Shown here in pieces: positions 1 through 64,000 of a stretch of 64,000 bases of DNA. Position 1 is the first letter of the stretch; every line of letters starts with the position of its first letter. Location of the stretch: the NCBI RefSeq assembly GCF_019320115.1, contig NC_089588.1:116346123-116410122 (forward strand), in the 5' to 3' direction. Source of the DNA: Miscanthus floridulus (lineage: Eukaryota > Streptophyta > Magnoliopsida > Poales > Poaceae). The notes below the pieces were generated by a model. It was not told the DNA's origin, ran no database searches, and saw only the letters and a program-made list of their open reading frames with translations. Both the position numbers and the translations under genes were made by a program.

Positions 1-162
1 AAACAAAAAACCAAAGGGATGCACAAGCTCTCCTCCCCCTAGGAAGGGCGTTATGTCGTCAAAGAGGTTACCCGACCAGGGTGTTATCGCCTATGTGACT
101 TAGACATAATCGATGTCCCCAATTCATGGCACATCGAGCACCTTATACGTTTCTATCCTTGA
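1..162 (+). pseudogene. Old Ty3/gypsy pol relic, integrase C-terminal end (copy A)
   Basis: The translation ends with the integrase C-terminal signature of grass gypsy elements (a WHIEHLIRFYP-like ending) and a TGA at 160-162. An in-frame stop near position 40 and loss of everything upstream make it non-functional. It is the 3' end of pol of an element whose antisense gene (13740-17154) and 3' LTR (18213-18683) follow. The longer relic at 47666-48247 is its duplicate. Positions 163-325 are untranslated sequence with nothing recognisable. Confidence 0.8.
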
Positions 163-347
163 AACGTTCTAGATATGTACTCTCCACTTCATGATGAATA
201 AAGTTTTGGTCTCCATAAATTGTCTCCATTTTTTTCTCCATTATGATTTAATGTCCACTTACAATCGCCGAGCTCTAAGCTACTCCTTAACGAACTCCAG
301 TACGAGATCGCCATAACTGCTCAGCCACGTTTCTCCAAATCTCCAAC

Positions 348-352
348 GTATT
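348..352. repeat. Target site duplication, left (GTATT)
   Basis: GTATT directly precedes the 5' LTR and recurs directly after the 3' LTR at 12832-12836. The uninterrupted site in copy B carries it once. Confidence 0.95.
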
Positions 353-572
353 TGTTGACACCGTTTTTTTTGCACGTGTCAAAATAATCGGAGTGGACCA
401 ATCGGCAAGGGGAAAGTTATTGAATACTTTGATAGCCAATAAAAGCCAGTTTGTAAAAATGGTTGCCGATAGTTGGTGATGATCGATGGAAAGGATGATT
501 TGGACTCAGGCGTTGCCGATGAGGTTGGAGGAGTTGTTGTCGATGCCGATGAAAGGAGACTTAAAGACTACT

Positions 573-700
573 GCCGATGAAACAGGGAGTATGCCGATGA
601 AGGAAGACTTGAAGACTATTGCCGATGAAGCAGGGAGTCTGCCGATGAAGGAAGACTTGAAGCCTACTGCCGATGAAATAGGGAGTATGCCGATGGAAAG
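573..700 (+). repeat. 48-bp tandem repeat in the 5' LTR
   Basis: Two full 48-bp units begin at 573 and 621, and a partial one at 669. Each unit starts with GCCGAT and has a second GCCGAT 20 bp further on. Copies at 465, 515 and 545 precede the array. The same array occurs in the 3' LTR at 12193-12320. Confidence 0.9.
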
Positions 701-862
701 GACAGTGAGATTTCCATCGTAATTAAGGCGGACAGGGAAATAGATAGGAGTTGATTTCCTTTTCTGTATTTGCTAGGTTATGATTCGTGTAAGAGTCACG
801 TGTTTCCTTAGATATGGGATTGGTGTCCTAGTTGTGTTTGGTTGTGTCTCTTTAGATCAGGG

Positions 863-870
863 TATAAATA
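863..870 (+). promoter_or_regulatory. TATA box of the 5' LTR promoter
   Basis: TATAAATA in a GGGTATAAATATGG context, about 340 bp before the LTR end, fits the U3/R boundary. The 3' LTR has the same box at 12483-12490. Confidence 0.7.
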
Positions 871-1218
871 TGGAGTAAGGGGCAATGTAAAAAAAATAAT
901 ATCAATCAATATCAAAACTAACTTTTACTCCTATTTGCATCTACTTTTCGGCGACTTCGTCAATTTGCATATTTTTCTTTTTACGAGTTCTCATTGATTC
1001 GGCGAGCTGCATCGTTTCAGCGCGATCTTCGGCGATTCTCGAGTTCCGCGTGAGCACCTCTTGGCCGTGGCTTCCGGGCGTATCGCTGTTGTCAGGACCA
1101 AAGTGTTCGTTTCTTCATCCTTGTCGATTAACAGGTCAAATCGACTGGCACGCTTTGGATATCGATTCGGGTATTAGCCCTTTGTGTTTGTAGATCACTT
1201 TTGCATCAACACATCTTT

Positions 1219-1237
1219 TGGCACGCCCGGTGGGACC
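1219..1237 (+). promoter_or_regulatory. Primer-binding site
   Basis: Seven bases after the 5' LTR a TGG-initiated stretch (TGGCACGCCCGGTGGGACC) matches the form and position of a tRNA primer-binding site in Tat/Athila-type elements. I did not identify the tRNA. Confidence 0.7.
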
Positions 1238-1248
1238 AATCAATCAAT

Positions 1249-3666
1249 ATGTTCAACTCCGAGATCGATCCAGGGAACATTATCGCAGTATCAGAAGAAG
1301 ATCTCAAGGAAGAACAGAGGCAGGCTATGGAAAAGGCCGTAGAAGAATACAAGCAACTTTGTCTGAGATCGTTTAGCTTGAACAAGAGTGGACAAGTCAT
1401 CCAGAAGCAAGATTTGCCGTTGCCTCGGCAGGTTACCTTTGACTCCAATCCTGGTAAACTTCAAGAGATGGTTAATTCTGCAGTAAATCATGCTTTGATT
1501 AATCATTCCAATGTGCTGTCCAATACTGTTCATAATGCTGTGGTTCGAACTCTCAAAGAAGGACAAGTGGCACCACATTACGTTGGGCCTGCCTATCATC
1601 AACCAGAGCCGGCGTCTGTCAAAACTCCATCGGCTCCTTCGGCCGTTGTGGGTACAGAAGTTACTTCCCCTCCAGTATTGGCAGGCTCACCTAATATACA
1701 ATCTACACCGATACAATCAGATCAGGTGTTACTAGGAGGGCAAGTTCAGCTTAATACAGATCTGTCGGCATCAGCTATGTCAGGCCCTGTGTCTCAGAAT
1801 AACCAGATTCCTACTAATTGGTGGGGATATGGCATGCCTCCAGAGTCATCTGCTTTCAATCCTAGATTACCTCAAGTATTTGATGCAGCAGGAAGAACGC
1901 CTATATCATCGGCTGTTTCGCCGATGGCTCAAGTGCCTCAATATGCCGCAACTACTTCTGTACAACCAACTCCAGGAGGTTTCCAGATGCCTATGATTCA
2001 AACATTCAATTCAAGTCCATCGGCGAGCATACTGCCGATGCAGCAGAAAGCCCCTGCTATGAGTCAAACTGGGGTTCAGTTCATGCCTCAAACCAGTTAT
2101 AATTATCCAACAATATCAGCAAATTACCAGCCATCGGTAAGTTTTGTGCCGATGAGTTCTAATAATGATTGGTCAGGACAGTTACCTGTTCAACATACAG
2201 TTCAGCGGAATCAGCAGGTTGCAGGGATTCAACAAGGTCATGTGCAAGCTGGTTTCCAGAATCAAGCATCGGCAGCCCAGCCGATGAATCCTTTCCAACA
2301 GGTTAATGGACCACAAGTAGCGGCAAATATGCCGATTGCTGGAGATCGTGGGCCACAAAGATATGTGGAAGGATGTCAGCAGGCACCTCCTGTAGAAATT
2401 CAACCAGTTCGTCAGCAGGAGGCTGATGCTTTTTGGGCCGATAAGATAGCAGAGATTATGAAGGATCAGTTTGGGATAAAGCCCAAGGTCAATACTTATT
2501 CTTATCGGACTCCATACCCTCCTGCATACGATTTAATTCCTCTCCCAAATCGGTACAAGGTACCGGATTTCACTAAATTCTCTGGGCAAGATGATACATC
2601 AACAATGGAACATGTCAATCGCTTCATTATTCAATGTGGAGAGGCAGCTAACAGAGATGAATTAAGAGTTCGATTATTTTCATCATCTTTGTCTGGATCA
2701 GCATTTACATGGTTCATTTCATTGCCACCAAATTCTATTATTACTTGGGTTGATCTAGAAAAACAATTCCACAAGTATTTCTTTGCTGGAATCCATGAAA
2801 AGAAGCTTACCGATTTAGTAAAATTGAGACAGCGTAATGATGAATCGGTAGAGAGCTTTGTACAAAGGCTACGAGATGTAAAAAATAAGTGCTACAGCCT
2901 GGTGCTGGATGATCGGCAGCTTGCCGATTTGGCTTTCCAGGGGTTATTGCCACATCTTAAAGACAGATATGCTTCTCAGGAGTTTGAAAGCCTCAGTCAT
3001 CTTGTGCAAAGGATCTCTGATCAAGATACTAGGGTTTTTGAACCTAAAAAGAACTGGAGTAAAAAGGTATCATTTGTTGAAGAAGTAGGAGATTCTGATT
3101 CTGATGAAGAACCAGTTATCGGCTTAGCTGAGTGGGTTAAGAATAAAAAGCCGATATCATGTCCCTTTGGTCAAAAAGAGCCAGAAAAGTTTACCTTTGA
3201 TATCACCAAGGCCGATAAAATATTTGATCTTCTGCTTCAAGAGGGCCAAATTAAGCTGTCACCTAATCACGTGATCCCATCGGCAGAAGAGTTGAAGAAG
3301 ATTTTGTACTGCAAATGGCACAATGCAACTTCACACAGTACAAATGAGTGCAAGGTGTTCAGGCAACAGTTACAATCGGCTATTGAATCTGGGAGAATTA
3401 AGTTTGGTACTTCCAAGACCCAGAGGCCGATGAAAATTGATCAACACCCTTTTCCAGCAAATATGTTGGATGCCAAAGGAAAGACCAAGGTATTGATGTC
3501 AGAGGCTGCTGAGAAAAACGCGTCAGTAGACCCCCAACATCGGATAACTACCAATGATGCAAAGAGTAAGGGTTTGCTAGGGGAAAGCAGTAGTTCCAAA
3601 AAAACCTCCTCGACCTGGCATTGTGATTACTCATCGAAGGCAGCAGGAGGGTTGGCGTCAACGTAA
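1249..3666 (+). CDS. gag: Gag polyprotein of the Tat element
   Basis: About 805 residues from the first ATG after the primer-binding site; the open frame extends back into the LTR only by non-ATG codons. Residues about 60-400 are low complexity, rich in Gln, Pro, Met and Ser. Residues about 430-575 form a retrotransposon Gag domain (capsid), recognisable by the FSGQDD, AFTWF and QRLRDVKNKC motifs. A Cys/His cluster near residues 686-701 (CKWHN...H...NEC) could bind RNA. Gag would package element RNA in cytoplasmic particles. The frame ends at 3666, overlapping the protease frame by 44 bases. Frame agreement is lost near an A7 run at 3598-3604, so either one base has changed there or a +1 translational shift is used. 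At least 18 GCCGAT/ATCGGC hexamers lie between 1212 and 3666. Confidence 0.93.
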   Translation: MFNSEIDPGNIIAVSEEDLKEEQRQAMEKAVEEYKQLCLRSFSLNKSGQVIQKQDLPLPRQVTFDSNPGKLQEMVNSAVNHALINHSNVLSNTVHNAVVRTLKEGQVAPHYVGPAYHQPEPASVKTPSAPSAVVGTEVTSPPVLAGSPNIQSTPIQSDQVLLGGQVQLNTDLSASAMSGPVSQNNQIPTNWWGYGMPPESSAFNPRLPQVFDAAGRTPISSAVSPMAQVPQYAATTSVQPTPGGFQMPMIQTFNSSPSASILPMQQKAPAMSQTGVQFMPQTSYNYPTISANYQPSVSFVPMSSNNDWSGQLPVQHTVQRNQQVAGIQQGHVQAGFQNQASAAQPMNPFQQVNGPQVAANMPIAGDRGPQRYVEGCQQAPPVEIQPVRQQEADAFWADKIAEIMKDQFGIKPKVNTYSYRTPYPPAYDLIPLPNRYKVPDFTKFSGQDDTSTMEHVNRFIIQCGEAANRDELRVRLFSSSLSGSAFTWFISLPPNSIITWVDLEKQFHKYFFAGIHEKKLTDLVKLRQRNDESVESFVQRLRDVKNKCYSLVLDDRQLADLAFQGLLPHLKDRYASQEFESLSHLVQRISDQDTRVFEPKKNWSKKVSFVEEVGDSDSDEEPVIGLAEWVKNKKPISCPFGQKEPEKFTFDITKADKIFDLLLQEGQIKLSPNHVIPSAEELKKILYCKWHNATSHSTNECKVFRQQLQSAIESGRIKFGTSKTQRPMKIDQHPFPANMLDAKGKTKVLMSEAAEKNASVDPQHRITTNDAKSKGLLGESSSSKKTSSTWHCDYSSKAAGGLAST

Positions 3667-4927
3667 TGACCGATATCGGCAACAGCAAGAAATGAGACGT
3701 CAGGAAGAGTGGAATCGACATAAAGATCATTGGAGATGTCCGTTCTTCATCCATTGCTGGGAAGAAGGTATTAAATTGCCAACTGTTGAAAATTGCCCTG
3801 AGTGTAATGGTTATTACGGAGTCAATCGTTCAGAAAGGAGGTTTCAACGTGGTAATCAGGGTTTGTCTATCAACGAGCCGATCAAAGGCAGAGCATCAGT
3901 GCATGATCGGCTGGGGGGCAGACTTAGTGTACATGAGAGGCTTGGTAAACGCGCTGGATATTTTCCAAGGAATCAAGAGGAGCTTGAGGAAATGGCAAAC
4001 GCAAGAGTTCCCGATGAGGAGATATTCTACAGGGACCCTAATATACGTCGCGTAGAACTAACTAGGACTTGTTATCAGCCGGTTTGGAAAACCAAGTTTC
4101 CTCGATGGTGCCCAGAGGGTCTGACAAAGACGCAGAGAAGGAGGATGCAACGTGAGCGTCAGGAGGATTTATACCAGGAGGAAAATTCCTCCAATGAAAG
4201 GCCTGGTCATCAGCAGTGGCAGGTAAAACACAAAAATAAGGGTCCATCGGCAGATGTTAATATGGTATTCATGTTGCCGATGGAGTTTCTGGCACTATCT
4301 GATAATGAGGAAGAAGTTGTTTTCTCTGATCAAGTAGCTCAGCTGACGCTAGATCCAATGATGGCTGTTTTTGAGAAACCTACCGATGACGGGAGACAGC
4401 ATCTTAAGGCTTTATTTGTGAAGGGCAGAGTTGATGGGCAGCCTGTGTCTAAGGTACTTATTGATGGAGGGGCTGCGATTAATATTATGCCTTATGTGAT
4501 GTATCGGAAACTTGGTAAGGGGGATCAAGACTTGACCAAAACCGATATGATGTTGAAAGATTTTGAAGGCAATGTGTCACCGGCTAAAGGGGCAGTATGC
4601 GTTGAATTGACCATCGGCAGCAAAACCTTGCTGACGACGTTCTTTGTTATTAACGGCAAGGGTGCATATAATCTGCTTCTAGGGAGGGATTGGATTCATG
4701 CTAATTGTTGTGTTCCTTCTACAATGCATCAATGCCTCGTACAATGGATTGGGGATAAGATTGAGGTCGTCCCTGGTGATTCTTCTTATATCATCGCATC
4801 GGCAGAATCAGATACTTATGAGCGAACTAAATGCATATCAGGAGAAGCTTGGGAAAAAGAGTTCCTTAGAGTTGCTGATTATGAAATTCCACCGATCCAA
4901 GCAGTCGGTTCTGAAGAGGAGTTTTAA
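3623..4927 (+). CDS. pro: Aspartic protease region of the Tat element
   Basis: An open frame of 434 codons beginning with a non-ATG codon, so it is probably reached from gag rather than started independently. Residues about 38-60 hold four cysteines (C38, C44, C57, C60) in a zinc-knuckle-like patch. The retropepsin-like domain lies near residues 265-390. Its active-site motif at about residue 279 is LIDGGAA, with DGG where retropepsins commonly have DTG or DSG; the second signature LLGRDWI is present. It would process Gag-Pol. The TAA stop overlaps the pol ATG as TAATG (4925-4929). Confidence 0.88.
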   Translation: MITHRRQQEGWRQRNDRYRQQQEMRRQEEWNRHKDHWRCPFFIHCWEEGIKLPTVENCPECNGYYGVNRSERRFQRGNQGLSINEPIKGRASVHDRLGGRLSVHERLGKRAGYFPRNQEELEEMANARVPDEEIFYRDPNIRRVELTRTCYQPVWKTKFPRWCPEGLTKTQRRRMQRERQEDLYQEENSSNERPGHQQWQVKHKNKGPSADVNMVFMLPMEFLALSDNEEEVVFSDQVAQLTLDPMMAVFEKPTDDGRQHLKALFVKGRVDGQPVSKVLIDGGAAINIMPYVMYRKLGKGDQDLTKTDMMLKDFEGNVSPAKGAVCVELTIGSKTLLTTFFVINGKGAYNLLLGRDWIHANCCVPSTMHQCLVQWIGDKIEVVPGDSSYIIASAESDTYERTKCISGEAWEKEFLRVADYEIPPIQAVGSEEEF

Positions 4928-7900
4928 TGGATAGGTTTGCCGATGATGGAAAATTAGGTCAAGGGTTCACATCGGCAGATGATTTAGTAGAAGTAGATAT
5001 CGGTGATGGTGATAGGTCGAGGCCTACTTTTATTAGTGCTAAGTTAGATTCTAAGTGTAAGCAGCGAATAACAGATTTGTTAAAAGAATATAAAGATTGT
5101 TTTGCTTGGGATTATACTGAGATGCCTGGGTTAGACCGATCGATAGTTGAACATCGGTTACCTATCAAATCTGGATTTCGGCCACATCAGCAGCCAGCGC
5201 GCCGATGCAACCCTAATGTACTTCCTGACATTAAGGCCGAAATAACTAAATTAATTGAAGCAAAGTTTATTCGGCAATGTCGATACGCAGAGTGGATCTC
5301 TAATGTGGTTCCTGTTTATAAGAAAAATGGAAAACTTCGTGTTTGTATTGATTTCAGGAATCTCAACAAAGCCACACCGATGGATGGCTATCCAATGCCG
5401 ATTGCTGATTTGTTGATTGATGCTGCGGCTGGACATCAAATTATTAGCTTCATGGATGGTAATGCAGGTTACAATCAAATATTTATGGCTGAGGAGGATA
5501 TTCCCAAGACTGCTTTCAGATGTCCAGGACATGTGGGGTTGTTCGAGTGGATAGTCATGACGTTTGGTTTGAAAAATGCCGGTGCTACTTATCAAAGGGC
5601 TATGAACTTTATTTTTCATGAGTACATCGGCACATTAGTGGAGATCTACATTGATGATGTAGTGATTAAGTCTGGAGATATCACAGCACATTTAGCCGAT
5701 CTGCGAAAAATACTGGAGTGCACAAGGAGGCATGGATTGAAGATGAATCCTAATAAATGTGCATTTGGTGTATCGGCAGGACAATTCTTGGGTTTTATGG
5801 TGCATCAGCGGGGCATTGAAATTAGTAGGAAGTCTATTGATGCAATTAACAAGGTGATTGCTCCTGCCAATAAGACTGAATTACAATCTTTGATCGGTAA
5901 GATTAATTTCATTAGAAGATTCATATCTAATCTGTCGGGTAAGATCAAGGCTTTCAGCCCGCTACTTAAATTAAAAGCTGATCAGGAATTTGTATGGGGA
6001 GTTGAACAGCAATTAGCCCTTGATGAAATTAAGAAATATTTATCAAATCCTCCGGTGCTAGTTCCACCTCAACATGGGAAGCCTTTCAGGTTGTATTTGT
6101 CAGCTGATGATGCAGTTATCGGTTCAGCTCTTATTCAAGAATTTGAAGGGAAAGAACGTGTTATTTATTATTTGAGCAGAAGATTAGTGGATGCTGAGAC
6201 GAGGTATTCGGCTATCGAGAAATTGTGTCTGTGCTTATACTTTTCTTGTATCAAATTAAGGCATTATTTGTTATCTGCCGAATGTACGGTCATATGCAAA
6301 GACGATGTGGTCAAGTACATGTTGTCGATGCCGATATTAAGTGGTAGAATCGGCAAGTGGATTTTAGCATTATCAGAATTTGAGCTACGCTACAAATCAA
6401 CTAAGGCAGTTAAAGGGCAAGTGATGGCTGATTTTGTCACTCAGCATTGTAACACGGTGGATTCTCTGGGGATTGCTCCCTGGACACTTTTCTTCGATGG
6501 GTCCACATGTGGTGAAGGAGCAGGTATCGGCATTGTGTTAATTTCACCTCAAGGAAAGAAGTATGAGTTTTCATTGCCGATTGTTGCTACAGCGACAAAT
6601 AATCAAGCTGAATACCAAGCCTTGATAAAGGGGTTAGAATTGCTGAAGGAGATACGTGCCGATGTTGTTGAAATCTTTGGTGACTCTATGCTAGTTATAA
6701 ATCAATTGGCTGGAATTTATGAATGCCGAAGTGAAGCCTTGATTTCGTATTATGAAAGGTGTTTGCAATTATTGAAAGGATTTAGAGATTTTCGTCTTGA
6801 GCATATCTCTCGATTGCATAATGAGGAAGCTAATCGACTAGCTCAGCATGCTTCAGGGTATCAGACCATTCAGGAAGTGCTAATATCGGCAGTTGATACC
6901 GATGACTGGAGGAAAGAGATTGTCGATTATTTAAAGGATCCAGGCAGAAAGGTTGAGAGACGTATAAGGTTCCAAGCTACCAAATATGTGCTCCTCGATG
7001 ATGAATTATATTATCGAACTATAGATGGAGTTTTACTCAGATGTGTTAGCAATGATGAATCGAAAAACTTGATGGGTGAAATTCATGAAGGAGTATGTGG
7101 GGCACATCAATCGGCTTTCAAGATGAAATGGATAATCAGAAGGAATGGGTACTATTGGCCGACTATTCTTGAAGATTGTTTTAAATATTTTAAGGGATGC
7201 CAGGGGTGTCAAAAGTTTGGTAACATTCAAAGGGCGCCTGCATCGGCTATGAATCCTATAATCAAACCATGGCCATTCCGGGGATGGGCTATTGATCTCA
7301 TTGGTCAGATTTATCCGCCATCGAGTAAAGGACATAAATTTATTCTGGTTGCTACCGATTATTTCACAAAGTGGGTTGAGGCAATTCCTCTAAAAAAGGT
7401 GACATCGGTCAATATGATTGATTTTGTGAAAGAGCATATTGTTTACCGATTTGGTATTCCTCAGACTATCACTACCGATCAGGGTACTATGTTTACATCG
7501 GGAGAATTTGATGAGTTTGCTGTAGGTATGGGAATTAAAATTTTAAATTCTTCTCCATATTATGCTCAAGCTAATGGTCAAGCTGAGGCTTCTAACAAAG
7601 GGATCATCAAACTTATTAAGCGCAAAATTGAAGAAAATCCTAGGAGGTGGCATACAGTATTAAATGAAGCCTTGTGGTCATATCGGATGTCATGCCATGG
7701 TGCAACCAAAGTAACGCCTTATCAGTTAGTATATGGACACGATGCAGTGTTGCCTTGGGAAATTAAGGTTGGCTCTAGACGAATACGTTCTCAAAATCAG
7801 CTGACAGCCGATGAGTATAATACTCTTATGAAAGATGAGTTGGAAGATGTGGCAGGTCATCGGTTAAGGGCTTTAGTTAGTATTGAAGAAAATAAGAAAA

Positions 7901-8163
7901 GAGTAGTTAGATGGTATGACAAGAAGGTGAAAGTAAAAGAGTTTGCCGATGGAGATCTGGTCTGGAAATTGATTTTACCGATTGGGACTAAAAGTTCAAA
8001 GTTTGGAAAGTGGTCTCCTAATTGGGAAGGTCCATATCGGATAAATCAGTCTATTCCTGGTAATGCATATATTTTAGAAACCCTCGAAGGGGTTGTGTTT
8101 CCCAGAGCGTTAAATGGAAAATATTTAAAGAAATATTACCCTAGTATCTGGACGGATGCATAA
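4927..8163 (+). CDS. pol: Pol: reverse transcriptase, two RNase H domains, integrase
   Basis: 1078 residues, uninterrupted. Reverse transcriptase occupies about residues 100-270 with the catalytic YIDD at 241-244. The RT-linked RNase H-like domain follows near 380-500. A second, archaeal-type RNase H starts near 520 with LFFDGST and a NNQAEYQAL helix; this dual arrangement is characteristic of the Tat lineage. Integrase has an HHCC zinc finger near 717-765 and a core with D790, D851 and E887 (35 residues between the last two), then a C-terminal domain to the stop. It makes element cDNA and inserts it. The ATG overlaps the protease stop (TAATG), which suggests coupled re-initiation or an old frame change. 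All catalytic residues I checked are present. Confidence 0.97.
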   Translation: MDRFADDGKLGQGFTSADDLVEVDIGDGDRSRPTFISAKLDSKCKQRITDLLKEYKDCFAWDYTEMPGLDRSIVEHRLPIKSGFRPHQQPARRCNPNVLPDIKAEITKLIEAKFIRQCRYAEWISNVVPVYKKNGKLRVCIDFRNLNKATPMDGYPMPIADLLIDAAAGHQIISFMDGNAGYNQIFMAEEDIPKTAFRCPGHVGLFEWIVMTFGLKNAGATYQRAMNFIFHEYIGTLVEIYIDDVVIKSGDITAHLADLRKILECTRRHGLKMNPNKCAFGVSAGQFLGFMVHQRGIEISRKSIDAINKVIAPANKTELQSLIGKINFIRRFISNLSGKIKAFSPLLKLKADQEFVWGVEQQLALDEIKKYLSNPPVLVPPQHGKPFRLYLSADDAVIGSALIQEFEGKERVIYYLSRRLVDAETRYSAIEKLCLCLYFSCIKLRHYLLSAECTVICKDDVVKYMLSMPILSGRIGKWILALSEFELRYKSTKAVKGQVMADFVTQHCNTVDSLGIAPWTLFFDGSTCGEGAGIGIVLISPQGKKYEFSLPIVATATNNQAEYQALIKGLELLKEIRADVVEIFGDSMLVINQLAGIYECRSEALISYYERCLQLLKGFRDFRLEHISRLHNEEANRLAQHASGYQTIQEVLISAVDTDDWRKEIVDYLKDPGRKVERRIRFQATKYVLLDDELYYRTIDGVLLRCVSNDESKNLMGEIHEGVCGAHQSAFKMKWIIRRNGYYWPTILEDCFKYFKGCQGCQKFGNIQRAPASAMNPIIKPWPFRGWAIDLIGQIYPPSSKGHKFILVATDYFTKWVEAIPLKKVTSVNMIDFVKEHIVYRFGIPQTITTDQGTMFTSGEFDEFAVGMGIKILNSSPYYAQANGQAEASNKGIIKLIKRKIEENPRRWHTVLNEALWSYRMSCHGATKVTPYQLVYGHDAVLPWEIKVGSRRIRSQNQLTADEYNTLMKDELEDVAGHRLRALVSIEENKKRVVRWYDKKVKVKEFADGDLVWKLILPIGTKSSKFGKWSPNWEGPYRINQSIPGNAYILETLEGVVFPRALNGKYLKKYYPSIWTDA

Positions 8164-8248
8164 AAGTATAAGTGCCGATAACAGTACTATCGGCTAGGAT
8201 TATGCAAGGGTATCAATGTCTCATAAAGTGCCGATACAATAAATAAGA
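8164..8248. other. Short spacer between convergent pol and antisense gene
   Basis: 85 bases separate the pol stop from the antisense gene stop. They hold two GCCGAT and one ATCGGC but no clear terminator or AATAAA on either strand. Confidence 0.6.
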
Positions 8249-11200
8249 TTACACGTTCAGCAAGGATTGGATAGCTAATATTGCACGCAGGCGAATCTGG
8301 TCGGCTTCTTCCATTTCTTTGATATCGTCATCGGCAGCACCCTCCACAGGCTTGAGTTTCTTCTTCATGGCTAAAGCTTTGCGAGCTTGGATATCTCTTT
8401 CTTGCTGAAGGGCTTTGACGGCATTGGGTAGCTGGTTTTCTTCTTGTTGAGCATGAGTTAAGGCTGCATCGATTTCTTTCAATTCAGCCAATAGAGCTGC
8501 CTTCCTTGCCGATAGATCCAAGATTTTCTGCTTAAGTGCAGCACCCGAAGTCTGCAAGTTGACGATGCCCTTGTGCTTCTCATCAGCGATTTGTTTCAGT
8601 TGTAGCATCTCTCCTTTAAGTTGAGCTTGAGCTGCTCTATCGGCAATGCGCTGAGCAGCCCGTTGATATTGCAGTTGACGGCTTTCTAAGTGAGCTGCTG
8701 GGAAGAGTATTTCTTCAACATCGGCAGGGACCTGGCCACGAATTGTTTTGAAAATTGCCTTTGCGGGGTCCGAGTCGTCTACCAGTTGGGCGGTACTTTG
8801 CTGTAGCAAGTTCAGGAGAGTTTCCAACTTGGATTTAGTCTCTGCCGATATTGTTCCCAGTGCAAGGGAAGAACTTGTTTCCTCTCCATCGTCGTCAGAA
8901 ATGTCAATGGCAAAGGAAAATAGGCTGTTCGGGGAATCTTGTTCCTGAAAGAAAGACAAGGAGATCAATCAGGGGTAAATATGAGTATTGTAAAATCAGA
9001 TAGGTTGATCGGTTTACCTGTTTCAAGGCAATTTCCTGTGCTTGACTGGAGGAAGCCACCTGGAGTATGTCGTGTGGATCGGCTGAGCTTGCCGATGGGA
9101 TATCCTCTGTGACTTCATCGGTGGTGGGCTCTTGAGGTATGATGACCGATGACATTGGGGCAGATGTAGGGATCGGCATAGACCTTTGTCGTTTTGGTTG
9201 TGCTTCAGTATCTGTTGAAGCTTTGCGCTTTGCTTGGACATCGGCAACAATTGGCTGGGGGGCATCGACACTTGTTGGTTGTGAAGCTTGGGCATCTGGT
9301 ACGTTTGCCGATGTACCCAATTGTTGCTGTAAAACAAGTGTGAGATATGATATTTAACAGATAAATGTAAAGTCAAGAAGCTACCTCTGAAGGAGTGGTG
9401 CTTGATATCGGCGGAATTGCCGATGATGATCCAGTAGCAGCTCTTACCCCCTGATGATTAAGGTTAATATAGTTTGTGATCGGCATAAGTGAAAATAAAC
9501 AAGGTTGTTACCTTAAAGGCTTTGACCAAGGTTGTAGCAGCGGCCGATGGAGTAGCCCTGGATGTAGCCAATTTGGACTTAAAAGTGATGGTCTTGGTAC
9601 GAATCTTCTGGTGGGTCAAAGCGGCTAAGGTGGGAGCGTTGTAGCCGATCGGCGATGTTGGGGAAATAGGCCGGAGGTTGAAGGGTTTCCCACTTTTGCT
9701 CACCGATGGTGCTGGGTGGTTAACCTGTTACAAGGGAGTCAGTTATTGATAAATGAAAGGAAAAGTAGAAGGGAGTTCGAGGAAACTTACCGCGTCGTCG
9801 GGGATGGCATATTCAGAATCAATCATGTGCCGATATGTGTGAGCAGAAGTCGAGAACAGTTGCTCTTTCCACTCTCGCCACCATTGCTTGTATGACTCGG
9901 TGATGAAAGATATTGGTGTCCAGGTGGATATATCAACATCTGTAGTATCGGCATCAGGAGAAAGTTGTACTACCTTGTTCCAGTCTGTTCCACAGGTGAT
10001 TGTTTCCCTGGGTTTGATCACATCGGCAAAACAGAGTTTGATTGGCAGTTGCCCAAAAGCCAATTGGCGGGATACTGCCGATGGGTTGTAAAATTCATAT
10101 GTAATATTGGTGTTTTTCCCGCTGCCGAATGTGTTTACTGGAATTGCCCTGGGAGTGATGATAGCCATCATGAGCTCATTATCTTGATTCAGAGTGTCAT
10201 CGGCAAAGTTGAAAAGAAGGGGGAATCTGTTTTCTTCGTCGATATAAGGCACCCAGGCCCTATGATCACGAGAAAGACCATTATAGAAGCTTTGAAAGAA
10301 TCTGCCGATTTGGTCTTCGTTGGCTTCTGTTCCAGGAAGGACAATTATGGCTTCACCAAAATTGAGGGGTGAGCGTGTTGCCGATTCATCATCCCCGAGC
10401 ACATAATCTTCAGCAATTTCTCGTGGGAATTGTTGAGCAAAAAAGTCCCATTGCAAACGTTTGTGCATATGGGCATTCAGCCACATGTTGATGAACCACC
10501 ATGGGCCTCCCAAGTTGCCAATGGGTTCGCCAAGCAGAAGTTTCTGAGACACTTGGTGAAGAAGATGATAAGTGGAGCTCAGAAGGTATCGGCCAAGAGG
10601 AAACCTTACGCCATTAGCCAGAAGTTCAGCTGCAGGGAGGAAGGCGTTGGTTGGTCCTACTGATCGACCACAGAAGATAAATTTTTCTAACCACATATTC
10701 AGGAATGTGGCATGTTCCCTCTGGCTAGGTGTCCCGGTTTTCTGGTACTCTTGAATATATCCTGTCCAACCGCCGATGTTACGGGTATTCACTCTATATT
10801 CAGGCTTTCTACCAAAGATGGAGCCTTCATCGGCAGTTGAGATGTCCAAGCCAGTAAGCATGTGGACATCGGCAAGGGTGGGGGTAGCTGGGCCATGTCC
10901 AAACATAAAAGTATTGGTCGTATCTGACCAGAAATAAGCAGCTGCAATCATCATTGATTCATTTTTCTGCATATCGGCAATAGAGAGCCTGATACATTGG
11001 TCTAACTTTCGTTCTGCCCAGTATACTTGCATCGATCTATTAACCCTCAAATACCAATCTTTCCACCCTTTGGTGGTTTTGGGCCAAGATCGGAATGTGT
11101 CTTTCCACAAGTTCAGGGAGAAATTTTGGGCTCTAAAGGGGATTCTGTTAACCTCTGCGTTGATCAGATCGGTTGGATCTGGGTTGCCCATCGGTCCAAG

Positions 11201-11377
11201 GCATTGGACGTGTGGCTGATCGGTTGGGATAATTAATTTGTTGCGCAGTTCCTAGGGTTATGGAATCCAGAAGACAGAAGAAAGGAAAAATCACCAACTG
11301 AATAAATTTACAAAAAGATCAAAGTAAAAGGTAATGGAAGTGGAGCGAACCGCGGGGACGTCGAAGTTGATGGCCAT
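8249..11377 (-). CDS. Antisense plant mobile domain (PMD) protein, six exons
   Basis: Exons on the minus strand: 11377-11351, 11251-9791, 9724-9512, 9450-9385, 9326-9018 and 8944-8249. All introns have GT-AG ends and all junctions are phase 0, giving about 923 residues without a stop. The start is the first in-frame ATG after the TATA box at 11541-11548. The 27-bp first exon is less certain because its donor (GCG/GTTCGC) is weak; without it translation could start at the ATG at 11191. The second exon carries a clear PMD / aminotransferase-like domain (FWSDTTNTF and TPTLADVHMLTGLDI motifs). Exons 3-5 are Ser, Ala and Pro rich with a basic KRKAS...PKRQR stretch that could be a nuclear signal. 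The last exon is a long coiled coil. PMD proteins such as MAIN and MAIL1 are nuclear and tied to transposon silencing. The function in this element is unknown. Confidence 0.88.
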
Positions 11378-11540
11378 TGTCTTGAGGAAGGTGGAGATAT
11401 GAGCCGGGAACTTGAAGTTAGCGCCGGAGAAGGGTTCTTGTTGGTCGAGGTTGCGCGGTTGTTCGTCGGAGTCGCCGCCGGAGAGAGAGAATGCCAAGGA
11501 TTGGAGGCTGAAGATAGAAAATGAGGGTTCCGGAGAAATC

Positions 11541-11548
11541 TATTTATA
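11541..11548 (-). promoter_or_regulatory. TATA box of the antisense PMD gene
   Basis: The minus strand reads TATAAATA in a GGCTTATAAATAGA context, about 165 bases upstream of the ATG at 11377. The plus-strand region 11378-11972 otherwise holds no sense gene and is the likely antisense promoter and leader. Confidence 0.65.
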
Positions 11549-11956
11549 AGCCGCCCAGAATAAGGGTATTTTGGACTTATCTCTATGACGCGCGCATATA
11601 GGTCAAGGCGGTGCAGAGGGATATGGTAACTATTCGCGCGATAATCAGGGGATTGTACAGATGAGTTGATAACAAGTAATCATGACTTGGAAGGGATATC
11701 GATACATGATATTTTAATTCTTAAAATGGCAGCATTATCATGTTAGGATCTTGCCGATGGGTTGTTGTTTTGGTATCTCAATCAAGGCAAGAGTGGTTGG
11801 TGATTGTGCGATATTTACTGAAGTGCGTGGATCAAGATTAGATTTGATTGGATTTGATAACAAATCAAGTTTTGGCTTGGAGAATGAGTTACGGTAATTG
11901 GGCAAAGGCAAGCGTTATCTGGAGTAAATTTCGGAGCATTAATGGTTTTATACTCC

Positions 11957-11972
11957 GAAATTGGGGGGCATG
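11957..11972 (+). promoter_or_regulatory. Polypurine tract
   Basis: GAAATTGGGGGGCATG lies directly upstream of the 3' LTR start, where the plus-strand primer of an LTR retrotransposon sits. The purine run is G6 with a short pyrimidine break. Confidence 0.65.
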
Positions 11973-12831
11973 TGTTGACACCGTTTTTTTTGCACGTGTC
12001 AAAATAATCGGAGTGGACCAATCGGCAAGGGGAAAGTTATTGAATACTTTGATAGCCAATAAAAGCCAGTTTGTAAAAATGGTTGCCGATAGTTGGTGAT
12101 GATCGATGGAAAGGATGATTTGGACTCAGGCGTTGCCGATGAGGTTGGAGGAGTTGTTGTCGATGCCGATGAAAGGAGACTTAAAGACTACTGCCGATGA
12201 AACAGGGAGTATGCCGATGAAGGAAGACTTGAAGACTATTGCCGATGAAGTAGGGAGTCTGCCGATGAAGGAAGACTTGAAGCCTACTGCCGATGAAATA
12301 GGGAGTATGCCGATGGAAAGGACAGTGAGATTTCCATCGTAATTAAGGCGGACAGGGAAATAGATAGGAGTTGATTTCCTTTTCTGTATTTGCTAGGTTA
12401 TGATTCGTGTAAGAGTCACGTGTTTCCTTAGATATGGGATTGGTGTCCTAGTTGTGTTTGGTTGTGTCTCTTTAGATCAGGGTATAAATATGGAGTAAGG
12501 GGCAATGTAAAAAAAATAATATCAATCAATATCAAAACTAACTTTTACTCCTATTTGCATCTACTTTTCGGCGACTTCGTCAATTTGCATATTTTTCTTT
12601 TTACGAGTTCTCATTGATTCGGCGAGCTGCATCGTTTCAGCGCGATCTTCGGCGATTCTCGAGTTCCGCGTGAGCACCTCTTGGCCGTGGCTTCCGGGCG
12701 TATCGCTGTTGTCAGGACCAAAGTGTTCGTTTCTTCATCCTTGTCGATTAACAGGTCAAATCGACTGGCACGCTTTGGATATCGATTCGGGTATTAGCCC
12801 TTTGTGTTTGCAGATCACTTTTGCATCAACA
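11973..12831 (+). repeat. 3' LTR of the Tat element
   Basis: 859 bp, TG...CA, matching 353-1211 at all but two positions. TATA box at 12483-12490; 48-bp repeat at 12193-12320. Followed directly by the target duplication GTATT (12832-12836) and then by the rest of the interrupted minisatellite. Confidence 0.97.
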
Positions 12832-13094
12832 GTATTTCACCGAACAAGTTTCTCCAAATCGCCGACCACGTTTCTCCAAATCTCCAACATATTTCGCCGA
12901 ACAAGTTTCTCCAAATCGCCGACCACGTTTCTCCAAATCTCCAACGTATTTCACCGAACAAGTTTGTCCAAATCTTCGACCACGTTTTTCCAAATCTCCA
13001 ACGTATTTCGCCGAACAACTTTCTCTAAATCACTGACCACGTTTCTCCAAATCTCCAACATATTTCGCCGAACAACTTTCTCCAAATCACCAAT
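12832..13094 (+). repeat. 57-bp minisatellite (copy A, interrupted)
   Basis: Units of 57 bp (CACGTTTCTCCAAATCTCCA...) begin at 326, 12867, 12924, 12981 and 13038. The first unit is split by the Tat element. Because 57 is a multiple of three, all frames tend to stay open. The minus strand reads a 19-residue period (FGEIRWRFGETW...), which I treat as a by-product. The array lies in the 3' part of the old gypsy element. Confidence 0.9.
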
Positions 13095-13103
13095 CGCCGA
13101 GCA

Positions 13104-13600
13104 GCACACATCTTGTCTCTAAGCTCTATGGAGAAGACCAAGTCTCTGATCTCTTCCTACACGTGCTACGGGCTCCGTGCTCTACGTTATGGGTGGTCGG
13201 CTACGGTTCCTTGGTCATACCTATTCCTCCTACACATGCACGAGCTCTACGCTCGATGTTATGGACTATGGGCTAGCCAAGGCCAAGAGCACAATAGAGA
13301 ACTAACTGCTCGGATGCCACTAATACCATGTTTATCTCCAAATTATTTCGCCAACCGCTGAGCAGCACATGTTCTACTCCTTTCTCTATGGAGAAGACCC
13401 AGTCTCCGATCTCTCCCTACACGTGCTACGGGCTCCGCGCTCTGCGTAATGGGTGGTCGGCTATGGTTCCTTGGTCATGCCTGTTCCTCTTACACGTGCA
13501 CGGGCTTCGCGCTCGACATTATGGACAATGGGCTAGGTAAGGCCAAAGAGTTCAGTAACGAACTAACTGCTCGGATGCTATTTATACCATGCACAATTGC
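13104..13600 (+). repeat. Two direct repeats of about 258 bp (copy A)
   Basis: Unit 1 begins near 13104 (AGCAGCACACATC) and unit 2 near 13362 (AGCAGCACATGTTC). Both continue through GGAGAAGACC, ACACGTGCTACGGGCTCC and GGGTGGTCGGCTA and end near ACTAACTGCTCGGATG. No gene is seen; the interval up to 13740 is equally empty. Confidence 0.8.
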
Positions 13601-13739
13601 GTTAGGGTTAATATTCCAATGATTTTTCACCGTAATACCAGCAAAAATATGCACATGTCAACAATTATACATATACATAAATGTTTGTTTGTGCCCTTGT
13701 GCATTCTAACTACTTTCTCTAGTTAATACAGTGTGACTC

Positions 13740-16700
13740 TCCAAGCAGATCACTGAGCTTCGCCATCATCGTCCGTCTCGCCGAACAGGTCGATGTCACC
13801 GGCCAGCTTATTCACGGCACCCTCCACCTCATCCTCCAGCTACTGGTGCTTCGCCTTGCCCATCCCTTTGGTGAATCTGGCCCCTATCGCCTAAAGGTCA
13901 ATGGCTGGATAGTGGGACCAAACCACCGCAAGGGCATGGGTAATGGCAGTCACAATGGCGTCGTGGTTGAAGCCCTTGAAATTTTCCCACGCTGCCTTGC
14001 ACCTCTAGATGATGGTGTCCAAACATGGCAGTCTGCCATTGGGCTGAGGAGCCGCCTCCAGGTCGACGCAGTTGAGCACCGGTTTAACTCCAGCGACTAC
14101 GGTGTCGAACTTGTTTCTTTTGGTCCTGGCCTCCTACACCAGCACATCAAATTGTGCCTTGACCCTCTAATGGTAGTCTGCAAGCATTTCAAGGTTCCAT
14201 CAAGCAAGGAACTACTTGAACAGTAACTCTAACCAGGAAGTACACACCTTTTAGCTCCTCAGCTAGTTTGTCTGCTCGCCATGTCTCCTTCGCCTTCTCC
14301 TCTCAGAGTTGGTTGACGGCTTGGTGCAGCTAGCCAAGCTTCGCATCTTGCTCTACAAGCAAAATAGTCATCAACAAAGATATGGTTGTTCAACAATACA
14401 AAGCACGTTCGTCGATATGCCGTACCTGTTTCCTACTCGGATACATTTCTGAGCTACTCGGACTTCCGCTCCAGCTGCTCGGAAGCACTCGACAGCTGCT
14501 CGGAGATAGTGGCTAGCTGCTTAGACTTGCCACGCAGCAGCTCGGACATGGTCACCAGCTGCTTTGATAGGATGCCCTTCTGATACTCTTTGTCCTGCAT
14601 GTTGGACTCAGCAAGGTCTTGCTTGCGCTGGGCCTTCTGGATATTCTTCTCCATAAGGTTCATCACCTCCTTTGGTTTTTTGTTCTTCTTGGCAAGGGGC
14701 GCCATCCTCTTTATCAGCTGGCGCCGCTGCTCGGTAGTTTGAGTTATCCCCTACAAAAATGCCAAGATTATGAAGAAGAACAATCTCCAACGACAAAAAT
14801 GAACATTATAGATGTAGTACTAACCTTGATCTATTTCATCACTCTAGTAAGGGCAGAGTCCAATCTCTTTAGCTCCGTGGTGGTGTCCTCCTCCTCAACA
14901 ACCACCACATCATCGGTGCGTCTGCGAAGGATTCGGACAGCTTGGGGTCGAGGTTCTTCATGTTCGATCTCTTCCACCTCGTCCTCCTCCACCTTGGCTG
15001 GAGGCACCACCGGGGGGCTCCGTGGCCAGACAGTGGGTCCGACCATGCCTTGAGATGCCTCGGGAGGCGTTAGCTGCTCCTTGGGCGCCACCGGCTTAGC
15101 CGCCCTCGACTCGAGCGTGGCACTGACATCTCCTACATTTGCCGCTGAAGACCCGGTGTTTTCTGGCATTGCCCCGGGCATCGTTGCCGAACCATCCGCT
15201 GTCGGCGCTAAGTGTTCACCATCGCCAAGTTCACCAGCAGCGGTAGTCGACTCCTCTGCAGGCCATCAAGCACCTAGGGACTTCGAGACAGGGTCCACTG
15301 GCATCTCTTCTGCCATGGGGCCAGCCTTCGTTTGCTCGTCAGTCTAGATGGGTGGGGCCAGATACTCCGTACGCCTCGCTCTACATCAGATCAGATCGTC
15401 ACTCGCTAAAAAAGGATAAGGATATGACAACCAAATAACTCCAAGATAAGGGTACTTACGTAGTGGTTTTCTGATAGATTTTTCTAAACCGATGCTGCCT
15501 ACCCGAGCACCTAGCCGTGGCCTTGGGGTCGACGCCTGTGACTTGGGGTGGAGGTGCTGCAGTCTTCGCCATCGGCCTCTCCTTCACCTGCCGCTCTGGG
15601 GCTCACATTGCTTGCTGCTCGGGGACTCCCTCTGCCCATTGCTCTGGGGCTCCCCTCATGTGCTGCTCGGAGACTCCCTCTACCCACCGCTCCAGGGCTC
15701 CCCTCGCCTACTGCTCGGGGACTCCCTTTACCTGCTGCTCGGGGACTCCCTTCGCTTGCTGCTCGGGGGCTCCCATCACCTGCTATTGGGGGACTTCCTA
15801 CCCTTCCGTCGATTGTTCCTCCAAGCGTGCTGCGCGGAGGCGCCTTCATGCTCGGTGGAGGAGCAACTAGAACTTTGTCATCATTCGACCACTCGAACAT
15901 CGCGGTACTCCACGTTCGAGTGGTCTGGTCATCACCAAGCGAGATGCCACCCGGCTTAAGGGGGGTGGCACTTGCCATCTTTCTCTTCTTCCAGGCTAGC
16001 TCGTCTGCCGCTACCCTCTTCCCCTAGATTTTCTCTGACACCAGCGATGGACTCACTGATGAGATGCTGACGGCTCCCTCTTTAGGCTGTTTCAATGGCC
16101 GGGCATCTACTGCCTGCGGACAATTGCCCCTCGGCACACCCAAGAAGTACACCACCCTTTCCTACGAATGGATCTTTGTATAAGTGAATCAGTCCACTGC
16201 TCGACAATGACAGAAGATAAAAAATGTCAGGAACACACAATTGAGATATTTACCTAGGGATGTAGATTTTTGCAGTGAAAGGGTCTCGTCTGCCCTAGCA
16301 AATGGAGCGAATAGCTCTACAACCCGCTCTTGCACTATGTCCCTCGACAACATCTTTGTCCTCTCCCGGGTACCGTCGGTCTCCCCATTGAAATCAAAGG
16401 CTGTGTGAGCCATCTCCTCTCAGGGCTGCACGCGACGCACTATAAAGCTTGTCACCACCAATCCACTGTTGGTCTTCACACCCTTTATTAAGCCAAGGAG
16501 CTCCCTCACTTGCTCCATATCAGCACTGCTTGGCATCTCCGACCAACTCTTCTGGCTCTCCGGGATGTGGTCGGCATCGCAGCGGACGACAGGGTGGCTC
16601 TACTTCATATAAAACCACCTGGCGTTCCACCCCTTCAGCAATGTGTTTAGTGGCACAGTAAGGTACTCGCTCGCCATTCCATCGCGTAGCTAAAGATACA

Positions 16701-17154
16701 CTCCACCGACCACCTTGGAACCACCACCGCCTCTTTTCTTCAGCCAGAACAGGTGATGGAAGAAGTTGAAGTGGGGAAGGATTCTGAGATACGACTCAAA
16801 GAAATGGATGAAGATAGAAATGTACAATATGGTGTTTGGGTGGAGGTTGCACAGACTAATTCTCTAGAACTCCATCAAATCCCTCAAAAATGGGTGAACA
16901 GGAAAACCTAACCCGCGCCAAAAGTAGTCCTCAAATACCATAGCTTCATCGGTAAGAGGCATGGGGAAGGGCTCACTGAGGGTCGGCCGCCGTCTGGCGG
17001 TGACGTGGTTGGGAAGAACGCCCGCCTCCACCAATCTGTTGAGCTCCATCTCCCCTAAGCGCGACTGCACCCACTCTTCGTCACGACAGGCTCTAGCGCT
17101 CACTTTCTTTGGGCTCGCCTTCTTTGGGTTCACAGCTCCCCTCTTCAGCACCAT
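13740..17154 (-). pseudogene. Antisense gene of an old gypsy element, Transposase_28-type (copy A)
   Basis: Minus-strand open pieces at about 17154-16864, 16413-16189, 15978-15511, 15181-14831 and 14705-14454 line up with the grass protein family annotated as putative gypsy-type transposon (Transposase_28). In order: a basic N-terminus, the globular domain with FEDYFWRGLGFPVHPFLRDL, an AFDFNGETDGT segment, eight SPRAA-type octapeptide repeats (24-bp DNA repeats at about 15620-15790), an acidic EEDEVEEIEHEE stretch, and a coiled-coil end. A tryptophan codon of copy B is a stop here near 16862, and other breaks occur. It sits between pol and the 3' LTR, opposite in strand to pol. The name reflects family usage only; transposase activity is not established. 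Confidence 0.72.
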
Positions 17155-18212
17155 CTCTCAGATCCGGATGAGGATTGGCGGTGAAAGCATGCGGGGATGT
17201 GAATCTAGAAATGTGAGGGCTAAGGAAGAAGATGAAATGGCAAAGTGGCAAAGGTGGGAGCGCGGGATGCAGAGGTGCAGTTATAAAGCACTCCCCCACC
17301 TTTTCGCATTAGAGGGTTTTTGGGAAACCATTCATGTGATTTGCGCCTCTCTAAATTCTCCGCAACAGCAAGGTGGGCCGTTACCTGGGCTTTCGCGCAA
17401 CCGTGGCCTGTTTCGCTGATTTATCTCCACAATTTGTTACGGCTCGCCGAATATTCGCCAACTTCTCCACCAATCGTTATGGCTCAATAATTACTACTGT
17501 ATAGCCATTACTCTGGTATTTTCTCTATGATTTGTTTTCTCCAAGATTTCCTCTTGTGGCTCAGGGAATGTGTTAGCATTATGTCTCGGTTCCTCGCCGC
17601 ATTGGGGATTTTTCTTTAGTTGACTCTTGTTTCTGACCCTAGCACCACATGACTATGTCACCTACTATCAGGCTCGGGGGCTAAGTGGGCACACTTCACC
17701 TTGCGGTGAATGTGCTTTTTCTCATCTCGGGGCTACGCCCGAGGACTGACTACTTGCTTGGCTGGTCTTCTACTATTTTTCTACTTTGGACCCTAGCACC
17801 ACATGACTATGTCATGTACTATCAGGCTTGGGGACTAAGTGGGCATACTTCACCTCGCAGAGAATGTGTTTGCTTTATTTTGGAAGACTCTGTGCCTCTT
17901 AAAGCTGAAGAAGACTATCTCTTTTTCTCGTGGACGAACACTAAGTGGGCACACTTGGTCCACTACGAAGAAATTTTCGATTCTGAACTTGAGCTCCTTA
18001 CACCCTAATGGCAAGCCGTACTTGGGTTACACTGCTCAGCTACGGTTCATGCTGCTCGGTGATGGTTCACGCTGCTTGGCAACTGCTCACAACTGCTCGA
18101 CAACTCATCACGATGGTCGAACCATGAGTCTGACTGCTCGGCTTTGTTCGCACCTGCTTGGACAAGCTCAAGACGATGTTGCACAATGAGTACAAGGTGC
18201 TTGGGGACTAGC
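17155..18212. other. Non-coding 3' region of the old gypsy element (copy A)
   Basis: No gene. Two direct repeats of about 158-bp spacing start with GACCCTAGCACCACATGACT (near 17635 and 17790) and contain CTAAGTGGGCACACTTCACC, with a third short echo near 17942. Such repeats are common between the internal genes and 3' LTR of gypsy elements. Confidence 0.6.
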
Positions 18213-18683
18213 TGTGGGGGTATGACCCCAAATACCCATGGTAGACCACATGGGTTGCACCCCCCAGGGTGGCCCAGCCCGTGAGATTAAGCCTTGCGGG
18301 GCACGACTCTGCTTGGCGCCTCCCGCAAGATACTGGGAAGATATCCTAAAGATGCTACGAGATCTGTTAGGATACTTATGATCCCATGATTCCTGTAATC
18401 TATTATTACTTTTCGATTATCTCTCAGATCTAACCGACTTGTAACCCTACCCCCGGACTATATAAGGCGGGCAGGGACCCCCTTTAAACTCACACAGTAT
18501 CATACGATAGCCAATACAATCCAATAGACCATAGGAGTAGGGTATTATGTCATACTGATGGCCTAAACCTGTCTAACTCGTGTGTCTCTATTCCCTTCTT
18601 GTTCTTGATTACACGCCTCTCTGTCCATCAATCTACCTTCGTGGGATACCCCTCGGAGGACTGCAGACGATTATTTGTCAACA
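18213..18683 (+). repeat. 3' LTR of the old gypsy element (copy A)
   Basis: 471 bp starting TGTGGGGGTATGACCCC and ending TTTGTCAACA. A TATATAAGG box lies near 18469. It follows the pol relic and antisense gene in the order expected of a gypsy element. No matching 5' LTR exists in the window, so the element is 5'-truncated. The duplicate is at 53813-54282. Confidence 0.82.
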
Positions 18684-19236
18684 GTGTTCGTGATTCTTTT
18701 GGCTACAAATCTTTTGATTAGTTAATCTTTACTCATACTTGTTTACGGGATCGCCATTCGCCCTTACGACAAATGCTCTAGTAGAAGGGCCCTAATAGAG
18801 ACGGATAACCCTTGTATACACACTAGAGTAGTAGTCAATAGCGTAGACGTGGTGTTTAGGCTGGAGGCTACCTTCATTTGCCTCGTACTCCATGGTTGAG
18901 AGGTAGGTGGCAGGTGCTGATAGCCCCGTCCATCCCTTGTAATCCCCCACATCTAGGTACGACATAGAGCTATAGGCTAGAAATGCTTGGCAGACCAGGC
19001 GTTCTCCAGTGCCCGAAGTGAGTAAGGGTAGAGTTTGTCTATTTATAGACCCTATAACCAAAGTAATCCATCTCAACCTTTACCAACTTTATCCTTGTGC
19101 TGTCCTTAGACAAACTAGCTAGAAGAGTACCTCCATTCCATGTGGAAAATACGATATCCTGAATATATACGGGTGAAATGATACAACGGTAATTCCGTGC
19201 GCTTGCGGATTATTTCTGTATGCATTAAGAAATACC
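18684..19236. other. Unclassified sequence between LTR and TRIM (copy A)
   Basis: No gene or known element recognised. Open frames here are short and do not look like proteins. The duplicate is at 54283-54837. Confidence 0.5.
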
Positions 19237-19535
19237 AAAAATCATGTAGAGATGGTGGGGGAGCACAACATATAAGGCGGGAGAAGCCCCTACCTATCAG
19301 GCTAGTCTTTTGGGTTGAGCAAAGTCATGGGTCTTATATGTTTTCAGCTCCGGTGGACCCTAGGACATGTGGGAGCGTAGGCTTGTGGCAACGAGCTGGG
19401 CCAGCTTCAATCCAGATCCAAGATCAAGAACTTAGCAGTCACCACTGGTTCCAACAATTGGTATCAAAGACAGTACCCAAGGTCAGAAAAAGTGAAACCC
19501 AATAAAAAAATCTTGAGCGTCACATATGTGGCGGG
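19237..19535 (+). mobile_element. TRIM left part: LTR and primer-binding site (copy A)
   Basis: LTR sequence to 19456 (ends GGTTCCAACA, first about 20 bases missing) is followed by ATTGGTATCAAAG, the form of a primer-binding site for initiator-methionine tRNA, and part of a tiny internal region. The other half is at 24925-25077; the 5.4-kb insertion at 19536-24919 separates them. Elements of the same family lie in U1-U4. Confidence 0.8.
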
Positions 19536-22500
19536 TGTGACAGAACCGCCCAATTTATACAAGATCAAGTACGGCAGCCCCCGTTTAACACGTTGACGCG
19601 TGCATACTTTCATTTATATAAACCGATAGTCCGTTGAGTGTCCCGAAGGACCTCGGTAAATCAACATCATAACCAAGATCGAGTGATTAAGCAAATACAC
19701 ATCACATACATAGAGTTGCCGCAGAAATAATGTTTACAATGAGTTCACAAATAATAATACAAGTTTGGGTTTCAAAACTGATTGGTGAAAACAACATAGC
19801 TTTCAAATGATTACAATAATATAAGTTCCAAATACATTGCTAGCATAAGTGACATCCTCTGATAAAATCATATAGATGAGAAATAAATATAGAGTCACCA
19901 AGCCCACCGGCGGTTAACCACCTTCTTCAGTAGGCCAAGAACTTCACTTGCAACATGGTGGGATAAACCCTGAGTACTCGAATGTACTCAGCTAGACCTA
20001 CCCATCATAAACAAGAAATAATGTGACACCAAGGAGTATGCAAGGCTTTATAGGTAGAGCTAACTTTGACAAAATTTTGCATAAAAGCCACTAGTTTAGC
20101 TGTACATTTTATAATTCGGTAACCAAGTTAATTATAGCTATTCATCTCTAGATTAGCAACTAACCTGTGCCAAACATGTGGAATATCATTTAGTAACAGA
20201 GAACCGTAACCATTGTCGGTGTAACATTTCCATATTCATCATAACCATCAAATTCCATTAATTAATGCTACGTTGCCGTTGCTCAGTCAAGTTCTCACTA
20301 TCCGGGAGAGGCGGCGATTCAAATCGATTCCTACCCAGCTAGGGAATTTATTCCTAACACAAACCGAGGCACACCTGCGCTAAGGTATCCTTAGGTCACC
20401 TTTGGTACAATTCAGATGCAGTCGTGGGTCCGATCAGCGCCGCACCCTCAGAGATTCTACCAATATGCCTGGAAGATCAGGACTCGAACCCGCCCATGGA
20501 CTCATGCCATTGGCTCTCTGCTCATACTTACTACCTCCAGTGTGCGCACTTCCACTTATCGGGGCCCGACCTGAATTGAACTACTCGGCTTTGCTATCGT
20601 ATCGTCGGATTCGGGCAGCTAAGTGCTAGGCATGTGTTCAACATGACATGAGGACGTACAACGAATCGATCCTTAATCAACACAGATGGGGATAGATAGG
20701 TTAGTGTTTGTTAGATGACACTCGCTTGGTGAGCATATCCTATTTAGGCATGTACTCCAAGGGTCTTTCCATCTTCGGGATAGGTCCACCAACACCATCT
20801 TCTGGTTCGATTCCATCATCACGTCCTTCACGTGTTGCATCTAGCGTACCTAGATGAGATGCAATACTGCAAGTGCATGAATATGAACAATGGTCACATC
20901 ATATTGATTTAAGCACTAGACAGCAAGTCATTCAACTAAGTAACTAGGGCTACATAATTTAGAGCATGCACTAGCAACATCAAGAATGGGCAATCAACTT
21001 AAGTGCATACATAGAATTTGGACAACAGTATAGCAGTCACGTGTTTTAACCATAACTGGAGTTACAATCATTCAATAAGAGTGATCTTGGACTTTATGGA
21101 TTCCAGAAGCTAACTCATAGGTTAACATGATCAAATATGCCAATATCTCAGGTCTATACTGATAAGGATAGAAAACTAACATTAACTTTAGAAATGTATA
21201 ACTAGAGTTGTAATCATCCAACAAGCATGATCCTTAACTTTATAGGAATCTTATTAAGTTATCTACAGCTTTATTATTATCATATTTAAGTGATTCAACA
21301 GTTATTTGGCCTTAAACACACAAAGCAACAATTCTGTCCAAAACATGGACATAATCTGACATGTAACTTCAGACAGTAATAAGTTGAGTTCTAGCTTTCA
21401 CAACAAGCTGGTTCTAGACTTTTTAGAAATATTATCAAACCATGCACAATTTTGTTATAAACATTACAAGCTAATTCCAAAGTTAACTAGGTCAAACATC
21501 ACAAAGAAGACATCTCTATCCAGATTAGAACAGAATCTATCACTCCACTTCACAAGCTCATAACTGGAGATTTAGACCACAAAAAAAGGGTGATCTTTAA
21601 CAACTTGGAAAGATCCTAAAAAGCACTACACTTCTTCTATTATCTACAAGACATGATTCAAAACTTAGCTAAGTCAAACAACACAATCATTCAGATCTGT
21701 ATAGAGAGCAAGCAAAACTTAACAACAAACTTTTAAAATCTATAGCTCCTAAATTATCAGGCCTATGGTCATGACAATTTAAAAAAAAGGAAGATTATTA
21801 AGTTACCTACAACTTTGGTATTCACCATATTCACAGAAAACATCATTATCACCACGAAATTAATTGCCTAACCACAACCATACATGCAGCCATTTCAGCA
21901 CGTATGCGACATGGTTCTTCATTTAGTTCTTTAACAAGGTAACATATGCATAAGTTAAACACATAGCTCACAACTGCTATGAACATAGTTAATTAGCATT
22001 GGTTCTAGGTAACATGAAACACCCTAAACACTTTAAGCAAGAATTAAAGCAAGGATGAAGAACTTGTATAAGCAACATAATCACTAGTTGTTACATTAAC
22101 ATGAGAGCATACATATTAGTTATATTTGATGCTTACCCACTACTTATCATAACTTAGCATCTTATATATCACTTAACAATATATATTAAAAGCATCACAT
22201 GACTTAATTGCATGCATCTACTAGCATCCTTTCATTATCCAATTATACACTAAAACATATATATTAATTATAGGTGATGTGGTAAACACCTCATTTGGAG
22301 CTGAGATTTTTATGGATGAGATATGTTATCAAAACATGACTACTTTAATAAAGATCACATGCTCAGGTTTTATATTTTAATTACTATGAAAAAGACAAAT
22401 GGCTATTGCAAGAAAACAGGTAAAAGCAAGATAAATATAAAGATCATTATTTTCTATAAATATATAGCCATATTATATGTTATCATGGTAGTACAACATC

Positions 22501-24919
22501 ATACAAAGCTAGTGGAACCATATTTTTCATGTTTACACCTACATTTAAAATTATAACTTATTTAAAACCATTTATCAAGCAATAAACAAGTTAAATCAAT
22601 CATACTACATCCAATAATCATAAAATTTTTACCACAGCACACAAATAGTATTAGTAGACTACCATAAAAATTTAACAGCCATTGGAGCATCCAAACTTTA
22701 TATATGAAAATGACAAGCAAAATAAGCTAAAATTGCCTATTTAACAAGATTAATAAAAAACATGATAAAAACAGTACACAACTAGCATGTTTAATATTTT
22801 TCTTAGCTAGAGAGTGTCATCACAAGACTAACACATCTAGAATCACAATTTTTGGACTTCTATAATTCAATATATGCATCTAACCAACTTAAAAGGATTT
22901 CTAAAAGCACTTTGCAAGAATAAATAAAAACATCAGAAACTTTCTACTAACATATATCATATTATGACTCTACTGTGTAGATCTACTCACAAGGATTCAA
23001 AAAAGTCCTCATTTGCTATTTTATGTTTTTTTCTACAATTTGTAATGCTTTTCCAAAGTTTTAGCCATAAAAGAAAAATAGATTTGCACCGAGGACCCTA
23101 ACTTTTCACTAAAACAGATTCCAGCAAACAAGTCCTTATTGGTACTATTCCTTGAGTCACATGATTCATAGTTGGGTCCTTCCCTTTCACCTAATTCCTA
23201 CACGAGGTCCTTCACTCGGACAGAACAGAGGAGGCTGATGGCGGCTTGAATTCCGGCGAGGTGGTCCTCCTCCGGCGGCGAGAGGTGGCAGCGGAGTGCT
23301 AGGGGATCCATGCACATCCATGGGATAGCTTGGCTCGACCCGAGGCGGCCTGCTGGCCATGGAAGTAGATGACAATAGCGATGGCAGCCTCTGGCGATCT
23401 GGCTAGCTAGCGGCGGAGGGAGGCTCGACGCGTGCTGGAGTTCTAGGGGGGCTGCGGGCATCCGAGGGTACAGTTAGCTCACTCCACGGTGGCCCGAGGC
23501 CAGCCAGCCACGCGCAGTGGTGCTGACAGCGAGGACGATGGTAGAGAGGCTGCAACCAGTGGGTCATGGCTCGGATTCACCCCGCGAGCGTGGGTAGGAC
23601 ATAGTGGGGTGTGAGGCAAACAAGTTTGTGCACATAGTTAGGGCAGAGAGGGCTTAGAGGGTGGGGAACACGGCGGGCAGTGGCGAGCTCGGCCGGCAAT
23701 GGCAGCCATGGCGTCCGCCCCTGCAAGCAGTAGCATCGTGAGAGGAAGAGCGCAAGGGAGGGCGAGAGCGAGCGAAGGGGAACGTGCCTGGCTCTCCGCA
23801 TGGCTGGAGCACAAGGGAGCGCGAGAGCAAGCAGCAGCATCGATGCAGGGGCATAGGGACATGCGACAGCAAGGTGGGGCGCTCAGCTTGGGCATTTTAT
23901 CGAGCATGTAGCGGGCAACAGTGTGGCCGGCGTGGGAGGGGATTTTGGGACAGTCACTGGCCGAATTGGACCTTGGGACCAAAAGAAAAGTTGAAGCCCA
24001 TGAACTGCTCTACATCTTTCATTAAGGGCGCCGAGCCATTAGAGAAATAGATTAATGGGTAATTAAGCCTGGATTTGATGCTGTCAGCGACTAATCAAAG
24101 ATTAAGCCTTTCTCTTCTTGAGCTCGAATTACTTGATCGAAACATGGTCAAATTGATTCCAACTTTTTGTGTGTCCTTCTCCAAAACATATATTCCAACT
24201 TTTACTTTTGGCTCAACTTGAGGTGTTTAACAAATTTTAGAGAACGTAGGATGCCAATGTCAATGACGATGAATTCTGGACTTAGAATTATTTAGAGCCT
24301 AGAAATAGCTGTTGATTCCATCTTGAGTCCTCCATTTGAGCCACTTAGAAGTTGAATAAGGTCTGGGTCCAAAAATAAAGTTTGTTTTACTCCAATCAAA
24401 CTTCAACTTTTATTTAAGGTCAAACTTCCTATCTGGTACAGAAACCATTTTTCATCTTGGTCAAAGCAGCACCTCGTTAAACCCTGGAATTATTGAGGCC
24501 TTTTCTTGACATTTGCTCAACACGAACCCTTCATGACTTTTGTTGTAGAGTTAAATTAGAGTTATTTGGGCAAGGTAGCAAGGTTTGGTCAATATCTCAT
24601 ATTCCCATTTACTTAATAAAGCAATCCAAGAAAGATTATAACTTATCATTTCATGTGACTTCTTGATTCCAAACTTCATGACACTTTTCCACTGGTCAAG
24701 ATTGATGCATGTTGATGTAATGTACATGAAATAAGCGTGTTTAACATTACTCTTGCATAATCTTAACAAGGGTTCACATGCAAGTAAGGGTGTGTTGTCC
24801 AAGTTTAAGTTGGATCCCACTCTTGTAGATTTGATCTTGACACCTTCATCACCACTTAACATGTCATGTTTGGGCTCAAATCCATTGCTTAACTGGTCAT
24901 AAACACCTAGGGTGTTATA
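19536..24919 (-). mobile_element. 5.4-kb solo-LTR-like insertion inside the TRIM (copy A)
   Basis: Bounded by GCGGG on both sides (19531-19535, 24920-24924). Read on the minus strand it starts TATAACACCC (probably from TGTAACACCC) and ends TTCTGTCACA, which fits a single long LTR or a non-coding large retrotransposon derivative. There is no coding domain. It is mostly AT-rich with a GC-rich block at about 23190-23980 whose open frames I do not trust. A segment near 19970 (CCTGAGTACTCGAATGTACTCAG) resembles what I recall from long chromovirus LTRs, but this is a weak clue. The copy B counterpart is 55139-60561. Confidence 0.65.
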
Positions 24920-24924
24920 GCGGG

Positions 24925-25077
24925 GGCACCCTGATGTGCGACTATAGGGGAGATTGTTGGGGTTTAGTCCCACTTCGGATATCGATGGTCGAGGAGCACA
25001 ACATATAAGGTGGGGGCGGTCCAACCTATCAGGCTAGTATTTTGGGTTGAGTTAGGCCCAAGGCCTTGGTATGTTGG
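24925..25077 (+). mobile_element. TRIM right part: polypurine tract and truncated LTR (copy A)
   Basis: GGGGGCACCCTGATGTGCGA and TAGGGGAGAT lead into an LTR start at 24955 (TGTTGGGGTTTAGTCCCAC). The LTR is cut at 25077, inside its middle, and joins unrelated sequence (CCCAAAATCC). Confidence 0.78.
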
Positions 25078-25359
25078 CCCAAAATCCTATGCAAGAAAAT
25101 GCTGGCGAGGTATATTTGTTAATAATCTTGCATCTCTTATATATATGAAATTAAACATAATTCTATTAATTCGTATATATCTTTGTGTTTCTACGTACAT
25201 AGCCCTCAAGATCGACAACGTCGACGAAAAGTAGTAAAAGTGTACGAGGCCTGACAAAACTGTTGGAGGGCTACTACATAACCACATAAGTCGATCCTAA
25301 TACCAGCGAACTATTCTAGCCAAAAAACAATGCAAAGAAGTTCATAAACCACTGTGAGT

Positions 25360-26216
25360 TCTTGTTAGGGACAGGGTCCCGATCAGCGTCCATGAATGGA
25401 AAAAGAAGAAGGTTGATCCTCTAATCATTTTTGTCTCTGAGCGAGAGAAGGACCTTCTTTGGGATTCAGTCACTGCACATTTCAATCTATCAGTAGATGA
25501 AGATTTAAAAAACTAGTTAAAAGTTAGGCTCTCAAGAAGATGGCCACACAATTCCAAGCCTAGAAGAAGAAGTTGTACAATGAATTTGTCAAGAAGAATC
25601 TAACTCTAGATTTCAGTCAAAATAGCCTGTACAAAAAGTTGAGGGACGACTGACCTAAATTTGTGAGGTACAAGACATCGAAAGAGGGTGAGAAAGGGGT
25701 GAGAAGGAACAAACAGAATGCATGACAGAAGGTATACCATCATAAAATGGGATCAGGTGGCTACAGGAGTGCCATTCCAAAGTGGCAAAGAATGGAAGCA
25801 GACCTGCTTGCCAAAGGGATCCATCCATTTTCACTCGAATGGCCCAAACGCTCCAAGAATTGGTTTTTTGCGCATGGGGATCACAGGACCCAAAGATCGG
25901 GGAGCCGGTTATTGGTGGAGAAATCATAACAGTAGCACAAAGACTTATCGATATTGTAGATGCTTCTACCAGTGGTGCTTTTGTGCCCAACAAAGAGAAG
26001 GATGAGCTGATGTACACCCTCTAGACTCTTGAACACCCTAGGTGAACGCGAGGCAAAGGGTTGATTTCATGTTGGCATGGCTTCCCTGAGGACGCCGCTA
26101 CCTATAGAAGCCGCCATCGAAGGAAGGATGAGGAGGCAGAGAGGATCCACATGTTAGATGAGGCGGTGCTTCGATTGCAGGAGCGAGAACAAAACATGGA
26201 TGTGAGAGTACAAGAT
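25360..26216 (+). pseudogene. CACTA-type transposase relic, Ptta/En/Spm family (copy A)
   Basis: Frame-broken translation matches the plant Ptta/En/Spm (Transposase_24) family: GSGGYRSAIPKW with RMEADLLAKGI near 25745-25830, SKNWFFAHG near 25860, EKDELMYTL near 25997, and FPEDAATYRSRHRRK near 26085. In-frame stops and shifts occur. Copy A loses homology to B at 26216, while B continues through more of the gene. Positions 25078-25359 hold no recognisable gene. No terminal CACTA repeats were seen. Confidence 0.75.
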
Positions 26217-26685
26217 ATTTTCCTCGCCTATGGGCTTATCTGCTATCGCGCACGCTTGTTTGAATTCCTAAGGCGGTTCGCCATAGTGCGAGCTTATTCA
26301 TGCGTGGCAGAGGAATCTCAAGGCTAGTCCATGGTGGTATGGGTAGAGGGAGGTCATGCCGCCGCATGTCGTGGGAGCAATAGTGAGATGGAGAGAGGAG
26401 GAGTAGAGAACTGGTGGGGCCAAGAAGCTTCAGGAATGTGTCCCCGAGCTTGTCCACTCAGAGGGGGCACGGTGATGGTGGCGTGGCCGAGGTGAGCACC
26501 ACGACGTGGTATTCATGTCAATGGGAAGGAGGTAGATGATGGAGCTAACATGAGGGGCCTGTGCGCCAGCGAGTGGGAGACGGAGGAAGACAGAGTTAGT
26601 GAGCTAGGCTAGGACACTGCCATTCATGCGGGCGCGATGATGGGCCAGCCCAATGTGGGAGAAGGGAAGGGAAGAGAGGGTCTAT
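26217..26685. other. Unclassified junction sequence
   Basis: Unique within the window, purine-rich, and lying between the end of copy A and the first tandem unit. No gene or repeat recognised. Confidence 0.5.
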
Positions 26686-26779
26686 GTCCCATTTCCTAGG
26701 ACATTCCTACCCCTCCTCCTAACCCTAGCTAGTGGCACCGGCGCTCCCCGACACAGCTGCCACCTCTCCATCCCCTAGC

Positions 26780-28490
26780 ATGACGATGGAGTCAACATCT
26801 AGCGCCACGTCTAGTGCCCGCACTAGAAGGCCTCCTCTGGATCAGATCTCACACCAACATTCTACATCCCGTTGAACATGACCATCATCGTCAAGTCCCA
26901 TGTGCTGATCACCCTCGAGTTGAAGCTACCTAACTTCACCTGCTGGTTAGGCTTCTTCCTCTCCATGTCCGGCAAATTTGGCCTTCACCCGTACATCAAT
27001 GGCATGGTGGCTTCATGTCCTGATGACCCATCTTGGCGGCGACTAGCTCCTGTGTCCACAACTGACTCCTCAGCTCTACTGCGAATGACATTCTTTGCCT
27101 CGCCCTTGAGATGGACCAAATGGCCTGCCAGCTCTAGAATGCTATCGAGGGCCTCTTCCATGCGAACATGGCTCCCTGTGTCGTCTTCCTCAATCATGAG
27201 TTCCAGTCCATGACTCAAGGTGTCACCTCTCCATCAATGAGTATTGCTAGAAGAAAAAGGCTACCACTGATGCGCTCCATAATGCTGGCCACACCGTCCT
27301 TTGACTCATAGCTCGTCCTCAACCTGCTGTGTGGCCTCAACCCTCGGTTCTCCAGCACGACTGACAATACCATCCACTGTAATCTACTACCTGACTACGC
27401 CATGGCTTGCAAGAAGCTGGTTCTCAATGTTGGGGTTTAGTCCCACATCATGTAGCGATGGTGAGGGAGCACAACATATAAGTTGGGAGAAGACCCCACC
27501 TATCAGGCTAGTCTTTTGGGTTGAGCAAAGTCAGGGGCCATATATGTTGTCAGCTTCGGTGGACCCTAGGACCTATGGTAGTGTAGGCTTGTGGTAATGA
27601 ACCAAGGCGGGTTCAAGCCAGCTCCAAGATCGAGAACTCAGTGGTTACCACCGGTTCCAACATCAGAGCCAGTACCCAAGGTCAGAAAAAGCTAAACCTA
27701 ATTAAAAATGTCGAGTGTCACATATATGGTGGAGGCACCCTGATGTGTGACTATGGGGATGGTTGTTGAGGTTTAGTCCCACATCGGATATCGATGGTGG
27801 GGGAGCATAACATATAAGATGGGGGTAGTCCAACCAATCAGGCTAGTCTTTTGGGGTTGAATTAGGCCCAATGCCTTGGTATGTTGGAGCTCCGATGGAC
27901 ATGGGACCTGTGGGAGCGTAGGCTCGTGGTACCAAGCCGGGCCGGCTTCAAGCCAGCTCCAAGATCGAGAACTTGATGGTCACCACTGGTTCCAACACTC
28001 AAGGAACTCCATCTTGCCAATGAGGGCAAGGTCGCCTCGCAGACCACCCAATATGTGGGATCGCTCTCTTGTGCCATGGTCTGCCATGCATCCTCCTCCT
28101 GCCTGGGCACCCGAAGCTAGGGAGATGGCCGCAGCAACACTTGGGGTAGTTCTGCTGACGGTAGTGATGGCCCTGGCGGCCGCTCGGGCAGCGGCGGTGG
28201 CGGCAAACACAACAAGAGGAAGGGCTGCAGCGGCGGCAGTGGTGGCCGGTACCAAGGCGATGGTCACGGTGCCTCACCACTGGTTGGGCCCTAGATGTGC
28301 TTCGCTCCCTGGGGTGTACAACAGCCGTAGTGGCATCCCCCCGGCGCCGCAGCCCACCTGGCGCGCAGCGGGTGCCCTCGGTGTGTTGGGCGCGTCCCCA
28401 CAGGCACACGCCGCCTGCGCTGCGGGATAAATTGTTAATGTTGCGCTAATCTGTAATGTACCCTGCAGCACAATGTCATTCCCTTTTGGA
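26780..28490 (+). pseudogene. Copia gag relic (UBN2 type) in U1, split by a TRIM
   Basis: Frame-shifted translation reads as copia Gag: LKLPNFTCW, FFLSMSGKFGLH and PDDPSW at about 26920-27040, then an SINEYC / LVLNLL-type part up to the TRIM at 27428. After it, KVASQTTQY and a Gly/Ser-rich tail (GGRSGSGGGGKHNKRK in one frame) run to about 28490. Several stops and shifts. The rest of the copia element is absent. Confidence 0.75.
27428..27997 (+). mobile_element. TRIM in U1 (two LTRs)
   Basis: LTRs at 27428-27662 and 27774-27997 flank about 111 bp. Target duplication CTCAA lies at 27423-27427 and 27998-28002, inside the copia gag relic. Most of the primer-binding site after the first LTR is deleted (TTCCAACATCAGAGCC). 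No coding capacity, as usual for TRIMs. Confidence 0.88.
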
Positions 28491-28511
28491 TAATCACCAC
28501 TCTTGACTTTG

Positions 28512-28825
28512 GGGCTCTAAGCTTTAGTGCTTGCCACATAGGATGTTTGGATACTAGTTAGGAGTATTAAATATAGACTGGTTACAAAACTAACTGTATA
28601 AGCCATGACTAATTCTCAAGATGAATCTATTAAGCCTGATTAGTCCATGATCAGCCCATGTGATGCTACAGTAAACATAAGCCAATCATGGATTAATTAG
28701 GCTTAATAAATTTAGCTCGTGAATTAGTCTCGGCTTATGCAATTAGTTTTATAATTAGCTTACGTTTAGTCCTCCTAATTGCTATTTAAACATCCGATGT
28801 GACAGGGACTGAAGTTTAGTCATGG
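28512..28825. mobile_element. Foldback MITE in U1
   Basis: Long imperfect inverted repeats: CACATAGGATGTTTGGATA near 28535 pairs with TATTTAAACATCCGATGTG near 28783, and the arms continue inward (TTAGGAGTATTAAATATAG / TTTAGTCCTCCTAATT). I do not assign a superfamily. Copies in U2 and U3. Confidence 0.75.
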
Positions 28826-28853
28826 GATCCAAACTTGCCACGGTCAGCAGTAA

Positions 28854-28961
28854 GGGCATCTTTGGTTGGTGGCCTGGCACGCATCTCACCCATCAGACAT
28901 CCATTCGAGTACGAAATCCATGGCCTGGGGTTGCTGCCTGGCTGCAGAACCAAACAGTGCC
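28854..28961. mobile_element. Small Tourist-like MITE in U1
   Basis: Ends GGGCATCTTTGG and CAAACAGTGCC form imperfect inverted repeats. Flanked by TAA on both sides (28851-28853, 28962-28964), as for PIF/Harbinger-type insertions. 108 bp here, about 118 bp in U2 and U3. Confidence 0.55.
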
Positions 28962-29216
28962 TAAGAGCCTAGGGCATGACACGAAATTTGGAAACTGCAC
29001 CACGTTTGCATGGGTTCTGACCGATTTGAGAAGAATGGAAGGGCCAAGAACCCAGTGGCTGCTAAGATTATAGCACTTATCACATCGGCCAATTCACACA
29101 TTTTGCACACACACTAAAGCAAAATGGAAACAGTTAGTATAACAGAAATGTTTTCCGGTCTCCAAAAGTAATAGAGCTAGTATCATTATATTAAAAGAAA
29201 AAAATAGGAGAGCCTT

Positions 29217-29465
29217 TTATTCTATATGCAAATGGGCAAGGAGTGTATGAATGATATCGTAACTGCTCACACCATCTAAATGACAAGCTAAATCAACACA
29301 TTTCTGGGAGGTAATGGCAAAACTGGAGAAGTTAAATACCATGCGCCTTCTCATATTCTTGACCTCCGTGAACCATGAGAAGACAAGATAGAAGCCAAGA
29401 GAGAGAAGAATGCAAGACAGAAGACAATTTGCAGTGGCTGATATGCAAGTAAATTGATGTGACAT
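29217..29465 (-). other. Conserved 82-residue open frame, unrecognised (U1)
   Basis: Minus-strand frame with a hydrophobic segment (LLSCILLSLGFYLVFSWF) near residues 14-31. Kept at the same length in U2 (35258-35506) and U3 (41647-41895) with only a few substitutions. It could be an old exon or chance retention in young duplicates. No family recognised. The region 29080-30420 otherwise holds only short internal repeats (GGAAACT...AAGTTTGCATGAG). Confidence 0.25.
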
Positions 29466-30501
29466 TGGAGGTTACCAAACTACAGTCTTTCTTTTCCCCC
29501 TCGAGGTTATCATTGTGGTGTAGATGCTACAATCTCTTCTCCACAATTGTTCCTCAATAGGGAATCCTAGACTAAATTTGCTGATACAATGTAAAAGCTG
29601 AGTTACCCAATAGAATGCCCTGTATAAAAACTAGAGAAGACAACACGGAAAAACATGATACTAGTTGACCTCAAATGCCTTGTACAATGCTTGTTACATG
29701 TAATTCTGAATCTTGCTTCGAGGAAAAACTTGTGTCTACAAGATCGTCGATTGTAATTAGACATACTTGTATCAAAAAGCAGCATGGTGCTGCCTAATGT
29801 TTGTTTTTATGATGAAACGATTCTTTTTAACTAAACAACAAAAAAAACGTAATCAAAATATATAATCCATTTCCTCACTTATGCATATTCCCTATTGCAT
29901 AATCACCCAATCTTGATTCTGGCCAACGAGGTAATACAGACTATCCTTATCGTGTTCACTATCCATCCACAAGCATGCAAGTTGGAAACTTTACTAAGTT
30001 TGCATGAGCTTTGACCAATCTGACAAGAATGAAAGGATCAAGAACTGAATGGCTGGTAATGATAATCACAAATTCATGCATTCTGCACGCACGCGACAGA
30101 AACATTAACACAGTTAGTCCAACAAATAAAAGGAATTCTAGTCCAACTTCAGGCATCCATTTGAGGCACCGGGTGACTGAAACCAATGGCCTGGGACTGC
30201 TGCCTGACCGCACAACCAAACAGCGCCTAAGAGCCTAGAGTATGAAATTTGGAAACTACACCAAGTTTGCATGAGTTCTCACCGATCTGAGAAGAATGGA
30301 AGGGTCAAGAACCCAGTGGAGTCTTAGGAACAGGTTGCCGGCATTAGCCATCTTAGCACTACCTGTTCGCCCTTTTTATTTTTTGTGTGTTACCGTTGTG
30401 CTAAAGCTGTAGGCATCATCTTAGTTGTGGATAGGCCGGACTACTTTTAGAATCTTGTATGATCTTGATGTTCATAGAAGCTTCCTTTGTCTAAAAACAT
30501 A

Positions 30502-31070
30502 CCTAGAGAGTTCACAAGCTACCGATAAAAAAAGCTGTTACCTCCTCTTGGCGGGCATGACGAAACGAGTTCACCTTCTTGATGGTGAAGAGGTGCGTGG
30601 CGACAAGTTTTTTACTTTCCACCAGTAATCGCCGTAAGGACCAAAACCGATTGTCAATGACCTGTACAGGAAGTTGTGCAAGACCTTGGACGTCGGCCAC
30701 GAGGCGAAGACGTGGTCAAGCGTGTGCAGGACCGCCGGCGCCGCGCGCGGCGAGGAGGCGACGAGGTTGGGGACGCTGCCGAGTTGAAGGAGCATGAGGC
30801 CGCTGCCACGGTCGTGCTTGGCGGCGAGGTCACGGAGGCAGACGTGTGGGAGATCGCCGATGCATTGCAGGTGTCTGATGACCGGCAGCCTCCCTGGAGG
30901 TGATGGCAGGAGAGGATTCGACTGCTTCGTTTCGTCGTCGCCGGCGTTGGGGCATTGGTGGCGGCGTCAGCAGATGACAGGCAGCAGCACTAGCATGAGA
31001 GGCACGACGACGAACCAAAGTTGCCGTTGTTATACTAGTGGCGTCTTAGTGGCCACCAGCATGAACTGGT
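30502..31070 (-). pseudogene. CYP71-type P450 exon 1 relic in U1
   Basis: The minus strand encodes the N-terminal part of a plant P450: a hydrophobic anchor (WQLWF-like), a proline hinge (LLPSPPGRLPVI), VPNLVASSPRAAPAVL, HDHVFAS-like and FGPYGDYWWKVK. It is frame-shifted after WWKVK and the start codon is not preserved. The rest of the gene is missing except for a 19-base scar at 30497-30515 that matches exon 2 of the U3 copy (44110-44128). Confidence 0.85.
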
Positions 31071-31089
31071 ACACTACATGCAACAAGTG

Positions 31090-32370
31090 AAGAGCCGCCA
31101 TGGATAGATGGTTAGTTCTTCCTGCTTCCCGGTACAGCGACGACGAGTGTTCTGTGCAGTGCTGCAAATGCTTTGTTCTTAAAATAACTGGCGCACATGC
31201 ACGTACAACAATATGAACTATGGATAGCTACTACAAAAATATCTAGGTTGTCAAGTTCAGCACGAGTTTTTTTTGTCCACTTGTTAGTTTGTTGTTTATT
31301 TTCCCCTTTCGTGTCATGATTGGTGACCATTTTGGAATTGATAGACTCAGAACAATGGTCTTGGCCACGAAAGGTCGACACCTATACACCTCCGTGATCC
31401 ATGATTGGTGATTTTGTGCGTTTTGGCCATGAAAGCCGGACACCTACACCTAGCTCGGTGATCTATGATTGTGTGCTGAATTTGTGCACATGATTTCATT
31501 TGATGTAAAAATTCTCTCGGCTCGTGCCCTGTCTATCATCTAGCCTTGGAACACCCACGTATCCTTCGTCCCAGCCTGCTACCAAATTTACTGCCATTCA
31601 ATCCTCGTGCTCTAATTGCATAGGCCTCATTGGTTTCCATGTCACCACTGCTTGCTGCAACCTTCATTGGTTCTCCTTCCAATCAGCTACCTTTAATTTC
31701 CTTCAGCCCCACTGTTCACCTCCACACTGTTGCTTTGTCTTGTAACATTTTTGTGTTGTGGTATGACATCCTTGAAGAATATGGTTTTATGAATGGTAAC
31801 ATATCGCGGACCTCTCCATTGGTAACTGACAATTGAAACTTAACTGCATTCAAAAACCTGTGGCTACTACAGGAGCAGTGGGCATTTGATTTTAGTGATG
31901 AGATTTTCCTGTTGGTAGTCATTAATTTTGTAACAAAAGTTGGGTTAGACATTCACAATTTTTGTTGTCACAACATACAAGCCATATGAGGTGGCATATT
32001 ATTTGCTCATTGTTTTTATTTCAAAATTCTACAACAATAAGTGCCTGCCAATTTTTATCAATATTTTGTAATAAAAGATATTTTGTAGCCTATCTACACG
32101 GTGGATGCTAGGAAACCATCCACCCGTGCATGCTAGCAAACCATCCACGTTAGTCCTTCTAGAATGAACGAAAGGCGAATGAATTTTAAAATTTGTTGAT
32201 TCATGTCAAAATTAAGAAAAACATATGAGAAAAAATGGACAGAAAGTTGCCCCCCCCCCCACCCAACCGATGGAAAGTTGATTCAAGTGGTAATGTAGCG
32301 CATGTTTTGTACTCTTCATGTTCAACCTAAGGGAGTCACTACTTTGCTAGTAAAATCATATATAATTTGT
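31090..32370. other. Unclassified 3' part of U1
   Basis: No gene recognised. About 320 bp at roughly 31850-32160 are present here and in U2 but missing from U3 (junction near 46431). A C11 run lies near 32251. Confidence 0.5.
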
Positions 32371-32464
32371 GTCCCATTTCCTCGGACATGCCTACCCCTC
32401 CTCCTAACCCAAGCCTGTGTCCCCAGCGCTCCACGACACCGCTGCCACCTCTCCATCCACCAGC

Positions 32465-34490
32465 ATGACGATGAAGTCAACATCTAGCGCCACGTTTGGC
32501 GCCCTCATTAGCGGGCCTCCTCTGGATCGAATCTCACACCAACATTCTACGTCCCGCTGAACATGACCATCATCGTCAAGTCCCTTGTGCTGATCACCCT
32601 CGAGTTGAAGCTACCTGACTTCACCTGCTGGTTAGCCTTCTTCCTCTCCTTGTCCGGCAAATTTGGCCTTCACCCGTACATCCACGACATGGTGGCTTCA
32701 TATCCTGATGACCGATCTTGGCGGTGACTAGCTCCTATGTCCACAACTGACTCCTCAGCTCTGTTGCGAATGACGTTCTTTGCCTCGCCCTTGAGATGGA
32801 CCAAATGGCCTACCAGCTCTAGAATGCCATCGAGGGCCTCTTCCAGGCGAACAAGGCTCCCTGTGTCGTCTTCCTCAATCATGAGTTCCAGTACATGACT
32901 CAGGGTGTCGCCTGTCCATCGATGAGTATTGCTAGAAGAAAAAGGCTACCACTGATGCACTCCATCATGCTGGCAACACCGTCCTTGACTCATAGCTCGT
33001 CCTCAACCTGCTGTGTGGCCTCAACCCTCGGTTCTCCAGGACGACTTACAATACCATCGACTCTAATCTACTGCCTGACTATGCCATGGCTTGCGAGAAG
33101 CTGGTTCTGAATGTTGGGGTTTAGTCCCACATCGTGTAGCGATGGTGAGGCAGCAGAACATATAAGTTGAGAAGCCCCCACCTATCAGACTAGTCTTTTG
33201 GGTTGAGCAAAGTCATGGGCCTTATATGTTGTCAACTTCGGTGGACCCTAGGACCTATGGGAGCATAGGCTCATGGTAACGAGCCAAGCCGGGTTCAAGC
33301 CAGCTCCAAGATCGAGAACTCAGTGGTTACCACTGGTTCTAATATCAGAGCAAGTACCCAAGGTCAGAGAAAGCTAAACCCGATAAAAAATCTTGAGCGT
33401 CAGATATGGCGGGGGCACCCCGATGTTTGATTAAGGGGGGATTGGTGGGGTTTAGTCCCACATCGTGTAGTGATGGTGGGGGAGCACAATATATAAGGCG
33501 GGAGAAGCCCCCACCTATTAGGCTAGTGTTTTGGTATGAGCAAAGTCATGGGCCTTATATGTTGTTAGCTCCAGTGGACCCTGGGACCTGTGGGAGCGTA
33601 GGCTTGTGGTAACGAGCTAGGCCGACTTCAAGCTAGCTCCAAGATCAAGAACTCGGTGATCACCGCATGTTCCAACAATTGGTATCAAAGCCAGTACCCG
33701 AGGTCAAAAAAAGCTAAAATCGATAAAAGATCCGAGCGTCACATATATGGCGGAGGCAGCCTGATGTGCGACTACGGGGGAGATTGTTGGGGTTTAGTCC
33801 CACATCGGATATCGATGGTGGGGAAGCATAACATATAAGATGGGCGCAGTCCAACCTATCAGGCTAGTCTTTTGGGTTGAATTAGGCCCAATGCCTTGGT
33901 ATGTTGGAGCTCCGGTGGACCTGGGACCTGTGGGAGCACAGGCTTGTGGAAGCAAGCCAGGTCGGCTTCAAGCCGGCTTCAAGCCGGCTCCAAGATCGAG
34001 AACTTGGTGGTCACCACTGGTTCCAACACTCAAGGAACTCCGTCTTGCCAATGAGGACAAGGTCGCCTCCCAGACCACCCAATACGCGGGATCGCCCACT
34101 TGTGCCACGGTCTGCCGTGCATCCTCCTCCTGCCTGGGCACCCGAAGCTAGGGCGATGGCTGCAGCAACACTTGCGGCAGTTCTGCTGATGGCAGTGATG
34201 GCCCTGGTGGCCGCCCGGGCAGCGGTGGTGGCAGCAAACACAACAAGAGGAAGGGCTGCAGCGGCAGCAGTGGTGGCCGATACCAAGGCGATGGTCACGG
34301 TGCCTCACCACTGGTTGGCCCCTGGATGTGCTTCGCTCCCTGGGGCCTATAGTAGCCATAGTGGCGTCCCCCCGGCGCCGCAGCCCACCTAGCGCGCAGT
34401 GGGTGCCCTCGGTGTGTTGGGCGCGACCCCACTGGCACACACCACCTTCGCTGTTAGATAAATTGTTAATGTTGCGCTAATCTATAATGT
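32465..34490 (+). pseudogene. Copia gag relic in U2, split by a TRIM
   Basis: Same decayed copia Gag as in U1, interrupted at 33112-34028. After the TRIM the frame reads KELRLANEDKVASQTTQYAG, confirming that the gag continues across the insertion. Confidence 0.75.
33112..34028 (+). mobile_element. TRIM in U2 with three LTRs
   Basis: LTRs at about 33112-33342, 33442-33677 and 33785-34028 with two tiny internal regions. The second has an intact-looking initiator-methionine primer-binding site (ATTGGTATCAAAGCC, near 33678) and a GGGGGAGAT polypurine tract before 33785. CTCAA follows at 34029; the left target copy is mutated (CTGAA). Confidence 0.88.
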
Positions 34491-34541
34491 ACACTGTAGC
34501 ACAATGTCATTCCCTTTTGGATAATCACCACTCTTGACTTT

Positions 34542-34856
34542 GGGACTCTAAGCTTTAGTTCTTGCCACATCAAATGTTTGGATACTAGTTAGGAGTATTA
34601 AATATAGACTTGTTACAAAACTAATTGTATAAGCCATGACTAATTCTCAAGACGAATCTATTAAGCCTGATTAGCCCATGATCAGCCCTTGTGATGCTAC
34701 AGTAAACATGTGCTAATCATGGATTAATTAGGCTTAATAAATTTATCTTATGAATTAGTCTCGGCTTATGCAATTAGTTTTATAATTAGCTTATATTTAG
34801 TCCTCCTAATTGATATCTAAACATCAGATGTGACAGGGACTGAAGTTAAGTCATGG
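34542..34856. mobile_element. Foldback MITE in U2
   Basis: Same inverted-repeat element as in U1 (CACATCAAATGTTTGGATA paired with TATCTAAACATCAGATGTG). Confidence 0.75.
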
Positions 34857-34884
34857 GATCCAAACTTGCCATGGTCAGCAGTAA

Positions 34885-35002
34885 GGGCATCTTTGGTTGG
34901 TGGCCTGGCACGCATCTCACCCATCAGACATCCATTCGAGCCACCGGGTGTACGAAATCCATGGCCTGGGGCTGCTGCCTGGCCGCAGAACCAAACAGTG
35001 CC
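34885..35002. mobile_element. Small Tourist-like MITE in U2
   Basis: 118 bp with TAA on both sides; the same element as at 28854. Confidence 0.55.
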
Positions 35003-35257
35003 TAAGAGCCTAGGGCATGACATGAAATTTGGAAACTGCACCATGTTTGCATGAGTTCTTACTGATTTGAGAAGAATGGAAGGGTCAAGAACCCAGTGGC
35101 TGCTAAGATTATAGCACTTATCACATCGGCCAATTCACACATTTTGCACACACACTAAAGCAAAATGGAAACAGTTAGTATAACAGAAATGATTTTTGGT
35201 CTCCAAAAGTAATAGAGCTAGTATCATTATATTAAAAGAAAAAAATAGGAGAGCCTT

Positions 35258-35506
35258 TTATTCTATATGCAAATGGGCAAGGAGTGTATGAATGATATCG
35301 TAACTGCTCACACCATCTAAATGACTAGCTAAATCAACACATTTCTGGGAGGTAATGACAAAACTGGAGAAGTTAAATACCATGCGCCTTCTCATATTCT
35401 TGACCTCCGTGAACCAAGAGAAGACAAGATAGAAGCCAAGAGAGAGATGAATGCAAGACAGAAGACAATTTGCAGTGGCTGATATGCAAGTAAATTGATG
35501 TGACAT
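35258..35506 (-). other. Conserved 82-residue open frame, unrecognised (U2)
   Basis: Near-identical to the frame at 29217-29465. No family recognised. Confidence 0.25.
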
Positions 35507-36465
35507 TGGAGGTTACCAAACTACAGTCTTTCTTTTCCCTCTCGAGGTTATAATTGTGGTGTAGATGCTACAACTCTTCTCCACAATTGTTCCTCAATGG
35601 GGAATCCTAGACTAAATTTGCTGATACATTGTAAAAGCTGAGTTACCCAATAGAATGCCCTGTATAAAAACTAGAGAAAACAACATGAAAAAATGTGATA
35701 CTAGTTGACCTCAAATGCCTTGTACCATGCTTGTTACTTGTAATTCTGAATCTTGCTTCGAGGAAAAACTTGTGTCTACAAGATCGTCGATTGTAATTAG
35801 ACATACTTGTATAAAAAAGCAGCAAGGTGTTGCCTAATGTTTGTTTTTATGATGAAATGGTTCTTTTTAACTAAACAACAAAAAAAAAACATAATCAAAA
35901 TATATAATCCATTTCCTCACTTATGCATATTCCCTATTGCATAATCACCCAATCTTCATTCTGGCCAACGAGGTAGTACATACTATCCTTATCGTGTTCA
36001 CTATCCATCCACAAGCATGCAAGTTGGAAACTTTACTAAGTTTGCATGAGCTTTAACCAATCTGACAAGAATGAAAGGATCAAGAACTGAATGGCTGGTA
36101 ATGACAATCACAAATTCATGCATTCTACACGCACGTGATAGAAACATTAACACAGTTAGTCCAACAAATAAAAGGAGTTTTAGTCCAACTTCACGCATCC
36201 ATTTGAGGCACCGGGTGACTGAAACCAATGGCCTGGGACTGCTGCCCGACCGCACAACCAAACAGCACCTAAGAGCCTAGAGTATGAAATTTGGAAACTA
36301 CACAAAGTTTGCATGAGTTCTCACCGATCTGAGAAGAATGGAAGGGTCAAGAACCCAGTGGAGTCTTAGGAACAGGTTGCCGGCATTAGCCATCTTAGCA
36401 CTACCTGTTCGCCCTTTTTATTTTTTGTGTGTTACCATTATGCTAAAGCTGTAGGCATCATCTTA

Positions 36466-36818
36466 GGCCCTGTTTGGTTGAGCTGTGACTGTGGGAAAAA
36501 GCTGCTGTGGGCTGTGAGCTGTGGAAAAGCTGCTGTGGGCTGTGAGCTGTAGAAAAGCTGAAAGCTGTTTGGTTAAACAAGTATAAAATATACCTTTTAT
36601 CTTTATCTCTCTTGAAACAACTATGGAAGAGCTTTTTATTCCACCAATTTCGAAAAGCAGAAAGCCAAAAGCCAAAAGCAGGGTCAACCCAGCTTTCAAA
36701 AATGAACTACGGAAAAGCAGCTGCTTCTGAAAAAGCACCCTCCAAAAGCAGCCCCTTTGGTTGGGCTTTTGGCTTTTGGGGCCAAAAGCCAAAGCCAAAA
36801 GCCCAACCAAACAGGGCC
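36466..36818. mobile_element. Tourist-like MITE inserted only in U2
   Basis: 353 bp with terminal inverted repeats GGCCCTGTTTGGTTG / CAACCAAACAGGGCC and target duplication TTA (36463-36465, 36819-36821), as for PIF/Harbinger MITEs. U1 (near 30420) and U3 (near 42850) have the uninterrupted CATCTTAGTT site. The interior is rich in AAAAGC / GCTTTT. Confidence 0.92.
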
Positions 36819-36899
36819 TTAGTTCTGGATAGGCCGGACTACTTTTAGAATCTTGTATGATCTTGATGTTCATAGAAGCTTCCTTTGTCTAAAAACATA

Positions 36900-37468
36900 C
36901 CTAGAGAGTTCACAAGCTACCGATAAAAAAAGCTGTTACCTCCTCTTGGCGGGCATGACGAAACGAGTTCACCTTCTTGATGGTGAAGAGGTGCGTGGCA
37001 ACAAGTTTTTTACTTTCCACCAGTAATCGCCGTAAGGACCAAAACCGATTGTCGATGACCTATACAGGAAGTTGTGCAAGACCTTGGACGTCGGCCGCGA
37101 GGCGAAGACGTGGTCAAGCGTGTGCAGGACCGCCGGCGCCGCGCGCGGCGAGGAGGCGACGAGGTTGGGGACTCTGCCGAGTTGAAGGAGCATGAGGCCG
37201 CTGCCACGGTCGTGTTTGGCGGTGAGGTCACGGAGGCAGACGTGTGGGAGATCGCCGATGCATTGCAGGTGTCCGATGACCGGCAGCCTCCCTGGAGGTG
37301 ATGGCAGGAGAGGATTCGATTGCTTCGTTTCGTCGTCGCCGGCGTTGGGGCATTGGTGGCGGCGTCAGCAGATGACAGGCGGCAGCACTAGCATGAGAGG
37401 CACGACGACGAACCAAAGTTGCCGTTGTTATACTAGTGGCGTCGTAGTGGCCACCAGCATGAACTGGT
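36900..37468 (-). pseudogene. CYP71-type P450 exon 1 relic in U2
   Basis: Same truncated P450 N-terminus as in U1, including the 19-base exon 2 scar at 36895-36913. Also frame-shifted after WWKVK. Confidence 0.85.
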
Positions 37469-38864
37469 ACACTACATGCAACAAGTGAAGAGCCGCCACA
37501 GATAGATGGTTAGTTCTTCCTGCTTCCCGGCACAGCGACGACGAGTGTTCTGTGCAGTGCTGCAAATGCTTTGTTCTTAAAATAACTGGCGCACATGCAC
37601 GTACAACAATATGAACTATGGATAGCTACTACAAAAATATCTAGGTTGTCAAGTTCAGCACGAGTTTTTTTTGTCTACTTGTTAGTTTGTTGTTTATTTT
37701 CCCCTTTCGTGTCATGATTGGTGACCATTTTGGAATTGATAGACTCACAACAATGGTCTTGGCCACGAAAGGTCGACACCTATACACCTCCGTGATCCAT
37801 GATTGGTGATTTTGTGCGTTTTGGCCACGAAAGCCGGACACCTACACCTAGCTCGGTGATCTATGATTGTGTGCTGAATTTGTGCACATGATTTCATTTG
37901 ATGTAAAAATTCTCTCGGCTCGTGCCCTGTCTATCATCTAGCCTTGGAACACCCACGTATCCTTCGTCCCAGCCTGCTACCAAATTTACTGCCATTCAAT
38001 CCTCGTGCTCTAATTGCATAGGCCTCATTGGTTTCCATGTCACCACTGCTTGCTGCAACCTTCATTGGTTCTCCTTCCAATCAGCTACCTTTAATTTCCT
38101 TCAGCCCCACTGTTCACATCCACACTGTTGCTTTGTCTTGCAACATTTTTGTGTTGTGGTATGACATCCTTGAAGAATATGGTTTTATGAATGGTAACAT
38201 ATCGCGGACCTCTCCATTGGTAACTGACAATTGAAACTTAACTGCATTCAAAAACCTGTGGCTACTACAGGAGCAGTGGGCATTTGATTTTAGTGATGAG
38301 ATTTTCCTGTTGGTAGTCATTAATTTTGTAACAAAAGTTGGGTTAGACATTCACAATTTTTGTTGTCACAACATACAAGCCATATGAGGTGGCATATTAT
38401 TTGCTCATTGTTTTTATTTCAAAATTCTACAACAATAAGTGCCTGCCAATTTTTATCAATATTTTATAATAAAAGATATTTTGTAGCCTATCTACACGGT
38501 GGATGCTAGGAAACCATCCACCCGTGCATGCTAGCAAACCATCCACCTTAGTCCTTCTAGAATGAAGGAAAGGCGAATGAATTTTAATATTTGTTGATTC
38601 ATGTCAAAATTAAGAAAAACATATGAGAAAAAATGGACAGAAAGTTGTCCCCCCCCACCCACCCAACCGATGGAAAGTTGATTCAAGTGGTAATGTAGCG
38701 CATGTTTTGTACTCTTCATGTTCAACCTAAGGGAGTCACTACTTTGCTAGTAAAATCATATATAATTTGTGTCCCATTTCCTCGGACATGCCTACCCCTC
38801 CTCCTAACCCAAGCCTGTGTCCCCAGCGCTCCACAACACCGCTGCCACCTCTCCATCCACCAGC

Positions 38865-40890
38865 ATGACGATGAAGTCAACATCTAGCGCCACGTTTGGC
38901 GCCCTCATTAGCGGGCCTCCTCTGGATCGAATCTCACACCAACATTCTACGTCCCGCTGAGCATGACCATCATCATCAAGTCCCTTGTGCTGATCACCCT
39001 CGAGTTGAAGCTACCTGACTTCACCTGCTGGTTAGCCTTCTTCCTCTCCTTGTCCGGCAAATTTGGCCTTCACCCGTACATCCACGGCATGGTGGCTTCA
39101 TATCCTGATGACCGATCTTGGCGGTGACTAGCTCCTATGTCCACAACTGACTCCTCGGCTCTGTTGCGAATGACGTTCTTTGCCTCGCCCTTGAGCTGGA
39201 CCAAATGGCCTGCCAGCTCTAGAATGCCATCGAGGGCCTCTTCCAGGCGAACAAGGCTCCCTGTGTCGTCTTCCTCAATCATGAGTTCTAGTACATGACT
39301 CAGGGTGTCGCCTGTCCATCGATGAGTACTGCTAGAAGAAAAAGGCTACCGCTGATGCGCTCCATAATGCTGGACACACCGTCCTTGACTCATAGCTCGT
39401 CCTCAACCTGCTGTGTGGCCTCAACCCTCGGTTCTCCAACACGACTTGCAATACCATCGACTCTAATCTACTGCCTGACTACGCCATGGCTTGCAAGAAG
39501 CTGGTTCTGATTGTTGGGGTTTAGTCCCACATCGTGTAGCAATGGTGAGGGAGCACAACATATAAGTTGAGAAGCCCCCACCTATCAGGCTAGTCTTTTG
39601 GGTTGAGCAAAGTCATGGGCCTTATATGTTGTCAGCTTCGGTGGACCCTGGGACCTATGGGAGCATAGGCTCGTGGTAACGAGCTGAGCCGGGTTCAAGC
39701 CAGCTCCAAGATTGAGAACTCAGAGGTTACCACCGGTTCTAATATCAGAGCAAGTACCCAAGGTCAGAGAAAGCTAAACCCGATAAAAAATCTTGAGCGT
39801 CAGATATGGCGGGGCACCCCGATGTTTGATTAAGGGAAGATTGGTGGGGTTTAGTCCCACATCGTGTAGTGATGGTGGGGGAGCACAATATATAAGGCGG
39901 GAGAAGCCCCCACCTATTAGGCTAGTGTTTTGGTTTGAGCAAAGTCATGGGCCTTATAAGTTGTTAGCTCCAGTGGACCCTGGGACCTGTGGGAGCGTAG
40001 GCTCGTGGTAATGAGCTAGGCCGACTTCAAGCTAGCTCCAAGATCGAGAACTCAGTGGTCACTACCTGTTCCAACAATTGGTATCAAAGCCAGTACCCGA
40101 GGTCAGAAAAAGCTAAACCCGATAAAAAATACGAGCGTCACATATATGGCGGAGGCAGCCTGATGTGCGACTATGGGGGAGATTGTTGCGGTTAAGTCCC
40201 ACATCGGATATTGATGGTGGGGGAGCATAACATATAAGATGGGGGCAGTCCAACCTATTAGGCTAGTCTTTTTTGGTTGAGTTAGGCCCAATGCCTTGGT
40301 ATGTTGGAGCTCCGGTGGACCTGGGACCTGTGGGAGCGCAGGCTTGTGGGAGCAAGCCGGGTCGGCTTCAAGCCAGCTCCAAGATTGAGAACTTGGTGGT
40401 CACCACTGGTTCCAACACTCAAGGAACTCCGTCTTGCCAATGAGGGCAAGGTCGCCTCGCAGACCACCCAATACGCAGGATCGCCCACTTGTGCCACGGT
40501 CTGCCATGCATCCTCCTCTGACCTAGGCACCCGAAGCTAGGGCGATGGCTGCAGCAACACTTGTGGCAGTTCTGCTGACGGCAGTGATGGCCCTGGTGGC
40601 CGCTCGGGCAGTGGTGGTGGCAGCAAACACAACAAGAGGAAGGGCTGCAACGGCAGCAGTGGTGGCCGGTACCAAGGCGATGGTCACGGTGCCTCACCAC
40701 TGGTTGGCCCCTGGATGTGCTTCGCTCCTTGGGGCCTACAGTAGCCATGGTGGCGTCCCCTCGGCGCCGCAGCCCACCTAGCGCGCTGTGGGTGCCCTCG
40801 GTGTGTTGGACGTGACCCCACTGGCACACACCGCCTTCGCTACGGGATAAATTGTTAATGTTGCGCTAATCTATAATGTACACTGTAGCA
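38865..40890 (+). pseudogene. Copia gag relic in U3, split by a TRIM
   Basis: Same decayed copia Gag, interrupted at 39512-40417. Confidence 0.75.
39512..40417 (+). mobile_element. TRIM in U3 with three LTRs
   Basis: LTRs start at 39512, about 39841 and 40184. The primer-binding site ATTGGTATCAAAGCC is near 40077. CTCAA follows at 40418-40422; the left target copy is altered (CTGAT). Confidence 0.87.
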
Positions 40891-40931
40891 CAATGTCATT
40901 CCCTTTTGGATAATCACCACTCTTGACTTTG

Positions 40932-41245
40932 GGGCTCTAAGCTTTAGTTCTTGCCACATCAAATGTTTGGATACTAGTTAGGAGTATTAAATATAGACTT
41001 GTTACAAAACTAATTGTATAAGCCATGACTAATTCTCAAGACGAATCTATTAAGCCTGATTAGCCCATGATCAGCCCATGTGATGCTACAGTAAACATGT
41101 GCTAATCATGGATTAATTAGGCTTAATAAATTTATCTCATGAATTTGTCTCGGCTTATGCAATTAGTTTTATAATTAGCTTATGTTTAGTCCTCCTAATT
41201 GCTATCTAAACATCAGTTGTGATAGGGACTGAAGTTTAGTCATGG
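40932..41245. mobile_element. Foldback MITE in U3
   Basis: Same inverted-repeat element as in U1 and U2. Confidence 0.75.
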
Positions 41246-41273
41246 GATCCAAACTTGCCATGGTTAGCAGTAA

Positions 41274-41391
41274 GGGCATCTTTGGTTGGTGGCCTGGCAC
41301 GCATCTCACCCATCAGACATCCATTCGAGCCACTGGGTGTACAAAATCCATGGCCTGGGGCTGCTGCCTGGCCGCAGAACCAAACAGTGCC
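41274..41391. mobile_element. Small Tourist-like MITE in U3
   Basis: 118 bp with TAA on both sides; the same element as at 28854. Confidence 0.55.
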
Positions 41392-41646
41392 TAAGAGCCT
41401 AGGGCATGACATGAAATTTGGAAACTGCACCATGTTTGCATGAGTTCTGACCGATTTGAGAAGAATGGAAGGGTCAAGAACCCAGTGGCTGCTAAGATTA
41501 TAGCACTTATCACATCGGCCAATTCACACATTTTGCACACACACTAAAGCAAAATGGAAACAGTTAGTATAACAGAAATGATTTTTGGTCTCCAAAAGTA
41601 ATAGAGCTAGTATCATTATATTAAAAGAAAAAAATAGGAGAGCCTT

Positions 41647-41895
41647 TTATTCTATATACAAATGGGCAAGGAGTGTATGAATGATATTGTAACTGCTCAC
41701 ACCATATAAATGACTAGCTAAATCAACACATTTCTGGGAGGTAATGACAAAACTGGAGAAGTTAAATACCATGCGCCTTCTCATATTCTTGACCTCCGTG
41801 AACCAAGAGAAGACAAGATAGAAGCCAAGAGAGAGATGAATGCAAGACAGAAGACAATTTGCAGTGGCTGATATGCAAGTAAATTGATGTGACAT
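41647..41895 (-). other. Conserved 82-residue open frame, unrecognised (U3)
   Basis: Same frame as at 29217-29465, with a few more substitutions. No family recognised. Confidence 0.25.
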
Positions 41896-43197
41896 TGGAG
41901 GTTACCAAACTACAGTCTTTCTTTTCCCTCTCGAGGTTATTATTGTGGTGTAGATGCTACAACTCTTCTCCACAATTGTTCCTCAATGGGGAATCCTAGA
42001 CTAAATTTGCTGATACATTGTAAAAGCTGAGTTACCCAATAGAATGCCCTGTATAAAAACTAGAGAAGACAACATGAAAAAATGTGATACTAGTTCACCT
42101 CAAATGCCTTGTACCATGCTTGTTACTTGTAATTCTGAATCTTGCTTCGAGGAAAAACTTGTGTCTACAAGATCGTCGATTGTAATTAGACATACTTGTA
42201 TAAAAAAGCAGCATGGTGTTGCCTAATGTTTGTTTTTATGATGAAACGGTTCTTTTTAACTAAACAACAAAAAAACATAATCAAAATATATAATCCATTT
42301 CCTCACTTATGCATATTCCCTATTGCTTAATCACCCAATCTTCATTCTGGCCAACGAGGTAGTACATACTATCCTTATCGTGTTCACTATCCATACACAA
42401 GCATGTAAGTTGGAAACTTTACTTAGTTTGCATGAGCTTTGACCAATCTGACAAGAATGAAAGGATCAAGAACTGAATGGCTGGTAATGATAATCACAAA
42501 TTCATGCATTCTGCACGCACGCGATAGAAACATTAACACAGTTAGTCCAACAAATAAAAGGAATTTTAGTCCAACTTCAGGCATCCATTTGAGGCACCGG
42601 GCAACTGAAATCAATGGCCTGGGACTGCTGCCTGACCGCACAACCAAACAGCGCCTAAGAGCCTAGAGTATGAAATTTGGAAACTACACCAAGTTTGCAT
42701 GAGTTCTCACTGATCTGAGAAGAATGGAAGGGTCAAGAACCCTGTCGAGTCTTAGGAACAGGTTGCCAGCATTAGCCATCTTAGCACTACCTGTTCGCCC
42801 TTTTTATTTTTTTTTGTGTTACCGTTATGCTAAAGCTGTAGGCATCATCTTAGTTCTGGATAGGCCGGAGTACTTTTAGAATCTTGTATGATCATGATGT
42901 TCATAGAAGCTTCCTTTGTCTAAAAACTATATTGTTCACAAACTTGGAACAATCCATAGTGCGGCTTCATATATATTGAAGGGACATGCGTTCAATACAT
43001 ATGTGCAAACAACTTTCTTTCTGACTCTGCATACAACTACTTAAACCCACAAAATACATAGAGCAGGTACACAAATTCACATGCAGGCCTTACATTCATA
43101 GATCATGTATAAGCACATAATTTACGGAGCATCCTGCATCAGATTATGCGTAGCTAGCGGTACCAGGTAGTTTTGGAACAAGGATACGGTTCTCCTT

Positions 43198-45655
43198 TCA
43201 GTGAACCGTCAATCCGAAAACCTCTGTCATATCATTATCCTCCTTCTCCATGCCAGCTGGCAGCCCCCAATAAAAACAGTACACGAGGTTTGCCAGCATG
43301 ATCTCAACAGTAGCCAACCCAAAGTTGATGCCAGGGCACATCCTTCGACCGGCTCCAAATGGTATGAACTGAAAATCATTCCCCTTCAAGTCGATGCTCG
43401 TGGCGCTACCACCGTCCCTGAACCTCTCTGGCATGAACTTCTCCACTTTCCCCCATGACTCTAGATGTCTACAGACAGCCCAAGCGTTGATGACGACTCG
43501 AGTTCGAGAGGGGATTGTATACCCATCGATGTTACAATCCACCATGGACTGGTGAGGCAAGAGTAGTGGGGCAGGTGGGTGTAACCTTAGCGTCTCCTTC
43601 ACAACAGCTCTCAGATAGGCCAGGCTATCTAGGTTCTCTTCCTTGACCATTTCCTGTCCATTTGGTGTCTTGCTCCTTACCTCAGGTCTTGTAGCTTTGT
43701 CATGAGGTGAGGGTGGCACATGAGCTCTACCATGGCAAGTTCAAGGACCAAGAATGATGTGCTGGTTCCCGCATTGAACATGTCCTGGGTGTGGGTAATT
43801 TAGGATAAGTATGCCAATCGAAAATGACACAATCTATAATAGATCTACTTTTGTTGTCTAAAGAAAATGTTAATATCGGTACCTACGAGTCACTCACCAT
43901 CAAGACATCCTTGATATGGTCCCTGGTGATACTGTACTCTTGCTGAACAGAGAGCATCACGTCAACAAAGTCTGTGCCCTCTTCTTGCTCAGCTAGGTCG
44001 CCACAGCGATCATTGAAGCTTCACCTCTCATGGTCGCTTATGATATTTTCAAGTACCTCGTCCCATCATTCATGCGTCTCGTCTGGCTTTCTGCTCTCAA
44101 ACCTGGTGAACATACCTAGAGAGTTCACTAGCCCTGGGAAATAGTTTTCTAGGCTAAACCCTGCATACAGGGTAGAGTTCATCTCAATCAGCTCCCAGAG
44201 GGTCTTGTTCCGGCCGTCTTGCCTGAAGAACTTGCCCGACACCACGCAGCACACGATGTCATTGGTGAACGTGTCCATCGCGTCGCTCATGTCTACTGCC
44301 ATGCCTGCAGCCATGGCCTCCTTCAGCTTGGTCATGACTAGGCGCACCTAGTATTAACAAAATGAATGAAATATTATTACATATGGAAAGAATTTTATGT
44401 GACCGATCGCGTGACGCGCGCCCGAGCCCGTGCCGGAGAGGAAGAAGAAGGTGGCCAGGGTTCCGGTGAGGGTCGCTGATGTTGGAGAACGGAAGCTCAC
44501 CGGCATTAGGATTTCAAGGTAAGGAGATCTCCTCACCAGTAGGCTTAGAAGCGGTTTCGGGGGCAGCGGCGGGGAAATGGCGGTGGAGGCGGGCTAGACT
44601 GCGCCAGGGTGGGGCGACGGGGTAGTAGGAGACAGTGGTTGGACTGGGCTAGCAGCGTGGGGCGGAGCTCCCTAGGCCTTGCCCTGTGATCAGGGGAGGG
44701 CGGGGTTGAGGGACAGGGACGGCAGGTGGGTGGTGTGACGCGGTGAGGTATTGGGAGCGGCCGGTCACTGGTGCTGGGGGCGGTGGGAGCGAGGACGAGG
44801 AAGACGCCACTGGGGAGATGCCCTGTGGTGAGGGGAGGGCATGGTCGAGGAGGCAGCGGCGGGAGGTTGGTGGGGTGGCAATGCGGTGGGAGCGCCGGCT
44901 GCGGGCGGTGGATGGGAGAGGGTGGGGACAGCGGAGGAAGGGTGTGTGGAGGGTATGACGCGAGGAGGAAGAAGGATCACGCGTGCGGGCCTGCGTGGCA
45001 CGCTCCTCTATTGCATGACTGGTCGCGCAATTTCAGCCTGCCATTACATAGGGCCAGAATTCATGCATTCTCTTTCATCCCCTACTATACCTAATAATAA
45101 CCTTCCGATAAAATAAGCTGTTACCTCCTCTTGGCGGGCTTGAGGAAACGAGTTCACCTTCTTGATGGTGAAGAGGTGCGTGGCGACAAGCTTTTTACTT
45201 TCCACCAATAATCGCCGTAAGGACCAAAACCGATTGTCGATGACCTGTACAGGAAGTTGTGCAGGACCTTGGACGTCGGCAGCGAGGCGAAGATGTGGTC
45301 AAGCGTGTGTAGGACCGCCGGTGCCGCGCGCGGGGAGGAGGCGACGAGGTTGGGGACGCTGCTGAGTTGAAGGGGCATGAGGCCGCCGCCACGGTCATGC
45401 TTGGTGGCAAGGTCATGGCGGCAGACGTGTTGGAGATCGCCGATGCGTTGCAGGTGGCCGATGATCGGCAGCCTCCCTGGAGGTGACGGCAGGAGAGGAT
45501 TCGACTGCTTCGTTTCGTCGTCGCTGGCGTTGGGGGGTTGGTGGAGGCGTCAGGAGATGACAGGTAGCAGCACTAGCATGAGAGGCACGACGACGAACCA
45601 AAGTTGCCATTGTGATACTAGTGGCATCCTAGTGGACACCAGCATAAACTGGTAC
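43198..45655 (-). pseudogene. CYP71-type cytochrome P450 pseudogene, most complete copy
   Basis: Reading leftward: exon 1 from about 45655 to 45125, intron 45124-44348 (GT-AG), exon 2 44347-43898, intron 43897-43785 (GT-AG), exon 3 43784-43198. Exon 1 has the membrane anchor and proline hinge. Exon 3 begins with the I-helix oxygen-binding region (DMFNAGTSTS) and has the K-helix ExxR (KETLRLHPPAP), the PERF motif and the haem loop FGAGRRMCPG with its cysteine. Such enzymes are ER-bound monooxygenases of specialised metabolism; the substrate is unknown. Breaks: a stop in the anchor region, a frame shift after WWKVK, two stops in exon 2 near 44065 and 44020, and a frame shift early in exon 3 near 43680. 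It is therefore a pseudogene, although the splice sites survive. Confidence 0.93.
44348..45124 (-). other. Extra 777-bp intron or insertion in the P450 pseudogene
   Basis: Splits the RQEE / VRLVMTKL junction exactly between GT and AG. The middle (about 44400-45000) is GC-rich, unlike the flanks. CYP71 genes usually have one intron at the later, I-helix position, so this may be a lineage-specific intron or captured DNA. Open frames inside do not resemble proteins. Confidence 0.5.
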
Positions 45656-46734
45656 ACTACGTGCAACAAGTGAAGAGCCGCAATGGATAGATGGTTAGTT
45701 CTTCCTGCTTCCCGGTAGAGCGACGACGAGTGTTCTGTGCAGTGCTGCAAATGCTTTGTTCTTAAAATAACTGGCGCACATGCACGTACAACAATATGAA
45801 CTATGGATAGCTACGACAAAAATATCTAGGTTGTCAAGTTCAGCACGAGTTTTTTTTGTCTACTTGTTAGTTTGTTGTTTATTTTCCCCTTTCGTGCCAT
45901 GATTGGTGACCATTTTGGAATAGATAGACTCAGAACAATGGTCTTGGCCACGAAAGGTCGACACCTATACACCTCCGTGACCCATGATTGGTGATTTTGT
46001 GCGTTTTGGCCACGAAAGCCGGACACCTACACCTAGCTCGGTGATCTATGATTGTGTGCTGAATTTGTGCACATGAATTCATTTGATGTAAAAATTCTCT
46101 CGGCTCCTGCCCTGTCTATCATCTAGCCTTGGAACACCCACGTATCCTTCGTCCCTGCCTGCTACCAAATTTACTGCCATTCAATCCTCGTGCTCTAATT
46201 GCATAGGCCTCATTGGTTTCCATGTCACCACTGCTTGCAGCAACCTTCATTTGTTCTCCTTCCAATCAGCTACCTTTAATTTCATTCAGCCCCATCTGTT
46301 CACCTCCACACTGTTGCTTTGTCATGTAACATTTTGTGTTGTGGTATGGCATCCTTGAAGAATATGGTTTTATGAATGGTAACATATGGCGGACATTTCC
46401 ATTGGTAACTGACAATTGAAACTTGACTGCGAATGAAGGAAAGGCGAATGAATTTTAAAATTTGTTGATTCATGTCAAAATTAAGAAAAACATATGAGAA
46501 TAAATGGACAGAAAGTTGCCCCCCCCCCCACCCAACCGATGGAAAGTTGATTCAAGTGGTAATGTAGCGCATGTTTTGTACTCTTCATGTTCAACCTAAG
46601 GGAGTCACTACTTTGCTAGTAAAATCATATATAATTTGTGTCCCATTTCCTAGGACATGCCTACCCCTCCTCTTGACCCAAGCCTATGTCCCCAGCGCTC
46701 CACGACACCGCTGCCACCTCTCCATCCACCAGCA

Positions 46735-47381
46735 TGATGATGAAGTCAACATCTAGCGCCACGTTTGGCGCCCTCATTAACGGGCCTCCTCTGGATCGAA
46801 TCTCACACCAACATTCTGCGTCCCGTTGAACATGACCATCATCGTCAAGTCCCTTGTGCTGATCACCCTCGAGTTGAAGCTACCTGACTTCACCTGCTGG
46901 TTAGCCTTCTTCCTCTCCTTGTCCGGCAAATTTGGGCTTCACCCGTACATCCACGGTATGGTGGCTTCATGTCCCGATGACCCATCTTGGCGGCGACTTG
47001 CTCCTATGTCCACAACTGACTCCTAAGCTCTGTTGTGAATGACGTTCTTTGCCTCGCCCTTGAGATGGACCAAATGGCCCGCCAGCTCTAGAATGCCATC
47101 GAGGGCCTCTTCCATGATAACAAGGCTCCCTGTGTCGTCTTCCTCAATCATGAGTTCCAGTCCATGACTCTGGGTGTCACGTCTCCATCGATGAGTATTG
47201 CTAGAAGAAAAAGGCTACCACTGATGCGCTCCATAATGCTGGCCACACCGTCCTTTGACTCATAGCTCGTCCTCAACCTGTTGTGTGGCCTCAACACTCG
47301 GTTCTCCAGCACGACTGACAATACCATCGACTCTAATCTACTGCCTGACTACGCCATGGCTTGCGAGAAGCTGGTTCTCAA
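46735..47381 (+). pseudogene. Copia gag relic in U4
   Basis: Same decayed copia Gag N-terminal half as in U1-U3 (LELKLPDFTCW, GKFGLHPYIHG), stopping at the TRIM. Confidence 0.72.
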
Positions 47382-47665
47382 TGTTGGGGTTTAGTCCCAC
47401 ATCATGTAGCGATGGTGAGGGAGCACAACATATAAGTTGGGAGAAGTCCCCACCTATCAGGCTAGTCTTTTGGGTTGAGCAAAGTCATGGGCCTTATATG
47501 TTGTTAGCTTCGGTGGACCTTGGGACCTATGCGAGCGTAGGCTCGTGGTAACGAGCCGAGACAGGTTCAAGCCAGCTCCAAGATCGAGAACTCAGTGGTT
47601 ACCACCGGTTCCAATATCAGAGCTAGTACCCAAGTACAGAAAAAGCTAAACCCGATAAAAAATCT
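47382..47665 (+). mobile_element. TRIM in U4, truncated
   Basis: One LTR from 47382 (CTCAA target copy at 47377-47381) plus the start of the internal region. As in U1, the primer-binding site is partly deleted (TTCCAATATCAGAGC). Confidence 0.83.
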
Positions 47666-48247
47666 GTTGCCCATCCTAGGGCCAACGGCTAGGTCAAACG
47701 GGCGAACGACATGATCCTTGATGCCCTCAAAAAGAGGCTATATCAGAAAGAAGAAAAGTATCCAGGCAGATGACTCAAAGAGCTACCAGCTATGGTCTGG
47801 GGACTGCGCACTCAAGCTAGTCGCAGCACCGGTGTGTCTCCATATTTCTTGGTCTACGGCTCAAAAGCCATACTACTAGCGAACATTGCCTTGTGAGCAC
47901 CTAGGGTGGAAAATTATGATGAAGAGCAAGCCATAGATGTTCAGACAGAGGACATCGACAGGGCCGAGGAGGAACGCCTGATCACCTGCGTCCATACAGC
48001 CAAATATCTAGAAGGCTTGTGGAGGTACTACAACTGCAACATCAAAGGTCGTTCATTTGCTGTCGGCGACCTCGTTCTCCATAGAAAACAAAAAACTGAA
48101 GGGATGCACAAGCTCTCCTCCCCCTAGGAAGGGCGTTATGTCATCAAAGAGGTTACCCGACCAGGGTGTTATCGCCTATGTGACTTAGACATAAGCGATG
48201 TCCCCAATTCATGGCACATCGAGCACCTTATACGTTTCTATCCTTGA
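47666..48247 (+). pseudogene. Old Ty3/gypsy pol relic, integrase end (copy B)
   Basis: Translation shows the end of an integrase core (AHPRANG then VKRAND, with the expected catalytic glutamate replaced by lysine) and the C-terminal part through WHIEHLIRFYP. At least four in-frame stops. It is a longer version of 1-162. Positions 48248-48410 hold no gene. Confidence 0.85.
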
Positions 48248-48410
48248 AACGTTCTAGATATATACTCTCCACTTCATGATGAATAAAGTTTTGGTCTCCA
48301 TAAATTGTCTCCATTTTTTTCTCCATTATGATTTAATGTCCACTTACAATCGCCGAGCTCTAAGCTACTCCTTAACGAACTCCAGTACGAGATCGCCATA
48401 ACTGCTCAGC

Positions 48411-48695
48411 CACGTTTCTCCAAATCTCCAACGTATTTCACCGAACAAGTTTCTCCAAATCGCCGACCACGTTTCTCCAAATCTCCAACATATTTCGCCG
48501 AACAAGTTTCTCCAAATCGCCGACCACGTTTCTCCAAATCTCCAACGTATTTCACCGAACAAGTTTGTCCAAATCTTCGACCACGTTTTTCCAAATCTCC
48601 AACGTATTTCGCCGAACAACTTTCTCTAAATCACTGACCACGTTTCTCCAAATCTCCAACATATTTCGCCGAACAACTTTCTCCAAATCACCAAT
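48411..48695 (+). repeat. 57-bp minisatellite (copy B)
   Basis: Five units starting at 48411, 48468, 48525, 48582 and 48639; uninterrupted counterpart of the array in copy A. Confidence 0.92.
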
Positions 48696-48704
48696 CGCCG
48701 AGCA

Positions 48705-49200
48705 GCACACATCTTGTCTCTACGCTCTATGGAGAAGACCAAGTCTCTAATCTCTCCCTACACATGCTACGGGCTCCGTGCTCTGCGTTATGGGTGGTCG
48801 GCTGTGGTTCCTTGGTCACGCCTATTCCTCCTACACATGCACGAGCTCTACGCTCGACGTTATGGACTATGGGCTAGCCAAGGCCAAGAGCACAATAGAG
48901 AACTAACTGCTCGGATGCCACTAATACCATGTTTATCTCCAAATTATTTCGCCAACCGCTGAGCAGCACACATTCTACTCCTTTCTCTGTGGAGAAGACC
49001 CAGTCTCCGATCTCTCCCTACACGTGCTACGGGCTCTACGCTCTGCGTTATGGGTGGTCGGCTATGGTTCCTTGGTCATGCCTGTTCCTCTTACACGTGC
49101 ACAGGCTCCGCGCTCAACATTATGGACAATGGGCTAGCTAAGGCCAAAGAGTTCAGTAACGAACTAACTGCTCGGACGCTATTTATACCATGCACAATTG
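48705..49200 (+). repeat. Two direct repeats of about 258 bp (copy B)
   Basis: Counterpart of 13104-13600, with units starting near 48705 and 48963. No gene; the stretch to 49340 is also empty. Confidence 0.8.
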
Positions 49201-49339
49201 CGTTAGGGTTAATATTCTAATGATTTTTCACCGTAATACCAGCAAAAACATGCACATGTCAACAATTATACATATACATAAATGTTTGTTTGTGCCCTTG
49301 CACATTCTAACTACTTTCTCTAGTTAATACAGTGTGACT

Positions 49340-52300
49340 CTCCAAGCAGATCACTGAGCTTCGCCATCGCCGTCCGTCTCGCTGAACAGGTCAATGTTAC
49401 CGGCCAGCTTATTCACGGCGTCCTCCACCTCATCCTCCAGTTACTGGTGCTTCGCCTTGCCCATCCCTTCAGTGAATCCGGCCCCTATCACCTGAAGGTC
49501 AATGGCTGGATAGTGGGACCAAACCACCGCAAGGGCATGGGTAATGGTAGTCACAATGGCGTCGTGGTTGAAGCCCTTGAAATTTTCCCACGCTGCCTTG
49601 CACCTCTAGATGATGGTGTCCAAACATGGCAGTCTGCCATTGGGTTGAGGAGCCGCCTCTAGGTCGACGCAGTTGAGCACCGGTTTAACTCCAGCGATTA
49701 CGGTGTCGAACTTGTTGCTTTTGGTCCTGGCCTCCTACACCAGCACATCAAATTGTGCCTTGACCCTCTGACGGTAGTCTGCAAGCATTTCAAGGTTCCA
49801 TCAAGCAAGGAACTACTTCAACAGTAACTCTAACCAGGAAGTACACACCTTTTAGCTCCTCGGCCAGTTTGTCTGCTCGCCATGTCTCCTTCGCCTTCTC
49901 CTCTCAGAGTTGGTTGACGGCTTGGTGCAGCTGGCCAAGCTTCGCATCTTGCTCTACAAGCAAAACAGTCATCAACAAAGATATGGTTGTTCAATAATAC
50001 AAAGCACGTTCGTCGATATGTCGTACTTGTTTCCTACTCAGATACGTTTCTGAGCTACTCGGACTTCCGCTCCAGCTGCTCGGAAGCACTCGACAGCTGC
50101 TCGGAGATAGTGGCCAGCTGCTTAGACTTGCCACGCAGCTGCTCGAACATGGTCACCAGCTGCTCTGATAGGACGCCCTTCTGATACTCCAGGTCCCGCA
50201 TGTTGGACTCAGAAAGGTCTCGCTTGCGCTAGGCCTTCTAGATATTCTTCTCCATAAGGTTCATCACCTCCTTTGGTTTTTTGTTCTTCTTGGCAAGGGG
50301 CGCCATCCTCTTTATCAGCTGGCGCCGCTGCTCAGTAGTTTGAGTTATCCCCTACAAAAACGCCAAGATTATGAAGAAGAACAATCTCCAACGACAAAAA
50401 TGAACATTACAGATGCAGTACTAACCTTGATCTATTTCATCACTCCAGTAAGGGCAGAGTCCAATCTCTTTAGCTCCGTGGTGGTGTCCTCCTCCTCAAC
50501 AACTACCACAACATCGGTGCGTCTACGAAGGATTCGGATAGCTTGGGGTCGAGGTTCTTCATGTTCGATCTCTTCCACCTCGCCCTCCTCCACCTTGGCT
50601 GGAGGCACCACCAGGGGGCTCCGTGGCCAGACAGTGGGTCCGACCATGCCCTGAGATGCCTCGGGAGGCATTAGCTGCTCCTTAGGCACCACAGGCTTAG
50701 CCGCCCTCGACTCAAGCATGGCACTGACATCTCCTACATTTGCCGTTGAAGACCCGGCGTTTTCTGGCATTGCCCCGGGCATCGTTGCCGAACCATCCGC
50801 TGTCGGCGCTAAGTGTTCTCCGTCGCCAAGTTCACCAGCAGCGGTAGTCGACTCCTCTGCAGGCCATCGAGCACCTAGGGACTTCGAGACAGGGTCCACT
50901 GGCATCTCTTCTGCCATGGGGCCAGCCTTCGTTTGCTCGTCAGTCTAGATGGGTGGGGCCGGATACTCCGTACGCCTTGCTCTACATCAGATCAGATCGT
51001 CACTCGCTAAAAAAGGATAAGGATATGACAACCAAATAACTCCAAGATAAGGGTACTTACGCAGCGGTTTTTTGATAGATTTTTCTAAACCGATGCTGCC
51101 TACCCGAGCTCCTAGCCGTGGCCTTGGGGTTGACGCCTGCGACTTGGGGTGGAGGTGCTGTAGTCTTCGCCATCGGCCTCTCCTTCGCCCGCTGCTCTGG
51201 GCTCACTTCGCTTGCTGCTTGGGGACTCCCTCTGCCCACTGCTCTGGGGCTCCCCTCATGTGCTGCTCGGAGACTCCCTCTGCCCGCCGCTCCGGGGCTC
51301 CCCTCGCCTGCTGCTCGGGGACTCCCTTCGCCTGCTGCTCGAGGACTCCCTTTGCTTGCTGCTCGAGGGCTCCCATCACCTGCTATTGGGGGACTTCCTA
51401 CCCTTCCGTTGATTGTTCCTCCAAGCATGCTGCGCGGAGGCGCCTTCATGCTAGGTGGAGGAGCAACTAGAACTTCGTCATCATTCGACCACTCAAACAT
51501 TGTGGTACTCCACGTTCGAGTGGTCTGGTCATCACCAAGCGAGATGCCACCCGGCTTAAGGGGGGCAGCACTCGCCATCTTTCTCTTCTTCTAGGCTAGC
51601 TCGTCTGCCGCTACCCTCTTCCCCTAGATTTTCTCTGACACCAGGGATGGACTCACTGATGAGATGCTGACGGCTCCCTCTTCAGGCTGTTTCAATGGCC
51701 GGGCATCTACTACCTGCGGCCAATCTCCCCTCGGCACGCCCAAGAAGTACACCACCCTTTCCTATGAATGGATCTTTGTATAAGTGAATCAGTCCACTGC
51801 TCAACAATGACAGAAGATCAAAAATGTCAGGAACACACAATTGAGATATTTATCTAGGGATGTAGATTTTTGCAGTGAAAGGGTCTCGTCTGCCCTAGCA
51901 AATGGAGCGAATTGCTCTACAACCCGCTCTTGCACTATGTCCCTCGACAACATCTCTATCCTCTCCCAGGTACCGTCGGTCTCCCCGTTGAAATCAAAGG
52001 CTGTGTGAGCCATCTCCTCTCAGGGCTGCACGCGATGCACTATAAAGCTTGTCACCACCAATCCACCGTTGGTCTTCACACCCTTTATTAAGCCAAGGAG
52101 CTCCCTCACTTGCTCCATATCAGCGCTGCTTGGCATCTCCGACCAGCTCTTCTGGCTCTCCGGTATGTGGTTGGCATCGCAGCGGACGACAGGGTGGCTC
52201 TACTTCATATAAAACCACCTGGCGTTCCACCCCTTCAGCGATGTGTTTAGTGGCACAGTAAGGTACTCGCCCGCCATTCCATCGCGTAGCTAAAGATACA

Positions 52301-52754
52301 CTCCGCCGACCACCTTGGAACCACCGCCGCCTCTTTTCTTCAGCCAGAACAGGTGATGGAAGAAGTTGAAGTGGGGAAGGATTCTGAGATACGACTCATA
52401 GAAATGGATGAAGATAGAAATGTACAATATGATGTTTGGGTGGAGGTTGCACAGACTAACTCTCCAGAACTCCATCAAATCCCTCAAAAATGGGTGAACA
52501 GGAAAACCTAACCCGCGCCAAAAGTAGTCCTCAAATACCATAGCTTCATTGGTATGAGGCATGGGGAAGGGCTCACTGAGGGTCGGCCGCCATCTGGCGG
52601 TGACGCGGTCGGGAAGAACGCCTGCCTCCACCAATTTGTTGAGCTCCATCTCCCCTAAGCGCGACTGCACCCACTCTTCGTCATGATTGGCTCTAGCGCT
52701 CGCTTTCTTTGGGCTCGCCTTCTTTGGGTTCACAGCTCCCCTCTTCAGCACCAT
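49340..52754 (-). pseudogene. Antisense gene of the old gypsy element, Transposase_28-type (copy B)
   Basis: Better preserved than copy A: the first exon (52754-52290) stays open for 154 residues through LMEFWRVSLCNLHPN and the LKKRGGGG region. It then continues through the KSWSEMP / AFDFNGETDGT part (about 52200-51850), the SPRAA octapeptide repeats (51578-51057), the acidic exon (50917-50432) and the coiled-coil end. Frame breaks remain between the pieces, so it is called a pseudogene. It could be a multi-exon gene whose introns I cannot place with confidence. Confidence 0.73.
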
Positions 52755-53812
52755 CTCTCAGATCCGGATGAGGATTGGTGGTGAAAGTGCGCGTGGATGT
52801 GAATCTAGAAATGTGAGGGCTAAGGAAGAAGATGAAATGGCAAAGTGGCAAAGGTGGGAGCGCGGGATGCAGAGGCGCAGTTATAAAGCACTCCCCCACC
52901 TTTTCGCATTAGAGGGTTTTTGGGAAACCGTTCATGTGATTTGCGCCTCTCTAAATTCTCCGCAACAGCAAGGTGGGCCGTTACCTGGGCTTTCGCGTAA
53001 CCGCGGCCCATTTCGCTGATTTATCTCCACAATTTGTTACGGCTCACCGAATATTCGCTGACTTCTCCGCCAACCGTTATGGCTCAGTAATTACTACTGT
53101 ATAGCCATTACCCTAGTATTTTCTCCGTGATTTGTTTTCTCCAAGATTTCCTCTTGTGGCTCAGGGAATGTGTTAGCATTACATCTCGATTCCTCGCCGC
53201 ATTGGGGATTTTTCTTTAGTTGACTCTTGTTTCTGACCCTAGCACCACATGACTATGTCACCTACTATCAGGCTTGGGGGCTAAGTGGGCACACTTCACC
53301 TTGCGGTGAATGTGCTTTTTCTCATCTCGGGGCTACGCCCAAGGACTGACTACTTGCTTGGCTGGTCTTCTACTATTCTTCTACTTTGGACCCTAGCACC
53401 ACATGACTATGTCATCTACTATCAGGCTTGGGGACTAAGTGGGCACACTTCACCTCGCAGAGAATGTGTTTGCTTTATTTTGGAAGACTCCGTGCCTCTT
53501 AAAGCTGAAGAAGACTATCTCTTTTTCTCGTGGACGAACTCTAAGTGGGCACACTTGGTCCACTATGAAGAAATTTTCGATTCTGAACTTGAGCTCCTTA
53601 CACCCTAATGGCAAGCCGTACTTGGGTTACACTGCTCAGCTACGGTTCATGCTGCTCGGTGATGGTTCACGCTGCTCGGCAACTGCTCACAACTGCTCGA
53701 CAACTCATCATGATGGTCGGACCATGAGTCTGACTGCTCGGCTTTGTTCGCACCTACTTGGACAAGCTCAAGACGATGTTGCACAATGAGTACAAGGTGC
53801 TTGGGGACTAGC
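52755..53812. other. Non-coding 3' region of the old gypsy element (copy B)
   Basis: Counterpart of 17155-18212 with the same direct repeats (GACCCTAGCACCACATGACT near 53235 and 53390). No gene. Confidence 0.6.
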
Positions 53813-54282
53813 TGTGGGGGTATGACCCCGAATACCCATGGTAGACCACATGGGCTACGCCCCCTAGGGTGGCCCAGCCCGTGAGATTAAGCCTTGCGGG
53901 GCACGACTCTGCTTGGCGCCTCCCGCAAGATACTGGGAAGATATCCTAAAGATGCTACGAGATCTGTTAGGATACTTATGATCCCATGATTCCTGTAATC
54001 TATTATTACTTTTCGATTATCTCTCAGATCTAACCGACTTGTAACCCTACCCCCGGACTATATAAGGCGGGCAGGGACCCCTCTAAACTCACGTAGTATC
54101 ATACGATAGCCAATACAATCCAATAGACCATAGGAGTAGGGTATTATGTCATACTGATGGCCTGAACCTGTCTAACTCGTGTGTCTCTGTTCCCTTCTTG
54201 TTCTTGATTACACACCTCTCTGTCCATCAATCTACCTTCGTGGGATACCCCTCGGAGGACTGCAGACGATTATTTGTCAACA
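53813..54282 (+). repeat. 3' LTR of the old gypsy element (copy B)
   Basis: 470 bp, TGTGGGGG...TCAACA; counterpart of 18213-18683. Confidence 0.82.
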
Positions 54283-54837
54283 GTGTTCGTGATTCTTTTG
54301 GCTACAAATCTTTTGATTAGTTAATCTTTACTCATACTTGTTTATGGGATCACCATTCGCCCTTACGACAAATGCTCTAGTAGAAGGGCCCTAATAGAGA
54401 CGGATAACCCTTGTATACACACTAGAGTAGTAGTCAATAGCGTAGACGTGGTGTTTAGGCTGGAGGCTACCTTCATTTGCCTTGTACTCCATGGTTGAGA
54501 GGTAGGTGGCAGGTGCTGATAGCCCTGTCCATCCCTTGTAGTCCCCCACATCTAGGTACGACATAGAGCTACAGGCTAGAAATGCTTGGCAGACCAGGTG
54601 TTCTCCAGTGCCCGAAGTAAGTGAGTAAGAGTAGAGTTTGTCTATTTATAGACCCTATAACCAAAGTAATCCATCTCAACCTTTACCAACTTTATCCTTG
54701 TGTTGTCCTTGGACAAACTATCTAGAAGAGTACCTCCATTCCATGTGGAAAATATGATACCCTGAATATATACGGGTGAAATGCTACAACGGTAATTCCG
54801 TGCGCTTGCGGATTATTTCTGTATGCATTAAGAAATA
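54283..54837. other. Unclassified sequence between LTR and TRIM (copy B)
   Basis: Counterpart of 18684-19236; nothing recognised. Confidence 0.5.
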
Positions 54838-55138
54838 CCAAAAATCATGTAGAGATGGTGGGGGAGCACAACATATAAGGCGGGAGAAGCCCCTACCTAT
54901 CAGGCTAGTCTTTTGGGTTGAGCAAAGTCATGGGTCTTATATGTTTTCAGCTCCGGTGGACCCTAGGACATGTGGGAGCGTAGGCTTGTGGCAACGAGCC
55001 GGGCCAGCTTCAATCCAGATCCAAGATCAAGAACTTAGCAGTCACCACCGGTTCCAACAATTGGTATCAAAGACGGTACCCGAGGTCAGAAAAAGTTAAA
55101 CCCAATAAAAAAATCTTGAGCGTCACATATGTGGCGGA
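54838..55138 (+). mobile_element. TRIM left part (copy B)
   Basis: LTR to about 55059, then ATTGGTATCAAAG primer-binding site and partial internal region. Counterpart of 19237-19535. Confidence 0.8.
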
Positions 55139-58100
55139 TGTGACAGAACCGCCCAATTTATACAAGATCAAGTACGGCAGCCCCCGTTTAACACATTGAT
55201 GCGTGCATACTTTCATTTATATAAACCCGATAGTCCGTCGAGTGTCCCGAAGGACCTCGGTAAATCAACATCATAACCAAGATCGAGTGATTAAGCAAAT
55301 ACACATCACATACATAGAGTTGCAGCAGAAATAATGTTTACAATGAGTTCACAAATAATAATACAAGTTTGGGTTTCAAAACTGATTGGTCAAAAAAACA
55401 TAGCTTTCAAATGATTACAATAATATAAGTTCCAAATACATTGCTAGCATAAGTGACATCCTCTGATAAAATCATATAGATGAGAAATAAATATAGAGTC
55501 ACCAAGCCCACCGGCGGTTAACCACCTTCTTCAGTAGGCCAAGAACTTCACTTGCAACATGGTGGGATAAACCCTGAGTACTCGAATGTACTCAGCTAGA
55601 CCTACCCATCATAAACAAGAAATAATGTGACACCAAGGAGTATGCAAGGCTTTATTGGTAGAGCTAACTTTGACAAAATTTTGCATAAAAGCCACTAGTT
55701 TAGCTGTACATTTTATAATTCGGTAACCAAGTTAATTATAGCTATTCATCTCTAGATTAGCAACTAACCTATGCCAAACATGTGGAATATCATTTAGTAA
55801 CAGACAACCATAACCATTGTCGGTGTAACATTTCCATATTCATCATAACCATCAAATTCCATTAATTAATGCTACGTTGCCGCTGCTCAGTCAAGTTCTC
55901 ACTATCCGGGAGAGGCGGCGATTCAAATCGATTCCTACCCAGCTAGGGAATTTATTCCTAACACAAACCGAGGCACACCTGCGCTAAGGTATCCTTAGGT
56001 CACCTTTGGTACAATTCAGATACAGTCATGGGTCCAATCAGCGCCGCACCCTCAGAGATTCTACCAATATGCTAGGAAGATCAGGACTCAAACCCACCCA
56101 TGGACTCATGCCATTGGCTCTCTACACATACTTACTACCTCCAGTGTGCGCACTTCCACTTATCGGGGACCGACCTAAATTGAACTACTCGGCTTCACTG
56201 TCGTATTGTCAGATTCGGCCAGCTAAGTGCTAGGCATGTGTTCAACATGACATGAGGACGTACAACGAATCGATCCTTAATCAACACAGACGGGGATAGA
56301 TAGGTTAGTGTTTGTTAGATGACACTCGCTTGGTGAGCATATCCTATTCAGGCATGTACTCCAAGGGTCTTTCCATCTTCGGGATAGGTCCACCAACACC
56401 GTCTTCTGGTTCGATTTCATCATCACGTCCTTCACGTGGTGCATCTAGCGTACCTAGATGAGATGCAATACTGCAAGTGCATGAATATGAACAATGGTTA
56501 AATCATATTGATTTAAGCACTAGAGAGCAAGTCATTCAACTAAGTAACTAGGGCTACATAATTTAGAGCATGCACTAGCAACATCAAGAATGGGCAATCA
56601 ACTTAAGTGCATACATAGAATTTGGACAGCAGTATAGCAGTCACGTGTTTTAACCATAACTGGAGTTACAATCATTCAATAAGAGTGATCTTGGACTTTA
56701 TGGAAAGATAATGAAATTTTCTACAACTTTGTTATGCATTCCAGAAGCTAACTCATAGGTTAACATGATCAAATATGCCAATATCTCAGGTCTATACTGA
56801 TAAGGATAGAAAACTAACATTAACTTTAGAAATGTATAACTGGAGTTGTAATCATCCAACAAGCATGATCCTTAACTTTATAGAAATCTTATTAAGTTAT
56901 CTACAACTTTATTATCATATTTAAGTGATTCAACAGTTATTTGGCATTAAACACACAAAGCAACAATTCTGTCCAAAACATGGACATAATCTGACATGTA
57001 ACTTCAGATAGCAATAAGTTGAGTTCTAGCTTTCACAACAAGCTGGTTCTAGACTTTTTAGAAATATTATCAAACCATGCACAATTTTGTTATAAACATT
57101 ACAAGCTAATTCCAAAGTTAACTAGGTCAAACATCACAAAGAAGACATCTCTATCCAGATTAGAACATAATCTATCACTCCACTTCACAAGCTCATAACT
57201 GGAGATTTAGACCACAAAAAAAGGGTGATCTTTAACAACTGGGAAAGATCCTAAAAAGCACTACACTTCTTCTATTATCTACAAGACATGATTCAAAACT
57301 TAGCTAAGTCAAACAACACAATCATTCAGATCTGTACAGAGAGCATGCAAAACTTAACAACAAACTTCTAAAATCTATAGCTTCTAAATTATCAGGCCTA
57401 TGGTCATGACAATTTAAAAAAAAGGAAGATTATTAAGTTACCTACAACTTTGGTATTCACCATATTCACAGAAAACATCATTATCACCACGAAATTAATT
57501 GCCTAACCACAACCATACATGCAGCCATTTCAGCACGTATGCGACATGGCTCTTCATTTAGTTCTTTAACAAGGTAACATATGCATAAGTTAAACACATA
57601 GGTCACAACTGCTATGAACATAGTTAATTAGCATTGGTTCTAGGTAACATGAAACACCATAAACACTTTAAGCAAGAATTAAAGCAAGGATGAAGAACTT
57701 GTATAAGCAACATAATCACTAGTTGTTACATTAACATGAGAGCATACATATAAGTTATATTTGAAGCTTACCCACTACTTATCATAACTTAGCATCTTAT
57801 ATATCACTTAACAATATCTATTAAAAGCATCACATGACTTAATTGCATGCATCTACTAGCATCCTTTCATTATCCAATTATACACTAAAACATATATATT
57901 AATTATAGGTGATGTGGTAAACACCTCATTTGGAGCTGAGATTTTTATGGATGAGATATGTTATCAAAACATGACTACTTTAATAAAGATCACATACTCA
58001 GGTTTTATATTTTAATTACTATGAAAAAGACAAATGGCTATTGCAAGAAAACAGGTAAAACCAAGATAAATATAAAGATCATTATTTTCTATAAATATAT

Positions 58101-60561
58101 AGCCATATTATATGTTATCATGGTAGTACAACATCATACAAAGCTAGTGGAACCATATTTTTCATGTTTACACCTACATTTAAAATTATAACTTATTTAA
58201 AACCATTTATCAAGCAATAAACAAGTTAAATCAATCATACTACATCCGATAATCATAAAATTTTTACCACAGCACACAAATAGTATTAGTAGCCTACCAT
58301 AAAATTTTAACAGCCATTGGAGCATCCAAACTTTATATATGAAAATGACAAGCAAAATAAGCTAAAATTGCCTATTTAACAAGATTAATAAAAAACATGA
58401 TAAAAACAGTACACAACTAGCATGTTTAATATTTTTCTTAGCTAGAGAGTGTCATCACAAGACTAACACATCTAGAATCACAATTTTTGGACTTCTATAA
58501 TTCAATATATGCATCTAACCAACTTAAAAGGATTTCTAAAAGCACTTTGCAAGAATAAATAAAAACATTAGAAACTTTCTACTAACATATATCATATTAT
58601 GACTCTACTGTGTAGATCTACTCACAAGGATTCAAAAAAGTCCTCATTTGCTATTTTATGTTTTTTTCTACAATTTGTAATGCTTTTCCAAAGTTTTAGC
58701 CATAAAAGAAAAATAGATTTGCACCGAGGACCCTAACTTTTCACTAAAATAGATTCCAGCAAACAAGTCCTTATTGGTACTATTCCTTGAGTCACATGAT
58801 TCATAGTTGGGTCCTTCCCTTTCACCTAATTCCTACGTGAGGTCCTTCACTCGGACAGAACAGAGGAGGCCGACGGCGGCTCGAATTCCGGCGAGGTGGT
58901 CCTCCTCCGGCGGCGAGAGGTGGCGGCGTAGTGCCAGGGGATCCATGCGCATCCATGGGATAGCTTGGCTCGACCCGAGGTGGCCTGCGGCCTGCTGGCC
59001 ATGGAAGCAGATGACAATAGCGACGGTAGCCTCCGGCGATCTGGCTAGCTGGCGGCGGAGGGAGGCTCAACGTGCGCTGGAGTTCTAGAGGGGCTGTGGG
59101 CATCCGAGGGTACCATTGGCTCACTCCACGGTGGCCCGAGGCCAGCCAGCCACGCGTAGTGGTGCCGACGGCGAGGACGATGGTAGAGAGGCTGCAACCG
59201 ATGGGTCATGGCTCGGATTCACCCCGCGAGCGTGGGCAGGACACAGAGGGGTGTGAGGCGAACAAGTTTGTGCGTGTAGTTTGGGCAGAGAGGGCTTAGA
59301 GGGTGGGGAACACGGTGGGCAGTGGCGAGCTCGGCTGGCAATGGCAGCCATGGCGTCCGCCCCTGCAAGCAGCAGCATCGTGAGAGGAAGAGCGCAAGGG
59401 AGGGCGAGAGCGAGTGAAGGGGAACGTGCCTGGCTCTCCGCATGGCTGGAGCACAAGGGAGCGCAAGAGCAAGCAGCAGCATCGATGCAGGGGCATAGGG
59501 ACACACGATAGCAAGGTGGGGCGCTCAGCTTGGGCATTTTATCGAGCACGTAGCGGGCAACAGTGTGGCCGGCGTGGGAGTGGATTTTGGGACAGTCACT
59601 AGCCGAATTGGACCTTGGGACCAAAAGCAAAGTTGAAGCCCATGAACTGCTCTACATCTTTCATTAAGGGCGCCGAGCCATTAGAGAAATAGATTAATGG
59701 GTAATTAAGCCTGGATTTGATGCTGTCAGCGACTAATCAAAGATTAAGCCTTTCTCTTCTTGAGCTCGAATTACTTGACCGAAACATGGTCAAATTGATT
59801 CCAACTTTTTGTGTGTCCTTCTCCAAAACATATATTCCAACTTTTACTTTTGGCTCAACTTGAGGTGTTTAACAAATTTTAGAGAACGTAGGACGCCAAT
59901 GTCAATGACGATGAATTCCAGACTTAGAATTATTTAGAGCCTAGAAATAGTTGTTGATTCCATCTTGAGTCCTCCATTTGAGCCACTTAGAAGTTGAATA
60001 AGGTCTGGGTCCAAAAATAAAGTTTATTTTACTCCACTCAAACTTCAACTTTTATTTAAGGTCAAACTTCCTATCTGGTACAGAAACCATTTTTCATCTT
60101 GGTCAAAGCAGCACCTCGTTAAACCCTGTAATTATTGAGGCCTTTTCTTGACATTTGCTCAACACGAACCCTTCACGACTTTTGTTGTAGAGTTAAATTA
60201 GAGTTATTTGGGCAAGGTAGCAAGGTTTGGTCGACATCTCATATTCCCATTTACTTAATAAAGCAATCCAAGAAAGATTATAACTTATCATTTCATGTGA
60301 CTTCTTGATTCCAAACTTCATGACACTTTTCCACTGGTCAAGATTGATGCATGTTGATGTAATGTACATGAAATAAGCATGTTTAACATTACTCTTGCAT
60401 AATCTTAACAAGGGTTCACATGTAAGTAAGGGTGTGTTGTCCAAGTTTAAGTTGGATCCCACTCTTGTAGATTTGATCTTGACACCTTCATCACCACTTA
60501 ACATGTCATGTTTGGGCTCAAATCCATTGCTCAACTGGTCATAAACACCTGGGGTGTTATA
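55139..60561 (-). mobile_element. 5.4-kb solo-LTR-like insertion (copy B)
   Basis: 5423 bp with the same ends as in copy A. The flanking 5-mers have diverged (GCGGA left, GTGGG right), which supports GCGGG in copy A as the original target duplication. No coding domain; GC-rich block at about 58820-59600. Confidence 0.65.
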
Positions 60562-60566
60562 GTGGG

Positions 60567-60719
60567 GGCACCCTGATGTGCGACTATAGGGGAGATTGTT
60601 GGGGTTTAGTCCCACTTCGGATATCGATGGTTGAGGAGCACAACATATAAGGTGGGGGCGGTCCAACCTATCAGGCTAGTATTTTGGGTTGAGTTAGGCC
60701 CAAGGCCTTGGTATGTTGG
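60567..60719 (+). mobile_element. TRIM right part (copy B)
   Basis: Internal remnant, then LTR start at 60597, truncated at 60719 as in copy A. Positions 60720-60999 hold no recognisable gene. Confidence 0.78.
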
Positions 60720-60999
60720 CCCAAAATCCTATGCAAGAAAATGCTGGTGAGGTATATTTGTTAATAATCTTGCATCTCTTATATATATGAAATTAAACAT
60801 AATTCTATTAATTCGTATATATCTTTGTGTTTCTACGTACATAGCCCTCAAGATCGACGACGTCGACGAAAAGTAGTAAAAGTGTACGAGGCCTGACAAA
60901 ACTATTGGAGGGCTACTACATAACCACATAAGTCGATCCTAATACCAGCAAACTGTTCTAGCCAAAAAACAATGCAAAGAAGTTCATAAACCACTATGA

Positions 61000-63590
61000 G
61001 TTCTTGTTAGGGACAGGGTCCCGATCAGCGTCCATGAATGGAAAAAGAAGAAGGTTGATCCTCTAATCATTTTTGTCTCTGAGCGAGAGAAGGACCTTCT
61101 TTGGGATTCAGTCACTGCACATTTCAATCTATCAGTAGATGAAGATTTAAAAAACTAGTTAAAAGTTAGGCTCTCAAGAAGATGGCCACACAATTCCAAG
61201 CCTAGAAGAAGAAGTTGTACATTGAATTTGTCAAGAAGAATCTAACTCTAGATTTCAGTCAAAATAGCCTGTACAAAAAGTTGAGGGACGACTGACCTAA
61301 ATTTGTGAGGTACAAGACATCGAAAGAGGGTGAGAAAGGGGTGAGAAGGAACAAATAGAATGCACGACAGAAGGTATACCATCATAAAATGGGATCAGGT
61401 GGCTACAGGAGTGCCATTCCAAAGTGGCAAAGAATGGAAGCAGACCTGCTTGCCAAAGGGATCCATCCATTTTCACTCGAATGGCCCAAACGCTCCAAGA
61501 ATTGGTTTTTTGCGCATGGGGATCACAGGACCCAAAGATCGGGGAGCCAGTTATTGGTGGAGAAATCATAACAGTAGCACAAAGATTTATCGATATTGTA
61601 GATGCTTCTACCAGTGGTGCTTTTGTGCCCAACAAAGAGAAGGATGAGCTAACGTACACCCTCCAGACTCTTGAACACCCTAGGTGAACGCGTGGCAAAG
61701 GCATGTCGGCATGGCTTCCCTTAGGACGCCGCTACCTATAGAAGCCGCCAGTGAAGGAAGGATGAGGAGGCAGAGAGGATCCACATGTTAGATGTGGCGG
61801 TGCTTCGATCGCAGGAGCGAGAACAAAACATGGACGTGAGAGTACAAGATGAAATCAAATGGCAAGTGGGACTATAGTTGAGTAGCCAGAGGCAGTCATC
61901 AACATTAGAGCATGTAGTCAACGTTAGCCCACCTCAACTAAGAAGTAGCTGCGCTTCCACTGAGCTCCCAAATCAAGATGATGCATTGCAGCACTTCCCC
62001 ATGGATGACATCACCGTGCCTTTGACGCCATGTGAGCAGCACATTCCCTTGGGGAATAATGGTGCCAAAGTCTTGGTGGCGCATGGTATTGTTTCTCCTA
62101 TGGTCCCTAAGAAGACACCAACAAGCCATGGGATCAAATTCCACCTGGCTATTATAGCGTCTCGGTGGATAGAGTTATCAAAAACTATATGGAAGTGCCT
62201 CTTGACTTTCCTAGAGGTTGTGGGGAGAAGACGATAGGACAAGTAGAGCATTCATTTGTTTTATGGCGCAAGTGCTACATCATTATTCTTGGTGCGGCGG
62301 CTAGGGTACCATCGCCTCCTGCTCAACTACCTCACAATAGGTGCGGATGAAAGTGAACGAAATAGTTTTTCAACAATCATTCTTAATAATTGGCTTCTCA
62401 TGTAATAATCACTTTTGTACTCATAGGTCTCCCAACCTGAGTCTAGTTCTTTGATCCCTTGAAGATCATCAGAGTGCTATGGATGATGATGCATTCCATG
62501 GCATGACTACATCTCCATCTCCATCACCTCCAAGGCGGTCTCCCCCTCCTCCACCTCCCGCACCGTAGAGCCAAAAGAGGCCCCCACCCTCAGTGAAGTC
62601 CCTGGTGAAGAATAAAGCCAACCATCATAAAAAAAAGCCTCCTTTAGAGAAGTTGCCTTATGAGAAGTTTGAAGAGGAATCAGAAGCGGTGGTACAAAAA
62701 GATTTGGATAATTGGCAGAAAAGTTTAGTAGATCAAAAGCAAGGAGGTTGAAACTTTAGAAAAACCTGCCAAAGCCACACTACATAGCTCAACATGAACT
62801 AAGGAAAAAATCAATAATCGCGAGAAAAAGCAAGGTGATGCACGTGAGCCCTCGCCATTATCAGACTATGAACGCACTCTCAACAAGTCATATAAGGCAT
62901 CCTAGAAAGCGAAGAGAGCAGGACGCTCTCGACAAATCTCTGCTCAGCTGCTGGTGTCTGTAAGTGATTCTTTCTACAATTGAAGTAACTTGCATGTTAG
63001 TTCGTTGTCTATATACAATTATCCTCACACACTATATATTCTTTTGTACTACTTAAATGTAGATATGAGATGCTGAAACTAAAGAGAAAAGGGTTAAATG
63101 ATGTTGGTTTCATGGATCCGAATCACACATTCAATGACACGCTTACTCGATATGATATATGGTGACCTCAAGTGGAGAATAATCTATTTAGGTTCTTAGA
63201 TAACCAACATGACAAGACACTGATACTCTTCCCTTAAAACTTCAAGTGAGTGTTAATGTCTTGTGACCATTTTATTTTGCTTACTGAATATTGACTTTAG
63301 TTAATGAGTTATGCCTGCTTATAAACATGTAGCTATCACTGGATACTGCTGGTCATAGATATGCATAGGAGTATTGTAAAGATCTTTAACTCAGTGGCAA
63401 AACCCCAAGAAGATTACCAAGAAATGATAGATATTCTCCATTGGTAATTTCGGTCTCGCATACTATATACTCTCTTATGCCACTTTATTAATATAACTCC
63501 ATTTATTTATTTTGTTGGGCAGTGCTTGGAAAAGGTTCACCGAGAAACACCATTATGGTCAATGGAAAGTGCCTTTGAATGTAGTCTGAA
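61000..63590 (+). pseudogene. CACTA-type transposase relic with Ulp1-like C-terminal part (copy B and beyond)
   Basis: Carries the same Ptta/En/Spm domain as copy A, then continues past the A/B border through PMDDITVPLTPCEQHIPLG (near 62000), FPRGCGEKTIGQ and LWRKCYIII (62210-62290), a proline-rich linker (62520-62600), and a C-terminal part resembling Ulp1-type cysteine proteases: LTRYDIW, FRFLDNQHDKT, then YHWILLVID after a likely intron at 63246-63332. A second intron seems to end with GGGCAG near 63523. The expected catalytic aspartate position reads asparagine (KIFNS), and the cysteine region is missing. Stops and frame shifts occur throughout. The transposase and Ulp1 parts may be one gene, as seen in some plant elements. 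Confidence 0.7.
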
Positions 63591-64000
63591 AGGGACCATG
63601 ATGCCTTAGAGGGGCGTGAATTAGGCAACTTAAAATTCTACTTCTAAACTATGGCCTCTTTTTCTAACCTTAGCAAAACCTATGCAAAAAGATAAACTAT
63701 CTAAATGTGCAACTACAATTTTGCTAGTGTGTTGCTATCTCTACCGCAAAAGGAGTTATGCAAACAATGTAAATGCGGAAGCTAAAGAGTAAGGTAGAGA
63801 TATGCAAACTCCCGTTGATGACTCTAGTATTTTTACCGAGGTATCAAGAAGCGCGCAAGCTTCTCCCTAATCCTTGTTGGAGCCCCTTGCAAAGAATCCC
63901 TCACAAGGGCCAAGCTCTGAGTCGGGTAATCTCCATGGATAGCCCTAGGCCTTCCCCACATGCAAGTGGGTCTCTAGTGTGCCATCGTGCAAGCCTCTCT
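63591..64000. other. Unclassified repeat-like sequence at the right edge
   Basis: The relic stops abruptly before AGGGACCATGATGCCTTAGA, which looks like the start of another dispersed grass repeat. No coding frame and no terminal repeats can be judged because the window ends. Confidence 0.4.

Follow-up and report, generated by a model that had tools for sequence, protein, structure and literature searches.

Why should a single retrotransposon carry one six-base word nearly a hundred times, on both strands and through genes, introns, and long terminal repeats (LTRs) alike? The question arose in a 64,000-nucleotide stretch of the Miscanthus floridulus genome (the window), where a reading of the letters without database searches, hereafter the sequence-only reading, had drawn attention to the hexamer GCCGAT/ATCGGC inside a young Tat retrotransposon. 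We examined how far the word is in excess, whether it is kept between copies, and what protein might read it.

A recurrent word in a Tat-like retrotransposon

The element (Table 1) has its LTRs, target-site duplication, gag, protease, reverse transcriptase (RT), RNase H, and integrase all present and in gypsy order, and its two LTRs, 859 bp apiece, differ at 2 positions. Pfam places RT_RNaseH at residues 388-489 of pol and RVT_3 at 527-646, and the available text of PMC9289625 gives a dual RNase H domain as a trait of Tat. From these sequence features we classify the element as Tat-like Ty3/gypsy, the Tat name resting on the sequence-only reading together with the dual RNase H. The surrounding window has repeats of its own: a 57-bp tandem repeat occurs at 12775-13188 and, 35 kb apart, at 48319-48789, with the insertion site of the element at the edge of the first; a unit of ~5.7-7.9 kb is present three to four times across 26500-47000, many of its 300-bp blocks being 89-99% identical and others less; and 47672-48244 gives a weak 26% match to the integrase end of a gypsy pol.

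Table 1. Positions of the features in the window
Feature	Position	Strand	Remarks
Complete Tat-like Ty3/gypsy LTR retrotransposon	353..12831	+	94 GCCGAT/ATCGGC sites
Target-site duplication GTATT	348..352; second copy 12832-12836		
5' LTR	353..1211	+	859 bp; 10 motif sites
48-bp tandem array in LTR	543..695; again 12163-12315 in 3' LTR	+	7 motif sites, one orientation, spacing 28/20 bp
Sense LTR promoter, TATAAATA (TATA) box	863..870; copy 12483-12490	+	
gag frame (Retrotrans_gag)	1249..3663	+	18 motif sites
Protease frame (gag-asp_proteas)	3581..4924	+	7 motif sites
pol frame (RT, RNase H, RVT_3 = second RNase H-like domain, integrase)	4915..8160	+	17 motif sites
Spliced PMD + DUF1409 gene	8252..11191	-	tblastn of M. 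floridulus proteins P0001/P0003; Pfam
Exons of the antisense gene	~11191-9790, 9726-9512, 9453-9385, 9329-9048, 8947-8252	-	First intron boundary by eye from the sequence
PMD open frame, 502 aa	9743..11251	-	AlphaFold model matches VANC21-DNA structure 9lnj
Antisense gene, putative promoter, TATAAATA (TATA) box	11541..11548	-	
3' LTR	11973..12831	+	10 motif sites at 12021-12314

The sequence-only reading had counted about 94 sites by hand. An exact count of 353-12831 returned 94 (54 GCCGAT and 40 ATCGGC), and the hand tallies for each part, including the 32 between pol and the 3' LTR, all matched (Table 1). The first-order Markov expectation for the element is 4.46, making this a 21-fold enrichment and the largest excess of any hexamer there; among octamers the largest excess belongs to CATCGGCA, found 41 times against 0.36 expected. 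The remaining 51,169 bp of the window show no excess (11 sites versus 14.9 expected), and another 10-kb segment taken from this chromosome has 4. The neighboring 13 kb (copy A), which the sequence-only reading had set against the element, does contain about 1 site, although it does not serve as a matched Tat control, since a tblastn search with P0121, a Tat pol, detects none in it. Near-variants had also been called frequent, which holds for ACCGAT (29 versus 3.9 expected) but not for TCCGAT/ATCGGA (7 versus 5.6). Three other single-base variants are mildly raised, namely, GTCGAT (11 versus 3.9), GCCGAA (11 versus 4.0), and the CpG-decay product GCTGAT (17 versus 7.8). A logo built from 84 sites (one LTR counted) reads T in 58 of 84, then GCCGAT, then G (44) or A (21). 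Columns beyond this are near background, which excludes copies of a longer repeat as the source outside the LTR array, the sole tandem repeat found by a search inside the element.

The word is not a by-product of the proteins encoded around it. Under the codon-preserving null that the sequence-only reading had proposed, 1000 synonymous-codon shuffles of each frame gave means of 2.3 for gag (maximum 8; 18 observed), 0.8 for protease (maximum 4; 7 observed), 3.6 for pol (maximum 10; 17 observed), 0.9 for the DUF1409 exon (maximum 4; 5 observed), and 3.0 for the PMD frame (maximum 9; 12 observed), so that not one shuffle reached the observed count in any of the five. Synonymous and whole-codon shuffles thus rule out amino-acid or codon bias as the source of the enrichment.

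Sites are densest in the LTR upstream of the TATA box (20 per kb) and absent from the TATA box to the LTR end (0 per kb), with 7.5 per kb in gag, 5.6 in protease, and 5.2 in pol. In the antisense gene the densities are 13 per kb for the intron-rich 3' part, 8.6 for the PMD exon, and 1.3 for the 5' flank, and both exons and introns contain sites. Five long frames hold 59 of the 84 sites (one LTR counted), in both orientations, and the orientations are near-equal overall (54 and 40) and internally (36 and 38). All 10 sites of the 5' LTR, at 401-694, precede its TATA box, and those of the 3' LTR come before the antisense gene as well. Two site-free stretches, 695-1628 and 10979-11752, each hold a TATA box, a pattern that looks like avoidance of binding close to where transcription begins. 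Taken alone, the internal gap (780) is not unusual (P 0.26).

Conservation of the sites and their renewal in diverged loci

We sought copies in the 2.68-Gb assembly. Among the 85 scored of 6830 first-look candidates, all PMD-frame matches were 98-100% identical; each of 19 close copies carries 37-42 sites; and at 90.7-96.9% identity every one of 30 loci has the motif as top hexamer, with 30-40 sites in ~4.4 kb. Query P0047 matched only the window's family, no closer family of its own turning up in this genome, and for query P0071 the 97 scored matches lay at 42-43%, at least many of them being loci already counted. Beyond this genome, no relative was confirmed in a viral contig collection scanned with pol, the PMD alignment, and the pol alignment, and public genome contigs yielded six distant or contaminant loci with 0-4 sites each. 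A 4.7-kb contig assigned to Streptomyces clavifer JCM 5059 (L001, BMWJ01000029.1, 2492-4462) encodes a relative of this gypsy pol, 43% identical, that is probably eukaryotic contamination of that assembly.

Pairwise comparison of the window copy with the 19 close copies over 8164-11972 found 7 of 2105 non-CpG motif positions substituted (0.33%), versus 905 of 63275 (1.43%) outside the motif, and 15 of 1157 CpG motif positions (1.3%), versus 148 of 3957 (3.7%) outside, rates that are biased, by an estimated factor of up to about two, by picking the sites on the window copy. Because of this bias, we retested conservation both ways, taking as controls 94 composition-matched hexamers that contain one CpG. 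The motif was kept more than these controls in four of four groups, most clearly at ~91% identity (.724 and.840, versus.573 and.615 for controls), in counts that are not independent since the copies are related. Given that the sites are conserved above matched CpG words, we conclude from these alignments that they are kept by selection.

More distant loci suggest how the word behaves as families diverge. Two degenerate loci, L059 and L060, have PMDs 39% identical to that of the window and DNA that aligns with its element in pieces only, and they contain 34 and 30 sites, with 1.7 expected in each. The idea that the motif tracks the PMD gene is thus borne out by presence only, the word recurring in these diverged PMD-bearing loci. 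The base before the core is A in 21 and 19 sites (L059 and L060, respectively), G in 5 and 9, and T in merely 6 and 2; tested as T versus A/G against the window's internal sites (T in 48 of 74), the difference has a P of 1.7e-10 for these two diverged loci. Stretches that can be aligned to the window have 6 sites in common with it, and a further 10 occur in just one of the two sequences (shared and one-only, respectively: L059, 2 and 2; L060, 2 and 2; L062, 0 and 1; L063 pol, 2 and 5); pol is incomplete in L059 and L060, where the comparison is without gag and most of pol. The part-shared, part-unique sites and the changed -1 base together indicate that the word is in part kept and in part rebuilt at new places as families diverge, while its flank moves with the family. 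The sequence-only reading had allowed for a DNA- or RNA-level signal. Codon-preserving nulls, occurrence on both strands and in introns and LTRs, conservation between copies, and recurrence in the two diverged PMD-bearing loci support a signal at the DNA level.

A protein-level imprint can be sought too. In a coded-signature test, ATCGGC ranked 1 or 2 of 2080 hexamers in the window pol and five relatives (P0121-P0124, P0152) and 14th in the window gag; across seven less closely related pols, its rank ran from 16 to 904. Most signature dipeptides, however, sit at positions that the window shares, and the number that do not is about that of the reversed-dipeptide control, so that the sequence evidence for an imprint of ATCGGC is weak. 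In the pols P0125 and P0129 (63% identical), the top word was AATTAA, which could reflect amino-acid composition or a different family word.

Spacing and orientation add a further hint. Neighboring internal sites of the window alternate in orientation beyond chance (same in 22 of 73, P 0.0009), a pattern not repeated in L059 (16 of 33, P 1.0) or L060 (10 of 29, P 0.14). Pairs no more than 32 bp apart, a cut-off set post hoc, are opposite in 22 of 22 cases (13 window internal, 4 in L059, and 5 in L060), several of them of the form ATCGGC-N5 to N7-GCCGAT, which hints at dimer binding. Pairs in the LTR array, unlike these, share one orientation, and close pairs are mostly same-orientation in L038 (5 of 7), L056 (3 of 4), and L057 (4 of 6), some probably being LTR.

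The antisense PMD gene as a candidate reader of the motif

The antisense gene encodes a plant mobile domain (PMD), which the accessible part of PMC8616336 calls a domain of unknown function. Its profile (PF10536) scores 81.9 bits, above the cut-off of 34.9; DUF1409 matches at an E of 0.004, below its own cut-off; and Pfam reports for the PMD protein, besides PMD, a weak DksA_N match. The M. floridulus gene model P0001 extends past its PMD protein into an integrase core (PF00665), probably because another element was fused to it during annotation. One good model of the PMD shares its fold with the solved part of VANC21 (9lnj, residues 275-636); for a second PMD model, VANC21 was not among the matches. 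The PMD profile matched 17 PDB sequences at E up to 10, and 9lnj, which the PDB set searched may lack, is not one of them. The predicted fold, then, and not sequence, is what may link the protein to VANC and to a VANC-like way of working.

The sequence-only reading offered no mechanism, and the fold match leads us to propose one. We think it probable that T[G/A]CCGAT[G/A] is the site of the element's own PMD-DUF1409 protein and that the sites mark the element's own copies, with silencing the process most likely countered. By analogy with VANC21, the antisense-encoded protein would bind this word along the retrotransposon, with TGCCGATG the candidate target word of the PMD or PMD-DUF1409 protein. 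The element would have piled up sites through its body until each copy held dozens, at a density unmatched in neighboring DNA. Such dense sites would separate its own copies from host DNA; bound PMD protein would mark these copies, which would lose DNA methylation or other repressive marks or be protected from them, gene bodies included. Both promoters would receive the protein through the LTR sites, which precede the sense TATA box and, in the 3' LTR, the antisense gene as well. We infer by analogy both the binding itself and an anti-silencing effect rather than activation or another self-directed effect.

A host transcription factor could instead use the hexamer, which the element would exploit as an enhancer or body-wide activator with the PMD gene unrelated. 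Ten LTR sites upstream of a TATA box would suit such a role, as would the similarity of RCCGAT to the DRE/CRT core RCCGAC, which is bound by AP2/ERF DREB factors. The DRE form GCCGAC, however, is not enriched (3 versus 2.1 expected), which eliminates the DRE element as the identity of the motif; sites through coding frames and introns would be unusual for an enhancer, and a flank that shifts alongside PMD divergence fits a partner evolving with the element. We therefore hold this account to be improbable. It is distinctly less probable still that a mutational or copying process, such as template switching, quasi-palindrome correction, or gene conversion, spreads a functionless word. The 48-bp tandem array does contribute 7 of the 10 sites per LTR, and internal close pairs are often inverted, as hairpin-templated mutation could yield, but the near-background flanks past 8 bp imply that no longer tract was copied, the sites are conserved above matched CpG words, and the remainder of the window lacks an excess.

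Least credible of all, in our estimate, is an RNA-level signal that would govern how the genomic or antisense transcript is packaged, spliced, stabilized, or translated: transcribed regions are dense in sites, yet the two orientations are near-equal, and the LTR upstream of the sense TATA box is denser than any gene. The strongest competitor, though still an unlikely one, keeps the PMD protein as the reader and changes the end it serves to promoter activation, integration targeting, or silencing of competing copies; the probability that we give to our own explanation overlaps with that of this one, the binding step being common to both. Motif-free zones around both TATA boxes are in its favor, as is the report, in the available text of PMC7156037, that the host proteins MAIN and MAIL1 are needed for transposable element (TE) silencing and for the expression of genes with a promoter motif. 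The element-wide distribution and the VANC21 fold match favor a chromatin-wide effect instead.

If the anti-silencing explanation holds, sequence-specific self-recognition reaches beyond a single group of DNA transposons to LTR retrotransposons, which make up much of grass genomes; the PMD gains a concrete molecular role and a testable target word; and a route is suggested by which the PMD proteins of the host acquired their action on genes that carry a motif. It would also suggest that selection on a binding word has been strong enough to mold the gag and pol coding sequence. A bolder generalization, to which we give even chances, is that the PMD is the retrotransposon counterpart of VANC. 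The code of grass Tat elements would then be a PMD plus a word repeated ~100 times in LTR, introns, and frames, selected even against amino-acid choice and drifting by PMD-matched flanks, with host MAIN and MAIL1 as domesticated readers. The literature searched, with partial coverage, contained no report of the motif or of a retrotransposon PMD-motif system.

Comparison with known systems

PMDs are familiar passengers of plant Ty3/gypsy elements like this one. In the consulted portion of PMC9289625, the PMD is the most frequent extra domain of the plant LTR elements screened and its function is called unknown, and that portion mentions no motif amplification in PMD-carrying Ty3/gypsy elements. 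Among host proteins the nearest likeness is to MAIN and MAIL1, Arabidopsis PMD proteins. When they are lost, TE silencing is affected, as are genes that have a promoter motif in common. Unlike the element's PMD, they are encoded by host genes, and the available text of PMC7156037 leaves direct binding of their DOWN motif open.

The closest parallel is VANC-VANDAL. According to the accessible text of PMC5735166, Arabidopsis VANC21 binds YAGTATTAY, a word dense in VANDAL21 copies, and methylation is lost across the element; VANC6 uses other words, AGTTGTCC/AGTTGTAC (PMC5735166 and PMC10398659, as available), and VANC-induced loss of non-CG methylation matters over gene bodies too (PMC10398659, same portion). 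Common to both systems are a TE-encoded protein; a short asymmetric motif of ~8-9 bp, dense in the element's own copies (here 94 versus 4.5 expected, against 11 versus 14.9 in the rest of the window); motif variants that differ between related subfamilies; and, on the predicted structure, a PMD model matching DNA-bound VANC21. VANDALs, however, are Mutator-like DNA transposons, whereas the carrier here is an LTR retrotransposon and its protein is PMD/DUF1409 by Pfam. VANC21 sites are mainly noncoding tandem repeats in one orientation, an arrangement that recurs here solely in the LTR array; the other sites are mostly dispersed, lie in coding sequence too, and face both ways. What is new relative to the VANC systems is thus the LTR retrotransposon as carrier, a protein of the PMD family, and sites that occupy coding sequence and point both ways.
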